From an uncultured Eubacterium sp. (GTDB lineage Bacteria; Bacillota; Clostridia; Lachnospirales; Lachnospiraceae): a DNA stretch of 64,000 nucleotides. The notes beneath the pieces are model-generated. The model was not told the DNA's origin and made no database searches. It was given only the letters and a program-made list of their open reading frames with translations. Made by a program: the position numbers and the translations under genes. The stretch lies in contig CAJFUA010000065.1 of assembly GCA_904420085.1 (NCBI GenBank), positions 1 through 64,000 of the forward strand. Direction: 5' to 3'. Shown here piece after piece: positions 1 to 64,000 of this stretch (the first letter of the stretch is position 1; each line of letters starts with the position of its first letter).

Positions 1-107
1 CCTGATTTCATTATACACTGTGCAGGAGTAACTTCTAGTTAATTGAATTTAAAATTTTACAAATGGAATTTAGTTTTTTATTTAACGGTTCACATCTCGT
101 TATACAT

Positions 108-136
108 ATATTACCAGCCGAACAAATGTTTGTCAA
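108..136 (-). promoter_or_regulatory. Leftward promoter for a gene beyond the left edge, overlapping an SOS box
   Basis: On the minus strand a consensus TTGACA (136..131) is followed after 17 bp by TAATAT (113..108). The SOS box at 119-132 fills most of the spacer. No convincing start codon with a Shine-Dalgarno is visible to the left, so the target gene lies outside the window. In related Firmicutes, genes divergent from lexA are often SOS genes such as a LysM-type cell-division inhibitor; that identity is only inference. Confidence 0.7.
119..132. promoter_or_regulatory. LexA operator (SOS box 1)
   Basis: CGAACAAATGTTTG fits the Gram-positive SOS box pattern GAAC-N4-GTTY with dyad symmetry. 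It sits inside the spacer of the leftward promoter and upstream of the lexA promoter, so LexA bound here would directly block the leftward gene. Confidence 0.85.
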
Positions 137-145
137 CACTTTTTT

Positions 146-159
146 CGAATATTTGTTCG
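146..159. promoter_or_regulatory. LexA operator (SOS box 2) with a weaker third copy
   Basis: CGAATATTTGTTCG is a second SOS-type dyad just upstream of the lexA -35 box. An overlapping weaker copy (CGAATTTTTGTTGC, 158-171) runs into the -35 itself. Together they imply lexA autoregulation. Confidence 0.75.
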
Positions 160-167
160 AATTTTTG

Positions 168-196
168 TTGCACTTTGTTCTTAACTGTGGTAATAT
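168..196 (+). promoter_or_regulatory. lexA promoter
   Basis: TTGCAC (168-173), a 17-bp spacer and TAATAT (191-196) form a good sigma-A promoter. It leaves an untranslated leader of roughly 70 nt before the lexA start, which has a GGAGGT Shine-Dalgarno at 261-266. Confidence 0.7.
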
Positions 197-274
197 TAAC
201 ATAAATAGAGTACGTTAAATGGTACTTTGACTAGGAATTTATAAAAAATTTATAAAAATTGGAGGTATTCTTAT

Positions 275-889
275 ATGGCAGGAAAAATCAGTGAAAAACA
301 GCAACAGATATTAGATTATATAAAAGAAGAAATTCTTGGAAAGGGGTATCCCCCTACTGTCAGGGAGATTTGCGAAAAGGTGGGGCTCCGCTCTACTTCT
401 TCCGTACATTCCCATCTGAACACTTTAGAAGAGAACGGATATATCCGACGTGACCCTACCAAACCACGTACCATAGAAATTATGGATGATGAGTTTGGAT
501 TAACCAGAAGAGAAATGACCAATATTCCTATTTTGGGCAGAGTGGCTGCCGGTTCCCCTCTTTTGGCGGTGGAAAACATTAAGGATTACTTTTCTCTTCC
601 TACAGAATTTTTACCAAATGCGGAGACTTATATTTTAGAAGTTCGGGGTGAAAGCATGATAAATATCGGTCTTCTGGATGGTGATTATTTGATTGTGGAA
701 AAGACAAATACTGCAAAAAACGGTGATATCGTTGTGGCATTAATAGATGATTCCGTTACCGTAAAAACATTCTTTAAGGAAAATGGTCATATCCGCCTCC
801 AGCCGGAAAATGATGATATGGATCCAATTATTGTGGATGACTGTACCATAGTCGGTAAAGCATATGCATTATACAGACCGATAATTTAG
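275..889 (+). CDS. lexA: LexA repressor, SOS regulator
   Basis: This is the transcriptional repressor of the DNA-damage response, inactivated by RecA-stimulated self-cleavage. The 204-residue length is normal for the family. An N-terminal winged helix-turn-helix (about residues 1-70) is followed by an S24-type peptidase domain. The Ala92-Gly93 cleavage bond lies in GRVAAGSPL, the nucleophile is Ser127 (GESM) and the general base Lys164 (VTVKTF). A GGAGGT ribosome site nine bases upstream supports the start. The gene faces away from an unseen leftward gene, and both are under SOS boxes. A large hairpin terminator follows the stop codon. Identification is secure. Confidence 0.97.
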   Translation: MAGKISEKQQQILDYIKEEILGKGYPPTVREICEKVGLRSTSSVHSHLNTLEENGYIRRDPTKPRTIEIMDDEFGLTRREMTNIPILGRVAAGSPLLAVENIKDYFSLPTEFLPNAETYILEVRGESMINIGLLDGDYLIVEKTNTAKNGDIVVALIDDSVTVKTFFKENGHIRLQPENDDMDPIIVDDCTIVGKAYALYRPII

Positions 890-930
890 ATGTTTATTTG
901 CTTTAAAAAAATATTGACAGGATTTCAATC

Positions 931-987
931 ATAATAAAAAACTACTGTTAGGATAGTTTTTACTATCTTAGCAGTAGTTTTTATTAT
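931..987. terminator. Bidirectional terminator
   Basis: A long inverted repeat has outer arms of about 16 nt (AAAAAACTACTG pairing with CAGTAGTTTTT). Inner arms GGATAG/CTATC close on a short T-rich loop. A-rich left and T-rich right flanks let it end lexA from the left and the minus-strand run (cobW and the fragment behind it) from the right. Confidence 0.8.
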
Positions 988-999
988 GCTTATATATAA

Positions 1000-1107
1000 T
1001 TAATTATTATACAACTGGAATTCATATAGCCGTACTGTTCCGGCACTATCACCCGGATTGAAAATTTTAATCTGTACATAACGTGCTGTCTGTGTCCCGA
1101 TATCATA
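1000..1107 (-). pseudogene. Remnant of a F5/8 type C (discoidin-like) domain protein, C-terminal end only
   Basis: Between the cobW stop and the terminator, the minus strand reads an open frame of about 35 codons ending in TAA at 1000-1002. Its translation includes ARYVQIKIFNPGDSAGTVRL followed by YEFQLYNN. This has the pattern of the last strands of F5/8C (discoidin, CBM32-like) domains, where a RYV-x-I-K motif and a final L-Y-E-F-x-x-Y strand are typical. A stop codon at 1108-1110 breaks the frame immediately upstream and no start or Shine-Dalgarno exists. I read it as the tail of a deleted sugar-binding surface protein whose terminator is still in use. The family call rests on pattern recognition only. 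Confidence 0.6.
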
Positions 1108-1121
1108 TTATGAATTATGTT

Positions 1122-2414
1122 TTAATATGCCAGACATTCGTCAAGAGATTTTATAATTCCTTCCTTGTCCATATCATGTCCGATAAATACCACCTTTATC
1201 ATTCGGTCTCCTATTTCTTCGTCCCAGTCTGCAACAAGCGTAGGATCTTCTTCCATCATTTTTGCACGGACTTTTCTTGGCGCCGTCGCTACCCATTGTC
1301 CTGCATTGGCAATATTAATCTGCTTTCCTGCCTGCTCAAACATATATGCATCATTATTGTTTTCTGCAGCCCAGATAATTCCTTTACTTCTGATAATGTT
1401 TTTCGGCATAACATCCAGCCAGTCTTCAAATTTTTCTTTGGCAAAAGGTTTTCTTCTGTAATATACAAAAGAGCCGATACCGTACTCTTCTGCCTCGCCC
1501 TCTCCGTGATGATGGTGATGATGGTGGTGGCTATGTCCGTGATGTTCATGCGCATGCTCATGTTCATGTTCATGCTTCTCATCATGGTTATGCTGTCCTT
1601 CATCATGAGAATGTTCATGGTGTGCGTGTTCCTCATCATGTCCGTCCTCGTGATGATGTTTTCCATGCTCCTCGTCTTCTTCTGCGTCAAAGGCTTCCAT
1701 TTCCTGAATCCAGCCTGCGGACATACTGGATTCTTCAAAATCAAACCGGTTGGTATTTAAAATCTCATCCACATCAATCTGTCCGTAGTTCGTTTCCAGC
1801 ATCACTGCCTTTGGCTGTAAGGTTCTTACAATTGCCTTTACTTTTTCAAGCTGCTCCTTAGAAACGGTGTCCACTTTATTTAAAATAATAGTGTTACAAA
1901 ATTCAATCTGTTGAATTAATAAATTTTCAATATCTTCTTCGTCAATATCTTCTTTTACCAGATTTTCGCCGCAGCCAAACTCGTCGGCCATTCTTGCAAC
2001 GTCCACTACGGATACAATATTGTCCAGTCTGGCAATTTTTGCCCGCTCATCATAGGAGCCGTCCAGCATGATAATAGACTGTGCAATCGGAATCGGTTCG
2101 CAGATACCGCTTGCCTCAATAAGAATGTAATCAAACTTTCCGGTTTTAATTAAATCAATAATCTGATTAATCAAATCCACTTTCAACGTACAGCAGATGC
2201 AACCGTTTTGAAGCGGTACCAGATTTTCATCTTTCTGTGTAACCTGTCCGCCTTTGGCAATCAGGGAAGCGTCAATGTTCACCTCTCCGATATCATTGAC
2301 AATAACAGCTACTTTGTATCCTTTCTGGTTGGTAAGTACCTGATTTAATAATGTTGTTTTTCCTGCACCTAAATAACCTGTAAGCAATGTTACGGGAACT
2401 AATTTGTTTGCCAT
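1122..2414 (-). CDS. CobW/ZNG1-type (COG0523) GTPase metallochaperone with His-rich insert
   Basis: This is a cytoplasmic G3E-family P-loop GTPase of the COG0523 type, thought to deliver metal, usually zinc, to client enzymes. The Walker A motif GYLGAGKTT (about residues 13-21) and the metal-binding motif GCICC (Cys72, Cys74, Cys75) are both present. Between the GTPase domain and the C-terminal CobW_C domain lies a stretch of about 60 residues (near 250-310) made almost only of His, Asp and Glu, with a run of eight His. It follows the GH13 gene on the same strand and has an AAGGAAG ribosome site. No Zur box was recognised. The exact metal is unknown. Confidence 0.88.
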   Translation of the reverse strand: MANKLVPVTLLTGYLGAGKTTLLNQVLTNQKGYKVAVIVNDIGEVNIDASLIAKGGQVTQKDENLVPLQNGCICCTLKVDLINQIIDLIKTGKFDYILIEASGICEPIPIAQSIIMLDGSYDERAKIARLDNIVSVVDVARMADEFGCGENLVKEDIDEEDIENLLIQQIEFCNTIILNKVDTVSKEQLEKVKAIVRTLQPKAVMLETNYGQIDVDEILNTNRFDFEESSMSAGWIQEMEAFDAEEDEEHGKHHHEDGHDEEHAHHEHSHDEGQHNHDEKHEHEHEHAHEHHGHSHHHHHHHHGEGEAEEYGIGSFVYYRRKPFAKEKFEDWLDVMPKNIIRSKGIIWAAENNNDAYMFEQAGKQINIANAGQWVATAPRKVRAKMMEEDPTLVADWDEEIGDRMIKVVFIGHDMDKEGIIKSLDECLAY

Positions 2415-2467
2415 TTAAAGCACTTCCTTTCATTTTATGTCTTTCCCCATAGGGAGTAATTTATGAT

Positions 2468-3778
2468 TTATCTGTTCTGCACAATAAAATATGCGCTGTA
2501 CGCAGGCAGATGAAATTCATCTTTAATTTCCATGATATCACCTGAAATCAAATCTGTAACCTGCGTATCCGTCAATTCAAACCGGACTTTGTAATCATTC
2601 TCATCTGCGTTAATACACACATAAACGCTTTTCCCTTCAATACTCCTCTTAAATATGCACTGTTTATTTGTGAGAACCACAGATGTAAAGTCGCCATAAT
2701 TTAAGGCATCACTTGATTTTTTTGCCTTGGAAAGCTTGGAAATAAATTCTGTCAGTTCATTATATACCGGTTTATCAAAAGAAGGACGGAGGGCAGGATC
2801 TCCCTGACTTTTATCTCCTTTTGCTCCCCATTCGCTTCCATAATAGATACAGGGGATTCCGGGCATTCCAAACATTAAAGCATAAATCAGCGGCAGATGT
2901 TTTTCATTGGTTAAAATACTTGCCACTCTTGTTACATCATGATTGTCCACAAAGGACAACAAATGTTTTCCTCTATATAAAGTCCACTGTTCCGGTCCGA
3001 ACTGTCGTAGAAGAGAATGGTTAATCTCAAACATATTCATGGAATTAAAACTGGAATACAGTCCTTTATAACATTCATAGTTTGTTGCAGAATGAAGCAT
3101 TTCCTCATTCATACGCTGATTGTAATCCCCATGAAGCATTTCTCCCACCAGAAAGAAATCTTCTTTTAAGGAATCCACATGTCTTCTGAGCCTTCTTAAA
3201 AAATCAAAATCCAGACAATATGCCACATCCAGCCGGATTCCGTCAATGTCAAATTCTTTAATCCAAAAACTTACGGCATCTAACAGATATTCCACTACCT
3301 CATTGTTCTGAAGGTTTAGTTTTACCAAATCATAGTTACCTTCCCAGCCTTCATACCAAAGTCCGTCATTATCGTTGGAATTTCCGTTTAAATCAATGTG
3401 AAACCAGTGAAGATACTTTGAATTTTCCCGATTTCTGCATACATCCCGGAAAGGTTCAAATCCCCGTCCCACATGATTGAAAACGCCGTCTAATACTATT
3501 TTTATGTCATTTTCGTGCAAATCCTCGCATAATCTTTTAAAATCCTCATTTTCGCCTAATCTCACATCCAGTTTTTTATAATCTCTTGTATTGTAACCAT
3601 GGGTGTCTGATTCAAATAATGGCGAAAAATAAACTGCATTGGCGCCGGTCTTTTTTATATGGGGAATCCAGTCATGAATTTTGAGAATTCTTTTTTCCGG
3701 CACGCCGTCATTTTCAAAAGGTGCACCGCAAAATCCTAACGGATAAATCTGATAAAAAACACTTTCATATGCCCACAT
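2468..3778 (-). CDS. GH13 alpha-amylase family glycosidase
   Basis: A cytoplasmic alpha-glucan hydrolase of 436 residues with no signal peptide. The four GH13 regions are visible: region I DGVFNHVG (near 97-104), region II GIRLDVA with nucleophile Asp184, region III VGEMLHGD with acid/base Glu213, and region IV FVDNHD with Asp281. The compact length and intracellular location suit a maltodextrin- or oligosaccharide-cleaving enzyme (cyclomaltodextrinase or alpha-glucosidase type) rather than a secreted amylase. It sits 9 bp downstream of rsfS and just before the CobW gene, so it probably shares the long ribosomal-assembly transcript. The substrate cannot be told from sequence. Confidence 0.88.
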   Translation of the reverse strand: MWAYESVFYQIYPLGFCGAPFENDGVPEKRILKIHDWIPHIKKTGANAVYFSPLFESDTHGYNTRDYKKLDVRLGENEDFKRLCEDLHENDIKIVLDGVFNHVGRGFEPFRDVCRNRENSKYLHWFHIDLNGNSNDNDGLWYEGWEGNYDLVKLNLQNNEVVEYLLDAVSFWIKEFDIDGIRLDVAYCLDFDFLRRLRRHVDSLKEDFFLVGEMLHGDYNQRMNEEMLHSATNYECYKGLYSSFNSMNMFEINHSLLRQFGPEQWTLYRGKHLLSFVDNHDVTRVASILTNEKHLPLIYALMFGMPGIPCIYYGSEWGAKGDKSQGDPALRPSFDKPVYNELTEFISKLSKAKKSSDALNYGDFTSVVLTNKQCIFKRSIEGKSVYVCINADENDYKVRFELTDTQVTDLISGDIMEIKDEFHLPAYSAYFIVQNR

Positions 3779-3787
3779 AACTTCTCC

Positions 3788-4135
3788 TTATAAATCCGTA
3801 ATATTTATTTGTTTTCCGTCTCTCCAGATTCTTTCCAAATCATAGAACAACCGGTCTTCTTCATTAAAAACATGGATAATAATGTCATTAAAATCCATCA
3901 GAATCCAGTTGGCATTACTGTATCCTTCAATGTGATTTGGAGTACATTCTGCCTTATATAACTGCTCTTCCACATTATCTGCCAGTGCCTTTACCTGATT
4001 TTCGTTATTACCGCCGGCAATGATAAAATAATCCGCAATGGTTGAAATCTCGGAAATATCAATAATTGAAATATTAACGCCTTTCTTATCATCCAATGCG
4101 TTATATGCAATTTTTGCTAATTCTTTTGATGTCAT
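3788..4135 (-). CDS. rsfS: Ribosomal silencing factor RsfS
   Basis: A small cytoplasmic protein of 115 residues from the RsfS/YbeB/Iojap family, which binds L14 on the 50S subunit and prevents subunit joining in poor growth conditions. Family hallmarks are the ADYFIIAGG strand and the NWILMDFNDIIIHVF segment near the C-terminus. It starts one base after the NadD-YqeK stop, which indicates translational coupling. Its place after nadD and yqeK matches the usual Firmicutes order. Confidence 0.95.
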   Translation of the reverse strand: MTSKELAKIAYNALDDKKGVNISIIDISEISTIADYFIIAGGNNENQVKALADNVEEQLYKAECTPNHIEGYSNANWILMDFNDIIIHVFNEEDRLFYDLERIWRDGKQINITDL

Positions 4136-4136
4136 T

Positions 4137-5342
4137 TTATTCCTCTCCTACTTTTTTCTTATAAAATTCATATGCTTTTTCTGTATTGATGTCAATAATC
4201 TGTTTTCTTGATCTCAAATAGTTTAATGTATCTTTTAAAATATGATACGTGAGCAGGTTCAAATCTCTATGGGATATCTCTCTTAAATAAGAAAGATTGG
4301 GCTGTTTGTCCCTGCCCGGCTCAATATAATCGGCACAAAAGACAATCTGTTCCAATGTTGTCATGTCAGGTTTTCCGGTGGTATGCCATATTACGGCATT
4401 TAATATATCCGAATCTTCTATTTGATATTTTTTCTCTGCAATATATGCTCCCACCTTACTGTGAAGTAAATACGGCGCTTTTTTCTCATAATCAGAAACA
4501 GGAATATGATTTTCCATGCATATTTTTACTAATTCATCATTCGTATAGTGTTTTGCACAATCATGAATCAACCCCGCCAGATAAGCAGTATTTGGATTTA
4601 TGCCATATGTTTCCGCCATATTTTTTGCTGTTTCTGCCACAGCGATGGTATGTTCATAGCGGTGTGCGTTCAGCACTTCTTTCAAATCATCTTTGATTTT
4701 TCCCACGGACCATGCCATATTTTTATCATGGTCCGAATACAGATGATTTTCCAGAATATATTGATAAACCTTGGGAGAAATCTTATCCCTGCTCATTTCT
4801 AACGGACTTCTTCGGATATCACTGGAAGAAATGGGAGAAATCTCTGTCTGAAGTATTGTTATACTGTGATGATTTCGGGTAATAATATCATGAAACTTTG
4901 ACCGGATATGGGAAATTGTCTCATCCAGTTTCTGATTACTTTCATCCAATCTCCGGATGACGGCAATCGATGCTTTTTCTAAAATCACCTCCGGATGATA
5001 CCAGCTCTCAAAACTGGATATGGAATCTCCGCCCACAATAAAATAAAATTCATCTTCCGGATAGGTTTCTTTTAAGGCAGTTAACGTATCTGCCGTATAA
5101 CTTAATCTATTTCTGATTTCAAAATCAGAGCATCCGATTCCGGAAATTCCTTCTATGGCAAGTTCTATCATATGGATTCTATGATGTTCTCCGGTAATTT
5201 TGTCCGCATTTTTATGAGGCGGACAAAAAGCCGGCATCAAATATACTCTATTCAGAGAAAGGGATTTCAAAGCCTGTTTTGCCATATAAACATGGGCATT
5301 GTGTATGGGATCGAAAGTTCCCCCTAATATTCCTATTTTCAT
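4137..5342 (-). CDS. nadD: NadD-YqeK fusion: nicotinate-nucleotide adenylyltransferase plus HD-domain Ap4A hydrolase
   Basis: A single 401-residue protein joins two enzymes that are separate neighbours in Bacillus. Residues 1-200 are NadD, which makes deamido-NAD from nicotinate mononucleotide and ATP: GGTFDPIHNAH (residues 7-17) holds the HxxH nucleotide-transfer motif and ISSSDIR (171-177) is the family's C-terminal signature. Residues from about 210 are YqeK, an HD-domain protein of the symmetrical Ap4A hydrolase type, with the metal-binding pair His260-Asp261 in LIHDCAKH and further His/Asp motifs (LLHS, FCADYIEPGR). The frame runs through without a break. It lies between yhbY and rsfS. 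Confidence 0.93.
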   Translation of the reverse strand: MKIGILGGTFDPIHNAHVYMAKQALKSLSLNRVYLMPAFCPPHKNADKITGEHHRIHMIELAIEGISGIGCSDFEIRNRLSYTADTLTALKETYPEDEFYFIVGGDSISSFESWYHPEVILEKASIAVIRRLDESNQKLDETISHIRSKFHDIITRNHHSITILQTEISPISSSDIRRSPLEMSRDKISPKVYQYILENHLYSDHDKNMAWSVGKIKDDLKEVLNAHRYEHTIAVAETAKNMAETYGINPNTAYLAGLIHDCAKHYTNDELVKICMENHIPVSDYEKKAPYLLHSKVGAYIAEKKYQIEDSDILNAVIWHTTGKPDMTTLEQIVFCADYIEPGRDKQPNLSYLREISHRDLNLLTYHILKDTLNYLRSRKQIIDINTEKAYEFYKKKVGEE

Positions 5343-5351
5343 GGTTTTCTC

Positions 5352-5645
5352 CTATGGAAGAATAATTTTTCTGTCCTTTTCTTCCTTTGCCGGACGGTAT
5401 AATACAATCTTTCTGCCAATCACATGTACCACGGAAGAGCGGGTTCTGTCAGCCAAAACCTGTGCAATTTCTTTTGGTTCATAAAAACAGTTCTTCAGTA
5501 CATTAATTTTAATTATTTCACGCTTCTCCAAAGCCTCATCAATAGCTGCGGTAATCTCCGGTGTTACGGAAGATTTTCCCACCTGAAATATAGGCTCAAT
5601 CGTTGCTGAAATTTTTCGCAAATATGCTCTTTGTCTGCTATTCAT
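5352..5645 (-). CDS. yhbY: YhbY family RNA-binding (CRM domain) protein
   Basis: A small CRM-domain protein of about 97 residues that associates with pre-50S ribosomal particles. MNSRQRAYLRKIS starts the domain, and the loop around GKSSVTPEI matches the family's GxxG-type RNA-contact loop. The ORF track begins 36 codons earlier, but that longer frame would overlap the obgE stop. The internal ATG at 5645 has a GGAG Shine-Dalgarno and matches the family's usual N-terminus, so I place the start there. It lies between obgE and nadD-yqeK as in other Clostridia. Confidence 0.92.
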   Translation of the reverse strand: MNSRQRAYLRKISATIEPIFQVGKSSVTPEITAAIDEALEKREIIKINVLKNCFYEPKEIAQVLADRTRSSVVHVIGRKIVLYRPAKEEKDRKIILP

Positions 5646-5736
5646 ATCTGTCTCCGTTTCCTGTAATAATATTCCTTTGCAGACATCCCCTTTGAAATGC
5701 AGGCACTTACCGGGTTTGTCCGCAAATGATACATGA

Positions 5737-7020
5737 CTATTTGTAATAATCAAACTGATGTCCGTAAATTTTTACGGTATCGCCTTCTTCAATTCCCAGT
5801 CGTTCCAACTCGTCAAGGATGCCATTGTCCTTCATAAAGTTCTGGAAGAACATAAAGCCTTTTTCGGAGTCAAGATTGGTATAACCTAACATTCTCTCCA
5901 CCCGAGGTCCCTCTACGGAATAAAGACCTTCTTCCAGTTTTTCTACGGTATATGGCAATTCCGTTGTGATTCTGTAATCCTCAGGATTATATTCCTGCTG
6001 ATACACCATAGGTGCGTCATCAAAGTTATCCAGCAGCTCTCTTACATAATAAAGCAGTTCCTTTAATCCTTGACCGCTGACTGCCGAAATCGGATAAACT
6101 TTCACATCCGGTTCAAACTCTTTTTTGATTTCGTCGATAATCTCATTGGTATCTCCGTAAATGGCGTCAATTTTATTGGCAGCAATTACCTGTGGTCTGT
6201 TTAAAAGATCCGGATTGTATTTTTCCAGTTCTCTGTTAATTGCCTTGATATCTTCCACCGGATTTCTGCCTTCAACGGATGCGGCATCAATCATGTGAAT
6301 AATCACTTTCGTGCGCTCTATATGCTTCAGAAACTGATGTCCCAGCCCTACGCCTTCTGATGCTCCCTCAATTAATCCGGGGATATCTGCAATCACAAAC
6401 CCTTTTCCGCCATTTAAATCGACCACGCCCAAATTAGGATTCAGCGTAGTGAAATGATAATTGGCAATCTTTGGATTGGCATTGGTTACACGGGATAAAA
6501 AAGTAGATTTACCCACATTTGGAAATCCTACCAGTCCCACATCTGCAATACTTTTTAATTCTAAAGTGACATTCAGTTCCATGCTCTTTTGTCCCGGCTG
6601 GGCATAGTTAGGCGCCTGCATGGTAGCCGTTGCATAATGCTGGTTTCCCTTACCGCCGCGTCCGCCTCTTAAAATTACCATCCGCTGATTATCACCGCTC
6701 ATGTCTGCCACAATTTTTCCGGTCTCTTCTTCCCGGATAATGGTTCCTTCCGGCACTTTAATAATCAGGTCGGCGCCGTTTTTTCCGGTTTTGTTCTGTT
6801 TTCCGCCTTCCTGTCCCGGCTCCGCTTTGAAATTATGCTTATGCCGGAATTCATAAAGCGTATTTAAGCCTTTGTCCACTTCAAAAATAACGTCGCCGCC
6901 TTTTCCGCCGTCGCCGCCATTGGGACCGCCGTTTGGCACATATATTTCTCTTCTAAAAGAAACATGTCCGTCGCCGCCTTTTCCGGACTGAATAAAAATT
7001 TTTGCAAAATCCGCAAACAT
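5737..7020 (-). CDS. obgE: GTPase ObgE/CgtA, ribosome assembly
   Basis: An essential GTPase of 427 residues that acts in late 50S assembly and the stress response. The glycine-rich Obg fold fills about residues 1-158 (PNGGPNGGDGGKGG), followed by the G domain with G1 GFPNVGKST (165-173) and NKID. The C-terminal OCT domain is the version found in Firmicutes. The ORF track starts seven codons upstream at 7041, but GGAGG lies inside that extension, 6 nt before the ATG at 7020, and the family begins at MFADFAKIF, so 7020 is preferred. A terminator separates it from rpmA, so read-through or a weak promoter must feed it. Confidence 0.96.
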   Translation of the reverse strand: MFADFAKIFIQSGKGGDGHVSFRREIYVPNGGPNGGDGGKGGDVIFEVDKGLNTLYEFRHKHNFKAEPGQEGGKQNKTGKNGADLIIKVPEGTIIREEETGKIVADMSGDNQRMVILRGGRGGKGNQHYATATMQAPNYAQPGQKSMELNVTLELKSIADVGLVGFPNVGKSTFLSRVTNANPKIANYHFTTLNPNLGVVDLNGGKGFVIADIPGLIEGASEGVGLGHQFLKHIERTKVIIHMIDAASVEGRNPVEDIKAINRELEKYNPDLLNRPQVIAANKIDAIYGDTNEIIDEIKKEFEPDVKVYPISAVSGQGLKELLYYVRELLDNFDDAPMVYQQEYNPEDYRITTELPYTVEKLEEGLYSVEGPRVERMLGYTNLDSEKGFMFFQNFMKDNGILDELERLGIEEGDTVKIYGHQFDYYK

Positions 7021-7073
7021 CACATTCCTCCATGAATTCATCTTTAAGATAAATCGCCTAAATTTTCCTGCTT

Positions 7074-7112
7074 TTAAAAACAGGCTTCAAATCATAAAAG
7101 ATCTGAAGCCTG
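7074..7112 (-). terminator. Terminator after rpmA
   Basis: On the minus strand CAGGCTTCA and TGAAGCCTG form a nine-base stem with an AT-rich loop, followed by TTTTT. It lies between rpmA and obgE and would cut transcription so that ribosomal protein levels exceed ObgE. Confidence 0.85.
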
Positions 7113-7128
7113 CGAGTATCTTTTCTAA

Positions 7129-7413
7129 TTATTCAGCTACCGGATATACAGAAACCTGTTTTTTGTCTCTGCCTTTTCTTTCAAATCTTACGATTCCGTC
7201 TGATGTAGCAAATAATGTATCATCACCACCACGTCCAACGTTTACGCCCGGGTGAATCTTTGTTCCACGCTGTCTGTAAAGAATGTTGCCAGCCTTAACA
7301 AACTGTCCGTCTGCTCTCTTAGCGCCAAGTCTCTTTGATTCTGAGTCTCTGCCGTTCTTTGTAGAACCCATACCCTTTTTATGAGCGAAGAACTGAAGGT
7401 TCATTTTCATCAT
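7129..7413 (-). CDS. rpmA: 50S ribosomal protein L27 with cleavable N-terminal leader
   Basis: Ribosomal protein L27, 94 residues, whose N-terminal tail reaches the peptidyl-transferase centre. The sequence starts [14 protein letters not shown], the Firmicutes extension that must be removed after LQFF to expose the functional tail. The protease that does this, Prp, is encoded immediately upstream. AAGGAGGT lies six bases before the first ATG of the ATGATG pair, so the first is the likely start. The order rplU-prp-rpmA is the classic one. Confidence 0.97.
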
Positions 7414-7415
7414 AG

Positions 7416-7739
7416 CTATACCTCCTTATAATCTAATGAAATAAAATCTTTGTATTCTTTTTCCAACTGCTCCAGTCCTAAAATAAAAGACTTCATGAGC
7501 AACTCAGCCTCACTGCTAATCGTATCGCCAAATTCAAATTCAATCATACCCTCTTCTTCATGTTCAAACTGTGAATATTCATCCGAGGTAAACTGTTCAA
7601 TGGAATTGACAAAATTAATAGCAAGTACTGATATCCCTGCACAAACAATATCTGCACCTTCCTCTGCATATCCGGAATGTCCCCTCATGCAAAATCCCGT
7701 GTATGTACCGTTTTTGCAGTAAATTGTAATCTTTGTCAT
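7416..7739 (-). CDS. prp: Ribosomal-processing cysteine protease Prp
   Basis: A cysteine protease of 107 residues (YsxB family) that removes the N-terminal leader of L27. The catalytic pair is visible as His21 in RGHSGYAE and Cys33 in DIVCAGIS, matching His22/Cys34 of the Staphylococcus enzyme. It sits between rplU and rpmA with gaps of 12 and 2 bases. Its substrate next door carries the expected LQFF-A site. Confidence 0.96.
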
Positions 7740-7751
7740 AACATCACCTGA

Positions 7752-8051
7752 TTAAGCATTGATTTTATCAATCTTAACTTCTGTATACTGCTGTCTATGA
7801 CCATTCTTTTTATGATAACCTGTTTTTCTCTTATACTTGTAAACGATAACTTTCTTAGCCTTACCATCACCTACTACTGTAGCTTCTACTGATGCGCCTT
7901 GAACAGTTGGAGTTCCAACCTTACCATCTACATAGAGAACCTGGTCAAAAGTAAACTTTGAATCAGCTTCAGCGCCAAGTTTTTCAACTCTGATAACATC
8001 GCCTTCTGAAACTTTATACTGTTTACCACCTGTTGCTATTACTGCGTACAT
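7752..8051 (-). CDS. rplU: 50S ribosomal protein L21
   Basis: Ribosomal protein L21, 99 residues, binding 23S rRNA with L20. It begins [14 protein letters not shown] and ends in the [13 protein letters not shown] segment, both hallmarks of the family. It is the first gene after a strong promoter and a structured leader that probably mediates feedback control by L21. prp and rpmA follow closely. Confidence 0.97.
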
Positions 8052-8130
8052 ATGGGCACCTCCTATTACTCATTACTCGCCAGCTTCGGTGACTGCATGG
8101 CAGTACTTAGAACCACACTGAGCGGCATAC
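8052..8130 (-). promoter_or_regulatory. Putative L21 mRNA leader
   Basis: About 80 nt lie between the predicted start site and the rplU ATG. The RNA can close with CCAG/CTGG and contains a small hairpin ACTGC-CAT-GCAGT, ending in AGGAGGTG before the start codon. Firmicutes L21 operons carry autoregulatory leaders (the Rfam L21 leader). I assign this by position and foldability, not by a covariance search. Confidence 0.6.
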
Positions 8131-8136
8131 TGGAAT

Positions 8137-8165
8137 ATAATAACACAAGTAAAATTTTATGTCAA
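8137..8165 (-). promoter_or_regulatory. rplU-prp-rpmA promoter
   Basis: A consensus minus-strand promoter: TTGACA (8165..8160), 17-bp spacer, TATTAT (8142..8137). It restarts transcription after the accessory block that separates rng from rplU. Confidence 0.85.
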
Positions 8166-8247
8166 TAATTTATCAATTAAGAAGATTTGTAATCCGTTCT
8201 CTTTTGCCCCACTTTTGAAAAATTTGCAATATCCTATCTGTCTGTTC

Positions 8248-9423
8248 TCAATTAATCCTTACATTTTCATTTTCATCTATCGGAATCACCAGACAGTTTT
8301 CACCATCAATCATTTCGCGTCGTATCAGTGGCTTTTTACTTTCATTGACGCGGATAATGATATCTTCACCGGAGCCTGTTGCTTCCTCTATTTTTCTGTT
8401 CAGTTCCTTGATTTCTTCTTTTAGGAAAGCTTTTTCGTTATTATCTTTGACAATCTTTGCCGCTTTGTTTGTAACCATATCTTCCAAAAGAGGCAGTTCC
8501 TCTTCTTTTAGTGCGGAAATGTATTCATTGCTTATTTCAGAAGCTCTTGTTGCTCCCAGTCCTGCATATTCCAGTGCATCTGAAACATGCTCCTTTGAAA
8601 TTTCAATTTCGTCCGGCTCGCTGTCACAAATCTGAGCCAGCTCAATGTTGACGGATTCCATGATATCTTTCACGACTTCCACATCTGTAGCTTCGGCTAC
8701 CATTTCACACAGAAGATTCTGTTTCTGAGCAAAGGTTTTTTTAATTTTACACCCCAATATTTCTGTAATAAATTCCTGATGGGGATTTTTTGAGTCCGCT
8801 GTGTACATCAAAACAGAATGAATGTCTGTCGTTCTTTCGTTAAATGCCGGGAAAATAAATCCTGTCTCCGGCATACCGACCATCCATTCCCGGTTCAGGG
8901 TGCCGATTTTCTGCTCTGATTGATTATATCCCAGTCCCGGTTTGGATAGAATCATCGGGCAGATGGCACAGATAATATATTCATATACTTCCTCTGACTC
9001 ATCCAGTTTCATATTATCGGAAGTTTTTGTCATTACATCATACCGGTCATGAAATAATAAAATAAGATAATTCCCCATGGAATCATAATTTTCAATCATC
9101 ATATCATAAAACCGGTTCAGTAGTCCTTCGTCCATTAATGCGCTTTTTTTCAGCCCCATAAGAAACTGCTGGTGGCCTCCCGGTTTTTCTTCATCCAGAG
9201 GAAAATCTAATTCCAACAGATTGTTTCCTAAATTGGTGGACAGGACTTTTTTCGCAATCTCTAAATATTTAAAGTATTCTTCGTCTTCCAGATTCAAAAA
9301 ACTTTCATCTAAATTTGTAACTTTATTTTTCTGGTCATCAATATAGCAGCCGCACATTTTCGTAAAAGAACAACTGTCCTTTTTTAATCTTCTCCGCAAT
9401 TCATTTACTGATTTCTTATCCAT
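8248..9423 (-). CDS. DUF4317 family protein, unknown function
   Basis: A cytoplasmic protein of 391 residues that I recognise as the DUF4317 family, common in Clostridia and without a known role. The N-terminus shows a Lys/Arg-rich helix followed by FTKMCGCYID, typical of the family. There is no signal peptide or membrane segment. The C-terminal third is acidic with a predicted coiled-coil (NNEKAFLKEEIKELNRKI). It ends the accessory block between rng and rplU and follows the SanA-like gene by 18 bp. No catalytic motif can be named. Confidence 0.75.
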   Translation of the reverse strand: MDKKSVNELRRRLKKDSCSFTKMCGCYIDDQKNKVTNLDESFLNLEDEEYFKYLEIAKKVLSTNLGNNLLELDFPLDEEKPGGHQQFLMGLKKSALMDEGLLNRFYDMMIENYDSMGNYLILLFHDRYDVMTKTSDNMKLDESEEVYEYIICAICPMILSKPGLGYNQSEQKIGTLNREWMVGMPETGFIFPAFNERTTDIHSVLMYTADSKNPHQEFITEILGCKIKKTFAQKQNLLCEMVAEATDVEVVKDIMESVNIELAQICDSEPDEIEISKEHVSDALEYAGLGATRASEISNEYISALKEEELPLLEDMVTNKAAKIVKDNNEKAFLKEEIKELNRKIEEATGSGEDIIIRVNESKKPLIRREMIDGENCLVIPIDENENVRIN

Positions 9424-9441
9424 TTTTCTCCACTCTCACAT

Positions 9442-10143
9442 TTATTTATCGTTGGTTACGTCACCGCTGACACTTAAATCAATCGGTTCTCCCAGATATT
9501 TTGGTTCCGGTTTATATATACACTTTCCAAAAGATTTTACTCTTGCCAGATACTCGCGGAACTTCCAATAAGCCATTTTTTTGCTGTAAAATCTCAAATC
9601 AGACGGAACACCGTAAGCCTCAAGCCCCAACATGTCTGCAATATACAAAGCCCGGTACAGATGATATTCCTGAGTGACAATAATAATTTTTTTCGCGCCA
9701 AATATTTCCTTTGCCCGGTATAAAGAATCATAGGTCTCAAACCCTGCATGATCCATAAAAATATCTTCCGACGGAACTCCTTCTGCAACAGCATAATTTT
9801 TCATAGTATTTACTTCATCATGTTCCTCTCTTCCATGATCTCCGGACATAATGATTTTAGATGCACATCCCTGTTGATATAACCAGTCTCCGATTTTAAT
9901 TCTGTCTTCCAGCATCCATGTAGGACTGCCATCTTCCCGTATTCCTGCACCTAGAACCAGAATACAGTCCGCCTGAATATCGGAAACTTCATCCACTGAT
10001 AAAACTCTGCTTTTCTCTTTGAGCACCATGTACAGGTTAATTCCCACAATAAGTAATACCAAAGCAATACCAAGAAACAGACCCCATAATAATAATCTGA
10101 TTATCATCTTCTTTTTCTTCTTATCCTCTTTCTTAATTTTCAT
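9442..10143 (-). CDS. SanA/YdcF-like DUF218 membrane protein
   Basis: A membrane-anchored protein of 233 residues. A lysine-rich start and one transmembrane helix (about residues 13-36) precede a DUF218 domain with VLGAGIREDGSPT, MSGDH and QEYHLYRALY, the motifs of the SanA/ElyC/YdcF family. SanA in enteric bacteria is linked to envelope barrier function and vancomycin exclusion, but the biochemical role is unsettled. It lies 10 bp after the YesN-type regulator and is probably in the same transcript. Confidence 0.85.
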   Translation of the reverse strand: MKIKKEDKKKKKMIIRLLLWGLFLGIALVLLIVGINLYMVLKEKSRVLSVDEVSDIQADCILVLGAGIREDGSPTWMLEDRIKIGDWLYQQGCASKIIMSGDHGREEHDEVNTMKNYAVAEGVPSEDIFMDHAGFETYDSLYRAKEIFGAKKIIIVTQEYHLYRALYIADMLGLEAYGVPSDLRFYSKKMAYWKFREYLARVKSFGKCIYKPEPKYLGEPIDLSVSGDVTNDK

Positions 10144-10153
10144 ATGTATTTCC

Positions 10154-11602
10154 TCATTGCGATAAGTTGTTTCTATACTGTGAAGGAGTCAGACCTGTGA
10201 GGCTTTTAAAGGTTTTCATAAAATGTTTTTCATGTTCATAGCCCACTGCTCTTGATATTTCATTGACTTTCATATCTGTCTCTGTCAGCAGTTTTTTTGC
10301 CTCTCCCACACGTACATCCTTCAGATAATTGACAAAATTTGTCCCGGTGTACTGCTTAAATGTAAAAGAAAACAAAGAATAATTCATCGAAACATGATTG
10401 GAAACAACCGCCATATTTAAGTTTGTTGCATAGTTTTCTTTAATAAAATCAATGGCTTTCTGCATTTTTATACTTGTTTTATGCTCGTCCATATTATCAC
10501 TGATCAATTCATCAAACCGTTTAATCCATTGACGAATGACTTCCATATATTCATCAATGTTCTGGTAACTGAACATATCCAGCAACTCCAAAATTTCATA
10601 CTCTTTATTCTTTAACGATTTTTCGTACACCTTCATCGTCGTCTGGATAATCAGTTTCATCTGTTCCTGAAATTCATTGATCGGATATTTTCTTTGCTTA
10701 ACACCTTCCACAAAAACTTCTAATTGTGCCAAAGCCTCTTCCAGTTTATTGGAGCAGATAAGGTTCGCCGTCTGCATCATCAGTTTTACTCCGTACTCAT
10801 ATTCTGTGGCCGGCAAATTATATGTAATGGCATCTACCACCGGCTGGCAGGTCTCAAACGCCGTTCTCCGCATTTCCGCAGCTTCACAAAAAGCCTGTCT
10901 TACATCCATAATATTGCAATATACGGCGCTGATTCCAATATTATGATGGCTCAGTTTTTTTATGACTTCCGTTTTGCAGCCGGCATCACAGATGATAATG
11001 TCCATCTTCTCCTGTCCCTGAACGAAATAATATTTTCCCGGAACTGTCAAATCAACATCTTCCTCTCTTCTGCTAAAGCAAAAGACAATAAACCGTTCGA
11101 ATTTAATAAACTCCCTGACACTCAGACAGATATTTTCAATCTCAACATCTGACACACTGTCATAAAACAGCATATACTGTAATTGATGAAGCGCTGTCTT
11201 TTTCCGCTGAAAATATGCGCGCTCATTTTGTTCCAAATAAGATTCAAATTGTTTCAGTATTTCCGCAATTTTATTTCTGTCAATCGGCTTTAAAATATAT
11301 TCTTTTACACCGTTTCGAAGCATTTCCACCGCATACTTAAAGTCATCAAATCCACTGATGGCAGCCACTAAAGGAAAATTCTTTAATTTTTTTGCTTCTG
11401 AAACCAATGTGATGCCATCCATTTTCGGCATTCGGATATCTGTAAACATCACATCAACCGGTCGGCTCTTTAATATTTCAAGAGCAGCCTCTCCATTATT
11501 ACATTCAATAATTTCTTCCACTTCCACATCCGAACGCTCTATCATAGAGCGGATGCCCTGTCTGATTAGTTTTTCATCTTCCACCAATAATAATGTTTTC
11601 AT
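10154..11602 (-). CDS. YesN-type response regulator, AraC family
   Basis: A DNA-binding response regulator of 482 residues. The receiver domain (about 1-120) has its phosphoacceptor Asp55 in FTDIRMPK and the conserved Lys in LKPIDR. A long middle linker leads to an AraC-type double helix-turn-helix at the C-terminus (from about residue 380, with AVGYEHEKHFMKTFKSLTG). YesN-type regulators usually control carbohydrate uptake genes. Its start overlaps the end of the sensor-kinase gene by four bases, so the two are coupled. Confidence 0.93.
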   Translation of the reverse strand: MKTLLLVEDEKLIRQGIRSMIERSDVEVEEIIECNNGEAALEILKSRPVDVMFTDIRMPKMDGITLVSEAKKLKNFPLVAAISGFDDFKYAVEMLRNGVKEYILKPIDRNKIAEILKQFESYLEQNERAYFQRKKTALHQLQYMLFYDSVSDVEIENICLSVREFIKFERFIVFCFSRREEDVDLTVPGKYYFVQGQEKMDIIICDAGCKTEVIKKLSHHNIGISAVYCNIMDVRQAFCEAAEMRRTAFETCQPVVDAITYNLPATEYEYGVKLMMQTANLICSNKLEEALAQLEVFVEGVKQRKYPINEFQEQMKLIIQTTMKVYEKSLKNKEYEILELLDMFSYQNIDEYMEVIRQWIKRFDELISDNMDEHKTSIKMQKAIDFIKENYATNLNMAVVSNHVSMNYSLFSFTFKQYTGTNFVNYLKDVRVGEAKKLLTETDMKVNEISRAVGYEHEKHFMKTFKSLTGLTPSQYRNNLSQ

Positions 11603-13377
11603 TGTCCGTTCTCCTTATCTGCCGGAATTTGTATCAATACTTTGGTAAACAGTCCTTCTTTTGAATAAATCGAAAGTCCGTAGGCATTTCCAAAGTACAT
11701 TTTTATACGCTGCTGTACGTTATATAGCGCCCGTCCATGTTCTTTTTCATCCTCAATGCTATCGGCTGTCTGAATTGTTTCCTGCAGACGTTTCAACTGT
11801 TCCTCTGACATTCCCGCACCGGCATCGGAAACCTCAATATTTATGGTATCATTGTCTACAAAAGCCTTAATATAGATAGATGTATCTTCCGCCACATTTT
11901 CAATTCCGTGATATACGGAATTTTCCACAATAGGCTGTAGAGACATTTTGGGTATCTTAATTTTCATTAGTTCTTCCGGAATATTTAACGACAAATAGAT
12001 TTCGTAATCCTGTCTCAAATTCATTAAATCCAGATAATTTCTGATATGGTTAATTTCCGTCTTTAATTCTACCATGCCTGTTGTCCATTGCATACTGTAT
12101 CGGAACATATTTCCAAGAGAGGTAACTGCATCACTGATTTCGTAGTCTTCCTTGATTTCTGCCATCATTTTGATTGTCTCTAACACATTGTACATGAAAT
12201 GGGCATTGATCTGATTCTGCAGGGAACGTATCTCCGCATTTTTCGTCAGAAGTTCCTTGTTTGTGTTTTCAATATTCAATTTTTCCAAAGTTGACAACAT
12301 ATCATTAATCTGTTTTCCCAGTTCTGAAATTTCATCATTTCCTTTTTCTGTCAATCGAATATGCTCACCACTTTTTATTTTGCTGACTTCCGATGTGAGA
12401 TGATTAAATCTTGAAAAAGAACTTTTAATCAAAATAACAATGAGAATGATAAAACATATCATGGAAACAAAAAGAACCACAAAATAAAGCATCTGACTTC
12501 TGTAATAAGATTCCACAATTTCTTTTGTACTGCTTGTATGAATGTACACACCGTTTAAAGAGGGACAATCCAAAGTGGAAACAACACTGGTTTCATGATT
12601 AAACTTCATGGTTACCGAATCGGACTTTTTAGAATCTGCCAGTTTTAAAATTGCATCTCTGTTATTTTTGACAATTTTCTGTGAAACATCGGAACTGTAA
12701 ATTTTTCCATCATTCGTGACAAAACAGGAAAATTCATTTCCCTGTTTCTTATAAAAGTTTAAAAATAAATCCTCTAAATTCGTAGATACTTCTAAGACGG
12801 CCAGCAAATTGCCATTATCATCTGTTATATCCGTCACGAGCCCGGCAAGATGACTGTTTCCCGGATTATTGGAATATAAACTGTCAGAATAATCAAAAAT
12901 CCATCTGTTATTTTCATAAGCATCTGCCCATTCCAAATTTTTCATTCTGCTGATTTTATAAAAGCAGGGCTGCCTTTCCGTAATATTTGCATTGACAAAA
13001 AAACGGACATTATAAATATACGGATTAATATTAATCATGTAATCAATATTGCCTATTTCTGATTTATAAAACTCAATTTTCTCAACAGTTCCTAAATCAT
13101 TTCCCTTTTTCACCTCTTGAATATAATGAAGCACAGACTCTTTTTGCAGCATGATCTGTTGCATAAGATAGCAGGTTTCCTCCACATCTTTCAACTGGTT
13201 AGAAACATTTAACATATTTGTTTTCTCGTTGGATAAGGCAACTTCCTTGGCATTTTCAGACATGTTAAAAAACATGGTTGCCGTCCATAAAAAGGTACAT
13301 GCAATCAATACTGCAACAATAATGAGAATAATTTTATTACACAAAGAAAGCTTACGTTTTGATTTTTTCTTAATCAT
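11599..13377 (-). CDS. YesM-type sensor histidine kinase
   Basis: A membrane sensor kinase of 592 residues paired with the downstream YesN regulator. A transmembrane helix near residues 12-33, an extracytoplasmic sensing region of about 260 residues, a second helix near 295-320, a HAMP linker and a coiled-coil lead to the His_kinase (PF06580) segment with the phosphorylated His in QINAHFMYN. The ATP-binding N box (VENSVYHGIEN) and a G box (GAGMSEEQ) follow. It overlaps the solute-binding lipoprotein gene by one base, suggesting that the lipoprotein and the sensor work on the same ligand. Confidence 0.93.
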   Translation of the reverse strand: MIKKKSKRKLSLCNKIILIIVAVLIACTFLWTATMFFNMSENAKEVALSNEKTNMLNVSNQLKDVEETCYLMQQIMLQKESVLHYIQEVKKGNDLGTVEKIEFYKSEIGNIDYMININPYIYNVRFFVNANITERQPCFYKISRMKNLEWADAYENNRWIFDYSDSLYSNNPGNSHLAGLVTDITDDNGNLLAVLEVSTNLEDLFLNFYKKQGNEFSCFVTNDGKIYSSDVSQKIVKNNRDAILKLADSKKSDSVTMKFNHETSVVSTLDCPSLNGVYIHTSSTKEIVESYYRSQMLYFVVLFVSMICFIILIVILIKSSFSRFNHLTSEVSKIKSGEHIRLTEKGNDEISELGKQINDMLSTLEKLNIENTNKELLTKNAEIRSLQNQINAHFMYNVLETIKMMAEIKEDYEISDAVTSLGNMFRYSMQWTTGMVELKTEINHIRNYLDLMNLRQDYEIYLSLNIPEELMKIKIPKMSLQPIVENSVYHGIENVAEDTSIYIKAFVDNDTINIEVSDAGAGMSEEQLKRLQETIQTADSIEDEKEHGRALYNVQQRIKMYFGNAYGLSIYSKEGLFTKVLIQIPADKENGQ

Positions 13378-14960
13378 TATTTATCCAGTCCTAATTTTTC
13401 TATATTTTCATTCATTTGTTCTGTAAGTGCTGCAAGTACATCTTGATAACCCATCTCATATCTTGTTTTTATATAAGAGTGGTAAATGCGGTCAAATTCT
13501 TTATCACTTTTTGCCAAAAGAAGTTTCGGCAGGGTTTCACCCCAGATAGTATCAATACTGTTCTTCACTTTTCCGATTTTTGAATTAGAATCAAAGGTAA
13601 TGGTATATTGTCCCACATAGGTTGTATATGGGTATGTCCATTGTTTTAACTGTGTTACCGGATTGTTTTCATCATCTTTTATCCATTGTGATCCCATGGC
13701 ATCATTTTGCATCATCCAGTAACAGGAGTCGGCACCGTATTTTTCGTCAAACTCTGCTCGATCCGTATACAGGATTTTTTTAATATCATTTTTCATTTCC
13801 GGAACACCGTCTTCGTTATAATCCCATGTTTTTCCTTCTACCCCCAGCCATGTCATCTTCTGCCCCTCTTCACTAATTAAGTATGTAAGTAATTTAATTG
13901 CTTTATCCGGATTTTCACAATTTTTTGAAATAAGTGTTACCGTCCAGCCGTTTACACTTGTTCCAGGCAGGGTGTAATCATCTCCGGCTGCATTTTTAGG
14001 ACCGTCCACGGCAATATAAATGCTGTCCGGGTCCTTAGCATACAGATTTTTTTCCTGATCTGCCATATCCGTATACTGATAAAGCATACAGAAATATTGC
14101 CCGTTGTTTATTTTCTCAGACATTTGCGTTCGGAAATCAAGAAAAATTTCATCTTTTAAAAGACCTTCCCGTCCTAACTGATTAAAAGCTTTCAACCATT
14201 CCACATAATCTTTATTTTTAATTCGGTCTATGGCATTTCCGTTCTCATCTACATAGGGAACTGCCAGAAAATCAAACAGATAGTTGTCAAAGGAGTCACA
14301 GCCAATCTCGTTAAATTCCGTACATCCCACAGGAATCATTTCCTTTCCATCGATTGTAGGAAACATCTCTGCCGCTTTTTTTACTGCACGAATAAATCCT
14401 TCCGGTGTGGTCATATCCGGGCTGCCGATTGCCTCATAAATATCTTTTCTCACAAGAAAAGTCTCATTGGATGCCAATGTGTCATATTTCTCATAATCGG
14501 AAGGCGAACAGGCGGAATTCGGATACCGGTACAGATGTCCGTCATCACTTTTATGCCAGTTTGCCACCTCATCATTGATTACTTCATAAAAATATGTATC
14601 ATATTTGTCTGCCAGCGTATCCAGAGCATATACCTTTTCCTCACTGATCAGTTCACTGATTTGCGGCTCCCACCATCCCAATGTAATGATGTCAGGCAGA
14701 GTGTCACTGGATATCATTGCATCCAGTTTTTCATTGGGATCTCCTGACGGGGTAATAAATTCAATATCACACCCTGTTTCTTCCGTAATGGCTTTAGAAA
14801 CCATATTATTCCCCCAATCGGTAGTAAACCAGGAAAAATTGATATACCATGAAAGATTCACTTCTGCTTTCTTTTCGGACTGTTCCCTGTCGCATCCTGC
14901 TAACAACAAAATAACCATCATACAGAGAAAGCACGCTGAAAATTGTTTGATTTTTCTCAT
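13377..14960 (-). CDS. Extracellular solute-binding lipoprotein (family 1, LplA-like)
   Basis: A secreted lipoprotein of 527 residues. The N-terminus has a signal peptide and lipobox LLAGC with Cys23 as the lipid-bearing residue. The body resembles the LplA-type binding proteins of carbohydrate ABC importers, with PDIITLGWWEPQ and INGW-like (VNGWTVTLIS) segments. No permease or ATPase gene is nearby, which is unusual. It is followed directly by the YesM/YesN pair, so it may serve an importer encoded elsewhere or act as a ligand-presenting partner of the sensor. AGGAGG supports the start. The ligand is unknown. Confidence 0.88.
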   Translation of the reverse strand: MRKIKQFSACFLCMMVILLLAGCDREQSEKKAEVNLSWYINFSWFTTDWGNNMVSKAITEETGCDIEFITPSGDPNEKLDAMISSDTLPDIITLGWWEPQISELISEEKVYALDTLADKYDTYFYEVINDEVANWHKSDDGHLYRYPNSACSPSDYEKYDTLASNETFLVRKDIYEAIGSPDMTTPEGFIRAVKKAAEMFPTIDGKEMIPVGCTEFNEIGCDSFDNYLFDFLAVPYVDENGNAIDRIKNKDYVEWLKAFNQLGREGLLKDEIFLDFRTQMSEKINNGQYFCMLYQYTDMADQEKNLYAKDPDSIYIAVDGPKNAAGDDYTLPGTSVNGWTVTLISKNCENPDKAIKLLTYLISEEGQKMTWLGVEGKTWDYNEDGVPEMKNDIKKILYTDRAEFDEKYGADSCYWMMQNDAMGSQWIKDDENNPVTQLKQWTYPYTTYVGQYTITFDSNSKIGKVKNSIDTIWGETLPKLLLAKSDKEFDRIYHSYIKTRYEMGYQDVLAALTEQMNENIEKLGLDK

Positions 14961-14990
14961 AATTTCCTCCTAAGTAACAATTATAAAAAT

Positions 14991-16106
14991 CTATTCTAAA
15001 ATTTCTCTTAATGGCTTCTGTTGTTTTTTTCGTGTAATTTCCATCAATCCCAGTTTCGTGATATCAACCACACTGCACAAAGTGAAATCTGAGGCAGTAT
15101 ATAATCTCATATCATTGAGCAGTTCATCATAATATACTTTGTCCATATTGATAAAGTCCACAAGAATGGTTCCCGAAATATTTCTGATTTTAAGCTGTCT
15201 GGCTATTTCTGATGCCGCCTCCTGATTAATTTTCAATATGGTCTTCTTTCGGTTGGTATGCATGTCAGCTTTACCGCTATTAACATCAATCACCGTCATT
15301 GCTTCCGTATGCTCAATGACCAGATATGCGCCTGATTTTAACCATACATGCCGATTGGTAGCATTCTGGATATGTTTTTCCAAAGCATATTTATTTGCCA
15401 GACTGATTTTTGAATCATCATTCCATAAAACAGGGATATGATTCATGGACAGTTCATTATACATTGTTTCTACATCTGTAAGAATTGTTCCATTTTGCTC
15501 TTTCATAAAAGCTTTACAGATATCTACAATATAATTCTTTTTGGCGATAATTGTTTTTGGTTTCAGATGCATTGCTTTCTTCTGATATTCCCCATATTGA
15601 ATGCGTAATTTTTCTGCCTCTTTTTTTAATTCATCCAATGTATAGGTAACAGCTTTGGTCCTTATGATAAAGCCGTATGTCTCATCCGTTAATTTCAAAA
15701 GACTGTCTCTCAATTTTTTTCTTATATCTTTATCCTTAATTTTTTTTGATATGTTAATTCCCGTATCTCCTACCGTCAGAACAAGGGCATCAGACGGGAT
15801 ATTCAGTTTCCATGTGAGAAGATAATCTTTTGATTTTACTTTATCACCGGATACCTGAACTAGCAGTTTATCGCCTTGTTTTACAGGAAACGGAATCCCT
15901 GTCAGAGACAGAAACCCTTTCTGTTCACCGTCAAATTCCACAAACGCGGCATTGATATTTCTCACAACATCTTTTACATATCCCAGATAAATATTTCCTA
16001 CCGGCGATTCTGACTGAAAATCATAAATCCGGCACAATATGTCATTTTCAAACTGAAATCCGAATATTCTGTTTCTTACTTTTGAAATAATCAGAAAATT
16101 ATTCAA
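14991..16106 (-). CDS. rng: Ribonuclease E/G family protein, short form
   Basis: A 5'-end-dependent endoribonuclease of RNA decay and rRNA processing. The S1 region is near the N-terminus (GNIYLGYVKDV, GFLSL) and the DNase I-like core has the metal-binding Asp residues in TVIDVNSG and VDFINMD. At about 371 residues it ends right after LGLMEITRKKQQK, where full-length RNase G continues into the Cys-x-x-Cys zinc link and small domain. The ORF track starts at 16124, but GGAGG lies inside that extension and a TTG at 16106, five bases after it, gives LNNFLIISK, which matches the usual MNKLIITK start. It overlaps the DUF2344 gene by 8 nt. Confidence 0.87.
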   Translation of the reverse strand: MNNFLIISKVRNRIFGFQFENDILCRIYDFQSESPVGNIYLGYVKDVVRNINAAFVEFDGEQKGFLSLTGIPFPVKQGDKLLVQVSGDKVKSKDYLLTWKLNIPSDALVLTVGDTGINISKKIKDKDIRKKLRDSLLKLTDETYGFIIRTKAVTYTLDELKKEAEKLRIQYGEYQKKAMHLKPKTIIAKKNYIVDICKAFMKEQNGTILTDVETMYNELSMNHIPVLWNDDSKISLANKYALEKHIQNATNRHVWLKSGAYLVIEHTEAMTVIDVNSGKADMHTNRKKTILKINQEAASEIARQLKIRNISGTILVDFINMDKVYYDELLNDMRLYTASDFTLCSVVDITKLGLMEITRKKQQKPLREILE

Positions 16107-16770
16107 TCCATCCTCCAACATCATCTAAGGAAGTCCACCGATCCTCTTTCAAACAATACATATCGAGTCTTTCATATTGTACAAATTCAGGTAAAGTTAC
16201 ATTGGCAAATTGAGCCAGTTCCTGAATGACCAGTTCCGGCTTTAAATTGGCCGCACTGCCCTGGGCTACTTTCATGAAAATGCCGTTGTCTCTGCGTTCC
16301 ATCTCATATATCATCGGTTTGATATCAACAATCTTTTCGCTTCGCTTTGTTTTTTTCAGCACCGGAATAGACTGTTGATGATAAAATTTGTCTGTCACAT
16401 CTTTTGAAAATCTGTCCAGATATACAAAATAATCCGCACCTGCCACAATGGACATTGCGTTTTTTGCCTCTTTTGGAAGTGATTTATAACTTAGCACTTC
16501 CACCCCTTCCACATTTTGTCTATTTAAGGCTTCCATCATTATTCTGCTTGACTTTGTGCTGTTTACTTCAATATCAAAATATTCGCCTCTGCTGATGATT
16601 CCCACGCCTAAAGGTGCGGCAAAGGACATTTTCGGATGTGGGGAAAACCCTTCGGAATATACAATATCCACGTTGGCTCTGCGCATTACTTTCTGAAAAT
16701 AGCGGACCATGTCAAGGTGTCCCACAAATTTCATCATTCCCTGTTTGGCAAATCTAATTCTTATTTTCAA
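16099..16770 (-). CDS. TIGR03936/DUF2344 radical-SAM-associated protein
   Basis: A protein of about 223 residues of the DUF2344 family, which in Clostridia almost always follows the TIGR03960 radical-SAM gene. Hallmarks are the N-terminal KFVGHLDMVRYFQ and the SEGFSPHPKMSFA segment. The ORF track starts at 16800, but a strong GGAGGAGGT lies inside that extension. A TTG at 16770, seven bases after it, gives LKIRIRFAKQG, the normal family N-terminus. It overlaps the upstream gene by 17 nt and rng by 8 nt. The partnership is conserved, but the chemistry is not established. Confidence 0.9.
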   Translation of the reverse strand: MKIRIRFAKQGMMKFVGHLDMVRYFQKVMRRANVDIVYSEGFSPHPKMSFAAPLGVGIISRGEYFDIEVNSTKSSRIMMEALNRQNVEGVEVLSYKSLPKEAKNAMSIVAGADYFVYLDRFSKDVTDKFYHQQSIPVLKKTKRSEKIVDIKPMIYEMERRDNGIFMKVAQGSAANLKPELVIQELAQFANVTLPEFVQYERLDMYCLKEDRWTSLDDVGGWIE

Positions 16771-18622
16771 AGCAGACACCTCCTCCAAACGTTGCTGCAC
16801 CGCAGCCGGAACACTGCATCCGACAGTTCGGGGTTACTTTTTCTTCTTTGGCATGATGCCATTCTCTTAATAAAAAACTTTTGGTTACGCCTGTATCAAT
16901 AAAATCCCAAGGAAAAATCTCATCATCTGCCCGTTCTCTTGTAATATAAAAATCCAAATCCACATTTGTCTCTCTCAACGCTTCTTCCCAGATGTTTTTA
17001 TCGTGACATTCGGACCATGAATCGTATATTCCGCCTTTCTCATACACTTTTAAAAGGGTTTTGGATAATTTTCTGTCGCCTCTTGCCAAAAGTCCTTCCA
17101 ATACACTGATATCCGACTCATGCCAGTGATATCTGATGCTTTTTCTGTTCCGCAATGTTTTCAATCTGTCATTGACTCTGTGTGCCTTGTCCAAAAACTG
17201 CTCTGCCGTACACATAGGCGCCCACTGAAAAGGAGTGAACGGTTTTGGCACAAAGAAAGAAGTGCTTGCCGTAATCTGACATTTGCCCTGTCTTTCCTCC
17301 TTTGGAACCGTGTCATAATACAGCTCGGCGATTTCCTCGCACAAATCCATAATTCCGTCTACATCCCCATTGGTTTCTGTCGGCTGTCCTAACATAAAGT
17401 AAAGTTTTACCTTATTCCATCCGCCGGAAAATGCCTGTCTGGAACCATTTAAAATATCTTCTTTCGTTAATCCTTTATTGATAACATTTCTCATGCGCTG
17501 GGTTCCTGCTTCCGGCGCAAAGGTAATGGAACTTTTTTTCACATCCTGCACTTTGCTCATAACATCCAAGGAAAAAGCGTCAATACGAAGAGATGGCAGA
17601 GAAATATTGATATGTTTCTTTTTGCATTCCTCCATCAGAAAATCAATCAGTTCCTGCAATCGGCTGTAGTCACTGGTGCTTAAAGAACTGAGAGAAATTT
17701 CGTCATGCCCGGTACTTTCCAACTGAGCAAGGGCAATTCGTTTTAGTGTTTCTAAACTTTTTTCCCTAAGTGGTTTATAAACAGAGCCTGCCTGACAGAA
17801 TCTGCATTCTCTGATACATCCTCTCTGAATTTCAAGTACGCATCGGTCCTGAACAATTTTTGTAAAAGGAACCAATGGTTTTTCCGGATAACACACATGA
17901 TCAAAATCCAATACAATATCTTTTTTTACCACCTTTGCCGCATTTGGATTATTTGGTTTTATTTCTCTGATGGTACCGTCTTCATGATAAGAAACATCAT
18001 AAAACATAGGTACGTACATACAGGGTATGGCAGCCGCCATTTGAAGAAAATCTCTTCTGGTGCCGCCTTTTGCCTTATTTTCTTTATACAAATCCATCAG
18101 ATGGTAATACTCGGTCTCGCCTTCTCCGATATAAAAGATATCAAAAAAGTCAGCGATAGGCTCTGGATTATAGGCGCAAGGTCCTCCACCGATCACAATG
18201 GGCTCCTCCTCTCCCCGGTCCTTTGCCAGAAACGTGATTTTACTTAAATCCAACACCTGGAGAATGTTTGTGTAACACATCTCATACTGCAGGGTAATTC
18301 CCAGAAAATCAAAATTTCTGACCGGTTCCTGCGATTCCAGAGCAAACAGAGGAATCTCCTTTTCACGCATAATTTTGTCCAAATCAATCCATGGAGAATA
18401 AACTCTCTCACAGTAAATATCCTCTCTTTTGTTTAACAAATCATAAATAATCTGTATCCCCAGATGAGACATGCCAATATCATATACATCCGGAAAACAC
18501 ATGGCAAAACGGATATCAACATCTTTCGGATTTTTTTTCACCATATTCACTTCACCGCCAATATATCTTGCCGGTTTTTCTATTTTCATTAATATTTCAT
18601 CACTTAAAGCCAGTTTTCTCAT
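16754..18622 (-). CDS. TIGR03960 family B12-binding-domain radical SAM protein
   Basis: A radical SAM enzyme of 622 residues. The first part is a B12-binding-like domain (FPDVYDIGMSHLGIQ). The CxxxCxxC cluster motif is visible in GCIRECRFCQAG near residue 275. A C-terminal Cys-rich tail (MQCSGCGAATFGGGVCF) could hold a further metal site. It heads the conserved ribosome-assembly gene run and has its own promoter. The family's substrate is unknown; association with DUF2344, RNase G and ribosomal proteins suggests RNA or ribosome modification, which is inference. Confidence 0.93.
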   Translation of the reverse strand: MRKLALSDEILMKIEKPARYIGGEVNMVKKNPKDVDIRFAMCFPDVYDIGMSHLGIQIIYDLLNKREDIYCERVYSPWIDLDKIMREKEIPLFALESQEPVRNFDFLGITLQYEMCYTNILQVLDLSKITFLAKDRGEEEPIVIGGGPCAYNPEPIADFFDIFYIGEGETEYYHLMDLYKENKAKGGTRRDFLQMAAAIPCMYVPMFYDVSYHEDGTIREIKPNNPNAAKVVKKDIVLDFDHVCYPEKPLVPFTKIVQDRCVLEIQRGCIRECRFCQAGSVYKPLREKSLETLKRIALAQLESTGHDEISLSSLSTSDYSRLQELIDFLMEECKKKHINISLPSLRIDAFSLDVMSKVQDVKKSSITFAPEAGTQRMRNVINKGLTKEDILNGSRQAFSGGWNKVKLYFMLGQPTETNGDVDGIMDLCEEIAELYYDTVPKEERQGKCQITASTSFFVPKPFTPFQWAPMCTAEQFLDKAHRVNDRLKTLRNRKSIRYHWHESDISVLEGLLARGDRKLSKTLLKVYEKGGIYDSWSECHDKNIWEEALRETNVDLDFYITRERADDEIFPWDFIDTGVTKSFLLREWHHAKEEKVTPNCRMQCSGCGAATFGGGVCFENKN

Positions 18623-18706
18623 AGGTTTTCCTTTAAATATAGTTTTCAGAATATATTTGTGGTATACTTAAAATGTTATATAAAATCACAAGACATATAC
18701 TATTTA

Positions 18707-18735
18707 ATAATACTATATTTATACAAATTTTACAA
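18707..18735 (-). promoter_or_regulatory. Promoter of the TIGR03960-DUF2344-rng run
   Basis: Minus-strand TTGTAA (18735..18730), 17-bp spacer, TATTAT (18712..18707). It leaves a leader of about 75 nt before the ATG at 18622. The remaining AT-rich part of this divergent gap probably holds the PHP gene promoter, which I could not place with confidence. Confidence 0.65.
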
Positions 18736-18785
18736 TCAGCTATTTCTGAGAGAAAACGCTGTAAACGAAATATGGAGAGACAGAT

Positions 18786-19457
18786 ATGTTTAAATATGAA
18801 ACCCATTTACATACAAAATCCGGCAGTGCCTGTGCCACTGCTTCAGGAAGAGAACAGGCACTTGCCTATTATCGTGCCGGTTATACCGGAATTATAATTA
18901 CCGATCATTTCTTCAGAGGAAATACCTGCATTCCAAAAAATCTTTCTTGGGAAGAACGTATACAGCATTTTTGCAATGGATATGAGCAGGCAAAAAATAC
19001 GGGAGATGAAATTGGTCTCCAGGTATTTTTCGGCTGGGAAGAAACTTTTGACGGACAGGATTTTTTGATTTACGGATTGGATAAACAGTGGCTTTTAAAC
19101 CATCCCGAAATGGAACACTGGACCATTCGGGAACAATTTGAAGCAGTAGATAATGCCGGAGGACTTGTGGTACACGCCCACCCCTTCCGGGATAGACCGT
19201 ATATTCCAAAAATCAGACTATATCCAAAGCTGGTTCATGCCGTAGAAGTATATAATGCATGTAACTATGAAGAAGAAAATAGGCAGGCATATATATATGC
19301 AAAAAAATATAACCTGCCAATGACTGCCGGGGGTGACAGCCATCATCTTCCTATTGTCTGCTCAGGAATTGAAACAGACACAAAATTTCAGAATATTCAT
19401 GATTATATCACTGCTATAAAAAGCGGTCAGGAAAAGCGTTTACTTTATCTGCCTTAA
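18786..19457 (+). CDS. PHP-domain metal-dependent phosphoesterase
   Basis: A cytoplasmic phosphoesterase of 223 residues from the PHP superfamily. Metal-binding motifs are visible in order: HLHT near the N-terminus, TDHF after the first strand, the Glu in GWEETF, HAHPFRD in the middle and GGDSHH near the end. It is divergent from TIGR03960, has a GGAGAG ribosome site and stands alone with a terminator behind. Family members include histidinol-phosphatase-like enzymes, and the his operon lies nearby on the opposite strand and lacks a recognised hisK/hisJ-type phosphatase. The substrate remains open. Confidence 0.9.
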   Translation: MFKYETHLHTKSGSACATASGREQALAYYRAGYTGIIITDHFFRGNTCIPKNLSWEERIQHFCNGYEQAKNTGDEIGLQVFFGWEETFDGQDFLIYGLDKQWLLNHPEMEHWTIREQFEAVDNAGGLVVHAHPFRDRPYIPKIRLYPKLVHAVEVYNACNYEEENRQAYIYAKKYNLPMTAGGDSHHLPIVCSGIETDTKFQNIHDYITAIKSGQEKRLLYLP

Positions 19458-19464
19458 CGGTATA

Positions 19465-19514
19465 AATGAGACAGAAGAAGATTTCACGGATTGGGAAATC
19501 TTCTCCTGTCTCAT
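19465..19514. terminator. Bidirectional terminator between PHP gene and flavodoxin remnant
   Basis: AATGAGACAG and CTGTCTCATT pair, extended by AAGAAGATTTC with AAATCTTCT, giving a stem of about 20 bp. It lies 7 bases after the PHP stop and 35 bases after the end of the minus-strand flavodoxin remnant. Confidence 0.85.
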
Positions 19515-19548
19515 TCTCTTCTGAAATTCTAAAATATTTCGAGTTTTC

Positions 19549-19902
19549 CTATTTCATTTTCTTTTTCGCCCATTTTGCTATGCTCTTATAGGATCTGCCT
19601 GTCAAATCTCTTCCTTTCACTACCTTTGGTTCTTTATTCCACCAGATTGGATATCCCAAAAATATAACGTCATATTTTCGGATATTTTTTATCCTGCCTT
19701 TTATTTTCGGTCTTACACTATCATTTCGCTGTTCCACATTGGCGCGGCAATTGTCATTGCTATAATCCAAATCTGCGGATGTATACCGGTCGGCCGCCTT
19801 AATCTGATAGATTTTTCCACCAGTTGCTTTCTTAATTTTCTTTGCTACTCCTTTTGTAGTTCCTGTTCCTGAAAAATATACAACAAGCACTTTTTCATCC
19901 AC
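19549..19902 (-). pseudogene. Flavodoxin with internal deletion, probably decayed
   Basis: The frame encodes a flavodoxin of the long-known bacterial type: VLVVYFSGTGTTKGVA is the FMN phosphate loop and FLGYPIWWNKEP the middle strand. Right after PKVV (about 19612-19621) the sequence jumps to KGRDLTGRSYKSIAKWAKK, which is the C-terminal helix of the family. The 40-60 residues that hold the second FMN loop (the TSGG-type segment) are missing, without loss of frame. The ORF track begins inside hisIE; no Shine-Dalgarno exists there. A GTG at 19902, directly after the his terminator T-run, is the only plausible start. I regard it as non-functional for FMN binding. Confidence 0.75.
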
Positions 19903-19936
19903 AAAAAAAAGAAATGCCATAAAAAACAGCATTTCT
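19903..19936 (-). terminator. his operon terminator
   Basis: On the minus strand AGAAATGC and GCATTTCT form the stem around an AT-rich loop, followed by an uninterrupted T-run. It starts 22 bases after the hisIE stop, and the flavodoxin remnant begins where the T-run ends. Confidence 0.88.
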
Positions 19937-19958
19937 TTTCTAAAACAATATATTTTTA

Positions 19959-21185
19959 CTATCTTCTGGATAGTTCTTTTGTGATGTCTTTCCAACTTAC
20001 ACCTTTTTCGGCCATCAACACCATCACATGATAGAGAAAATCAGATATTTCATACTTAATTTCCTGCGGGTCCGGATTTTTTGCGGCAATTACGATTTCT
20101 GTGGCTTCCTCTCCTACCTTTTTCAAAATTTTATCAATGCCTTTATCAAACAGATAATTGGTATAAGAACCCTCTTTAGGATGTTCTTTTCTGTCCAAAA
20201 TCACGTCATATACATCTTCAAACACATTCATAGGATTGGTATTGTCATATTCTTTTTTCACCAATTCCTTAAAGAAACAAGTGTCTGCGCCTGTATGGCA
20301 GGGAACTCCGACCTGACGTACTTTTGCCAGCATGGTGTCAGAATCACAATCCATATACAGTTCTTTCACATACTGATAATGACCGGAAGTTTCACCTTTC
20401 ACCCACAGCGTTTCCCTGCTTCTGCTGTAATAGGTCATTTTTCCTGTTTGAATTGTCTTGTGAAATGCTTCTTCATTCATATATGCAAGCATTAAAACTT
20501 TATCTGTCTTATAATCCTGAACAATGACAGGAATCATACCGTCACTGTTTGTCTTAAAATCTGAAAACTGCATGGCGCTTTCAAAGATATTGACGGTAAC
20601 GCCTTCATTTTTTAATGTTGCCTTATATTTCATAAAATCAAAAGATGCGTCAAACTTTTCCAACGATGCGCCATAAGCATTAGAAGTTTTAAAAAAATCA
20701 ACACTTTCATCTTTGCCCACATATAAGACATTCAAGTCTGTATTTTTCATATTTTCCGAAACCACCAGAGAGATTTTTTCTTTTATGGCAGGGTTTATTT
20801 TTTCATTGGTATATAAAGCAATTTTTTCTCTTCCAAATCTGGCAGACACCTCATCTAACAAATCAAGATTTGTTCCGGCACACAGTATGGCTTTTTTTGC
20901 TCCGGTATAAAGATATTTTTTTACATCTTCCAGACGTTTAACGTTTCCGCCCACAATCATGGGAATATCCACTGCATCTGCAATTTCAATCATGGTCCTG
21001 ATATTTGCTTCATGTTCACTGTCATTAGAAGACATATCAAAAATCAGCAGTTCATCTGCGCCGTTGTTATCAAAGTCAATTGCCATGGAAATCGGATTTC
21101 CATCTCCCATAATTTCTTTTGTATCCTTATCCACTGCCTTCCCCTGATACAGGTAAAGTGCCGGAATTAAGTTCAAATACTTCAT
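19959..21185 (-). CDS. hisIE: HisIE with an N-terminal degenerate HisF-like barrel
   Basis: A 408-residue protein for steps two and three of histidine synthesis. Residues 1-200 resemble HisF/HisA (IPALYLYQGK, ADELLIFDM, IPMIVGGNV), but both catalytic Asp positions of HisF are Tyr (Tyr11 and Tyr125), and the second half-barrel is poorly conserved. Residues 205-310 are HisI (phosphoribosyl-AMP cyclohydrolase), with metal ligands in DCDSDT (Asp279, Asp281, Asp283) and Cys280, Cys296, Cys303. Residues 320-408 are HisE (phosphoribosyl-ATP pyrophosphohydrolase; KKVGEEATEIVIAAK). Its start overlaps the hisB stop by one base. The barrel is probably structural or regulatory, which is inference. Confidence 0.93.
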   Translation of the reverse strand: MKYLNLIPALYLYQGKAVDKDTKEIMGDGNPISMAIDFDNNGADELLIFDMSSNDSEHEANIRTMIEIADAVDIPMIVGGNVKRLEDVKKYLYTGAKKAILCAGTNLDLLDEVSARFGREKIALYTNEKINPAIKEKISLVVSENMKNTDLNVLYVGKDESVDFFKTSNAYGASLEKFDASFDFMKYKATLKNEGVTVNIFESAMQFSDFKTNSDGMIPVIVQDYKTDKVLMLAYMNEEAFHKTIQTGKMTYYSRSRETLWVKGETSGHYQYVKELYMDCDSDTMLAKVRQVGVPCHTGADTCFFKELVKKEYDNTNPMNVFEDVYDVILDRKEHPKEGSYTNYLFDKGIDKILKKVGEEATEIVIAAKNPDPQEIKYEISDFLYHVMVLMAEKGVSWKDITKELSRR

Positions 21186-21772
21186 TATAATGTTCCTTTC
21201 GTTGAGAGTACATCCGTAATTCTTTCATCAATCATCGTTGCCTGATCCAAAGCCTTGGCAAATGCTTTGAAAATTCCTTCTATCATATGATGGTTGTTTC
21301 CGGATTCCAGCATTTTTATATGTAAATTCAGACCGGTTGCATAAGTAACGGCATGAAAAAATTCTTTGACCATCTCTGTGTCAAAATATCCCACCCTGTC
21401 TGTGGTAAAATCTGCGCTAAAAACCAGATAAGGTCTTCCTGACAAATCTAAGGCACACAGTACCAGAGATTCATCCATCGGCAGAATTACATGTCCATAT
21501 CGCCGGATGGATTTTTTGTCTCCCAGCGCTTTTCTCAATGCCACACCCAGAGCAATTCCCGTATCTTCTATTGTATGGTGACAGTCCACATACAGATCTC
21601 CGGTAACTTTCACCGTCAGGTCAAATAACCCATGTTTGGCAAAACTAATCAGCATATGATCAAAAAAACCGATGCCTGTATTTACTTCTGCTTTTCCAGT
21701 TCCGTCTAACTCTACGGAAAACTGTATCTGGGTCTCGCTTGTACTTCTTGTGCATTCCCCAATTCTGCTCAT
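21185..21772 (-). CDS. hisB: Imidazoleglycerol-phosphate dehydratase
   Basis: The monofunctional HisB that dehydrates imidazoleglycerol phosphate. Manganese-binding motifs GFFDHMLISFAKHG, DCHHTIEDTGIALG and NNHHMIEGIFKAF are all present. The ORF track begins eight codons earlier with a TTG; the ATG at 21772 has GAGAGG five bases upstream and gives the family's MSRIGECTRST start, so it is preferred. It lies between hisD and hisIE with gaps of a few bases. Confidence 0.97.
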   Translation of the reverse strand: MSRIGECTRSTSETQIQFSVELDGTGKAEVNTGIGFFDHMLISFAKHGLFDLTVKVTGDLYVDCHHTIEDTGIALGVALRKALGDKKSIRRYGHVILPMDESLVLCALDLSGRPYLVFSADFTTDRVGYFDTEMVKEFFHAVTYATGLNLHIKMLESGNNHHMIEGIFKAFAKALDQATMIDERITDVLSTKGTL

Positions 21773-21798
21773 AACAACCTCTCTTTCAACCAACAAAC

Positions 21799-23094
21799 TT
21801 ATTTCTCAAATCTTACTTTAATGGAATTTGCGTGTGCTGTCAAACCTTCTGCATTGGCAAATTTCCGAATATCTTCCTGCATTGGCTCCAAAGCCTCTTT
21901 GGAAAAAGAAATAATGCTTGATTTTTTGATAAAATCATCTACGCTCAATGGTGAGAAAAACTTTGCCGTACCATTGGTTGGCAGAACGTGGTTTGGCCCT
22001 GCAAAATAGTCACCCAACGGCTCTGAACTGTATTCTCCAAGGAAAATGGCGCCTGCATTTTTTATTTTTGTCATTGTATCAAAAGGATTTTTTGTTAAAA
22101 TTTCCAAATGTTCCGATGCGATTTCATTGGCTGTATCAATCACATCCTCCATGGAATCCGCCACTAAAATATATCCGTAATTGTCCAATGATTTCTGCAT
22201 AATCTCCGTGCGGCTCAATTCCTCTACAAACTGATCTACCTGAGCAGAAACATCCTCCGCCAGTTTTCTGCTGGTAGTTACCAGTATGGCAGATGCCAGC
22301 TCATCATGTTCTGCCTGAGATAACAAATCAGCGGCAACATATTTCGGATTGGCGCTTTCGTCTGCAATAACCAGTATCTCACTTGGTCCGGCAATAGAGT
22401 CAATACTTACATAGCCAAAAACTGCTTTCTTTGCCAGTGCCACATAAATATTTCCCGGACCTACAATCTTATCCACTTTCTGAATGCTTTCCGTACCATA
22501 AGCCATGGCTCCTACTGCCTGAGCACCACCCACTTTATAAATTTTATCCACGCCTGCTTCCTTTGCGGCAACCAGCGTATTTGGATTAACTTTTCCGTCT
22601 TTTCCCGGCGGGGTAACCATAATAATTTCATCTACTCCTGCTACTTTTGCAGGAATTACATTCATCAAAACGGATGAAGGATAGGCGGCCTTTCCTCCCG
22701 GTACATAGACACCCACTCTCGATAAGGCAGTCACTTTCTGTCCCAGTATGGAGCCGTCTTCTTTTGCGTCAAACCAACTGTACTGCTTTTGTTTTTCGTG
22801 ATATTCTTTAATATTTTTCAGTGATTTTCTGATAATCGTTACTAATTCTTTATTTTCTAAAGAGTCATATGCCTCTTGGATTTCTTCCTCCGTGACTAAA
22901 ATATTGGAAGCATTGATATCGGCTTTGTCAAACTCTTTCGTATATGCAAACAATGCCTCGTCTCCCTTTTTCTTTACATCAGCAAGAATCCGATTTACAC
23001 TGTCAGCAAAGGCGTCATAGTGATTTGGGCTTCTTTTTAACAGATCCTCCAACAGATTCTTTTTTGAATTTTCGTTTAATTCTATAATTCTCAT
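21799..23094 (-). CDS. hisD: Histidinol dehydrogenase
   Basis: Zinc enzyme of 431 residues that oxidises histidinol to histidine with two NAD. Recognised by VYVPGGKAAYPSSVLMN, the long central VGPGNIYVALAK and AGPSEILVIAD segments, and the C-terminal AGPNHVLPTNG. Length is normal. It is the third gene of the his operon, after hisG. Confidence 0.97.
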   Translation of the reverse strand: MRIIELNENSKKNLLEDLLKRSPNHYDAFADSVNRILADVKKKGDEALFAYTKEFDKADINASNILVTEEEIQEAYDSLENKELVTIIRKSLKNIKEYHEKQKQYSWFDAKEDGSILGQKVTALSRVGVYVPGGKAAYPSSVLMNVIPAKVAGVDEIIMVTPPGKDGKVNPNTLVAAKEAGVDKIYKVGGAQAVGAMAYGTESIQKVDKIVGPGNIYVALAKKAVFGYVSIDSIAGPSEILVIADESANPKYVAADLLSQAEHDELASAILVTTSRKLAEDVSAQVDQFVEELSRTEIMQKSLDNYGYILVADSMEDVIDTANEIASEHLEILTKNPFDTMTKIKNAGAIFLGEYSSEPLGDYFAGPNHVLPTNGTAKFFSPLSVDDFIKKSSIISFSKEALEPMQEDIRKFANAEGLTAHANSIKVRFEK

Positions 23095-23151
23095 GCTCTT
23101 CTCCTAACATTTCATTCAAAACATTCGCACTTTATTTCTGATCTTGTTCTT

Positions 23152-23793
23152 TTAATTACTGATTTGTTCTTTTAAATCCGAAATAATCTTTCGGATTCTC
23201 TCATCTTCCATTTTCATGCTGACCTGATTGACAACCATTCTGGCTGATAATGGACAGATTTCTTCCAAAACCCCCAGCCCGTTTTCTTTTAAAGTAGTTC
23301 CTGTCTCTACAATATCTACGATTACTTCTGACAACCCCACAATCGGTGCCAACTCCACGGAACCGTTCAGTTTGATAATTTCCACGGTCTGATGCTTTTT
23401 GTTGTAAAAATAATCTTTGGCAATCTTCGGATATTTGGATGCTACCCGGATCATAGTATGGTTCTGCAAAAGTTCTCTGGCGGATTCCGGTCCGCAAACA
23501 CACATTTTGCATTTTCCAAATCCCAAGTCCATCACTTCGTATAATTTTCTGTCTTCCTCTAAAATTGTGTCTTTTCCCACGATTCCTATATCTGCCGCTC
23601 CATATTCCACATAAGTAGGAACGTCACTTGCTTTTGCGAGAAAAAATTTTAATTTCAATTCCTCATTGACAAAAATTAATTTTCTTGTTTTATCGTCTTT
23701 CATCTCCTGACACTCAATGCCGATTTCCTCAAACATTTTCATGGCTGTTTTTGCCAGCCTTCCCTTTGCAAGGGCAAATGTTAAATATCTCAT
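23152..23793 (-). CDS. hisG: ATP phosphoribosyltransferase catalytic subunit, short form
   Basis: The first enzyme of histidine synthesis, joining ATP and PRPP. At 213 residues it is the short form, which lacks the C-terminal regulatory domain and needs HisZ. Family motifs are [10 protein letters not shown] at the N-terminus and [21 protein letters not shown] as the PRPP-binding region. Its partner hisZ lies 8 bp upstream. Confidence 0.97.
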
Positions 23794-23801
23794 AATCTCT
23801 C

Positions 23802-25001
23802 CTATAATGCCACTGCACCGTCTTTTGAAACATAAGTCACCTTAGATGCACCGTCCTCTGTTTTAAATTTCTTATATTCACTGATATCAATTTCTTTTTT
23901 CTTTGGAATTAATTCTGTTTTCATCCCCTCATTCCTCAAATCAGAAGCCAGGGAAAATGCATATTTCCGATATTTCGGTTCATACACAATCACCTCATAA
24001 TCATAATCGGTCTCTGTCATATTTCCACTATGGGCTATCATAATCTGATCCATATAGACAGCAAAGCCGATGGCTGCGGCATTCTTTCCAAACTGGGACA
24101 ACAGTTTGTCATACCGTCCTCCGGCGGCAATCTGTTCTCCGGTACCATAAGTAAAGCCCTTAAAAATAATCCCTGTATAATAACCATATTTACTAAGCGA
24201 CGCCAAATCAAAACTGATATATTTGCTGACACCGTAATCCTGCAATATGGAATACAGTTTTTCCAACCGTCGAATCGCTTTCAGTGCTTTTTTATTGTCG
24301 GTAAGGGTTCTTGCCGTACTTAAAACCTCCACGGAGCCAAACAGTTCCGGAAGTTTCTGCATGGCATTTTTCACTTTTCCCGTAACATGATTTTGATTTA
24401 AAATTTCTTCCACTGCAAAGTCATTTTTATTGAGAATCATCTCCCGCAGTTTTACTTCTTCCTCCTCGTCCAGACCGCTCTCGTCCATCAGACCGTTATA
24501 AAAATCCACATGACCGATTTCCACAAGAAATTCTTCTAAACCGGCAGCTTTCAGTGATTCTACGACCAGCGCAATGATTTCCGCATCTGCTTCTACGGAA
24601 TTATCATTAATTAACTCACAGCCCAACTGTGTCGTCTCCTTTAACTTTCCCTGTAACTCCGAGGTATTTACATATGTATTTGCATTGTAACAGAATTTAA
24701 TGGGAATATTTGTATCCATATAATATTTTGCTGCCAGTCTGGCTATGGACGGCGTCATATCCGGCCTTAAAACCAGCGTGTTTCCCTCTCTGTCAAAAAA
24801 TTTGTATAAATTTTTTGAAGCTACGGACCCACGCTCTTTCGAAAAAATATCAAAAAACTCAAACGTGGGCGTCTGAATATTATGGTATCCGTATAAATTA
24901 AACACTTTGTTGATATTATTTTCAATGGTTAATTTTACGGCGCATTCTTTTCCGTAAACATCCCTTACACCGACCGGTGTATGCAATAAAACTTTGCTCA
25001 T
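23802..25001 (-). CDS. hisZ: ATP phosphoribosyltransferase regulatory subunit HisZ
   Basis: A histidyl-tRNA-synthetase paralogue of 399 residues that activates short HisG and gives histidine feedback. It keeps class II synthetase-like features ([37 protein letters not shown]) but ends with a shortened tail and no anticodon-binding domain, which argues against HisS. It is the first gene of the operon, with its own promoter 58 bases upstream and a short inverted repeat before the ribosome site. Confidence 0.94.
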
Positions 25002-25014
25002 GTTTCAATCCTTT

Positions 25015-25034
25015 CACTTTATCGCTTTAAAGTG
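25015..25034. repeat. Inverted repeat in the his leader
   Basis: CACTTTA-TCGCTT-TAAAGTG is a perfect seven-base inverted repeat between the his promoter and the hisZ ribosome site. It could be a repressor operator just downstream of the start point or a small RNA hairpin. No T-box or His-codon leader peptide fits in the 50-nt leader. Confidence 0.5.
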
Positions 25035-25058
25035 TTGCTTTGGTAACAAACTAAAACT

Positions 25059-25087
25059 ATGTTACACTAATTCCGTTTTGTTGTCAA
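25059..25087 (-). promoter_or_regulatory. hisZGDB-IE promoter
   Basis: Minus-strand TTGACA (25087..25082), 17-bp spacer, TAACAT (25064..25059). GTAAC/GTTAC half sites surround the -10 and may also be regulatory. Confidence 0.75.
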
Positions 25088-25098
25088 GCATACTTCCT

Positions 25099-25641
25099 TT
25101 ACTCACTTAGATTTCTCTTATCTAAATCCCGCTGTATTCCCTCTAAATAGTGAACCAAAGCTCCCGGTGCTTTTCCTAACCGGTAATCTTTATCAATTTC
25201 CTGATACTGAAAACTTTTCCTACCTCCCGTGATACTTCTGTCATAAAAAGATTTAATGTGAGAAAAGGGAATATAATATATTTCATTTTTGTGAGAATAA
25301 AAAAGGATAATAAAAGAAATCCCGCCCTGTTTTTCGAAATCTTCCATAAACTTTACCTGATGCTCATGAATGTTCATCATAGGAAAGGTATCTGTTGCGC
25401 ACTCTTTGGCATCAAAACAGACCGGAATTCCCTGTACGGAACCGATATAGTCCACCGTACTCTGTTTTTCAAAATAGGCCAGCGTAATATGTCTTGTTGC
25501 CTGGTCTATTTTTACCGGAGTAATGGGCGTAGGTATTTTCTGAATCAGTGCCAGTCCCTTTTCTCTGTAATTTTCATTTGTCATATTAATCATATCTTCC
25601 AAGGTAGAGCCCCGAAGACCTCTGGATGACCATGTTCCCAT
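25099..25641 (-). CDS. recU: Holliday junction resolvase RecU
   Basis: A Firmicutes junction resolvase of about 180 residues, cutting recombination intermediates made by RuvAB. Motifs include the N-terminal GLRGSTLEDMIN with the following NENYREKG, KIPTPITPVK, and the catalytic-core CFDAKECAT, where Asp and Glu-x-Lys form the nuclease site. Two starts are possible: a GTG at 25647 that overlaps the upstream stop as GTGA, or the ATG at 25641 with AAGGGA nine bases before it; I choose the ATG. Unlike Bacillus, it does not lie beside a PBP1 gene but follows two pseudouridine synthase genes. Confidence 0.9.
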   Translation of the reverse strand: MGTWSSRGLRGSTLEDMINMTNENYREKGLALIQKIPTPITPVKIDQATRHITLAYFEKQSTVDYIGSVQGIPVCFDAKECATDTFPMMNIHEHQVKFMEDFEKQGGISFIILFYSHKNEIYYIPFSHIKSFYDRSITGGRKSFQYQEIDKDYRLGKAPGALVHYLEGIQRDLDKRNLSE

Positions 25642-25643
25642 CT

Positions 25644-26630
25644 TCACTGTTCCCTTCTGATGTTGATATTACAAGCCTGCATAATTCTGCTAAAAATCGG
25701 AGGAGGCTGTGCAGTAAATGTCTGATTGGACAAATTGGCACATACGCCATCAACCTTTCCGAAAACAATCTGCCATGAATGAAGCATCTGACTTTGAATG
25801 CTATACTCTTTTTTATACATTTCATTCATTTTTTTATTGCCATATTTATAGTCACCGATAATAGGATGCCCGATGGATGCCAGATGCGCCCGAATTTGGT
25901 GAGGTTTTCCGGTGATAAGTTTTACTTTGAGCAACGTCATATTTTCTGTCTGTTTTAACGGCTCATATTCGGTTTCAATATACTGACCGTCGTTGGCTTT
26001 TTCACTGATAAATACTTTGTTTCTCTTTTCATCTTTTCTTAGATATCCTTTGATGGACATGGGGCTTAAAACATTTCCTTCTGTTACCGCCAGATAATAC
26101 TTGTCCATGGTGCGTTCTTTCAGCATTTCCGACATTTTCTGCAAACCTGCTAAAGATTTTCCACCGATAATCAGACCACTGGTATTTCTGTCCAGTCGGT
26201 TGCAGATGCCGGGTTTAAATGTCTGTAAATCTTTTTCACTGAGACTTCCTTCATGGATCAGATAAGAAATCATATATTCATTGAGAGAGACATCCGATAC
26301 TGCCGCTTTCTGACTCAACATTCCCGACGGTTTATTGATAAAGATTACATTTTCATCCTCATACACGATATTTAACTGTATCGGTTGAACTATCTGCATG
26401 TAAGCAGATGTTCCCTGAAATTTTCGTATCGTATCATCTGCCATAAATATTTTCACAATATCATTTTCTTTTAATTTCTCTTTTCCGTCGGATTTCTTTC
26501 CGTTAAGTACAATATTCTTTTTTCTTAACATTTTATAAATGAAACCGGAAGGCGCTTCTTTCAAATATTTAAAAAGAAATTTATCCAATCTCTGTCCTGC
26601 TTCATTTTTGCCGATTTTTACTTCCTGCAC
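25644..26630 (-). CDS. RluA-family pseudouridine synthase
   Basis: An RNA-modifying enzyme of 328 residues. An N-terminal S4 RNA-binding domain (RLDKFLFKYL) precedes the pseudouridine synthase fold with the catalytic Asp in CNRLDRNTSGL. The ending KPHQIRAHLASIGHPIIGD is typical of RluC/RluD relatives. It starts directly after the RsuA-type gene. Which uridine in rRNA or tRNA it modifies cannot be told. Confidence 0.92.
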   Translation of the reverse strand: MQEVKIGKNEAGQRLDKFLFKYLKEAPSGFIYKMLRKKNIVLNGKKSDGKEKLKENDIVKIFMADDTIRKFQGTSAYMQIVQPIQLNIVYEDENVIFINKPSGMLSQKAAVSDVSLNEYMISYLIHEGSLSEKDLQTFKPGICNRLDRNTSGLIIGGKSLAGLQKMSEMLKERTMDKYYLAVTEGNVLSPMSIKGYLRKDEKRNKVFISEKANDGQYIETEYEPLKQTENMTLLKVKLITGKPHQIRAHLASIGHPIIGDYKYGNKKMNEMYKKEYSIQSQMLHSWQIVFGKVDGVCANLSNQTFTAQPPPIFSRIMQACNINIRREQ

Positions 26631-27347
26631 TTATTCCTCACAATCCTTTTTGCATTTTAATAAACTGCTGACTTCCTCTGGACGCAGCGCCCTGTATTCT
26701 CCCGGTTTTAAATTTTCATCCAATTGTAACGGTCCCATACGGACTCTTTTCAGATAAGTTACCTTCAATCCGAAATGTTGAAACATTCTTTTTACCTGAT
26801 GATATTTGCCCTCAGTTATGGTCACATACGCCTGATTCTCACTTAAAATCTCCAATATGGCCGGCTTCGTGTCTGCTTTCAGACCGATATCAAATCCTTC
26901 TTTAAAGTAAGTGACATATTCTTGTTTTAACGTTCCGTCCAGTTCCACATAATATTTTTTAGCCACATGTCTGCCCGGTGACAGAAGCATATGTGACAAT
27001 TCTCCGTCATTGGTTATCAACAGCAGACCTTCTGTATCCTTATCAAGCCTTCCAACGGGAAACAGTCCTTTTTTCGGCATCACATCCATCAAATCCAACA
27101 CGGTTCTGTATTGAAAATCGGACACTGCCGTCAATACACCGGCCGGTTTATTCATCATATAATAGTAAAACTTATGATAATTTAAATCCAGACCGTTCAG
27201 AGACACATGATCCTTTGTCTCTTCAATATGTATCTCCGGTCTGTTGACGATTTTATCATTTATTTTTACTTTTCCTTTTTTTACCAGCTCTTTTACCTGA
27301 CTTCTGGAGCCGATACCCAGAGAAGTTAAATATTTATCCAATCTCAT
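26631..27347 (-). CDS. RsuA-family 16S rRNA-type pseudouridine synthase
   Basis: A pseudouridine synthase of 238 residues from the RsuA/RluB/E/F group. The N-terminal S4 domain (MRLDKYLTSLGIGSRSQVKELV) is followed by the catalytic motif GRLDKDTEGLLLITNDG. It lies 14 nt after a hairpin that terminates the cupin gene and shows no good Shine-Dalgarno. It overlaps by nothing with the RluA-type gene, which follows at once. Confidence 0.92.
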   Translation of the reverse strand: MRLDKYLTSLGIGSRSQVKELVKKGKVKINDKIVNRPEIHIEETKDHVSLNGLDLNYHKFYYYMMNKPAGVLTAVSDFQYRTVLDLMDVMPKKGLFPVGRLDKDTEGLLLITNDGELSHMLLSPGRHVAKKYYVELDGTLKQEYVTYFKEGFDIGLKADTKPAILEILSENQAYVTITEGKYHQVKRMFQHFGLKVTYLKRVRMGPLQLDENLKPGEYRALRPEEVSSLLKCKKDCEE

Positions 27348-27355
27348 AAAACACC

Positions 27356-27383
27356 AAAAGGGCGCTAAGCAGTTGCCTAGCGC
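27356..27383 (-). terminator. Hairpin ending the cupin gene, abutting the next start codon
   Basis: GCGCTAGGC and its partner GCTTAGCGC make a nine-base stem that contains the cupin stop codon itself, followed by CCTTTTGGTGTTTT and then the ATG of the RsuA-type gene. The T-tract is interrupted, so termination may be partial. Confidence 0.6.
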
Positions 27384-27823
27384 TTATTATTTACTTTGTT
27401 ATATAATTCCACGATTTTAAGACTCTGTTCCTGATTCAGTTTCACTTTGGGTGAATTTTCATCTGTCGTATCTCTATTCTCAATAATCAGACAGGTACAG
27501 TTTTTTTCCGGAGTATGGGTGTGGAACGTTCCTTTCTTTACATTATATAATTTTAGCGGCTCCAGTTTGACGGCTTCAATCTCGCCAATTTCCTCACCGT
27601 TACCTCCAAGAAACAATGTAAAATCTCCCTGAAGCACCACAAAAACCTCATCTGTTTCATTGTGTTTCTGCATATTATCAATTTTATCCGGCTCAAGTTC
27701 ATCAATATATCGAAGCTCTGCCACACGCCATGACTCAAAATCAATTAAGGGAAGATATCCCTCCCCTTTAAAACTCGATACTTCCAATGTATGCCGAAAT
27801 AAAGATTCCTGTTTCACTTTCAT
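27377..27823 (-). CDS. Cupin-domain protein
   Basis: A small cytoplasmic protein of 148 residues with a single cupin beta-barrel. The first cupin motif is seen in HNETDEVFVVLQGDFTLFLG and the second around KKGTFHTHTPEKNC, which offers His ligands for a metal. No enzyme signature is recognised. AAGGAG lies before the start. It follows ridA on the same strand by 53 bp. Confidence 0.8.
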   Translation of the reverse strand: MKVKQESLFRHTLEVSSFKGEGYLPLIDFESWRVAELRYIDELEPDKIDNMQKHNETDEVFVVLQGDFTLFLGGNGEEIGEIEAVKLEPLKLYNVKKGTFHTHTPEKNCTCLIIENRDTTDENSPKVKLNQEQSLKIVELYNKVNNKR

Positions 27824-27876
27824 AACTCCTTCTTTTGTTTTCCCATGTTTATCGTCTTAAACTGTAAAATCTATTA

Positions 27877-28248
27877 CTATATTTCTGCAATAACTTCTAC
27901 TTCACAGAGCACGTTTTTCGGCAATGTCTTTACTGCTACACAGCTTCTGGCAGGTTTGTTTGTAAAATACTTTCCATAGATTTCATTAAATGTGGCAAAA
28001 TCATTCATATCTGCTAAAAAGCAGGAGGTTTTTACCACATGATCATAACTTAGTCCTGCTTCCTGCAAAATAGCGCCAAGATTTTTCATAACCTGCTCTG
28101 TCTGCTCTTCAATAGTTGTTCCCACAACCTCGCCTGTTGCCGGTTCCAGTGCAATCTGACCGGATGTAAATAATAAATTTCCTGTTTTCACTGCCTGTGA
28201 ATATGGGCCGATAGCCGCAGGCGCTTTATTTGTACTTAACTTTTCCAT
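27877..28248 (-). CDS. ridA: RidA family enamine/imine deaminase
   Basis: A trimeric deaminase of 123 residues that removes reactive 2-aminoacrylate-type intermediates. Motifs include APAAIGPYSQAVKTGNLLFTSGQI, the catalytic Arg region NKPARSCVAVKTLP and the final CEVEVIAEI. It has its own promoter. Length and ends match the family. Confidence 0.94.
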   Translation of the reverse strand: MEKLSTNKAPAAIGPYSQAVKTGNLLFTSGQIALEPATGEVVGTTIEEQTEQVMKNLGAILQEAGLSYDHVVKTSCFLADMNDFATFNEIYGKYFTNKPARSCVAVKTLPKNVLCEVEVIAEI

Positions 28249-28280
28249 AATATAAAACCTTCTTTCTGTAAACTACACTT

Positions 28281-28309
28281 ATTTTACACTTTAAATGTGT
28301 TTATATCAA
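28281..28309 (-). promoter_or_regulatory. ridA promoter with a palindromic spacer
   Basis: Minus-strand TTGATA (28309..28304), 17-bp spacer, TAAAAT (28286..28281). The spacer contains ACACTTTAAATGTGT, an almost perfect dyad (28286-28300) that could bind a regulator. Confidence 0.65.
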
Positions 28310-28318
28310 GAAGGTTTT

Positions 28319-29155
28319 CTAATAATCTGCATACAGCACATGATTCTCCAAATATTTCAGCACCCAGAAAGGATTCACGCTTAACTCATCATAGTGTTCT
28401 GTCTGAATGTAGATACCAAAATGCAAATGTACATCAAATTTCCCTTTTGTTCCCTCTTCCCCGTATCCGGTATCTCCCATATAACCTAAAAGTGTCCCCG
28501 CTTTGATGCTGTCTCCTTTTTTAATATTGGTGTAGGAGGACAGATGGGCGTAATAAAAATATCCGTCATGATTACTCCGGATACCTACCCGGTATCCTCC
28601 TTTTGGCAGCCAGCCAATGTTTTCTATCACACCGTCTGTTACACTGACAATGGGATAATATCCGCTGACATTTTTTTCTGCCATAATATCACAGCCTTCA
28701 TGTTTATAAGCACCGTTAAAATTTCTATCTGCGCCAAAACTGTTATCATATCCCACCCAGTCGCTGCCCACTTTACTTTTTGCCACCGGAAAATATTTTA
28801 AATCGTTAAAGATTGCGGCAAATCCCTGGGAAACTTTCTGATAATCATCATTACAAAACTGAATATAAGCTTTTTCCTCCTGCTTTATATTTTTCCCCCG
28901 AAATTTTAACCGGTTTAAATGACCGTCGGATCCCAGATAATTAACTGTCAGTATTTTTGCAAAATCATAATTCCGATTTTCCGCAATCTGTTTGGATTCT
29001 GACAATACGCTGTCCTTTATATTTAAATTTCTAAATTCCATTGTCTCAACCAGATTTTCCTTAATATGATAAGAACTGCAAATCACATAATCTGTTAATT
29101 CGGCACAGATAATTCCAAAAATAAAAATCATCACCACATAATAATATTTCTTCAT
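28319..29155 (-). CDS. M23 (LytM-type) peptidase, membrane anchored
   Basis: A cell-wall endopeptidase of about 278 residues. A lysine-started transmembrane helix (MKKYYYVVMIFIFGII) anchors it, and the C-terminal LytM domain has intact zinc motifs HEGCDI (H-x3-D) and HLHFG (HxH), so it is probably active. The ORF track starts six codons earlier, but MKKYYY at 29155 is a normal signal anchor. The start codon lies seven bases after the terminator of the ABC operon, whose 3' arm (GCAGGCG) is the only Shine-Dalgarno-like element. Anchored M23 proteins include sporulation factors such as SpoIIQ, but that link is only a suggestion. Confidence 0.85.
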   Translation of the reverse strand: MKKYYYVVMIFIFGIICAELTDYVICSSYHIKENLVETMEFRNLNIKDSVLSESKQIAENRNYDFAKILTVNYLGSDGHLNRLKFRGKNIKQEEKAYIQFCNDDYQKVSQGFAAIFNDLKYFPVAKSKVGSDWVGYDNSFGADRNFNGAYKHEGCDIMAEKNVSGYYPIVSVTDGVIENIGWLPKGGYRVGIRSNHDGYFYYAHLSSYTNIKKGDSIKAGTLLGYMGDTGYGEEGTKGKFDVHLHFGIYIQTEHYDELSVNPFWVLKYLENHVLYADY

Positions 29156-29196
29156 AAAAATACGCCTGCACATATTATTACTAATATATGCAGGCG
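29156..29196 (-). terminator. ABC operon terminator overlapping the M23 translation start region
   Basis: CGCCTGCA and TGCAGGCG form an eight-base GC-rich stem with an AT-rich loop, followed by TATTTTT and then the ATG of the M23 gene. The 5' arm also holds CATATATT (29190..29183), close to a sigma-E -10 box (CATACANT). Confidence 0.8.
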
Positions 29197-29204
29197 AAAC
29201 GCTC

Positions 29205-31124
29205 TTAATTACTGCTTCCGGTCTGAAGTCTGTAATAAGTTCCTTTCTCTTCCATTAATTCATCATGGCTTCCCCGCTCTATAATTCGTCCCTGTTCCAT
29301 AACCATAATACAGTCACTGTTCTTTATGGTAGAAAGTCTGTGGGCGATAACAAAAGTGGTTCTTCCTTTCATCAATGCATCCATGCCTTCCTGAACTATA
29401 CGCTCCGTTCTGGTATCAATGCTGGACGTGGCTTCGTCAAGAATTAATGCCGGAGGGTTTGCAACCGCTGCTCTTGCAATGGCAAGAAGCTGCCGCTGTC
29501 CCTGAGACAGATTTCCACCGTCCCCTGTCAGCATGGTATTGTATCCGTTTGGAAGCCTTTTAATAAAACTGTCCGCATTGGCGAGTTTTGCCGCTGCGAT
29601 AACTTCTTCTTCTGTGGCATCTAATTTGCCATAACGGATATTGTCCATGACAGTACCTGTAAATAAGTGGGTATCCTGAAGAACAATGCCCAAAGAACGC
29701 CTTAAATCTGCTTTCTTGATTTTGTTAATATTAATGCCGTCATAACGGATTTTTCCATCCTGAATATCATAAAATCTGTTAATCAGATTTGTAATGGTGG
29801 TTTTACCTGCTCCGGTAGAACCTACAAAAGCCAGTTTCTGTCCCGGATTTGCATACAGTTTCACATCATGTAAAACAATCTTTTCATTGGTATAACCGAA
29901 ATCCACACCGTCAAAGACGATTTCACCTTTCATCGGCGTATAAGTGGTCGTATCGTCGGCTTTGTGGTAGTGTTTCCATGCCCACATTCCGGTTCTCTCT
30001 TTACATTCCACAATCTGACCGTTTTCATTTTTACAGCGGACCAGAGTTACATATCCCTCATCGACTTCCGGCTCTTCTGCCAACAGTTTAAAGATTCTTT
30101 CCGCACCGGCCAATGCCATTACAATACTGTTCATCTGCATGGTCACCTGGTTAATCGGCTGTGCAAACTGTTTATTGTAAGTCAGGAAACTTACCAGTGC
30201 ACCCGGTGTCAGGGAAAATCCCAAAAAGCCATTGATTGCAATAACTGCACCGAAACATGCACAAAGCACATAACTCAAGTTTCCAAGCTGGGCATTACAC
30301 GGTCCCATCACATTGGCAAATTTATTCGCATTGTATGCGGAATGACATAATTTACTGTTTATCTCATCAAATTCTGCCATTGCCTGTTCTTCATGGCAGA
30401 ACACTTTTACCACTTTCTGCCCGGTCATCATTTCCTCAATATAACCGTTTACCTGTCCGATATCCTCCTGTTGCGCCAAAAAGAATTTACCGGAAAGGGA
30501 TGTCAGTTTCTTTGACCCCATAATAATTACAAATATCATAAAAATTGTGACAACTGTAAGAGGAACACTTAACCGTAACATTGCGGCGAAAACGCTGACA
30601 ACCGTAATGACGCTGTTGATGATTTGCGGCAGGGACTGACTTACCATCTGTCTTAACGTATCAATATCATTGGTATACATAGACATGATATCACCATGAG
30701 AATGGGTATCAAAATATTTAATCGGCAGAGACTGCATATGATTAAACATTTCTTCCCTCAAATCTTTCAATACACCCTGTGTGACAAAAACCATGATTTC
30801 AGCCTGGGCAAAAGCTGCTAAGATGCCCATTCCATAAAATACGGCAACTTTTCCCATAGCTCCCAGTAACGGCGCAAAATCCGTACTGCCCTGAGCAATC
30901 ATAGGGAGAATATACTCATCAATCAGTGCTTTCATAAACCATGTTCCCTGAACATTGGCAAACACACTGCCTACAATACAAATTAAAACAATAATCAGAT
31001 GAGGGGCATATCGTTTTCCCATAAACTTTATAATCTGACTTAATATCTTAAATGGATGCTCAATTTTTTGTGTCGGACCCATATTTCTGCGGCCCGGACC
31101 TTTGATTGTTCTTGCCTGTGCCAT
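29205..31124 (-). CDS. ABC transporter, fused permease/ATPase (exporter type), subunit 2
   Basis: A half-exporter of 639 residues: six transmembrane helices in about the first 330 residues, then an ABC ATPase domain with Walker A GSTGAGKTT, signature LSQGQRQ and Walker B ALILDEATSS. It likely forms a heterodimer with the upstream ABC gene, whose stop it overlaps by one base. An unusual insert between the membrane and ATPase domains (RTGMWAWKHYHKADD) occurs in this family. MarR-controlled pairs of this kind usually act in drug or peptide export; the substrate is unknown. Confidence 0.92.
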   Translation of the reverse strand: MAQARTIKGPGRRNMGPTQKIEHPFKILSQIIKFMGKRYAPHLIIVLICIVGSVFANVQGTWFMKALIDEYILPMIAQGSTDFAPLLGAMGKVAVFYGMGILAAFAQAEIMVFVTQGVLKDLREEMFNHMQSLPIKYFDTHSHGDIMSMYTNDIDTLRQMVSQSLPQIINSVITVVSVFAAMLRLSVPLTVVTIFMIFVIIMGSKKLTSLSGKFFLAQQEDIGQVNGYIEEMMTGQKVVKVFCHEEQAMAEFDEINSKLCHSAYNANKFANVMGPCNAQLGNLSYVLCACFGAVIAINGFLGFSLTPGALVSFLTYNKQFAQPINQVTMQMNSIVMALAGAERIFKLLAEEPEVDEGYVTLVRCKNENGQIVECKERTGMWAWKHYHKADDTTTYTPMKGEIVFDGVDFGYTNEKIVLHDVKLYANPGQKLAFVGSTGAGKTTITNLINRFYDIQDGKIRYDGININKIKKADLRRSLGIVLQDTHLFTGTVMDNIRYGKLDATEEEVIAAAKLANADSFIKRLPNGYNTMLTGDGGNLSQGQRQLLAIARAAVANPPALILDEATSSIDTRTERIVQEGMDALMKGRTTFVIAHRLSTIKNSDCIMVMEQGRIIERGSHDELMEEKGTYYRLQTGSSN

Positions 31125-32911
31125 TATGCCTCACCTCCATCATTGTCAAAATCAGCATTATCATTGGTCTGTTGTAAATATACTTCACGATATATTTCAT
31201 TATTTTCTTTCAGGTATTCGTGGGTGCCGATTTCATTAATTTTACCGTCATCCATGACAATAATTCTGTCGGCATCCTGCACAGAAGAAATACGCTGTGC
31301 AATAATGATTTTGGTCGTCTCCGGAATTTCTTCCCGGAATGCTTTCCTGATTTTTGCATCCGTCACCGTGTCTACTGCACTGGTGGAGTCATCCAAAATT
31401 AAAATTTTTGGTTTCTTCAATAATGCCCTTGCGATACACAGACGCTGCTTCTGTCCGCCGGAAACATTGGAACCTCCCTGTTCAATATAAGTCTCATATT
31501 TATCAGGCATTCTCTCAATGAATTCATCAGCACATGCCAGTTTACATGCACGTATGCATTCTTCTTCCGTGGCATCCGGATCGCCCCAGCGCAGGTTCTC
31601 CAGAATGGTTCCTGAGAATAGTACATTGTTCTGAAGTACAACGCTTACTTCCTGTCTCACAGTCTCCAAATCATAGGTTCTTACATCTTTCCCGCCAATA
31701 CGGATATAGCTCTCTTCTCCTTCCTTTTCAGGTTCTTCTATATCATAGAGGCGGCTGATCAGATTGACAAAACTGGACTTTGCACTTCCGGTACCACCGA
31801 TAATACCGATGGTCTCTCCGGATTTGATTTGAATATTAACATTTTCCAGAATCGGTTTCTCGCTGTTTTTGTTGTATCTGAAATTTACGTTTTTAAACTC
31901 AATACTTCCATCCGGCACATCGAAATCCGGATTTTCCGGATTGGTAATGTCCGCTTTTTCTTCTAATACTTCTGCGATACGTCTCGCACTTGCCATGGAC
32001 ATGGTAATCATCACAAATACCATAGACAGCATCATCAAACTCATCAGAATGTTCATACAGTAAGCCAGAAGCGAGGTCAGATTACCTGTCGTTAATCCCA
32101 TAACCGGATTGTTACCACTGGCCACAATCATGTTGGCTCCCAGCCAGCTGATCAGCAGAATACATGTATATACAGTGGTCATCATGACCGGTGCATTCAA
32201 AGATACAATTCCTTCCGCTTTTACGAACATCTTATAGATATTGTGGCTTGCCTTTCCAAATTTACTTTTTTCAAAATCTTCTCTGACATAGGCTTTTACC
32301 ACACGCATAGCGGTAACATTTTCCTGAACACTTTCATTCATGGCGTCATAGCGTTTAAAAACCTGATTGAAATATTTAAATGAAAAGAAAATAATTATGG
32401 CACAGATACATCCAAGAATGATTACCGCAATCAGATAAATGGTTGCCAGTCTTGGGGAAACCGTAAATGCCATAATCATCGCCACAATCAGGCTAAAAGG
32501 GGCCCGTACTGCCATTCGCAAAATCATCTGGTAAGCATTTTGCATATTGGTTACATCCGTCGTCAGTCTGGTTACCAGTCCGGCGGTACTGAACTTATCA
32601 ATATTGGAAAAACTGAATGTCTGAATATTATCAAACATGGCTTTTCTAAGATTTTTTGCAAATCCGGTGGAAGCCTTTGCGCCAAAGACGCCTCCCATCC
32701 ATCCGAAAATTAATCCTGCAATCGCAAGCAGCAGCATAATTCCGGCTGTCTTATATATTTCTGCCAAATCACCGGTTCCGATGGAATCAATAATTGTGGC
32801 CATCAGTAATGGAATAAAATTTTCTACGATAACTTCACCTAACATACCGACAGGCGTCAGTATAGAAGCTGCTGTATATCCTTTAATATGTTTTCCTAAT
32901 GTTTTAATCAT
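31124..32911 (-). CDS. ABC transporter, fused permease/ATPase (exporter type), subunit 1
   Basis: A half-exporter of 595 residues with an N-terminal six-helix membrane domain and a C-terminal ATPase: Walker A GGTGSAKSSF, signature VSGGQKQRLCIARALL and Walker B ILILDDSTSAVD. The Walker B glutamate is replaced by Asp followed by Ser (DDSTS rather than DEATS), the common asymmetry of heterodimeric exporters with one weak ATP site. It overlaps the MarR gene by 8 bases at its start and the partner ABC gene at its end. Confidence 0.93.
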   Translation of the reverse strand: MIKTLGKHIKGYTAASILTPVGMLGEVIVENFIPLLMATIIDSIGTGDLAEIYKTAGIMLLLAIAGLIFGWMGGVFGAKASTGFAKNLRKAMFDNIQTFSFSNIDKFSTAGLVTRLTTDVTNMQNAYQMILRMAVRAPFSLIVAMIMAFTVSPRLATIYLIAVIILGCICAIIIFFSFKYFNQVFKRYDAMNESVQENVTAMRVVKAYVREDFEKSKFGKASHNIYKMFVKAEGIVSLNAPVMMTTVYTCILLISWLGANMIVASGNNPVMGLTTGNLTSLLAYCMNILMSLMMLSMVFVMITMSMASARRIAEVLEEKADITNPENPDFDVPDGSIEFKNVNFRYNKNSEKPILENVNIQIKSGETIGIIGGTGSAKSSFVNLISRLYDIEEPEKEGEESYIRIGGKDVRTYDLETVRQEVSVVLQNNVLFSGTILENLRWGDPDATEEECIRACKLACADEFIERMPDKYETYIEQGGSNVSGGQKQRLCIARALLKKPKILILDDSTSAVDTVTDAKIRKAFREEIPETTKIIIAQRISSVQDADRIIVMDDGKINEIGTHEYLKENNEIYREVYLQQTNDNADFDNDGGEA

Positions 32912-33398
32912 TTCTCTGTCTCCTTTCTATTGTTCTTTCCTCATTAAAACATTCCATAACTTTGTCTGATATTTCACTGTCTGTCAACAGATTATGATAC
33001 AGCCTATCCAAATAATTGCAAAGCTGTTCTATTTCCTTGTCTGTAAAATCTTTGATTAAAAGCGACTCCGTTTTTTCTCTATTCGCATTCATCTGTTCCT
33101 TTAACCGACGGGCTTTGGAAGTGAGATAAATATTTCTATATTTTTTATTTTGTTCATCCACTCTGATATCTATGAATCCTTTTTCTTTTAATCTGGCAAG
33201 AATCCCCGACATTGTGGAATGCTTGACACCAAATTCTTCAGACAGTATTTTCTGTGTAATCTTTTCATCTCCATATCGGAAAAGATATGTCAGAACATGC
33301 ATCTGTGAGACAGTTATATCCAACTGTTTCAAATTGTGATTCATGTGCAATTTGATAAGTTGATGTATTTTCCTGATTTTAAATCCTAAATGTTCCAT
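32904..33398 (-). CDS. MarR family transcriptional regulator
   Basis: A winged-helix repressor of about 164 residues controlling the downstream ABC exporter pair and itself. The recognition region is EEFGVKHSTMSGILARLKEKGF and the wing VDEQNKKYRNIYLT. The ORF track begins 19 codons earlier; the ATG at 33398 follows GGAGG by six bases and yields MEHLGFKIRKIHQL, the usual start, so it is chosen. A 28-bp dyad overlaps its promoter. It ends overlapping the first ABC gene. Confidence 0.92.
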   Translation of the reverse strand: MEHLGFKIRKIHQLIKLHMNHNLKQLDITVSQMHVLTYLFRYGDEKITQKILSEEFGVKHSTMSGILARLKEKGFIDIRVDEQNKKYRNIYLTSKARRLKEQMNANREKTESLLIKDFTDKEIEQLCNYLDRLYHNLLTDSEISDKVMECFNEERTIERRQRND

Positions 33399-33466
33399 TT
33401 TCCCTCCTTTCGCATTTTTATTTATATGCAAATGAAAATAATGTAATTTTTCCAAAAAAAGAAAGC

Positions 33467-33494
33467 TATGATATGTAGCATGCTACACATCATA
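33467..33494. promoter_or_regulatory. Probable MarR operator, 28-bp dyad
   Basis: Two 14-base arms centred between 33480 and 33481 (right arm TGCTACACATCATA) match at 13 of 14 positions. The dyad starts at the -10 box of the marR promoter and covers the transcription start, the expected place for an autorepressor. Confidence 0.75.
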
Positions 33495-33517
33495 ACTCGA
33501 TTAAAAATTTTAGTCAA
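33489..33517 (-). promoter_or_regulatory. marR-ABC-ABC promoter
   Basis: Minus-strand TTGACT (33517..33512), 17-bp spacer, TATGAT (33494..33489). The -10 is shared with the edge of the dyad operator. Confidence 0.75.
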
Positions 33518-33551
33518 TACTAATATTTATTTTTAACAAACTTTTAACAAA

Positions 33552-34130
33552 TTAGCAAAAGGCTTTCTGAAGAATCATATCAATTTGTTCTTTTGTGTCA
33601 TTTTCCGACCCGCTGTTATCTATGTATTCATCAGCAAAACGATTGCATTCCTCATCGGAAGGCTGACTGTTCATAATGCTGACAGACTTCTCTCTGGAAT
33701 ACCCTCTGCCAATGGAAAGTCTTTTTATACGGGTCTCAAAATCGCAGTATATGAACCAGAGTTCATCACAGCAGGATTCCAGACCGGAACCTAATAAAAT
33801 TGCCGATTCAACGACAATCAGGTCTTTTTCCGATTTTTCTACCCTGCTGTGTATCTCATTGATTGTTCCCGGATGTGTGATTTCATTCAGCCTGATAAGT
33901 TTCTCCCTGTCTTTGAAAACAAGACCTGCCAGTTTCTCTCGGTCAATGTTTCCATTGACCGACACGTGAGGAAAAGCTTCAACAATTTCATCGTAAACTT
34001 TATTTCCCGGATTCATTAATTCTTTTGCCACTTTATCCGCTTCAATAATATCGGCATCATATGTCTTTTTTAAATAATCCATAACCGTCGACTTTCCACA
34101 GCCGACGCCTCCCATCAGTCCAATAACCAT
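33552..34130 (-). CDS. coaE: Dephospho-CoA kinase
   Basis: The last enzyme of coenzyme A synthesis, 192 residues. The P-loop GLMGGVGCGKST is at the N-terminus, followed by the conserved DADIIEADKVAKEL and the HPGTINEI segment. It lies 14 bp downstream of polA, the usual pairing in Firmicutes. Confidence 0.96.
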   Translation of the reverse strand: MVIGLMGGVGCGKSTVMDYLKKTYDADIIEADKVAKELMNPGNKVYDEIVEAFPHVSVNGNIDREKLAGLVFKDREKLIRLNEITHPGTINEIHSRVEKSEKDLIVVESAILLGSGLESCCDELWFIYCDFETRIKRLSIGRGYSREKSVSIMNSQPSDEECNRFADEYIDNSGSENDTKEQIDMILQKAFC

Positions 34131-34144
34131 AATTTTCTCCCTGT

Positions 34145-36790
34145 TTAATGGGCTTCATCCCAATTGTTTCCCGTTTCCACTTCCACCTCCAAAGGTACAT
34201 GAAGTTTTGCGGCAGAAGACATCTCTTTCTTTAATATCTCTGTAACAGTCTCCAATTCTTCTTTTTTTGTTTCAATCAGCAGTTCATCATGCACCTGAAG
34301 AACAATTCTTGACTGGAGATGATTTTTCTTAATTGCTCTTGCTACATTAACCATGGCAATTTTCATAATATCCGCAGCTGTTCCCTGAATCGGAGCGTTC
34401 ATCGCCACACGCTCCCCAAACTGTCTCTGCATAAAATTGGATACATTTATCTCAGGAATCGGTCTTCTTCTTCCAAACATGGTAACGGAATATCCTTTTT
34501 CCTTAGCACTTTTTACGGAATTATCCAAATATTCTTTGATTCCCGGATAACTTTCAAAATAATTATGAATATATGTCTCCGCTTCTTTTTTACTGATGGA
34601 TAAATCCTGACTCAGCCCAAAGGAACTGATTCCATATACAATGCCAAAATTCACGGCTTTTGCGTTGCTTCTCTGTGTCTTTGTAACCTGTTCCACAGGC
34701 ACGCCAAAAACCAGTGATGCCGTAGCCGTATGGATATCTTTAGAATCTTTATAAGCTTCAATAAGATTTTTATCATCCGACATATGTGCCAGAATTCTCA
34801 GTTCAATCTGGGAATAATCCGCATCGGCAAAAACATAACCCTCTTTCGGAATAAATACTTTTCTAAGCTGTCTTCCAATCTCTGTTCGAATAGGAATGTT
34901 CTGCAGGTTTGGCTCCGTGCTGCTGATACGGCCTGTGGCCGTAATAGTCTGATGGAACTTTCCATAAATTCTGCCATCATTCTGGATAAATACTGCCAGA
35001 CCGTCTGCGTATGTGGATTTTAGTTTTGTCAGCTGCCTGTATTCCAGTACATCTCTTACAAATGGATAATCCGGCTCCAATTTCTCCAGAACGGAAGCTG
35101 AGGTGGAATATCCGGTCTTTGTCTTTTTGCCTCCCGGCAGTTTCATCTCACCAAATAAAATTTCTCCCAACTGTTTTGGTGAATTGATATTAAAAGTATG
35201 TCCCGCTTTTTCGTAGATTTGCTTTTCCAAAGATTGAATCTGGACAGCCAGCTGCTTTCCATATTCCTTTAATGCTTTTCCATCCACTTGGATTCCACAC
35301 TGTTCCATATCATATAAAGCATACATCAATGGTTTTTCAATCTGATAGTAAATATCTGTCATTTCCATTTCTTTCAGTTTCTTCATCATTTTCTCATGGA
35401 CTTTGAAAAAAATGTAGGCATTATAGCAGGCATATCTTTCTGCATTTTTTAAAATTTCCACGGAAGGCGTCTCTCCCTTTTTTGTTTTAGGAAAGATTTC
35501 CTCATAAGTCGGAACATTTTCTCCCAGATAATCTCTTGCAAAATCATCATAGTTATAAGTATGTGCCGTCGGATTTATCAGATAGGCCGTCAATTCCAAA
35601 TCTTCCAGCCCCGTAAACTCTTTTTCGGAATCATATGCACCAAAAAAATCATTATTTTCTTTCACTTGAACTGTATATATATTTGAAAACTTCGCCAGCT
35701 GACTGACTTTTTCTTTCAGATAATTTTCTGTAATAAAGCCCTGCACCGGTACATAGATTGCTTTTTCTTCATCAGAACAAAGTCCTATGCCACGGAACTG
35801 TTGCTCCCTAAAAATAAACAGACCGATTGGTTCATCACCATGCTCCAACCGATGGAACAGATTTTCTACTTCCGTAAAATCAGAGATGGTTTCAAACCTT
35901 TCTTCCACATCCTTGGAAGCGGAAACATTGGTAAAGCGTGAAATCATACTTTTTAATTCCAGTTTTTTTATGATATCCAGCGCCTCCCGGGTATAAATAT
36001 CCGGCATGGCACATTGTGCAGGAGAAATATCAATTGGAGAATCAAGCTGTATGGTGGCAAGTTTTTTGCTCATCTGCGCCATATCGTAGTGGGCTGCAAA
36101 TGCATTTTTATTTCTTGTATTAGCAATCTTATCTGCATTCTCATATGCATTTTCAATCGAGCCAAATTCAGAAATAATGGCAGTAGCTCCCTTTTCCCCA
36201 ATCCCCGGCACACCCGGAATATTGTCGGAAGAATCTCCCATTAATGCCTTGACGTCAATAAATTCTTTCGGCGTAACTTTATATAATTCTTTTACCTGCT
36301 TCGGACCATACCTCTCTACAATCGTCTGTCCTTTTTTTGTTTTCGGTATACATACAGTGATTTTGTCTGTAACCAACTGAAGTAAATCCCTGTCACCGGA
36401 ATATATGCATACTTCAAATCCATCACGCTCTCCTCTGCCGGACATGGTTCCAATAATATCGTCGGCTTCATATCCCGGAAGTTCCATAATGGTAATATGC
36501 ATCTTAGATAAAAGCTCTTTAATGACCGGGACCTGTTCTCTCAATTCCGGCTGCATCGGTTTTCTTGTACCTTTGTATTCCTGAAACATCTCATGCCGGA
36601 ATGTAGGCTGATGAACATCAAATGCCACCCCCATATGGGTGGGCTGTTCATCATCTATCATTTTGAACATCATATTCAAAAAACCAAACACGGCATTTGT
36701 ATGAAGTCCTTCTGCGTTGGCAAACAAAGGTACTCCATAAAACGCTCTGTTTAAGATACTATGTCCGTCGATTAATAATAATTTGTCCAT
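34145..36790 (-). CDS. polA: DNA polymerase I
   Basis: A repair and Okazaki-fragment polymerase of 881 residues. The N-terminal 5'-3' exonuclease domain (about 1-290) has GVAFDVHQPTFRHE, GYEADDIIG and DSSDNIPGVPGIGEKGA. The middle 3'-5' exonuclease-like domain lacks clear metal-binding carboxylates and is probably inactive, as in many Firmicutes. The polymerase domain has DYSQIELRILAHMS (motif A), the O-helix RSNAKAVNFGIVYGIS (motif B) and QVHDELL (motif C). Length is normal. Confidence 0.97.
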   Translation of the reverse strand: MDKLLLIDGHSILNRAFYGVPLFANAEGLHTNAVFGFLNMMFKMIDDEQPTHMGVAFDVHQPTFRHEMFQEYKGTRKPMQPELREQVPVIKELLSKMHITIMELPGYEADDIIGTMSGRGERDGFEVCIYSGDRDLLQLVTDKITVCIPKTKKGQTIVERYGPKQVKELYKVTPKEFIDVKALMGDSSDNIPGVPGIGEKGATAIISEFGSIENAYENADKIANTRNKNAFAAHYDMAQMSKKLATIQLDSPIDISPAQCAMPDIYTREALDIIKKLELKSMISRFTNVSASKDVEERFETISDFTEVENLFHRLEHGDEPIGLFIFREQQFRGIGLCSDEEKAIYVPVQGFITENYLKEKVSQLAKFSNIYTVQVKENNDFFGAYDSEKEFTGLEDLELTAYLINPTAHTYNYDDFARDYLGENVPTYEEIFPKTKKGETPSVEILKNAERYACYNAYIFFKVHEKMMKKLKEMEMTDIYYQIEKPLMYALYDMEQCGIQVDGKALKEYGKQLAVQIQSLEKQIYEKAGHTFNINSPKQLGEILFGEMKLPGGKKTKTGYSTSASVLEKLEPDYPFVRDVLEYRQLTKLKSTYADGLAVFIQNDGRIYGKFHQTITATGRISSTEPNLQNIPIRTEIGRQLRKVFIPKEGYVFADADYSQIELRILAHMSDDKNLIEAYKDSKDIHTATASLVFGVPVEQVTKTQRSNAKAVNFGIVYGISSFGLSQDLSISKKEAETYIHNYFESYPGIKEYLDNSVKSAKEKGYSVTMFGRRRPIPEINVSNFMQRQFGERVAMNAPIQGTAADIMKIAMVNVARAIKKNHLQSRIVLQVHDELLIETKKEELETVTEILKKEMSSAAKLHVPLEVEVETGNNWDEAH

Positions 36791-36816
36791 TCTCCTAAGG
36801 CTCTACCTTTCTCTGA

Positions 36817-37161
36817 TTATATATTGATTGCTCCCACATAAAATGCGAGGGCAACAAAAACGCCTGCCAGGATAATAAGAAAGATTCTTCCTATCTGTTT
36901 CATAATCTTTTCTTTCTTAAAATAGTCAGAGTAATATTGGAAAATATACTCCAGTTCCTCTTTGGCTGTCATCGGTTCATCCGTTTCCACTGGAGACTGC
37001 ACTTCCTCCAGACCTCTATGAATCGTATAGTAAAGTTCTAATTCTTCCCTGCATTCCTCACACTCCTTTGAGTGGAGCAGAAATTCTTCTAAATCTTCAG
37101 AATATTCAATCTTATCAAAAATAAAATCTCTGATCTGTTTTTGGAACAACTCACAATTCAT
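36817..37161 (-). CDS. Small zf-HC2-type membrane protein, possible anti-sigma factor
   Basis: A protein of 114 residues with an N-terminal zinc-finger-like segment (Cys3, His30, Cys34, Cys37) in the pattern of zf-HC2 anti-sigma domains, and a single transmembrane helix near the C-terminus (IFLIILAGVFVALAFYVGA). No sigma-factor gene is next to it. It is the first gene before polA and coaE and has a consensus promoter. Function is unknown; zf-HC2 proteins usually hold a sigma factor at the membrane. Confidence 0.7.
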   Translation of the reverse strand: MNCELFQKQIRDFIFDKIEYSEDLEEFLLHSKECEECREELELYYTIHRGLEEVQSPVETDEPMTAKEELEYIFQYYSDYFKKEKIMKQIGRIFLIILAGVFVALAFYVGAINI

Positions 37162-37193
37162 AATAAACCTCTGTCGTTTTATTTAACTCCTTA

Positions 37194-37222
37194 ATTATAC
37201 AGTTAATCAGACATAGTTACAA
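37194..37222 (-). promoter_or_regulatory. Promoter of the zf-HC2 gene, polA and coaE
   Basis: Minus-strand TTGTAA (37222..37217), 17-bp spacer, TATAAT (37199..37194), with about 30 nt to the ATG at 37161. An AGAGGT ribosome site follows. Confidence 0.8.
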
Positions 37223-37257
37223 TTATTTTTTGTGTATTTTATTCTGTCACTCCAAAT

Positions 37258-39468
37258 TTATTTTTTTAAATTTAATCTTAACGCATTCATTACCACACAG
37301 AAACTGGAAAGACTCATGGCCAGTGCACCAAACATAGGGCTGAGTCTGATTCCGGTAAAAGGATACCAGAGCCCCGCCGCCAGTGGAATACCGATAATAT
37401 TGTAAATAAATGCCCAAAACAGATTTTCATGGATATTTTTCAGCACCATTTTACTCAGACGGATTGCTTTTGGAACGTCCTCCAACTGATTTTTTACCAG
37501 GACGATATCCGCCGCATCAATGGCGATATCCGTTCCTGCCCCAATGGCAATTCCCACATTGGCTCTTGTAAGGGCAGGTGCATCATTAATTCCGTCGCCA
37601 ACCATAATTGTGATACCGTCAAGGCTTTGTTCCTTCACCACTTTTTCTTTTACATCCGGTAAAACATTGGACACAACATGCTCAATTCCCACCTTTTCGG
37701 CAATGGCCTGCGCGGTAATCTTATTGTCTCCTGTCAGCATGGTTACATTCAGTCCCATCTCCTTTAAATGTTTTACGGCAGAAATACTGTCTTCTTTAAG
37801 TGTATCAGAAACCGCAATGATTCCCGCTAATTCTCCATTGGAAACAAAGTACATAGGTGTTTTACCTTCCCCGGCCAGCCCGTTGGCCTCATCTGTGTAT
37901 TTTTGTGAAACTTTCGTAAATTCCGTCACATATTCTATATTTCCGGCAGCCACCGGTACATCGTTTATCTTTCCACGCAATCCGTTTCCGGTCTCCGACA
38001 GAAATTCCGTAACTTCTTGTTTTCCAATGTGATTTTTTTCACAGTATTGAACAATGGCTTTCGCCAACGGATGTTCACTGTTATTTTCCAGACTGTAAGC
38101 CGTCTCCAATAATTCTTCTCTTGTAAATTCTCCAGTGTGAATGACATCTGTCACTTCCGGTTTTCCTGTTGTGATGGTACCTGTTTTATCCAGAACAATG
38201 TTTTTTGCTTTTCCTGTATTTTCTAAAGCAGTGGCATTTTTAAATAAAATTCCCTTTTTGGCTCCCATTCCATTACCTACCATAATAGCAACCGGAGTTG
38301 CCAGTCCCAGCGCACAGGGACAACTGATAACCAGAACAGACACCCCATATGTCAGGGCAGTTCCGATTCCCGCACCTGCAAACATCCACACGGCAAAGGT
38401 CAGAACCGCAATACATAAAACCACCGGAACAAAAATACCGGATACTTTGTCAGCGGCTTTCGCAATCGGCGCCTTGGAACCGGAAGCCTCACTTACCAGT
38501 CGTATAATCTGCGCCAATGTTGTATCGTTTCCCACTTTTACGGCTTTACATATCAATACGCCTGACTGATTCATAGTTCCCGAAGACACATTGTCTCCCA
38601 TTGTTTTATCCACAGGAATGCTTTCCCCTGTCAGTGAAGATTCATCTACTGCACTTTCTCCTTCCACAACCGTACCGTCTGCCGGTATGCTTTCTCCCGG
38701 CTTTACTACAAAATGCATGTCAACTTTCAAATCCGATAAATTGATTTCTTTGTAAACTCTGTTTCCTTCGCTGTCCGTATCCACGACTCTGGCTTTGGAC
38801 GGCGTCAGTTTCATCAATCCGTTTAAGGCACTTGTGGTTTTGCCTTTGGAATAAACTTCCAACGTTTTACCTACCGTAATCAGAGATACAATCATTGCTG
38901 CCGACTCAAAATAGAAATGTTCCATTTCATTTCTCTGATTTACCGTCATAATAATTAATAGAACCGTACTATAAAGAAAAGAGGCTCCCGCTCCTAATGC
39001 TACCAGTGTATCCATATTGGGAGAATTATTGATAACGCCTCTGGCTCCGTTGACAAAGAATTTCCTATTAATTACCAGAACTACAAAGGTAATTACCAGT
39101 TGTATATAGCCCTGCAGAATATGATTATGGGCAAGGAATTCAGGAAGCCACCACCCCCACATCATATGCCCCATGGACAGGTACATTAAGGGGATTAATA
39201 AAAGAACGGACCAGAACAGTCTGGTTTTCATCTGACTGATTTCATCACCGCCTTCATTGTCCATGTCCACACTTTTAGAAACCTTTGCTCCATATCCTGC
39301 CTTCACTACTGCGTCAATCACTTCTTTTTCGGAAACACTTCCTTCCACCTGCATGGAATTGGTTAATAAATTCACGCTGACACTTTCAACTCCCTGTAAT
39401 GCAGACACTGCCTTCTCTACCCGGGCGCTGCATGCAGCACAGCTCATACCTTTTATTTTAAAATCCAT
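37258..39468 (-). CDS. copA: Copper-translocating P1B-type ATPase CopA
   Basis: A copper-exporting membrane ATPase of 736 residues. A single N-terminal heavy-metal-associated domain binds copper through Cys10 and Cys13 (MSCAAC). Transmembrane helices flank the transport site motif SCPCALGLATP. The phosphorylation motif DKTGTITTG and the hinge VGDGINDAPAL are intact. It lies 16 bp downstream of csoR with a GGAG ribosome site, so it is copper-inducible through CsoR. Confidence 0.96.
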   Translation of the reverse strand: MDFKIKGMSCAACSARVEKAVSALQGVESVSVNLLTNSMQVEGSVSEKEVIDAVVKAGYGAKVSKSVDMDNEGGDEISQMKTRLFWSVLLLIPLMYLSMGHMMWGWWLPEFLAHNHILQGYIQLVITFVVLVINRKFFVNGARGVINNSPNMDTLVALGAGASFLYSTVLLIIMTVNQRNEMEHFYFESAAMIVSLITVGKTLEVYSKGKTTSALNGLMKLTPSKARVVDTDSEGNRVYKEINLSDLKVDMHFVVKPGESIPADGTVVEGESAVDESSLTGESIPVDKTMGDNVSSGTMNQSGVLICKAVKVGNDTTLAQIIRLVSEASGSKAPIAKAADKVSGIFVPVVLCIAVLTFAVWMFAGAGIGTALTYGVSVLVISCPCALGLATPVAIMVGNGMGAKKGILFKNATALENTGKAKNIVLDKTGTITTGKPEVTDVIHTGEFTREELLETAYSLENNSEHPLAKAIVQYCEKNHIGKQEVTEFLSETGNGLRGKINDVPVAAGNIEYVTEFTKVSQKYTDEANGLAGEGKTPMYFVSNGELAGIIAVSDTLKEDSISAVKHLKEMGLNVTMLTGDNKITAQAIAEKVGIEHVVSNVLPDVKEKVVKEQSLDGITIMVGDGINDAPALTRANVGIAIGAGTDIAIDAADIVLVKNQLEDVPKAIRLSKMVLKNIHENLFWAFIYNIIGIPLAAGLWYPFTGIRLSPMFGALAMSLSSFCVVMNALRLNLKK

Positions 39469-39484
39469 GATTCTTTCTCCTCCT

Positions 39485-39784
39485 CTATTTCATTAATTTT
39501 TTTAATGTGTTTGTCAATTCCACTACTACTTCCAGATTTCCCTTCTGTATATTTTCTACAACACATGTATTCATATGATTATCCAGTAAAACTTTATTAA
39601 AGCTGTTAAGTGACGAACTGATTGCCGAAACCTGAATTAAAATGTCCGGACAATAGGCATTTTCCTCCAGCATTTTTTTTATTCCCCGAACCTGTCCCTC
39701 AATCCTGTTCAGACGGTTCATTAAGTCTTTATACTCCTTCTCATCTCTTATTTTAGTTTTATGGATATTACATTTATTATTCAT
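39485..39784 (-). CDS. csoR: Copper-sensing repressor CsoR
   Basis: A four-helix DUF156 repressor of 99 residues. The copper ligands are present as Cys45, His70 and Cys74 (the Cys-His-Cys set), which separates it from the FrmR or RcnR types. It heads the csoR-copA operon, whose promoter contains two GC-rich CsoR operators, so it senses cytoplasmic Cu(I) and represses its own operon. Confidence 0.94.
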   Translation of the reverse strand: MNNKCNIHKTKIRDEKEYKDLMNRLNRIEGQVRGIKKMLEENAYCPDILIQVSAISSSLNSFNKVLLDNHMNTCVVENIQKGNLEVVVELTNTLKKLMK

Positions 39785-39803
39785 TGTGTCCTTCTCCTTT
39801 CAC

Positions 39804-39830
39804 AGCATATACCCCAGTGGGGTATATGCT
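39804..39830. promoter_or_regulatory. CsoR operator 2 (downstream of the -10)
   Basis: A perfect dyad with 12-base arms (AGCATATACCCC and its complement) around AGT. It covers the transcription start of csoR. The TACCCC/GGGGTA core is the known CsoR pattern. Confidence 0.85.
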
Positions 39831-39859
39831 ATTTTATACCCTATGGGGGTATTTGTCAA
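39831..39859 (-). promoter_or_regulatory. csoR-copA promoter
   Basis: Minus-strand TTGACA (39859..39854), 17-bp spacer, TAAAAT (39836..39831). The spacer is almost entirely filled by operator 1. Confidence 0.85.
39836..39852. promoter_or_regulatory. CsoR operator 1 (in the promoter spacer)
   Basis: ATACCCTATGGGGGTAT is a GC-rich dyad of the CsoR type between the -35 and -10 boxes, so bound CsoR would exclude RNA polymerase. Confidence 0.85.
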
Positions 39860-39933
39860 ATTTATTTTACTTATATTTCTTCTTAACAGTTCAGCCGTAT
39901 GGATTTTGAAAAGTTCTGTGAAAATTTTAGTTA

Positions 39934-39962
39934 TTGACATTTTCATTACGAAATGTTAATAT
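39934..39962 (+). promoter_or_regulatory. tRNA-Leu promoter
   Basis: TTGACA (39934-39939), 17-bp spacer, TAATAT (39957-39962), with the tRNA 5' end 11 bases further on. Confidence 0.85.
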
Positions 39963-39973
39963 TTGTATTGTTT

Positions 39974-40055
39974 GCGGATGTGGCGGAATGGCAGACGCAG
40001 CAGACTCAAAATCTGCCGCCCACAAAGCGTGCGGGTTCAAGTCCCGCCATCCGCA
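39974..40055 (+). tRNA. tRNA-Leu (anticodon CAA)
   Basis: The seven-base acceptor stem GCGGATG pairs with CATCCGC. The anticodon stem GCAGA/TCTGC encloses the loop CTCAAAA, giving anticodon CAA for UUG. A long variable arm (class II) fits leucine, and the T arm CGGGTTCAAGTCCCG is standard. CCA is not encoded. It stands alone with its own promoter and terminator. Confidence 0.97.
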
Positions 40056-40060
40056 CGAAA

Positions 40061-40095
40061 AAAAGTTCCTTTGCAATAAGGAACTTTTTTCTTTT
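40061..40095 (+). terminator. tRNA-Leu terminator
   Basis: AAGTTCCTT and AAGGAACTT form the stem, followed by TTTTCTTTT, just after the tRNA 3' end. Confidence 0.88.
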
Positions 40096-40131
40096 GTGCA
40101 GGCACAATATTGCCTGCCGGGTTTTTACCGC

Positions 40132-40174
40132 AAAAAAAGATATGTACCCGATTTTTCGGGTACATATCTTTTTA
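40132..40174. terminator. Bidirectional terminator after the zinc-ribbon gene
   Basis: AAAGATATGTACCCGA and TCGGGTACATATCTTT make a 16-base stem with A and T runs on either side. It ends the minus-strand zinc-ribbon gene and backs up the tRNA terminator. Confidence 0.88.
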
Positions 40175-40193
40175 TTCTATAGAAAACTTCGTT

Positions 40194-41726
40194 CTAGTCC
40201 GGCGTTCCTTCCTGAATTTCCCCGGACTCACGGGATATGGAATAGGTACTGGAAGATATACTGTTTCCATCTTTATCTTCAATCTCACAATCAATGATAT
40301 AATAGTCCTCCGAATCCGATTCCATTGTATCATTATACTCTAAATATCCCACATCCCCATTTTCAAATTCGCCATAATCATTTTCAAACTTCCCGATGGA
40401 GATAAGATAATTGGTCAATTTGTCGACAGCCTGATCATAGGAAATCGTATCCGGTGCATAATTATATGCTCTGGTAACAACCCGGCTGCTGATGCCTTCA
40501 TCATTGATGGCAACAAAATAAAACAGACTGTTTTCCTTTGGCATGGTAATCGGTTTCGTATACAATTTATCTTTCTTTGTCGGTGTTGTGCCGTCATTTG
40601 TATAATAAACTTTACATCCGCTTGGTACATCAACTACAATTTTTTCCTGAGAGGCATACTCTCCGCTCTTTAACTCAACTGTTGGAATATCTACGGTCTG
40701 AAATTCAAGTATATATTTAAAACTGCTGTCCTTGCTCTCTTTCTTGTTTGCATCCACCGAGTATGCCCTAAGAATATAGACGCCCTCCGTGGCAAGGGAA
40801 ATCGGTTCTTTATATTCCTTTTTTGTTGTACTGTCTGCCGGATTTGTACCATCCAGTGTATAATAAATGGTCACGTCATCATCCGCGGTAAGTTCTACCT
40901 CTATCGGCTTATCGTACGTTCCATCTTCTACACTGGCAGACGGAACCGTTCCCTTAAACATTTCCAATTCATCCTGAATATTATCCGGCGCACTGGCAAT
41001 TAACGCTTTTATTTGAGAGTCCATTTCATTGTTCTGGTAAAGCACAATCAAATCTTTATAATATTCAGCATTATTTTCATCTACTTCAATCAATAATTCC
41101 AGATAATGAATCTGCTCCTGTTCATAATTTCCCAGCAGGCCGTCTACTTCATAAACTTTTTCATAAGCCTTTATTTTCTGTTCTCTGGTAAAAGCATTGC
41201 TTGAAGCCAGAATAAACTGGGATTTGGCATATTCATAATTTTTCTCATCAAAAAATTTTTCACCACTGGTATAATATCTGTCAAATTTCTTCGTCATAAC
41301 AGTTTTCTTCACTGCCAGGGTTGAGAAAACAGCGATAACAATCAATAAAACCGTAATGGCCATAACCACAAAAAAGTTTCTCTTTGTTAATTTTTTTCGA
41401 TGAGAACCTTTCTTATTCGAATAAGGCTGTTCCACACTTTTATATTTATGTTTTGCAAAAGCTATGTAGGAATCGTCAAAATCATCTGTCTCTTCTTCCA
41501 CATTGCTCTCCATCTTTCCGGTGTTTTCATTATTAAACTCTTCATCAGAAATTTCCCCGGTATCTTCTTTTCCCGATTCGATGGTAATTCCCGTAAAGGT
41601 CTCATCATATGTTTTATCTACTGGTGTGGGTGCAATATCATTCTCAAATGTATTCACTTTTGTTCCACATTTTGTACAAAACATGGAATTTTCATCACAC
41701 TCACATCCGCAATTCGGACATATCAT
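40194..41726 (-). CDS. Zinc-ribbon membrane protein with two chitobiase/hexosaminidase C-terminal-type domains
   Basis: A 510-residue protein with an N-terminal cytoplasmic zinc ribbon (Cys3, Cys6, Cys17, Cys20), an acidic linker and one transmembrane helix near residues 117-140 (VVMAITVLLIVIAVFSTLAV). The outside part begins with a TPR-like helical stretch, then two CHB_HEX_C-like beta domains (IYYTLDGTNPADS and VYYTNDGTTPTKKD), and a C-terminal domain of unknown type. This layout is frequent in Clostridia and has no proven role; the outer domains resemble modules attached to sugar-cleaving enzymes. It has its own promoter and an AGGAGG ribosome site. Confidence 0.82.
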   Translation of the reverse strand: MICPNCGCECDENSMFCTKCGTKVNTFENDIAPTPVDKTYDETFTGITIESGKEDTGEISDEEFNNENTGKMESNVEEETDDFDDSYIAFAKHKYKSVEQPYSNKKGSHRKKLTKRNFFVVMAITVLLIVIAVFSTLAVKKTVMTKKFDRYYTSGEKFFDEKNYEYAKSQFILASSNAFTREQKIKAYEKVYEVDGLLGNYEQEQIHYLELLIEVDENNAEYYKDLIVLYQNNEMDSQIKALIASAPDNIQDELEMFKGTVPSASVEDGTYDKPIEVELTADDDVTIYYTLDGTNPADSTTKKEYKEPISLATEGVYILRAYSVDANKKESKDSSFKYILEFQTVDIPTVELKSGEYASQEKIVVDVPSGCKVYYTNDGTTPTKKDKLYTKPITMPKENSLFYFVAINDEGISSRVVTRAYNYAPDTISYDQAVDKLTNYLISIGKFENDYGEFENGDVGYLEYNDTMESDSEDYYIIDCEIEDKDGNSISSSTYSISRESGEIQEGTPD

Positions 41727-41780
41727 ATTTTCGCCTCCTAAAGTTTAAAATAAAAGTACCTGTACATATTTACTGAAAAG

Positions 41781-41809
41781 AATATACCATATTCTGAAAT
41801 ATGTTTCAA
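41781..41809 (-). promoter_or_regulatory. Promoter of the zinc-ribbon gene
   Basis: Minus-strand TTGAAA (41809..41804), 17-bp spacer, TATATT (41786..41781). The spacer and -35 contain the dyad GAAATATGTTTC-like AT-rich sequence. Confidence 0.65.
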
Positions 41810-41811
41810 TT

Positions 41812-42438
41812 CTATCTCATGGAATTTCCTTCTCTTTTTGAAAATATACAGCCACAGAAATTTTGCCGGTATAACCGATATTCTTTTGACAATTCTACAG
41901 AACGCTGATATCCGTTTTTCTTTTTAAAATCTGAAAGCAGATACTTCACCCCATACTTATTTTCCAGATTTTTACCGATTTCATTCAGTTTTTCCGCATT
42001 TTTTAACGGACTGATGGAAAGGGTTGTCGTAAAATAGTCATATTTCTTTTCAGCGGCAATCCGGGCTGTATGCTCCAATCTCAACCGATAACATTGAAAG
42101 CATCGGTTCCCACCTTCTTCACATTGTTCCAATCCTTCTACGCACTGATAAAATTCCTCTGCATGATAAGATTCAATGACTGGTCTGACCGGATAAATAA
42201 ATTTCATTTCCCCTGTCAGACGGATTAATTCTTCTGCCCGGTGACGATATTCCTTTTCCGTGGCAATATTAGGATTATAAAAAAGAATATCAATCTGAAA
42301 ATATTTGGATAAATATTCCAAAACATAACTACTGCAGGGTGCACAGCAGGCATGAAGAAGTAACTTAGGTACTTCCTCTTTTTTCACATGCAATTCAATA
42401 ATTTTTTCTAACTCTTTCTGGTAATTGACTTTGTTCAT
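41812..42438 (-). CDS. queH: Epoxyqueuosine reductase QueH
   Basis: The iron-sulfur enzyme that carries out the last step of queuosine synthesis in tRNA, replacing QueG. At 208 residues it shows the N-terminal HACCAPCSS motif (Cys31, Cys32, Cys35), the CFQCYRLRLEHTA segment and the final CGCIFS cysteines. It follows the Nudix gene after a terminator, with its own AGAGGT ribosome site. Confidence 0.92.
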   Translation of the reverse strand: MNKVNYQKELEKIIELHVKKEEVPKLLLHACCAPCSSYVLEYLSKYFQIDILFYNPNIATEKEYRHRAEELIRLTGEMKFIYPVRPVIESYHAEEFYQCVEGLEQCEEGGNRCFQCYRLRLEHTARIAAEKKYDYFTTTLSISPLKNAEKLNEIGKNLENKYGVKYLLSDFKKKNGYQRSVELSKEYRLYRQNFCGCIFSKREGNSMR

Positions 42439-42453
42439 ATGACCTCTGCAAAA

Positions 42454-42480
42454 ATCGAGTAGGAATCAGCCTACTCGATT
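42454..42480 (-). terminator. Terminator after the Nudix gene
   Basis: AATCGAGTAGG and CCTACTCGATT form an eleven-base stem that touches the Nudix stop codon and is followed by TTTTT. queH starts 15 bases after the stem. Confidence 0.82.
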
Positions 42481-42922
42481 AATGATAAATTTTGTAACTG
42501 TTTTTGTTGCGCTTCAGATATTTGTTATAGGCTTTTTCAAGAATCATTTTTTCATTGGGAAATTTCAGTAAATGATAAGCTTCAATATATCTGTAATAGC
42601 CTGAATAATAAAAATATTCTTCCCTCTGTGGTTTGCTGGAAAAACTGTCAGAAGACATTAAAAACCAATGCACCTCTTTTTCTACCACATTACCCGGAAT
42701 ATGAAAAGAATATTCACTTTTTCCCACATATTCGTTAATTCTGGCACAAACTCCTGCCTCTTCCCTGACCTCTCTTAATGCCGTTTCCTGATAAGTTTCT
42801 TCCTTTTCCACCGTTCCTTTTGGTAATACCCATCCTTCATACCGATTATGAAAGTTTTTGTATAAAAGTAAAACCTTGCCTCTAAAAATAACCACACCGC
42901 CACAGCTGACCGCTTTCTCCAT
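42479..42922 (-). CDS. Nudix hydrolase
   Basis: A pyrophosphohydrolase of 147 residues. The Nudix box GTVEKEETYQETALREVREEAGV carries the metal-binding REVREE core. It resembles diadenosine-polyphosphate or diphosphoinositol-type Nudix enzymes (VLLLYKNFHNRYEGWVLPKG), but the substrate cannot be read from the sequence. It has its own promoter. The box is quoted here by its function rather than in full alignment. Confidence 0.88.
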   Translation of the reverse strand: MEKAVSCGGVVIFRGKVLLLYKNFHNRYEGWVLPKGTVEKEETYQETALREVREEAGVCARINEYVGKSEYSFHIPGNVVEKEVHWFLMSSDSFSSKPQREEYFYYSGYYRYIEAYHLLKFPNEKMILEKAYNKYLKRNKNSYKIYH

Positions 42923-42970
42923 AGCAATCCTCCCGCTTCTCTAGTGTGTTAATAGTAATTCATTACTTTT

Positions 42971-42999
42971 AGTATACAGGAAGAATCATATCAATGCAA
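42971..42999 (-). promoter_or_regulatory. Nudix gene promoter
   Basis: Minus-strand TTGCAT (42999..42994), 17-bp spacer, TATACT (42976..42971). Confidence 0.65.
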
Positions 43000-43007
43000 G
43001 GTTGCAT

Positions 43008-44495
43008 TTAATCAAGGTACGCATCAAATATTTCTTTCGCACAGTTTGTTGCAGAATTACTTCCCTGAGGCAGATTTTCCAATACAACTGCCAGCGCAAC
43101 CCGTTTCTTTCCTTTTTTCGCATATCCCACAAACCATGAATTGATATGGTCATTTTTATCTAATTCCGCCGTACCTGTTTTACCATAAGCATCATAATCA
43201 CTGTTGCCTAAAATTCTTGCCGTACCGTAATCACATACCGCAGCCATATATTCCTGTAACTGTTTTGCCTCTGCTTTTGACATCAGCCTTTTGTACTCTG
43301 TCTGCTCCGTCGTCTTTACTGTGTTACCACTGCTGTTTTCAATATAATTGATAATATAAGGTTTCATCAGGATACCGTTATTTGCAATGGCTGACGCAAT
43401 CATTGCCATATGTGCAGGTGTCACTGTTGTTTTGCCCTGACCGATACTGGTCTGGGTGACATCAAACTGAGTAGACTTTTTTGTCAGCGGGAATACGCTC
43501 TCGTTATAATCCATTTCCAATGGCAGTGGCTGGTTGAATAATAACTGATTTGCTGTCTTTCTAAATCTGGAAATGTTTAAATCATCCCCTATGGTAGAGA
43601 AAGCAGAGTTGCAGGAGTAAGCAAAAGCGTCCTTTAAGTCTACACTGTAATGTGCCGTTCCATCAAAACATTCAATGGAAAATTTATTAAAATCTGCTTC
43701 CCCGTCACAATAATAGCTGAAACTGTTATAGCTTTTATTTTCCTTCATATATTCCAATGTGGTTAAAATCTTAAATATGGAGCCGGGAATATATTTTCCC
43801 TGCGTAGCTCTGTTTACCAGTCTGGAATCATTAGAATCATTAATTATCTCATCCCATATATCATCAATGGTATTGGGATTATAAGACGGTCTGGAAACCA
43901 TGGAAAGAATTGCGCCTGTATCCGGATTCATGACAAAGACAGCTCCCTTGTAGCCTTCCAGACTATGATAGGCAGCTTTCTGGGTGCTGACACTTAATGT
44001 GGTATAAACATCGCAGCCACGTTCCGTGGTATTTGAAAAATCATTGATAATTTTCTCAAGGGCATTGGTCTGTGATGACAGTAAATCATAGTTACACAAC
44101 TTTTCCAAGCCGTATTTGCCGTGGGTGGTAATACCTACAGCATGAGAAAATACATTTCCGTAAGGATATTCTCTCGTATCATCTGTAAGGTCATTATCCG
44201 TTCCTTTTGTATCAGTATAGGCAAGCCTTTTCTTACTTCTGCTGTAAATAGTTCCTCTGATAACGGAAGATGCATTTTCATCAATTCTCCGATTGTATGT
44301 ATTATTCAATATCTTTGGACTGGTAGCAATTACAAAATAAGCATAGTAGCCTATCATAAACGTAAAAATTAAAGTAATTACAATGGTCGTGACCATCGCC
44401 TGCCGGTTTAATTTTTTCCGCTCGGTTTTAGCGTATCCTGATTTCCTGCGTATCTTCGATTTTTCTGATTTCCTGAGTGTTTCTTTCCTTGACAT
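43008..44495 (-). CDS. Class B penicillin-binding protein (transpeptidase)
   Basis: A membrane-bound D,D-transpeptidase of about 495 residues that cross-links peptidoglycan. A Lys/Arg-rich cytoplasmic start and one transmembrane helix (VTTIVITLIFTFMIGYYAYF) precede the transpeptidase domain with SIFK (SxxK), SCN (SxN) and YGKTGTAE (KTG). The ORF track starts 29 codons earlier; the ATG at 44495 follows AAGGAG by six bases and fits the family, so it is preferred. It overlaps the FtsW/RodA-type gene by 68 nt, so the glycan polymerase and its transpeptidase partner are translated together. Confidence 0.93.
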   Translation of the reverse strand: MSRKETLRKSEKSKIRRKSGYAKTERKKLNRQAMVTTIVITLIFTFMIGYYAYFVIATSPKILNNTYNRRIDENASSVIRGTIYSRSKKRLAYTDTKGTDNDLTDDTREYPYGNVFSHAVGITTHGKYGLEKLCNYDLLSSQTNALEKIINDFSNTTERGCDVYTTLSVSTQKAAYHSLEGYKGAVFVMNPDTGAILSMVSRPSYNPNTIDDIWDEIINDSNDSRLVNRATQGKYIPGSIFKILTTLEYMKENKSYNSFSYYCDGEADFNKFSIECFDGTAHYSVDLKDAFAYSCNSAFSTIGDDLNISRFRKTANQLLFNQPLPLEMDYNESVFPLTKKSTQFDVTQTSIGQGKTTVTPAHMAMIASAIANNGILMKPYIINYIENSSGNTVKTTEQTEYKRLMSKAEAKQLQEYMAAVCDYGTARILGNSDYDAYGKTGTAELDKNDHINSWFVGYAKKGKKRVALAVVLENLPQGSNSATNCAKEIFDAYLD

Positions 44496-45843
44496 GTTTT
44501 GCTCCTTTTTGCGGCACTTTTCTCTTGACCGGATGTTTCGTTGTTCCCACAATAGCCAGTCCCTGTATAATTGCAAATACAATCAGGGTACTCAATATGG
44601 AACTTCCTCCATAACTGAGCAGTGGGAATGTCACACCTGTAGATGGTATCATTTTTATTGCTCCACCTACCGTTACAATTATCTGAACTGCGTACTGTAT
44701 ACCTAATCCTACACAAACCAGCTTATTAAACATACTGATTTGCTGCATTGCCGTATTGAGAAAGGCAATGAAACAAGTTAAACACAGAAGAATCAGCAGA
44801 ATTGCAAAAATTGCACCAAATTCTTCTCCTATGGCTGAAAAAATAAAGTCCTGATCTACTACCGGAATATCTTTCGGCTGTCCATGATATAAGCCTGTAC
44901 CTGTCAGTCCCCCGCTTCCCAATGCAAACAGGGACTGGGTAATCTGATATCCTGTATTGGCAATATCGGACCACGGATCCAGCCATACACTGACACGCAC
45001 CTGCACATGAGAAAAAATTTGATATGCCAGTACGGAAGCTACAGACAGACCAGCGAAACAGATAAAAATATATCGTGCTTTGGCTGTTCCTACATACAGC
45101 ATAAAAACATAAACCATAAAGAAAATTAAAGCACTTCCCAAATCTCTGGATGCCACCAGTACCAGCACATAAATACCTGCCATTACCGCAGACACCACCA
45201 CATTTTTAAATGCCACGGAACGGCTTAGAAGTCCCGCAATAAAAAATACGAAAATAATCTTTACAAACTCTGACGGCTGGAATGCAAATCCTCCGATGTT
45301 AATGGCTAATTTTGCACCGTTATCAACATTACCCAAAACTAAAACACATGCCAGCAGTCCGATTCCTACAAAGGCATAAATCCATGTAAACGATTTCCAC
45401 ATTTCGTACCGGCTCATCAGATAGGGAACAATTAAGGAAGCCATGGAAACAACTGCCACAATAATAAACTGTCTGATACTGTACTGAAACTTTAATCTGG
45501 CAAGCATAATAAATCCTATGGTTAACAGCATACACATATTGCTTAGAATCGCCTTATTGATATTAGGATAAATTATCGGAAAAATACCTAGCACTACAAT
45601 TAAATAGCATAACTGTGCACCGCCCAATACAATCACTCCGATATCCGTGGTATCCTGCTGATTCAAAAATATCGTGGTTATTCCGAGAAAATAAGTTAAA
45701 AATATTATTCCATTCTGTCTCTGAAAAATACCTGAAGCTTTGTATGGATTTTTACATCTTAGGGCACTAAAACATTCCCAAACGTAAAAAAACATTAATA
45801 AAATAAACAGGTATTTTGTTACAATTACTAAAAACGTACTCAT
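44428..45843 (-). CDS. FtsW/RodA/SpoVE family glycan polymerase
   Basis: A SEDS-family peptidoglycan glycosyltransferase of 471 residues with about ten transmembrane helices. The signature region GGFAFQPSEFVKIIFVFFIAGL and the C-terminal ATGVTFPLLSYGGSS-like STGVTFPLLSYGGSSIL are typical. It is followed by its class B PBP partner in an overlapping frame, which is the usual SEDS-PBP unit. Whether it acts in division, elongation or sporulation is not decided. The basic C-terminal tail is rich in Lys and Arg. Confidence 0.93.
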   Translation of the reverse strand: MSTFLVIVTKYLFILLMFFYVWECFSALRCKNPYKASGIFQRQNGIIFLTYFLGITTIFLNQQDTTDIGVIVLGGAQLCYLIVVLGIFPIIYPNINKAILSNMCMLLTIGFIMLARLKFQYSIRQFIIVAVVSMASLIVPYLMSRYEMWKSFTWIYAFVGIGLLACVLVLGNVDNGAKLAINIGGFAFQPSEFVKIIFVFFIAGLLSRSVAFKNVVVSAVMAGIYVLVLVASRDLGSALIFFMVYVFMLYVGTAKARYIFICFAGLSVASVLAYQIFSHVQVRVSVWLDPWSDIANTGYQITQSLFALGSGGLTGTGLYHGQPKDIPVVDQDFIFSAIGEEFGAIFAILLILLCLTCFIAFLNTAMQQISMFNKLVCVGLGIQYAVQIIVTVGGAIKMIPSTGVTFPLLSYGGSSILSTLIVFAIIQGLAIVGTTKHPVKRKVPQKGAKHVKERNTQEIRKIEDTQEIRIR

Positions 45844-45860
45844 TTTTCTATCTCCATATT

Positions 45861-48011
45861 TTACAGAACTCCCCTTTTAAAATGTCCTCTGGTAGAGTCT
45901 GTCGTATCTGTTATCTTTTGATTTCTAAAAAATACTTGAATATATTGATTTAAAATATCCTTTATCTGCCCGGCGCTTTCCCATGTGAAATTCAACCGGA
46001 TACTTTCTATATTTAAGTCTTTGATTTCATTTCCGTATTTTAATAAAGACAATGGTTTGCAATTATACATAATATTATAACAGTAGTCGCATACGCATTT
46101 CGTTGGAAATGTATTTTTTAATCTGTCTCTTATTTCATACAGACTGTCTGACCGGGAACAATTTCCACATGTTTTTAACCCACAGCCGGCAGAAATCATG
46201 ACCGGCATATAGCCATAGGCAATAAACTCTTCCCTTTCACACCCTCTTTTTTTCATTTCATTATCATTTAATTCGAGAGGCACCGTTGTTTCAATCCCTT
46301 TACGCAAGTAATAGTCTTTTGCTTGAGAATTGTATGCATACACATTATAATCAAAAACATATTTCTTTTCCACCTGATTTTTTTTCAAATCATAATACTG
46401 TTCTATATTTCTAATCAAAAATCCGTCAAACTTTTCCAGGATACTGCCCATTTTCTCATAAAATATTTTTTTATTTTTCGCCCGGAACATATAAGGCATG
46501 GCTAAAAACACATCCTTCTTTGAAGCGTGTATTTTATGGATTATTTCCACAATGTTTTTCTGTTTCAATGCAAACTCTTCGATATAAATTCTCGATATAA
46601 AATCATGATTGAGCAATAATTCTATTTGTTTTTCGTCGGATACCAGTGCATTTAATGATAATTCACTGCTATTATATACAGATTTTGTGTAGTTTTTTTG
46701 TACTGCCATTTCTCTTCTGTATCCGGATAAAAGATACTCTTTGATACATTCCGTCAACTGCCTTCTCAATTGATTGAAAGAACCTACCGGAACAAAAACC
46801 CCCTCCGATAATGAAATCTCTATCGTATGAATTTCAAAATCAGTATTTCCCATTTTGGACATCTGTTTTAACACCATCTCCCGGGTAATTGGTCTGTTTT
46901 CAGCACTCTGAGGCAGGTCACCATACACGGTAATATCTTTTTCCCCAATTTTTGCGGTGGCGGAAATTGGTTGATTTTTTATGACGGATACTTTGATATC
47001 CAATAAACTTTTCTTTGTTTTTTCGATATAACTTTCTTTTAGATTTTTAATAAACCCACTATTTTCCATGCGAAATTCCGGTTTTTTCAGAGAAATCATT
47101 TCTCTTCCGTTATGTTGATAATAATAGCTTTGGCTGAAACCATTTCTGTTAAACAAATCCGCAAGGAGTTTTACGTCATTTTCATCTACAAAATAACGTT
47201 CTTTATTTTCCAAATACATATCGATATATTTTCTGTAAATGCTTACGACACCTGCCACATATTCCGGTTTTTTCATACGTCCTTCTATTTTCAGGGAATA
47301 TACACCTGATTCAATAATGTCCGGCAGAATTTTCAGTGTACAGATATCTTTTGGACTGAGAACATATTTATTATTTCCCGGATTCAGTATTTTACCATTC
47401 TTTACAACATCATATTCCATTCTGCACGGCTGAGCACACTGCCCCCGATTTCCGCTTCTGCCTCCTATATAACTGCTTAAAAAGCACTGACCGGAATAAC
47501 AATAACATAATGCACCATGAATAAAGCTTTCGATCTCTACTCCCGTACTTTTATGAATTTCCCTGATTTCTTCCATGGATAATTCTCTGGGGGTAACAAT
47601 TCTTGACACACCCATTTTTTCCAGTTCCCGCACTGTCAGTTTTCCCGCTATGGTCATTTGCGTACTGGCATGAATATGTAACTTTGGAAAATTCTCCCTA
47701 ATAAACAACAGTACTCCCATATCCTGCACAATCACTGCATCAAGCCCATGTTCATAGAAAGGCAGCATATATTCAAACAGCTTCTCTTCAATCTCTTTAT
47801 CCTTAATTAAAGTATTGATTGTTAAATAAATCTTTCTGCCAAATAAGTGTGCGTAATCAATGGCTTTCAATAATTCATCCGTTGTCAAATTTTCTGCATT
47901 CGCTCTGGCACCGAAAAGAGAACCACCTGTGTATACTGCATCTGCACCTGCATTGATTGCGGCGATTACACTGTTATAATTTCCTCCGGGAGCCAATAAT
48001 TCCACTGCCAT
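45861..48011 (-). CDS. U32 family peptidase (RlhA-like)
   Basis: A protein of 716 residues of the U32 family. It starts with ELLAPGGNYNSVIAAINAGADAVYTGG and contains the family core ESFIHGALCYCYSGQC followed by SGNRGQCAQPCR, which supply Cys residues for an iron-sulfur cluster. The C-terminal part carries further Cys motifs (CGLKTCGNCSR, CVCDYCYN). Related proteins include RlhA, which hydroxylates 23S rRNA, so an RNA-modification role is more likely than proteolysis. It precedes ftsW by 17 bp. Confidence 0.88.
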   Translation of the reverse strand: MAVELLAPGGNYNSVIAAINAGADAVYTGGSLFGARANAENLTTDELLKAIDYAHLFGRKIYLTINTLIKDKEIEEKLFEYMLPFYEHGLDAVIVQDMGVLLFIRENFPKLHIHASTQMTIAGKLTVRELEKMGVSRIVTPRELSMEEIREIHKSTGVEIESFIHGALCYCYSGQCFLSSYIGGRSGNRGQCAQPCRMEYDVVKNGKILNPGNNKYVLSPKDICTLKILPDIIESGVYSLKIEGRMKKPEYVAGVVSIYRKYIDMYLENKERYFVDENDVKLLADLFNRNGFSQSYYYQHNGREMISLKKPEFRMENSGFIKNLKESYIEKTKKSLLDIKVSVIKNQPISATAKIGEKDITVYGDLPQSAENRPITREMVLKQMSKMGNTDFEIHTIEISLSEGVFVPVGSFNQLRRQLTECIKEYLLSGYRREMAVQKNYTKSVYNSSELSLNALVSDEKQIELLLNHDFISRIYIEEFALKQKNIVEIIHKIHASKKDVFLAMPYMFRAKNKKIFYEKMGSILEKFDGFLIRNIEQYYDLKKNQVEKKYVFDYNVYAYNSQAKDYYLRKGIETTVPLELNDNEMKKRGCEREEFIAYGYMPVMISAGCGLKTCGNCSRSDSLYEIRDRLKNTFPTKCVCDYCYNIMYNCKPLSLLKYGNEIKDLNIESIRLNFTWESAGQIKDILNQYIQVFFRNQKITDTTDSTRGHFKRGVL

Positions 48012-48080
48012 AACCCCTTGCCCTACCTTTCTAAATCTCTATGTTCCTTATTGAAAAATTTGCAGGAAACCGGATCCGTA

Positions 48081-48109
48081 AGAATAAGTACCTTTTCGTA
48101 CCTCTGCAA
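48081..48109 (-). promoter_or_regulatory. Promoter of the U32-ftsW-pbp run
   Basis: Minus-strand TTGCAG (48109..48104), 17-bp spacer, TATTCT (48086..48081), about 70 nt before the U32 gene start. Confidence 0.55.
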
Positions 48110-48160
48110 TTTTTACAGGATTTCCATATCATGAAAATTTCTAAAAACCCCTATGATATA

Positions 48161-48187
48161 AAAGCGACCAGACCGAAGCCTGATCGC
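48161..48187 (-). terminator. zapA terminator
   Basis: GCGATCAGGC and GTCTGGTCGC pair around a TTCG tetraloop, followed by TTTTA, starting five bases after the zapA stop. Confidence 0.88.
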
Positions 48188-48192
48188 CTTAA

Positions 48193-48591
48193 TTACTTTT
48201 TAAGTTCTGTCTGAAGCTTAATAATCTCTTTTTCAAGATTTTTTATTTTTTCCAGTGCTTCGTTCAACTCTTTTGTTGCTGTTTCTGCTTTTGAATCCGA
48301 AACAATCAACTCGTGTTTCAAATCATATACTTCTTTTTCTTTTAACTCTAAATCCCCTTCAAGCAAATCCGCCTGTTTTTTTGCTTTGAAATAGTCATTT
48401 GCAATATTAATTTCTAAAAGTATCCGCTGCATATCCATATTTTGCATACGATAACTTTCATTCTGTTTAAAATCTAAAATCATATTATTAATGTATGTAG
48501 CAACCTTCTGTAAATACGCTTCACTTTCAAAGCCGCCGATATTATAAATTTTTCCATCAATAATAACATCGATATAGTTTTTTGAAGACAT
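48193..48591 (-). CDS. zapA: Cell division protein ZapA
   Basis: A small protein of 132 residues that bundles FtsZ filaments at midcell. The N-terminal ZapA fold (DVIIDGKIYNIGGFESEAYLQ in two strands) is followed by a long coiled-coil from about residue 65 to the end, as in the family. AAGGAG lies before the start. It stands between ruvB and the U32 gene but is now separated from ruvB by a secreted-protein gene. Confidence 0.92.
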   Translation of the reverse strand: MSSKNYIDVIIDGKIYNIGGFESEAYLQKVATYINNMILDFKQNESYRMQNMDMQRILLEINIANDYFKAKKQADLLEGDLELKEKEVYDLKHELIVSDSKAETATKELNEALEKIKNLEKEIIKLQTELKK

Positions 48592-48675
48592 AGTTTTCTC
48601 CTTGTACGTAAAATCATCAATATAATATCACAAATCTTTGAAAATTAAAAGAATAAAATATATGATTTATGAAAA

Positions 48676-49821
48676 TTATTTTACTTTCACTTTCTTCGCC
48701 TTAGACCAAACTGTGTAGCCTTTCTTTGTTTTTACTCTCACTCTTACATAGATGGTCTTCTTTGATTTGATTTTCTTACCTTTTAATACTTTTGTAGGTT
48801 TCTTTGACTTAACTGTTTTCTTTCCTTTAAAAGATTTGTTTGTAGCATACTGGAATTCGTAAGATTTTGCACCTTTTACTCTCTTTGTAGAAACAGTAAT
48901 TTTCTTCTTTCCTGCTTTTACTTTTTTCAACTTTGATGTAGTAACTTTATCACCTGCAACAACTTTGAAGTCTTTTACTTCAATATTACCCTGCATGTTG
49001 TTCTCATCCGGGAAGCTGTATAAGAAAGCACCCATGGCAATCATAATTCCTGCGGTTTTCTGCTTGTAAGCAATGTTATCACCAGGCACTGTAAATTTTA
49101 CGGTAACATTTACATAATCGTCATTTCTGCTGTCAAGAGCGATTACCGTATATTTTGTCTTTGATGCGTCTGTCTTTGTAGTACTTACAACGCTCTTTCC
49201 TTTATATGTAGCTGTTACTTTTGTTCCCTTGATTCCCGGATCACCATCTTTTGTGTTGTTTCTGTAAGCTTTTACATGAACATGCTTAATGTAGTTGTAT
49301 CTTCCGGTTCCTTCGTTATATCCGGTACCGTCTGCACGCTCTTTGGATTCGGTAATTTCGTTTTTCAGTGTACTCTTCATCTTAAATGTTGCTGTATATG
49401 TACGGCCTTTTTCAATCTTTAAAATTTTCTTTGCCGTAACACCCCATGGATTGTTTCCTACACACTCCCATATTGGATCTCCATTCTTGTCCTTTGCGGA
49501 TGTAGGAGCCCAGTTTGCACTCCAGCCGGTACTTGTAATGTTCATTAAGAAACCACTGGATGTCTGTGATGCAATCTTTGCATTTTCACCATAACTCTTT
49601 TTTGTGTCAGCAGTATTCATATATTTCTGACCGTCTTTCTTTAAAGCGTCTTCCCACTCACCGCCGTCTTCTCTTGTGTGAACGGAAAAGCCCTGCCATT
49701 TGACACCATTAGAGATATCTGTACCCTTTTTTACTGCGGCAGGTACTACGCCTGTCAAGCCAACTGTCATTGTCAATGCCACAACGGCAGCCGTTATTTT
49801 TTTGAATAAATTCTTTCTCAT
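48676..49821 (-). CDS. Secreted protein with a carbohydrate-binding-like domain and a C-terminal Fn3-like repeat
   Basis: A secreted protein of about 381 residues. The ORF track starts 15 codons earlier; the ATG at 49821 has GGAGGAG upstream and opens a classic signal peptide (MRKNLFKKITAAVVALTMTV, cleavage near AA at 28-29). The middle (about 35-290) resembles a CBM4/9-type jelly-roll: SGFLMNITSTGWSANW, NPWGVTAKKILKIEKGRTYT. The last 80 residues are the very Lys-rich Fn3-like module common on Lachnospiraceae surface proteins (KAGKKKITVSTKRVKGAKSY). There is no catalytic domain. The ligand is unknown. Confidence 0.72.
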   Translation of the reverse strand: MRKNLFKKITAAVVALTMTVGLTGVVPAAVKKGTDISNGVKWQGFSVHTREDGGEWEDALKKDGQKYMNTADTKKSYGENAKIASQTSSGFLMNITSTGWSANWAPTSAKDKNGDPIWECVGNNPWGVTAKKILKIEKGRTYTATFKMKSTLKNEITESKERADGTGYNEGTGRYNYIKHVHVKAYRNNTKDGDPGIKGTKVTATYKGKSVVSTTKTDASKTKYTVIALDSRNDDYVNVTVKFTVPGDNIAYKQKTAGIMIAMGAFLYSFPDENNMQGNIEVKDFKVVAGDKVTTSKLKKVKAGKKKITVSTKRVKGAKSYEFQYATNKSFKGKKTVKSKKPTKVLKGKKIKSKKTIYVRVRVKTKKGYTVWSKAKKVKVK

Positions 49822-49868
49822 TTTATTCTCTCCTCCTATATAATTTTCATAATTATAGAATACCATTT

Positions 49869-50867
49869 TTATCTCTTGTTTTCAATACCAATATGCGTAT
49901 AAGCAAGGTCTGTTACAATTCTTCCTCTTGGTGTTCTCTGTATCAGTCCATTCTGAATCAGATAGGGTTCGTATACATCTTCCAAGGTCCCCGAATCTTC
50001 TCCCAGAGCCGCCGCCAATGTATCCAGTCCCACCGGTCCGCCTGCAAATTTATAAATAATGGTTTCCAGTATGCTCCGATCTCCTTTATCCAATCCTAAT
50101 TTATCCACTTCCAGCATATCCAAAGCCTTATTTGCCACATCATATGTAATCACACCGTCATATTTTACCTGAGCAAAATCTCTTACTCTTTTTAACAGTC
50201 TGTTTGCCAGTCTCGGTGTTCCTCTGGAACGTCTGGCCATTTCTACCGCTCCGTTTTCTTCAATTTCTACCCCTAAAAGGGAGGCAGAACGGGTAATAAT
50301 CTGCTTCAGTTCCTCTACGGAATAAAATTCCAGTTTGTTAATGACGCCAAACCTGTCCCTTAAAGGAGCTGTCAGAAGACCTGCCCTTGTTGTTGCACCC
50401 ACCAGTGTGAATTTCGGCAAATCCAGTCTGATGGAGCGGGCGCCCTGCCCCTTTCCAATCATAATATCAATGGAATAATCTTCCATAGCCGGATAGAGCA
50501 CCTCCTCCACCTGCCGGTTTAGGCGGTGTATCTCATCAATAAATAAAATGTCATTTTCTGAGAGATTGTTCAATATTGCTGCCATGTCTCCCGGTTTCTC
50601 GATTGCCGGTCCTGAAGTCACTTTAATATTTACGCCCATTTCGTTGGCAATAATTGTCGCCAACGTGGTTTTTCCCAGCCCCGGAGGTCCGTAAAACAGT
50701 ACATGATCCAGTGGCTCCTTTCTGGATTTTGCCGCTTCTATAAAGATTTTTAAGTTTGATTTTGCTTTCTCCTGTCCCACATACTGTTCCAAAGTATCCG
50801 GTCGCAATCCTTTTTCGATGGCTGCATCTTCTGTTGCCATTTCCGTTTGTATAATTCTCTTTGACAT
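49869..50867 (-). CDS. ruvB: Holliday junction branch migration DNA helicase RuvB
   Basis: An AAA+ motor of 332 residues that drives branch migration with RuvA. Walker [10 protein letters not shown] (60-68), Walker [10 protein letters not shown] and the arginine-finger and sensor region [18 protein letters not shown] are intact, with a C-terminal winged-helix domain. It lies 27 bp after ruvA and probably shares its SOS-type promoter. Confidence 0.97.
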
Positions 50868-50894
50868 ATATTATTTCCTCTGCACAATATATTT

Positions 50895-51485
50895 TTACAT
50901 CATATGTTTCAGCGCCAGTTTTAACGCTTCTTCCACATCCGTCTGTTCCGTAATATTGATTTTTCTTACTGCTTGAAGCGCATCTGTTCTGGAATATCCT
51001 AGTGCCGCCAACGCTTCCACCACATCTGACTGTACTGTTGGATTGATGTCTGTCCTATCCGGTTCTGACATACCAATCATCTGATTAATATCAATCTTAT
51101 CTTTTAATTCGATTATAATTCTCTGAGCAGTTTTTGCACCGATGCCCTGTGCCTTGGAAATTGCCTTGGCATCTCCGGATAAAATTGCCATTTGTAAAGA
51201 ATCGCCGGGACATGCGGAAATAATCGCCAGTCCTCCCTTTGGTCCCACGCCGCTGACGCTGATAAGTTTCTTAAACAGTTCCAATTCGTCTTTCGAAAGA
51301 AAACCAAACAGCTGCATGGCATCCTCCCGCACACTGAGATATGTATATATTTTTAATTTTTCTCCAATGCCAATCATCTCTAAAGATGTCTGAGGCATCA
51401 GAATATTATAACCGATTTGCTGATTTTCTATAATCACTCTGTCACTTTCCACAGAATCCACTACACCTATGATATATGAAATCAT
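50895..51485 (-). CDS. ruvA: Holliday junction DNA-binding protein RuvA
   Basis: The junction-binding subunit of about 196 residues. An OB fold at the N-terminus (MISYIIGVVDSVESDRVII), two HhH motifs (ISVSGVGPKGGLAII and AQGIGAKTAQRIIIELKDKI) and a C-terminal RuvB-binding domain are present. The ATG at 51485 follows AAGGAG by eight bases and is preferred to the track's start six codons earlier. It overlaps the Gx transporter gene's stop region. Confidence 0.96.
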   Translation of the reverse strand: MISYIIGVVDSVESDRVIIENQQIGYNILMPQTSLEMIGIGEKLKIYTYLSVREDAMQLFGFLSKDELELFKKLISVSGVGPKGGLAIISACPGDSLQMAILSGDAKAISKAQGIGAKTAQRIIIELKDKIDINQMIGMSEPDRTDINPTVQSDVVEALAALGYSRTDALQAVRKINITEQTDVEEALKLALKHMM

Positions 51486-51490
51486 TACAA

Positions 51491-51991
51491 TTACTCCTTG
51501 CACATTTTTATAATATATTTACCCGCTCTTTTTTTGATTAAGAAAGATAACACTCCAATGACTGTTCCTGTAATCATTCCTGAAATAATCAGTACAGGAA
51601 TATAAGAATACACACTGTAAGTTTCCACCACAAAAGAGGCAACAACAATCTGACCCACATTATGAAACACTCCGCCCAGTATTCCCACCGTCACCATGGA
51701 AAGACCTTGTTTTTTTGCAATGACCATCACGATAAAACTGACAAAAGCACCTGCCAGACTGTAAATGATACTGAATATATTTGCAAACATGAAACCGGAC
51801 AAAAGAATTCGTATCAGATTGATACAAAATGCTTCCCGGATGCCAAACAGATAAAGGGAAAGCATAATGACCAAATTTGCCAGCCCCAGCTTCACTCCGG
51901 GAATGCCTACAATCGGAATAAATGTTTCGATATAACTTAATACAATACCAAAAGATGTGAATAATGCCGTGAGGGCAATTTTTTTACTCAT
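51491..51991 (-). CDS. Gx transporter family membrane protein
   Basis: A membrane protein of 166 residues with about five transmembrane helices, known as the Gx transporter or heptaprenyl-diphosphate-synthase component I-like family. The N-terminus SKKIALTALFTSFGIVLSYIE and GVKLGLANLVIMLSLYLFG are characteristic. Such genes commonly travel with NusG_II and ApbE/Rnf genes, which suggests a link to flavin or redox functions, but the cargo is unproven. Confidence 0.82.
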   Translation of the reverse strand: MSKKIALTALFTSFGIVLSYIETFIPIVGIPGVKLGLANLVIMLSLYLFGIREAFCINLIRILLSGFMFANIFSIIYSLAGAFVSFIVMVIAKKQGLSMVTVGILGGVFHNVGQIVVASFVVETYSVYSYIPVLIISGMITGTVIGVLSFLIKKRAGKYIIKMCKE

Positions 51992-52352
51992 GAATACGCT
52001 CTCCTCCGGATGATATTTTCACCACAATTTTATGAGGAAGGCATATAATCGTCTCACCACTTTTTGAAATTTTCCCCTGTTTCACACACAATTTGTCCGG
52101 ACAGTCTGCCTCCTCCATGGAAACACTCCTATCTTTTATGATAATCTGATTGAAATTTTCTCCCTCTTTTATCTGATATGTTCCATTTTTGTTTAAATCA
52201 TAAGTTTCTATCAGCGTGTCTTCACGATATACTTCCACGCTTTCTGCCGTATTATTTCTGTTTAAGCACAAACCTAAATAGAATCCTGACGCTGCAATCA
52301 ACAATACCAGTATGACAACAACATCTTTTTTATATTTTTTCATATGAATCAC
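51984..52352 (-). CDS. NusG domain II-containing membrane protein
   Basis: A single-pass membrane protein of about 122 residues: one N-terminal helix (VVVILVLLIAASGFYLG) and an outside NusG_II-type beta domain ending in ADCPDKLCVKQGKI and ICLPHKIVVKI. It is not the transcription factor NusG. The GTG at 52352 has AAAGGA four bases before it; the ATG three codons later is farther (13 nt), so the GTG is more likely. It heads the operon with the Gx gene, ruvA and ruvB. Confidence 0.85.
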   Translation of the reverse strand: MIHMKKYKKDVVVILVLLIAASGFYLGLCLNRNNTAESVEVYREDTLIETYDLNKNGTYQIKEGENFNQIIIKDRSVSMEEADCPDKLCVKQGKISKSGETIICLPHKIVVKISSGGERIHE

Positions 52353-52423
52353 TCATTCCTTTCTTCTGTTCAGGCACAAATAGCAATGAAAAATTTTATT
52401 TTCACACCAATTCCTCAAAAATC

Positions 52424-52437
52424 AGAACGAATGTTTA
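52424..52437. promoter_or_regulatory. Probable LexA operator over the ruvAB operon start site
   Basis: AGAACGAATGTTTA matches SOS box 1 of lexA at 11 of 14 positions and keeps the GAAC-N4-GTTT core. It lies 9 bases downstream of the -10 of the NusG_II-Gx-ruvA-ruvB promoter, covering the start point. Confidence 0.65.
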
Positions 52438-52445
52438 TCTTACCT

Positions 52446-52474
52446 ATCATAACATACATTTTTTTATCTTACAA
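52446..52474 (-). promoter_or_regulatory. Promoter of NusG_II-Gx-ruvA-ruvB
   Basis: Minus-strand TTGTAA (52474..52469), 17-bp spacer, TATGAT (52451..52446), leaving a leader of about 85 nt. Confidence 0.75.
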
Positions 52475-52514
52475 ATCTTTTTACATGTCTTTCATGTAAT
52501 GACTGAATTAAATA

Positions 52515-52543
52515 TTTCATCAAATACTTTTGTATGGTATATT
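52515..52543 (+). promoter_or_regulatory. Candidate apbE promoter
   Basis: TATATT (52538-52543) is preceded at 17 bp by a weak TTTCAT (-35). A Shine-Dalgarno AAAGGAG follows at 52562-52568, but 30 bases before the apbE ATG. Confidence 0.45.
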
Positions 52544-52598
52544 ATTATCTGATTGAAAAAGAAAGGAGAAATCTCTTTGGGATTTTGAAAACAGTAAA

Positions 52599-53633
52599 AT
52601 GAAAGAAAAACGAATTTCATTTTTATTCATTATTTTTACAATAACTGTACTGCTCACAGCATGTGATGCAGCCTCAGACAATACTTCTAATGCTCCCAGA
52701 ACTTATACCCATTTTTGTTTTGATACGGTATTCCAGCTGACTTTCTACTCGTCATATCAGGAAGGAGAACAGAATATTGCTGACACCGCCTTTCAAATGT
52801 GTGATAAGTACGATCAATTGTTTAATAAATACAATAAAGAAAGCGAACTGTACCGGATAAATTCTCATCCCTTAACCGGTGCGAAGGTTTCCGAAGAAAC
52901 ATTTGAACTCATTTCGGACAGCAGATATTATGCCGGACTAACGGACGGTGCTTTTGATATTACCATTTCACCCGTTACCGACTTGTGGGATATAAACAAA
53001 AATCCCCATGTACCAAAGAAATCGAAAATCAATAAAGCATTAAAATATGTAAATTACCAGGATATCATTCTGAAAAATAACCGTGTGAAACTGTCATATC
53101 CAACCCAGTCCATAGATTTAGGCGGAATTGCCAAAGGATATGTGGCGGATCAACTGAAAGATTTTCTTGAAAGTAAACAGATATCTTCCGCCATCATCAA
53201 TCTGGGGGGCAATATTTTAACCATTGGTAACAATCAGGGAGAGGACTTTAAAATCGGTATCAAAAAGCCTTTCGCCCAGAAAGATGACGAATACTCCGCT
53301 ACTATTCATATACGGGACAAGTCCGTAGTCACATCCGGTATTTATGAGCGGTATTTTGAAGAAAACAATAAAATATATCATCACATACTGGATCCTGAAA
53401 CAGGTTATCCGGTAGAGAACAATTTATATTCCGTGACAATTATTTCTGACCGTTCCGAAGAAGGCGATGCGCTAAGCACCGCCACCTTCGTCATGGGGCT
53501 TGAAAAAGGACTTTCTTTTGTCAATCAGTCCGAGGGAATCGAAGCGGTCTTCATAACAAAAGATTACAAACTCCATTTGTCTGACGGTTTGACCATCAAT
53601 GATAAACAGGAAATCCACATTACCAATGAGTAA
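52599..53633 (+). CDS. apbE: FAD:protein FMN transferase ApbE, lipoprotein
   Basis: A lipoprotein of 344 residues that transfers FMN from FAD to a Thr in target flavoproteins such as RnfG and RnfD. The signal peptide ends in lipobox LLTAC with Cys22. The FAD-binding and catalytic segments DGAFDITISPVTDLW, SIDLGGIAKGYVADQL and the C-terminal DALSTATFVMG are present. It is the only plus-strand gene here and faces the GerA-type gene tail to tail (9 bp gap). The rnf operon that needs it begins about 1.5 kb away. Confidence 0.95.
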   Translation: MKEKRISFLFIIFTITVLLTACDAASDNTSNAPRTYTHFCFDTVFQLTFYSSYQEGEQNIADTAFQMCDKYDQLFNKYNKESELYRINSHPLTGAKVSEETFELISDSRYYAGLTDGAFDITISPVTDLWDINKNPHVPKKSKINKALKYVNYQDIILKNNRVKLSYPTQSIDLGGIAKGYVADQLKDFLESKQISSAIINLGGNILTIGNNQGEDFKIGIKKPFAQKDDEYSATIHIRDKSVVTSGIYERYFEENNKIYHHILDPETGYPVENNLYSVTIISDRSEEGDALSTATFVMGLEKGLSFVNQSEGIEAVFITKDYKLHLSDGLTINDKQEIHITNE

Positions 53634-53642
53634 ATTCGTCGG

Positions 53643-55052
53643 TTATTTATTTTTGATGGATACCCGGAAAAATCTCTGCATAAATTTCTTAAAGTCAAAA
53701 GGATACAGCGGATATATATAACTTGTCCTTGCAATGGTCCGATTGCATACAATGGCAGCAATGGCAACAAAAATTCCCACAATAAATCCGGTAAAATGAA
53801 ATAGCTCCGTCAGCACCAGCAATATTAAACGTAAAAATTTAATGGAATATGCCAGTTCGTAGTTCTCATGGGTAAAATTCGCAATGGCAACCACTGCCAT
53901 ATATAGCATGGTCTGCTCGTTAAACCAGCCTGTATTTACTGCAAATTCTCCTATAACAATGGCGGCAATCAAACTGAGCGGTGTATTCAGCGTACTTGGT
54001 GTATTAATTGCCGCCAGTTTTAAACCATCTATGGCAAGTTCCAAAATCAGAAGCTGCCAGAATATGGGAACATTCTGTGGTTCTATGATTCTGGTAAAAG
54101 ACAGCCAGTCCGGTATCATTCCCGGATTATTTGCATATAGCAAAAATAACGGTGTCAAAAGAAGAGAAAGAACCGTAATAGATGCTCTGGCCAGCCTTAA
54201 ATAAGTACCGGTAATGGGTGGAAAATAATAGTCATCCGCTTCTTCTATCACATCAAATATGGTGGTCGGAAGCAACATGGCAGCCGGTGAATTGTCTACC
54301 AGAATACAAATCTGCCCTTCCAAAATTTCAGCAGCCACCGTGTCCGGACGCTCCGTATAGCGAAACTTTGGAAAAGGATTGAACCAATGCCCCTTGTGAA
54401 TACATTCCGATAAACTTTCCTGATTCATCGGCAAAGCATCCACATCAATTTTTTGAATCTGCTCTTTAATATAGTTTAGAAGTTTCTTATCGGCTCTCCC
54501 ATTAATATAGCAGATGGCGATATCCGTTCTGGAACTTTTTCCTGCCCGGACAATTTCACACATATATTCCGGATTTCTGATTCTTCGACGGATTAATGCA
54601 GTATTCATCAATAACGTTTCCACGAAACCATCTCTGGAACCGCGAAGAACCTTATATTTTTCCGGTTCCTGAACATTTCTTGCCGGATAGTTCCTCACAT
54701 CAATCAGCATGGCTTTTTCATATCCGTCTATCATCAGACATACCACACCGGACAGAATAAATGTTAAAACATTATACTTATCCTCAAACAAGTCCACCTG
54801 TATATAAGGGATTTTATTCTCAGAAAAATCTTCTACTTTTTGAGGAAGTTCCTCTTCCGTCATATTACAGAAAAACTCCTCCACTTTCTGTATCATATCA
54901 TTATCGCAAAATCCATTGATAAAATACATCACACCGTCACGGTTTCCGATTTTAAAGTTTCTTTTTAAAATATCAAAACTTTCATGAATATGAAGAATTT
55001 CATCCAGTTTTTTTTCATTTTCTTTCAAATTTTTTGTTATAAAATTTTCCAT
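53643..55052 (-). CDS. GerA/SpoVAF-type spore germination protein
   Basis: A membrane protein of 469 residues from the GerA family. A soluble N-terminal half (RGSRDGFVETLLMNTALIRRRIRN) leads into the membrane part with four or five helices, including the family motif TPLSLIAAIVIGEFAV. It is a stand-alone gene without GerB or GerC partners, as for SpoVAF, which lacks them too. A sigma-G-like promoter lies directly upstream. The start codon follows the rnfB terminator hairpin by seven bases and uses its 3' arm GTGAGG as Shine-Dalgarno. Confidence 0.85.
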   Translation of the reverse strand: MENFITKNLKENEKKLDEILHIHESFDILKRNFKIGNRDGVMYFINGFCDNDMIQKVEEFFCNMTEEELPQKVEDFSENKIPYIQVDLFEDKYNVLTFILSGVVCLMIDGYEKAMLIDVRNYPARNVQEPEKYKVLRGSRDGFVETLLMNTALIRRRIRNPEYMCEIVRAGKSSRTDIAICYINGRADKKLLNYIKEQIQKIDVDALPMNQESLSECIHKGHWFNPFPKFRYTERPDTVAAEILEGQICILVDNSPAAMLLPTTIFDVIEEADDYYFPPITGTYLRLARASITVLSLLLTPLFLLYANNPGMIPDWLSFTRIIEPQNVPIFWQLLILELAIDGLKLAAINTPSTLNTPLSLIAAIVIGEFAVNTGWFNEQTMLYMAVVAIANFTHENYELAYSIKFLRLILLVLTELFHFTGFIVGIFVAIAAIVCNRTIARTSYIYPLYPFDFKKFMQRFFRVSIKNK

Positions 55053-55084
55053 AAAAATACCTCACACTACTTTATAGTGTGAGG
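55053..55084 (-). terminator. rnf operon terminator, overlapping the GerA-type start region
   Basis: CCTCACACT and AGTGTGAGG form a nine-base stem, followed by TATTTTT and the ATG of the GerA-type gene. It ends the rnfCDGEAB transcript 18 bases after the rnfB stop. Confidence 0.85.
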
Positions 55085-55104
55085 CAATCTTTCTAAAATA
55101 TTCA
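55075..55104 (-). promoter_or_regulatory. Sigma-G-like (forespore) promoter for the GerA/SpoVAF-type gene
   Basis: TGAATA (55104..55099) overlaps the rnfB stop codon; a 17-bp spacer leads to CACACTA (55081..55075). The sigma-G/F consensus is GMATA or TGAATA with CATAMTA at 17-18 bp. The -10 lies inside the 5' arm of the rnf terminator, so transcripts from here should lack that arm. Confidence 0.65.
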
Positions 55105-55920
55105 TTTGATTTCTTCAATTACTTTCTTCGGACATTTCAAAACGCAGGTTCCACAGTTCTGACATTTATCCTGCATAATGGTTGCCAGATTAAATCCAAA
55201 ATCAATGGCATCATGAGGACAGTTCTTTGCGCACAATCCGCATCCGATACAACCGGCGCTGCATGCCTGCATCACATCTTTTCCTTTATCTTTGGAACTG
55301 CATTTCACCATATATTGGGTATCATACGGAATAATGGAAATCAACCCTTTCGGACACGCTTCCACACATTTTCCACATGCTTTACACTTGTCTCTGTCTA
55401 CCACTGCTTTTCCATTTTCAATATGAATGGCATCAAACTCACAGGCTGAGACACAGGACCCCAGTCCTAAACAGCCATAACTGCAGGCTTTCGCTCCACC
55501 GCCCGGAATATTTGCCGCATCCTCACAGGACATATTGCCGTGATAAACATATTTATTCTTTGCCTTGTCACAGTCACCGGAACATGCCACATAAGCAACT
55601 TTTTTTACGATTTTTGCCTCTATGCCCACAATCTTTGCAATCTGTTCTGCCACCTCAGCACCACCTACCGGGCATGATCCCGGGTCACTTTCTCCTTTTG
55701 CAATGGCAGCAGCCAGTCCGTCACACCCCGGAAATCCGCAGCCTCCACAGTTATTTCCCGGAAGTACTTCCCGAATAGCGGCTTCCTTTTCATCAACGTC
55801 TACTGCCAGAAACTTTCCGGCAATTCCTAAAGCTATTCCTATAATTAATCCGACGCCACCGACAATTAATACCGCCCACAAAACGGCTTCCATAGTGGCG
55901 CTCATTGCTATCATTCCCAT
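55102..55920 (-). CDS. rnfB: Rnf complex subunit RnfB (ferredoxin-type)
   Basis: The electron-input subunit of the Rnf complex, 272 residues. One N-terminal membrane helix (AVLWAVLIVGGVGLIIGIALG) precedes a Cys-rich cluster domain with CGGCGFPGC (Cys58, Cys61, Cys66) and Cys83, then several 4Fe-4S motifs (CGKCVEACP, CGLCAKNCP, CGTCVLKCP). It receives electrons from reduced ferredoxin. It is the last gene of rnfCDGEAB. Confidence 0.96.
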   Translation of the reverse strand: MGMIAMSATMEAVLWAVLIVGGVGLIIGIALGIAGKFLAVDVDEKEAAIREVLPGNNCGGCGFPGCDGLAAAIAKGESDPGSCPVGGAEVAEQIAKIVGIEAKIVKKVAYVACSGDCDKAKNKYVYHGNMSCEDAANIPGGGAKACSYGCLGLGSCVSACEFDAIHIENGKAVVDRDKCKACGKCVEACPKGLISIIPYDTQYMVKCSSKDKGKDVMQACSAGCIGCGLCAKNCPHDAIDFGFNLATIMQDKCQNCGTCVLKCPKKVIEEIK

Positions 55921-55931
55921 GTCTTACCTCC

Positions 55932-56507
55932 TTAAATAATGCCGGTAAAACCGGTAAATGCGATTGCCATTAATCCTGATGCCAAAAGTACCATAGGTGT
56001 TCCCTGAAACGCCTTTGGAATATTATTGTTTGCCGACTTTTCGCGAATTCCTGCCAAAATCACTATGGCAATCAGAAATCCTACAGAGATTCCAAGAGAA
56101 TTTGCCATGCTTTCGCCAAAACCGTATCCACTGTCAATATTGGATATGGCAACACCAAGTACTGCACAGTTTGTAGTAATTAATGGCAGATATACACCTA
56201 AAGCTTCATAAAGAGGTTTAATAAACTTCTTTAATACCATTTCAACCAACTGTACCAACGCTGCAATCACCAGAATAAACACAATGGTCTGTAAATACTC
56301 CAAATGAAAAGGGACCAACAGTGCATAATATAATCCATAAGTTACTGCTGAAGCAATCATAATGACAAAGATAACTGCCGTACCCATTCCCGCTGCCGTA
56401 TCTGTTTTTTTCGATACACCAATAAAAGGACATAAGCCTAAAAACTGACTAAGAACTACATTATTTACCAGTGCAGACGCAACTGCAATTAACATACAAT
56501 TAACCAT
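55932..56507 (-). CDS. rnfA: Rnf complex membrane subunit RnfA
   Basis: A six-helix integral membrane subunit of 191 residues forming the ion channel core with RnfE. Typical segments are NNVVLSQFLGLCPFIGVSKK and the LPLITTNCAVLGVA motif, whose cysteines hold the intramembrane Fe-S cluster with RnfE. It lies between rnfE and rnfB. Confidence 0.96.
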   Translation of the reverse strand: MVNCMLIAVASALVNNVVLSQFLGLCPFIGVSKKTDTAAGMGTAVIFVIMIASAVTYGLYYALLVPFHLEYLQTIVFILVIAALVQLVEMVLKKFIKPLYEALGVYLPLITTNCAVLGVAISNIDSGYGFGESMANSLGISVGFLIAIVILAGIREKSANNNIPKAFQGTPMVLLASGLMAIAFTGFTGII

Positions 56508-57194
56508 TTACTTATCCTCCTTTTCCGGTTTATCACATTGATCAAACTGCGCGCAGCCTGCACACCCTGCGCATTCTTCTTCACAATGAAGTTTTCTCGG
56601 TTTTTTGCCTTTGCTGATACGAATCTGATTTTGAATGGCAATCAGAAATGCCAGTACAAAGAACGCACCCGGCGCCATAACGAAAATTCCGATTCCGTCC
56701 CAGTGGGGAATGTCTATTCCCAGAATGGTTCCTGCTCCTAAAATTTCCCGGAATCCACCAAGTAACGATAAGGCAATCGTAAATCCCAGCCCCATTCCCA
56801 CACCATCAAAAACAGATAGTATCACAGGATTTTTAGAAGCATAACTTTCCGCCCTGCCTAAAATAATGCAGTTTACCACGATCAGTGGAATGTAAATACC
56901 TAGGGCGCTGTTTAGTGATGGAAGATATGCCTCCAGCAGAAACTGTAAAATTGTAACAAAGCTTGCCACAACAACGATAAATGCCGGTACACGGACACCG
57001 TTTGGTATGATTTTTCTCAATAAGGATATGACCAGATTGGACATTACCAAAACCGCCATGGTACTCAGTCCCATTCCTGCGCCGTTTGTCAGGGAAGATG
57101 TGACTGCCAAAGTCGGACACATTCCCAAAACCAGCACAAAAGTAGGGTTCTCTTTGATAATACCGTTATATAATCGTTCCAATATTTTTCCCAT
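56508..57194 (-). CDS. rnfE: Rnf complex membrane subunit RnfE
   Basis: Paralogue of RnfA, 228 residues, with about six membrane helices and the motifs NPTFVLVLGMCPTLAVT and IPLIVVNCIILGRAE. The C-terminal tail holds an extra Cys cluster (CEEECAGCAGCAQFDQC) not needed in the family core, which may bind an additional cluster or metal. It overlaps neither neighbour and starts directly after the rnfG stop. Confidence 0.95.
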   Translation of the reverse strand: MGKILERLYNGIIKENPTFVLVLGMCPTLAVTSSLTNGAGMGLSTMAVLVMSNLVISLLRKIIPNGVRVPAFIVVVASFVTILQFLLEAYLPSLNSALGIYIPLIVVNCIILGRAESYASKNPVILSVFDGVGMGLGFTIALSLLGGFREILGAGTILGIDIPHWDGIGIFVMAPGAFFVLAFLIAIQNQIRISKGKKPRKLHCEEECAGCAGCAQFDQCDKPEKEDK

Positions 57195-57835
57195 TATCTG
57201 CCACCTCCTGTTATATACTCTACACAGTAAATCGCCGCATTAACGCCGTGGGTTACTGCATTGGTGGTAATGGTGGCACTGCTGACGGCATTGATTTCAT
57301 TGTCTGCAGATGCACCGTTTTTCTCATACACAAAGAAATCCACTTTTTTGTTCTGAAACTGGGATTTGAAACTGTCTTCATCAACCTTCATTCCAAGCCC
57401 CGGTGTCTCGCTTAAGGACAGAAAGGAAATTCCAAGAACCGTTCCGTCCGTCTTTATTCCTACGGTCATCTGAAGAGAACCATCATAAGCTTCATTGTCC
57501 GTAACTGTTACAATATAACCTAAATCTTTTCCGTCTTTATCCTTTGCCAAAACCACTTCGTCTACTGTCGCATTGAAAGATTTTATCGGTGAAATATTAT
57601 TTGCGCTTTCATCCTCCTTTATTTTATTTTGAATAAATTCCGTACACGCACTGTCCGGTTTTACATTTTCAAATTCTTTCATCCCTGGCATAACAGACTG
57701 GTAGGCAGATAGTTTTGTCTTTTCTTCCTGCTCTGCTCTCGCCTTGGATGTTACGTTATACACAAATCCCAGTCCCAGACCGGCCACCAAGGTAATGACA
57801 AATAATATTACGGTATTTTTTATGATTGTCTTCAT
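57194..57835 (-). CDS. rnfG: Rnf complex FMN-binding subunit RnfG
   Basis: A single-pass membrane protein of 213 residues with an outside FMN_bind domain. Covalent FMN is expected on the second Thr-type position of AVSSATITT. The usual consensus is S/T-G-A-T; here Gly is replaced by Ser. ApbE from the nearby gene would do the attachment. The N-terminal helix is IIKNTVILFVITLVAGLGLGF. Confidence 0.94.
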   Translation of the reverse strand: MKTIIKNTVILFVITLVAGLGLGFVYNVTSKARAEQEEKTKLSAYQSVMPGMKEFENVKPDSACTEFIQNKIKEDESANNISPIKSFNATVDEVVLAKDKDGKDLGYIVTVTDNEAYDGSLQMTVGIKTDGTVLGISFLSLSETPGLGMKVDEDSFKSQFQNKKVDFFVYEKNGASADNEINAVSSATITTNAVTHGVNAAIYCVEYITGGGR

Positions 57836-57836
57836 A

Positions 57837-58820
57837 TTATCTGCCTCCTTTCGCTTTTACCACACCAAAAGCTTTTGGAATGGACCATTTTTCAATTAAA
57901 GGAACCAGCAGATTACAGAATATGATGGCATAGGAAACACCCTCTGCGGTATTTCCAAAAGTTCTGAATATGGCAGTCAGAATACCCAGACAGATTCCAA
58001 AAATATATCGCCCGCTTTTTGTGATCGGAGATGTGGAATAGTCTGTCGCCATAAAGAAAGCGCCAAAAATCAATCCGCCGCCACACAGATGCATTGCAAG
58101 AAAATTCATGTCCGTACTGCCGTGAAACAGCATAATGCAGACCGCAAACACGGCAATGTATGTAAGGGGGATTCTCAAATCAATAATCTTTCTGACCGTA
58201 AGATATAACGCTCCCAGCAACAGTGCAATAATACTGGTCTCACCGATGGTTCCTGAATGATTTCCAAGAAACATATCCAAAAGTGACGAAGAACTTTCTC
58301 CTACATTTTTCAATGCTGTCAGTGGTGTGGCACTGGTAGCCGCATCCACGCCGGCCACATCTGTCGGATAAAAGGCAGTCATATTTCCTGCAAAACTAAG
58401 CGTCAGAAAACATCTGGCACCAAGCGCCGGGTTCATAAAGTTCTGTCCCAATCCTCCAAACAACTGCTTTACAATAATAATGGCAAAAGCCCCGCCCAGA
58501 GCCGCCTTCCAGTATGGAAATGTGCAGGGAAGATTTAATGCTAAAATCATACCTGTCACAACCGCACTGAGATCAAAAATACTGACAGGACTGTCCGTAA
58601 TCTTGTTATAAATATACTCTGATGCCACACAGGTGATCACCGTAACAAGGATTAACAAAGCTGAATGAATCCCATATTTAACTCCAAATAAATTGCTGTA
58701 ATTATATATTCCAAAAATCGTCGCCGGCAGTAATGCAATAATCACATCTCTCATAATGGATTGTGTTGTCATTTTTGCTTTTACATGTGGGCTGGATGAT
58801 ACATGATACATTTTACTCAC
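57837..58820 (-). CDS. rnfD: Rnf complex membrane subunit RnfD
   Basis: A multi-pass membrane subunit of 327 residues that carries covalent FMN. The acceptor motif is seen as TSATPLTALK, again with Ser in place of the usual Gly of SGATPL. Other family marks are GGLGQNFMNPALGARCFL and the C-terminal AEGVSYAIIFCNLLVPLIE. It lies between rnfC and rnfG with 1-2 bp gaps. Confidence 0.95.
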   Translation of the reverse strand: MSKMYHVSSSPHVKAKMTTQSIMRDVIIALLPATIFGIYNYSNLFGVKYGIHSALLILVTVITCVASEYIYNKITDSPVSIFDLSAVVTGMILALNLPCTFPYWKAALGGAFAIIIVKQLFGGLGQNFMNPALGARCFLTLSFAGNMTAFYPTDVAGVDAATSATPLTALKNVGESSSSLLDMFLGNHSGTIGETSIIALLLGALYLTVRKIIDLRIPLTYIAVFAVCIMLFHGSTDMNFLAMHLCGGGLIFGAFFMATDYSTSPITKSGRYIFGICLGILTAIFRTFGNTAEGVSYAIIFCNLLVPLIEKWSIPKAFGVVKAKGGR

Positions 58821-58822
58821 AC

Positions 58823-60136
58823 TTACCCTTTCCTGCGTGCTGCCTGCACTTTTTTCTTCATTGTCCGAACTGACTGCGTAATGTTTCTGTTGGCAGGACA
58901 GTTGTAGTTACAGGTTCCACACTCGATACATTCCATTCCATGCATTTTGATAAAACCTTCCATATCATTTGCGGCAGCAGCCTGTGCCAGTTTTGCACAA
59001 ATCAGTCCTTCCGGACATACCTGCGCACATTTGCCGCAGTTTAGGCAGTTTGTCATAACCGAATGGGATATTTCATCATATTTCAATGCAAGCAACGCTG
59101 ATGAGCCTTTGATAACCGGAACATCTAATGTAAACATCGCCTGCCCCATCATCGGACCTCCGGATAAAATTTTCTCCGTATTTTCATCCATGCCGCCTGC
59201 TTCTTCCACCAGTCTCTGATGGCTCGTGCCAAACGGAACTTCCAGATTACATGGATTACTGATTCCATCGCCGGAAACAGTAACAATACGCTCTGTCAGC
59301 GGTTTATGAAACTTTACGGCTCTGTAAACATTGTAAACGGTATCCACATTGTCCACGATACAGCCTGCATCTGCCGGAAGCATGGAAGAATTAATCTTTC
59401 TTTTCGTTACTGCATAGATAATATGCCGTTCCGATCCCTGTGGATATTTGGTCTTTAAAGATGCTATTTCAATTCTGTCTTCATTCTGTGTAAGTTTCGT
59501 CAGATTTTCAATCGCATCCGGTTTATTATTTTCAACCGCGATAACCCCTTTTGCATGATCAAATAACCGTAAAATAATTTTCAATCCCTCAATGACTTCT
59601 TTCGGCTGTTCTACCAGTCGTCTGTAGTCAGAAGTAATATAAGGCTCGCATTCTGCTCCGTTTACAATGACATAATCAATATCATCTTCATTTTTCGGCG
59701 TCAGTTTTACATGGGTTGGGAAACATGCGCCGCCAAGTCCTACCACGCCACAGTCTTTTACGGTTTCCCGGATAAATTCCTTTGTCCAAGGTTCACCGTC
59801 TGCTTCATACTGCATTTCTTCATATTTTTCATCATTTTCAATAATTATGGAAAGTACCTTATTTCCAGTCGGAACCAGTCGTTTCTCAATTTTTTTGACG
59901 GTTCCCGAAATCGAGGAATGAACGTTGGCTGATACAAATCCCTCTGCCTCTGCAATCCGCTGTCCTTTTAAAACTCTGTCACCGATATCAACCACCGGAA
60001 CAGCCGGAGCGCCAATATGCTGCGCCACCGGAATGACAACTTCTTTGCCGGGATTTATTTTTCTAACAGCAACGTCTTTTGACAGTTCTTTTCCATCGTA
60101 TGGATGAACGCCTCCCTTAAATGTTAGAATCGACAT
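58823..60136 (-). CDS. rnfC: Rnf complex NADH-side subunit RnfC
   Basis: The peripheral subunit of 437 residues that hands electrons to NAD and carries FMN. The N-terminus FKGGVHPYDGKELSK and the glycine-rich VGLGGACFPTHVKL are typical. Two 4Fe-4S motifs follow (CLNCGKCAQVCP and CIECGTCNYNCP). It is the first gene of the operon, has an AGAGGT ribosome site and its own promoter. The Rnf complex couples ferredoxin oxidation to ion export. Confidence 0.97.
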   Translation of the reverse strand: MSILTFKGGVHPYDGKELSKDVAVRKINPGKEVVIPVAQHIGAPAVPVVDIGDRVLKGQRIAEAEGFVSANVHSSISGTVKKIEKRLVPTGNKVLSIIIENDEKYEEMQYEADGEPWTKEFIRETVKDCGVVGLGGACFPTHVKLTPKNEDDIDYVIVNGAECEPYITSDYRRLVEQPKEVIEGLKIILRLFDHAKGVIAVENNKPDAIENLTKLTQNEDRIEIASLKTKYPQGSERHIIYAVTKRKINSSMLPADAGCIVDNVDTVYNVYRAVKFHKPLTERIVTVSGDGISNPCNLEVPFGTSHQRLVEEAGGMDENTEKILSGGPMMGQAMFTLDVPVIKGSSALLALKYDEISHSVMTNCLNCGKCAQVCPEGLICAKLAQAAAANDMEGFIKMHGMECIECGTCNYNCPANRNITQSVRTMKKKVQAARRKG

Positions 60137-60172
60137 TTTTTTACCTCTCTTTTTATTTAATACACTGCTACT

Positions 60173-60201
60173 ATCATAATACTTTTCGACAATTTCTTCA
60201 A
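60173..60201 (-). promoter_or_regulatory. rnf operon promoter
   Basis: Minus-strand TTGAAG (60201..60196), 17-bp spacer, TATGAT (60178..60173), about 30 nt before the rnfC start. Confidence 0.7.
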
Positions 60202-60256
60202 TGAAAAAGCATATTCTTTTCTTTTCCCGGATGAACTTTTCCTGATTTTATGCTAA

Positions 60257-60262
60257 TATAAT
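60257..60262 (+). promoter_or_regulatory. Perfect -10 box three bases before the YprB-like start codon
   Basis: TATAAT ends at 60262 and the ATG begins at 60266, with no clear -35 and no Shine-Dalgarno. If used, transcription starts at or next to the ATG, giving a leaderless message. Confidence 0.4.
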
Positions 60263-60265
60263 CCT

Positions 60266-61378
60266 ATGTTAGTAATAAGAAATAAAGCAGATGTAAAAAT
60301 TCAATATCCGATAGAAAAAATAGGAGAGAAAGAAAAACTCTTTTTCTTTGACATTGAAACCACCGGATTTTCCAGAAAATACTGTAATATCTATTTAATC
60401 GGGTGCATGTATTATGCCGGAGATGCGTTGATCTACACTCAGTGGCTGGCCGAAAATTTCAATGACGAAGCCAACGTGCTTATGGCTTTTTACAAGTTTA
60501 TTAAAAACTATGACACAATTATTCATTTTAATGGAAACAGTTTTGATATTCCCTTTGTAAAAGAGCGTGGAAAAAAATATATGCTGGATTTTGATTTTGA
60601 TAACTACAGGCAGGTGGATATCTATCAGTCCGTCAATACATTGAATCACATTTTAAAAATGGAAAATCAGAAACAGAAATCTTTTGAGCAGCTTTTGGGA
60701 ATCCGGCGGACCGACCCTTTTTCCGGCGGTGATTTAATTGAAGTTTTTAAGCATTATGTGGAATCCAAAGATGAGAGGCTGTTACTTCCTCTTTTGTTAC
60801 ATAATAAAGAGGATGTGTTTCATATGGGAAATCTGTTGTCCCTGCTCTCGTTTCAGGATTTATTTTCACATCAATATAAAATTGACCATTATGCCGTCAA
60901 TGAGTTCACGGATTATAAAGGAGACCCAAAAAAAGAACTGATCATTCAATTTCAGCTTTTTACTGATCTTCCGATAGATATTTCTTATCATGGACAGGAA
61001 ATTTCACTGATGGTTCAAAAGAAGAAAGGTCGGTTGACCGTTCAAATTCGTCAGGGAACTTATAAATATTTTTACAGTAATTATAAAGATTACTATTATC
61101 TGACAACGGAAGATGTGGCGGTTCATAAAAGTGTTGCCAGATATGTGGATAAACAGTATCGGAAACAGGCTACAGCTTCTACCTGTTATGAAAAACATAC
61201 CGGTGACTTTTTACCTGTCACTTCCTGTGATGATTTTCAATACTTATTTCGAGAAGAATATAAAAGTAAAGAACGTTTTATAAAGGCAGATGCAGTTTCC
61301 GATGAAACGATCTCTACATATTTGGACTGTATGATTGATTTTATAAAAGAAAAGCCAAAGAAAGAGACTCACATTTAA
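60266..61378 (+). CDS. YprB-like 3'-5' exonuclease (ribonuclease H-like fold)
   Basis: A DEDD-family exonuclease-like protein of 370 residues. The first catalytic carboxylates lie in FFFDIETTGF, the second in HFNGNSFDIPFV, and the third in HNKEDVFHMGNL, matching the YprB/DnaQ-type fold in order. The C-terminal half (from about 210) has no recognised domain. It is divergent from rnfC and has no ribosome site. The nucleic acid substrate is unknown. Confidence 0.87.
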   Translation: MLVIRNKADVKIQYPIEKIGEKEKLFFFDIETTGFSRKYCNIYLIGCMYYAGDALIYTQWLAENFNDEANVLMAFYKFIKNYDTIIHFNGNSFDIPFVKERGKKYMLDFDFDNYRQVDIYQSVNTLNHILKMENQKQKSFEQLLGIRRTDPFSGGDLIEVFKHYVESKDERLLLPLLLHNKEDVFHMGNLLSLLSFQDLFSHQYKIDHYAVNEFTDYKGDPKKELIIQFQLFTDLPIDISYHGQEISLMVQKKKGRLTVQIRQGTYKYFYSNYKDYYYLTTEDVAVHKSVARYVDKQYRKQATASTCYEKHTGDFLPVTSCDDFQYLFREEYKSKERFIKADAVSDETISTYLDCMIDFIKEKPKKETHI

Positions 61379-61394
61379 GTGAGCCTCTTTTTTT
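61362..61394. terminator. Bidirectional terminator between the YprB-like gene and SASP
   Basis: AGAGACTCAC and GTGAGCCTCT pair with one mismatch around ATTTAA, with A-rich and T-rich flanks. It serves the plus-strand nuclease gene and the minus-strand SASP gene. Confidence 0.82.
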
Positions 61395-61414
61395 ACTCCG
61401 AAAAACGGGTAAGC

Positions 61415-61612
61415 TTATTTACCGCTCATCTGTCTTTCCTGAGCTTCGATCATCTTCTTAACCATCTGTCCGCCAACAGAACCAGCCTGAGCTGATGTTA
61501 AGTTACCATTGTATCCGTCTGTAAGCTGAACACCTACTTCAGATGCACATTCCATTTTGAATCTGTTCATTGCACTCTTAGCTTCTGGAACATTTACTTT
61601 TGTGTTACTCAT
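61415..61612 (-). CDS. Alpha/beta-type small acid-soluble spore protein
   Basis: A DNA-binding spore protein of 65 residues that coats and protects the DNA of dormant spores. Both family helices are intact: the first with the germination protease region MNRFKMECASEVGVQL and the second with GYNGNLTSAQAGSVGGQMVKKMI. GGAGGT lies before the start and a forespore-type promoter about 70 bases upstream. It shows that the organism or its recent ancestor makes spores. Confidence 0.96.
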   Translation of the reverse strand: MSNTKVNVPEAKSAMNRFKMECASEVGVQLTDGYNGNLTSAQAGSVGGQMVKKMIEAQERQMSGK

Positions 61613-61681
61613 GACATACCTCCATTTTTCATTTTAAGAAAATTTAGTAACCAACCTTCAATTGAATTTTTGTTACACTAC

Positions 61682-61710
61682 TATTATGTGAAAAATGAAA
61701 AAATATAAAC
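61682..61710 (-). promoter_or_regulatory. Sigma-G-like promoter of the SASP gene
   Basis: GTTTA (61710..61706) and CATAATA (61688..61682) are 17 bp apart. The -10 is a full match to CATAMTA and the -35 four of five to GHATR. The rest of the 147-nt gap shows nothing else I can name. Confidence 0.55.
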
Positions 61711-61759
61711 TGGTAACTTGTTGTTGAATTGACAATTTCTTCAAGTCATTTTTTAACAA

Positions 61760-63124
61760 TTACTTCAATTTTTCTACAATTTCCTGAAATTTCATTCCGT
61801 TTGATGCTTTTACCAAAACTGTATCACCCTTTTTTAATAAAATGTCCATTTTTTCAAAAAATGATTCTTTCGTCTCAAAATAGAGCACTTGGTTCCCTTT
61901 AGTAACTGCACCCTCATATATATTTTTTGCCAACTTTCCGATGCAGATAATCAGGTCAATACAGAAGCCTGCGGCAGTCTCTCCCACTTCTTTATGCAGG
62001 CTGATTTCCTTCTCACCCAGTTCAAACATATCTCCTAAAATTGCCACTTTTCTTCCTTTTGCCTGCGAAAGCACTTCCAGACTGGCTTTCATGGACATGG
62101 GATTGGCATTATAACAGTCGTCAATAATTGTTTTCCCGTGGGCTTCAAAAATATGGTTCCGACCGCCAAGCGCCTTTAATTTCCTGATTCCTCTGTCAAT
62201 TTCTTCAAATGACATATGAAAATGGATGCCGATACATGTAGCTGCCATTGCATTGTACAACATGTGATATCCCGGAATGGGAATCAGGGTATCAAAGGTT
62301 TTGTCAAAATATCGGATGGTTGCTTCCGTACCTTTCACTCCCAGCGTCTGATGTTTCTCAATACAGACCTCCTGCTCTGTGTCTATGCCAAAAAATACCG
62401 GAGTACTTCCTTTTACTTCTTTGATATGCATCAACTTGTCATCATCACCGTTTAATACCACAAAACAATGTTCTTTTGCAAAATCAAACATTTCCGTTTT
62501 TGCTTTGAAAACGCCGTCTCTGTCGCCTAAGTTTTCCAAATGACAGGTTCCAATATTAGTAATCACACACACATCCGGTTTGGAAACTTTTGCCAGTCTG
62601 TGCATTTCTCCAAAGTCACTGATTCCCATTTCTATAACGGCAATGTCATGGTTTTCCCGGATTTTCAAAATAGTAAGGGGCATACCAATCTCATTGTTGT
62701 AGTTTCCTTCTGTTTTTAAAACCTGATACCGTTCTTCCAAAACAGAGGCAATCATCTCTTTGGTACTGGTTTTTCCCACACTTCCCGTCACTCCGATAAT
62801 TTTACAATCCAACTGTTCTCTGTAAAATTCCGCAATATCTTTCAGCGCCTGTGCCGTGGATTTTACTTTGATATACGGATTCCCCATAGCAGGCAAATCT
62901 TTCTCACTCAATGTACATAAAGCGCCTTTCTCAAAGACCTGAGGAATAAAATCATGACCGTCCACTCTTGCTCCGGCAAAAGGTATGTACAAAAAACCTT
63001 CTTCAATCAGCCTGCTGTCTTTCTCCACGCCGGTAATCTGCTCTGATTTCAACGCTGCATCTCCCACATATGTTCCATTGCAGGCTATCGCGATGTTGTC
63101 TAATGTCATATTTTTTAATTTCAT
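61760..63124 (-). CDS. murF: UDP-N-acetylmuramoyl-tripeptide--D-alanyl-D-alanine ligase
   Basis: The cytoplasmic ligase of about 454 residues that adds D-Ala-D-Ala to the peptidoglycan precursor. The Mur-ligase P-loop GVTGSVGKTSTKEM, the central VIEMGISDFGEM and the C-terminal IIDDCYNANPMSMKASL are family hallmarks. The ORF track starts 14 codons earlier with TTG; the ATG at 63124 has AAGGGA ten bases upstream and is preferred. It follows ddl by 51 bp, as expected for the pathway order. Confidence 0.95.
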   Translation of the reverse strand: MKLKNMTLDNIAIACNGTYVGDAALKSEQITGVEKDSRLIEEGFLYIPFAGARVDGHDFIPQVFEKGALCTLSEKDLPAMGNPYIKVKSTAQALKDIAEFYREQLDCKIIGVTGSVGKTSTKEMIASVLEERYQVLKTEGNYNNEIGMPLTILKIRENHDIAVIEMGISDFGEMHRLAKVSKPDVCVITNIGTCHLENLGDRDGVFKAKTEMFDFAKEHCFVVLNGDDDKLMHIKEVKGSTPVFFGIDTEQEVCIEKHQTLGVKGTEATIRYFDKTFDTLIPIPGYHMLYNAMAATCIGIHFHMSFEEIDRGIRKLKALGGRNHIFEAHGKTIIDDCYNANPMSMKASLEVLSQAKGRKVAILGDMFELGEKEISLHKEVGETAAGFCIDLIICIGKLAKNIYEGAVTKGNQVLYFETKESFFEKMDILLKKGDTVLVKASNGMKFQEIVEKLK

Positions 63125-63175
63125 ATTGTAGTTTTCCCTTATTTGTTCAAATTTATATTTTTCCAACAGATATAT

Positions 63176-64000
63176 TTACTGATATTTCTCCAACGAAAGA
63201 TGTACAATCTTCTCACACAGTGTAGGATAATCAATACCTACTGCTCTTGCCTCATCCGGAATCAGACTGGTAGAAGTCATTCCCGGAAGGGTGTTTATCT
63301 CCAGACAGTACATATTTTCATTCTGATCCATCATAATATCAATTCTTGCATATGGTTCACATCCAATTGCCGCATAAGCTTTCTCTGCCAGTTTCTGCAT
63401 TTTTTCAGTTAGTTCCCGGCTCAGTTCTGCCGGACACACGTGGGTGGTGGCGCCGTCTTTATATTTATTTTCATAGTCATACCAGCCCTGATTTGGGATA
63501 ATCTCAACAATCGGAAGAGCCTTATTGTCGATAACTCCCACCGAAAACTCCCTGCCGTCAATATAATCCTCTACCAGTACCTGACTGTCCAAAGCAAAAC
63601 ACTCCGCAAGGGCTGACTCGTATTCACTAACATCTTTTACCAGCACAACTCCTAAACTAGAGCCACCGTTACATGCCTTTACCACAACTGGAACACGCAT
63701 ATTGTAATGCTCTAAAGAAGTATCTTCCCCTTTTTTTATCCAGACACTTTTGGCAGTATCAATATTGGTAGACATAAAAATCTGTTTTGTCACTGCCTTA
63801 TCCATCCCCATGGCACTGGCAAGGCTGCCGGAACCTGTATATTTAATGCCAAACAAATCAAATGCCGCCTGACACTTGCCGTCTTCTCCGTTTTTTCCAT
63901 GAAGCGCCATAAACACAATATCTGCTTTTGAACAGATTTCTATTACATTTTCTCCAAAGAAGTTTTTTCTGTCTGCTTCTTCCTTTAATTTTTCTGACAT
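63176..64000 (-). CDS. ddl: D-alanine--D-alanine ligase, N-terminus beyond the window
   Basis: An ATP-grasp ligase that makes the D-Ala-D-Ala dipeptide used by MurF. The visible 274 residues hold the central and C-terminal domains: ALHGKNGEDGKCQAAFDLFG, VVKACNGGSSLGV (ATP-grasp loop), VEDYIDGREFSVGVI and EINTLPGMTSTSLIP with the metal-binding Glu and Asn. The Met at the right edge is an internal in-frame codon. Roughly 70-80 N-terminal residues are missing. murF follows directly. Confidence 0.94.
   Translation of the reverse strand: MSEKLKEEADRKNFFGENVIEICSKADIVFMALHGKNGEDGKCQAAFDLFGIKYTGSGSLASAMGMDKAVTKQIFMSTNIDTAKSVWIKKGEDTSLEHYNMRVPVVVKACNGGSSLGVVLVKDVSEYESALAECFALDSQVLVEDYIDGREFSVGVIDNKALPIVEIIPNQGWYDYENKYKDGATTHVCPAELSRELTEKMQKLAEKAYAAIGCEPYARIDIMMDQNENMYCLEINTLPGMTSTSLIPDEARAVGIDYPTLCEKIVHLSLEKYQ

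Follow-up and report, generated by a model that had tools for sequence, protein, structure and literature searches.

A predicted terminator-like hairpin that carries a sigma-G-type promoter and a putative translational lock in front of gerA-family germination genes of Lachnospiraceae

In the insertion sequences IS10 and IS50, transcripts that enter from outside fold back and hide the start site of the transposase gene, while RNA made from the element's own promoter does not. To our knowledge, no terminator role is known for this fold-back inhibition and, unlike the locus described here, these systems belong to mobile elements and work without a developmental sigma factor. In phage T4 gene e, as in soc, 49 and I-TevI, a late promoter lies inside a hairpin that sequesters the Shine-Dalgarno sequence (SD) (PMC3014915, PMC2988022). 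Our locus resembles gene e in that long early transcripts are predicted to hide the SD in a helix, with a later promoter within the helix region, and in that the later RNA, made without the 5' strand, can be translated, which is documented for T4 and predicted here. Two things set it apart from gene e: its later promoter resembles those of the forespore factor sigma-G and sits on a bacterial chromosome, and its helix doubles as a terminator-like hairpin whose U-run extends up to the start codon. For Bacillus subtilis sigG, a hairpin has been proposed to block translation of spoIIG read-through RNA; as predicted at our locus, transcripts from the forespore promoter of sigG itself are unable to form it (PMC5942855, citing its refs 9 and 52). 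The gene and the upstream operon are different here, and our hairpin is a short, terminator-like one with a 5' arm that coincides with the promoter's -10 or spacer. The arrangement is also found again in many genera, following the orientation of the upstream gene.

Like ordinary intrinsic terminators, the hairpin has a GC-containing stem followed by a U-run; unlike them, its 3' arm is the SD of the next gene and a promoter lies between or within its arms. A literature search, with most subscription journals beyond its reach, found no earlier case of a sporulation gene whose SD overlaps a terminator. The logic itself is not new: it is known from T4, and for B. subtilis sigG it has been proposed. 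The gerA form is a new, recurrent variant, distinguished by fusion with a terminator-like hairpin, by the placement of the anti-SD strand within the promoter and by a recurrence tied to upstream orientation.

The element between rnfB and gerA

The element occupies about 50 bases of the minus strand in the window, by which we mean the whole 64-kb stretch of DNA that was analysed. Upstream lies rnfB (55102–55920, minus strand), the last gene of the rnf operon, identified by RnfB models and 4Fe-4S domains. Downstream lies a germination gene (53643–55052, minus strand) whose product matches the GerA family profile PF03323 at 472.7 bits against a curated cut-off of 27, the only such gene in the genome. 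The first-pass annotation had called it GerA/SpoVAF; the family assignment stands and the specific SpoVAF name is not supported, since the product gave no SpoVAF equivalog match, only a GerXA match far under the GerXA cut-off, and spoVAC is on a separate contig (C72), placing gerA outside the spoVA operon. The range first assigned to the element (53053–55104) also takes in the 3' end of an apbE-like gene (52599–53633, plus strand), which lies outside it. This gene and gerA are convergent, their stop codons 9 nt apart (53633–53643).

Read along the minus strand, a -35 hexamer TGAATA (55099–55104) overlaps the rnfB stop codon TGA (55104–55102) from its first base and is followed, after a 17-nt spacer, by a -10 CACACTA (55075–55081). 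This -10 is within the 5' arm of the hairpin, CCTCACACTA (55075–55084), which is the anti-SD strand. A loop TAAAG (55074–55070) leads to the 3' arm, TAGTGTGAGG (55060–55069). The 3' arm contains the SD GTGAGG (55065–55060), seven bases before the gerA ATG (55052–55050), exactly as first described. Between SD and ATG, the segment TATTTTT (55053–55059; T-run 55057–55053) is both the U-run of the terminator and the SD-to-start spacer. The hairpin after rnfB is real in sequence, but its stem, originally given as nine bases, has 10 contiguous pairs, or 12–13 with flanking pairs. Its inverted repeat occurs once in the genome, and Rfam covariance models gave no relevant match to the element. From the promoter spacing, the predicted start lies about 7 nt past the -10, where the 3' arm begins (55067–55070, near 55068).

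To score the promoter, we used a matrix refined by expectation-maximization (EM) on gerA leaders of the family, the same leaders to which it was then applied, starting from a sigma-G-like consensus; the refinement converged on TGHATA / CATACTA across 160 loci. The spoVAC upstream regions yielded no sigma-G promoter usable for training. With a matrix trained only on the leaders from genera other than that of the window, TGAATA-N17-CACACTA ranked first of all matches on both strands of the 64 kb. It matches the sigma-G consensus at -35 and -10 with a spacing within the 17–18 nt range. The sequence and this rank uphold the promoter as first proposed, with its -10 in the 5' arm and its -35 on the rnfB stop.

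Predicted folding separates the two kinds of transcript. The predicted folding energy of read-through RNA is -23.4 kcal/mol (z -6.6), a value equalled by none of 200 shuffles, and the stable stem with its U-run has the form of an intrinsic terminator. RNA starting near 55069 is predicted to be free of notable structure. The cost of opening the SD is calculated at 22.4 kcal/mol in read-through RNA versus 2.9 kcal/mol in the short transcript. These values agree with the earlier proposal of an SD free in the sigma-G transcript and closed in read-through RNA, and in the predicted folding of long transcripts an upstream strand covers the SD, as in the lock of the T4 gene e type. We express the lock as ddG, the extra SD-opening cost due to sequence upstream of -20. 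At 16.5 kcal/mol, gerA has the strongest lock among the 57 gene starts scored in the window. A second SD lock (ddG 12.1 kcal/mol; AAAACCTTCTT ... AAGAAGGTTTT) is found at a RidA-like gene (27877–28248, minus strand, start 28248), where a sigma-A-like TTGATA-N17-TAAAAT lies between the arms and the upstream gene is M23-peptidase-like, both gene names being judged from sequence.

Conservation within the genus

Among 23 genomes of the genus, gerA is present in 13; sigG is found in the same 13 and a small acid-soluble protein (SASP) gene in 12 of them. The other ten (1.1–1.9 Mb) are without gerA, sigG and SASP and are apparently asporogenous members of a sporulating genus. The gene next upstream of gerA is rnfB in 13/13 loci. 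In nine of the members without sporulation genes rnfB was found, followed by plain terminators with different stems and by no sigma-G motif.

In the sporulating members the -10 (CACACTA or CACAATA), the complementary GTGTGAGG and the -35 are largely conserved, and T-run and loop length drift. The promoter is retained at this place in 12 of the 13, the exception being G417 with a poor score; the comparison with relatives supports the promoter role. Eleven of the 13 retain the hairpin; it is weakened in G398 and replaced in G403. In G398 a separate terminator is present and the lock is weak (z -0.6). In G403 the SD stem is lost; the -10 region pairs instead with the ATG and the first codons, forming a new stem (z -4.1). 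The U-run is weak or absent in G417, G414 and G398. Of the terminator as originally proposed, the stem and SD pairing are thus mostly preserved, but the terminator part proper is the least conserved in the genus. G282 (L138) carries a self-folding insert of about 200 nt in the hairpin loop, between rnfB and gerA, with both arms intact and the promoter retained as TGCATA-N17-CACACTA. The insert bears a AAAATTGTAC/GTACAATTTT inverted repeat and had no match in Rfam.

Two other sporulation genes of the genus showed conserved start regions. At sigG, in 12 of the 13 sporulating members, AAAGAGCC or a near variant upstream pairs with ATGGCTCTTT at the start codon, and the pairing adjoins a sigma-F-like -35 (G000:C21, which is L112; L166–L177). 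Judged from sequence, this pairing is a putative start-codon lock of the same kind as at gerA; it is sporadic in the rest of the family and missing in G282. The SASP gene (61427–61600, minus strand, in the window; L154–L164) has a promoter AGTTTA/AGTGTA-N17-CATAATA; downstream of it, at about the expected start, lies a conserved TAGTGTAACA.

Survey of gerA leaders across the Lachnospiraceae

We gathered 201 gerA loci of the family, which gave 167 distinct leaders, 160 of them with a recognisable SD and an upstream gene called; upstream genes were called by codon usage, and they and the start codons are heuristic calls. The pairing probability of the SD zone was tried as a lock measure and was saturated, telling the groups apart poorly (80/92 versus 27/41 loci, and more than 50% of shuffles), so it was replaced by opening energy. 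With a strong lock defined as ddG of at least 8 kcal/mol and a close upstream gene as one within 180 nt, both cuts being picked after inspecting the data, strong SD locks were present in 60 of 92 loci with a close co-directional gene, in 4 of 27 with a co-directional gene beyond 180 nt and in 0 of 41 with a divergent upstream gene; related species are not independent, and Fisher values of this association are inflated by relatedness. The picture was the same for ddG thresholds from 6 to 12 kcal/mol and when the window genus was excluded (52/81 close co-directional loci). Dinucleotide shuffles reach 8 kcal/mol or more in 1.1–1.4%. The tree shows 11 changes of orientation and 12 of the lock; of 9 independent pairs, 3.4 agree and 0.1 disagree, which has the right sign and is not significant. 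Comparison thus supports the suggested insulation from upstream transcription, the lock tracking a close co-directional gene across the family. It also shows that the element is not specific to rnf: the same plan occurs at gerA loci behind other genes, which in a sample were mostly housekeeping or metabolic (dUTPase (dut), fabH-like, a TPP-domain enzyme, melibiase, an rpiR-type regulator and others). Among gerA orthologues outside the Lachnospiraceae, 0 of 20 had a strong SD lock. Two of another Clostridia family (L313, L314) have a strong terminator with a CATAATA-type -10 in the loop and the SD outside the stem, that is, a promoter in a terminator without an SD lock.

Promoters accompany the locks: 57 of the 60 have one above the 95% shuffle level, and in 55 of these 57 the predicted start lies beyond the end of the 5' arm. 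In the predicted sigma-G transcripts, the median opening cost of these 57 falls from 16.0 to 3.2 kcal/mol, the drop is at least 6 kcal/mol in 57/57, and none remains at 8 kcal/mol or more. Alignment of 42 leaders gave a common order of TGHATA, a 5' arm ACTCCTTTT in the promoter spacer, a -10 of AATACTA or CATAATG, a loop, AAAAGGAGT as SD and 3' arm, a T-run and the ATG. The anti-SD strand is thus at the -10 in the window and in the -35/-10 spacer in most other Lachnospiraceae. Double compensated changes were seen at 7 of 8 family stem pairs.

A U-run follows the SD arm in 53 of the 60 family locks. This would also be expected if the hairpin were only the terminator of the upstream gene, overlapping the SD because the intergenic space is short and hiding it without a role, and the plain terminators after rnfB in asporogenous relatives point the same way. 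We regard this explanation as unlikely. Among 413 other genes of the same loci, only 3 reach a ddG of 8 kcal/mol and none of these has a U-run; moreover, G417 and G414 retain the stem without the U-run, and the stem re-formed in G403 closes the ATG. Counting against our own reading, in 23 of the 92 close co-directional loci ddG is below 5 kcal/mol, with a recognised separate terminator in just 5 of the 23, versus 3 of the 60 locked loci, which is a weak trend only.

If the palindrome overlapped the promoter as an operator in the DNA, bound by a forespore regulator, this would account for the near-perfect inverted repeat over the -10. We rejected this very improbable reading on account of the half-site distance, which varies among genus members; in addition, the repeat is found once in the genome, and the arms elsewhere in the family are quite different and lie in the promoter spacer and the SD. 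Hardly any more credible is that the complementarity of promoter strand and SD is a coincidence, with -10 and SD conserved separately: covariation in the genus is slight because each is constrained and nearly invariant, but the pairing recurs family-wide with different arms and compensated changes and is absent from all 41 divergent loci, though most of these have promoters and SDs, so that the combined evidence disfavours it.

Proposed mechanism and wider meaning

Altogether, the sequence comparisons suggest that the element is probably a promoter-gated insulator, in which a terminator and a translational lock act together against vegetative read-through. Polymerase arriving from rnf would transcribe both arms, and the hairpin with its U-run would end most rnf transcripts; in read-through RNA that escapes, the gerA SD would be closed within the stem. 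In the forespore, sigma-G polymerase would initiate just past the 5' arm, and its transcript would therefore be unable to form the stem. Such a transcript would be neither terminated nor locked, and gerA would be translated. The anti-SD strand would then be built into the promoter itself. For the cell, we infer the start point, sigma-G dependence, termination and repression from these features, and the putative roles in stopping, starting and hiding are all supported comparatively.

A portable rule is conceivable, and we offer it tentatively. When a late forespore gene lies behind a co-directional growth gene, selection may place an anti-SD strand within the spacer, -10 or -35 of the late promoter. 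The outcome would be a combined terminator and translation lock, opened by the late sigma factor simply when it starts inside it. At gerA this solution would have evolved repeatedly, in different letters, and in this genus it would serve sigG as well. If the rule is true, lock status would predict which sporulation genes are under read-through pressure.

Our results suggest that the stop for one gene, the developmental promoter of the next and a lock on translation may all be encoded in a single short sequence, whose plan evolution may retain while its letters change. The lock offers a simple signature for locating other developmental genes insulated from read-through. Co-directional, divergent, asporogenous and insert-bearing relatives form a natural series, which could be used to ask why germination proteins must stay out of growing cells in gut Lachnospiraceae.
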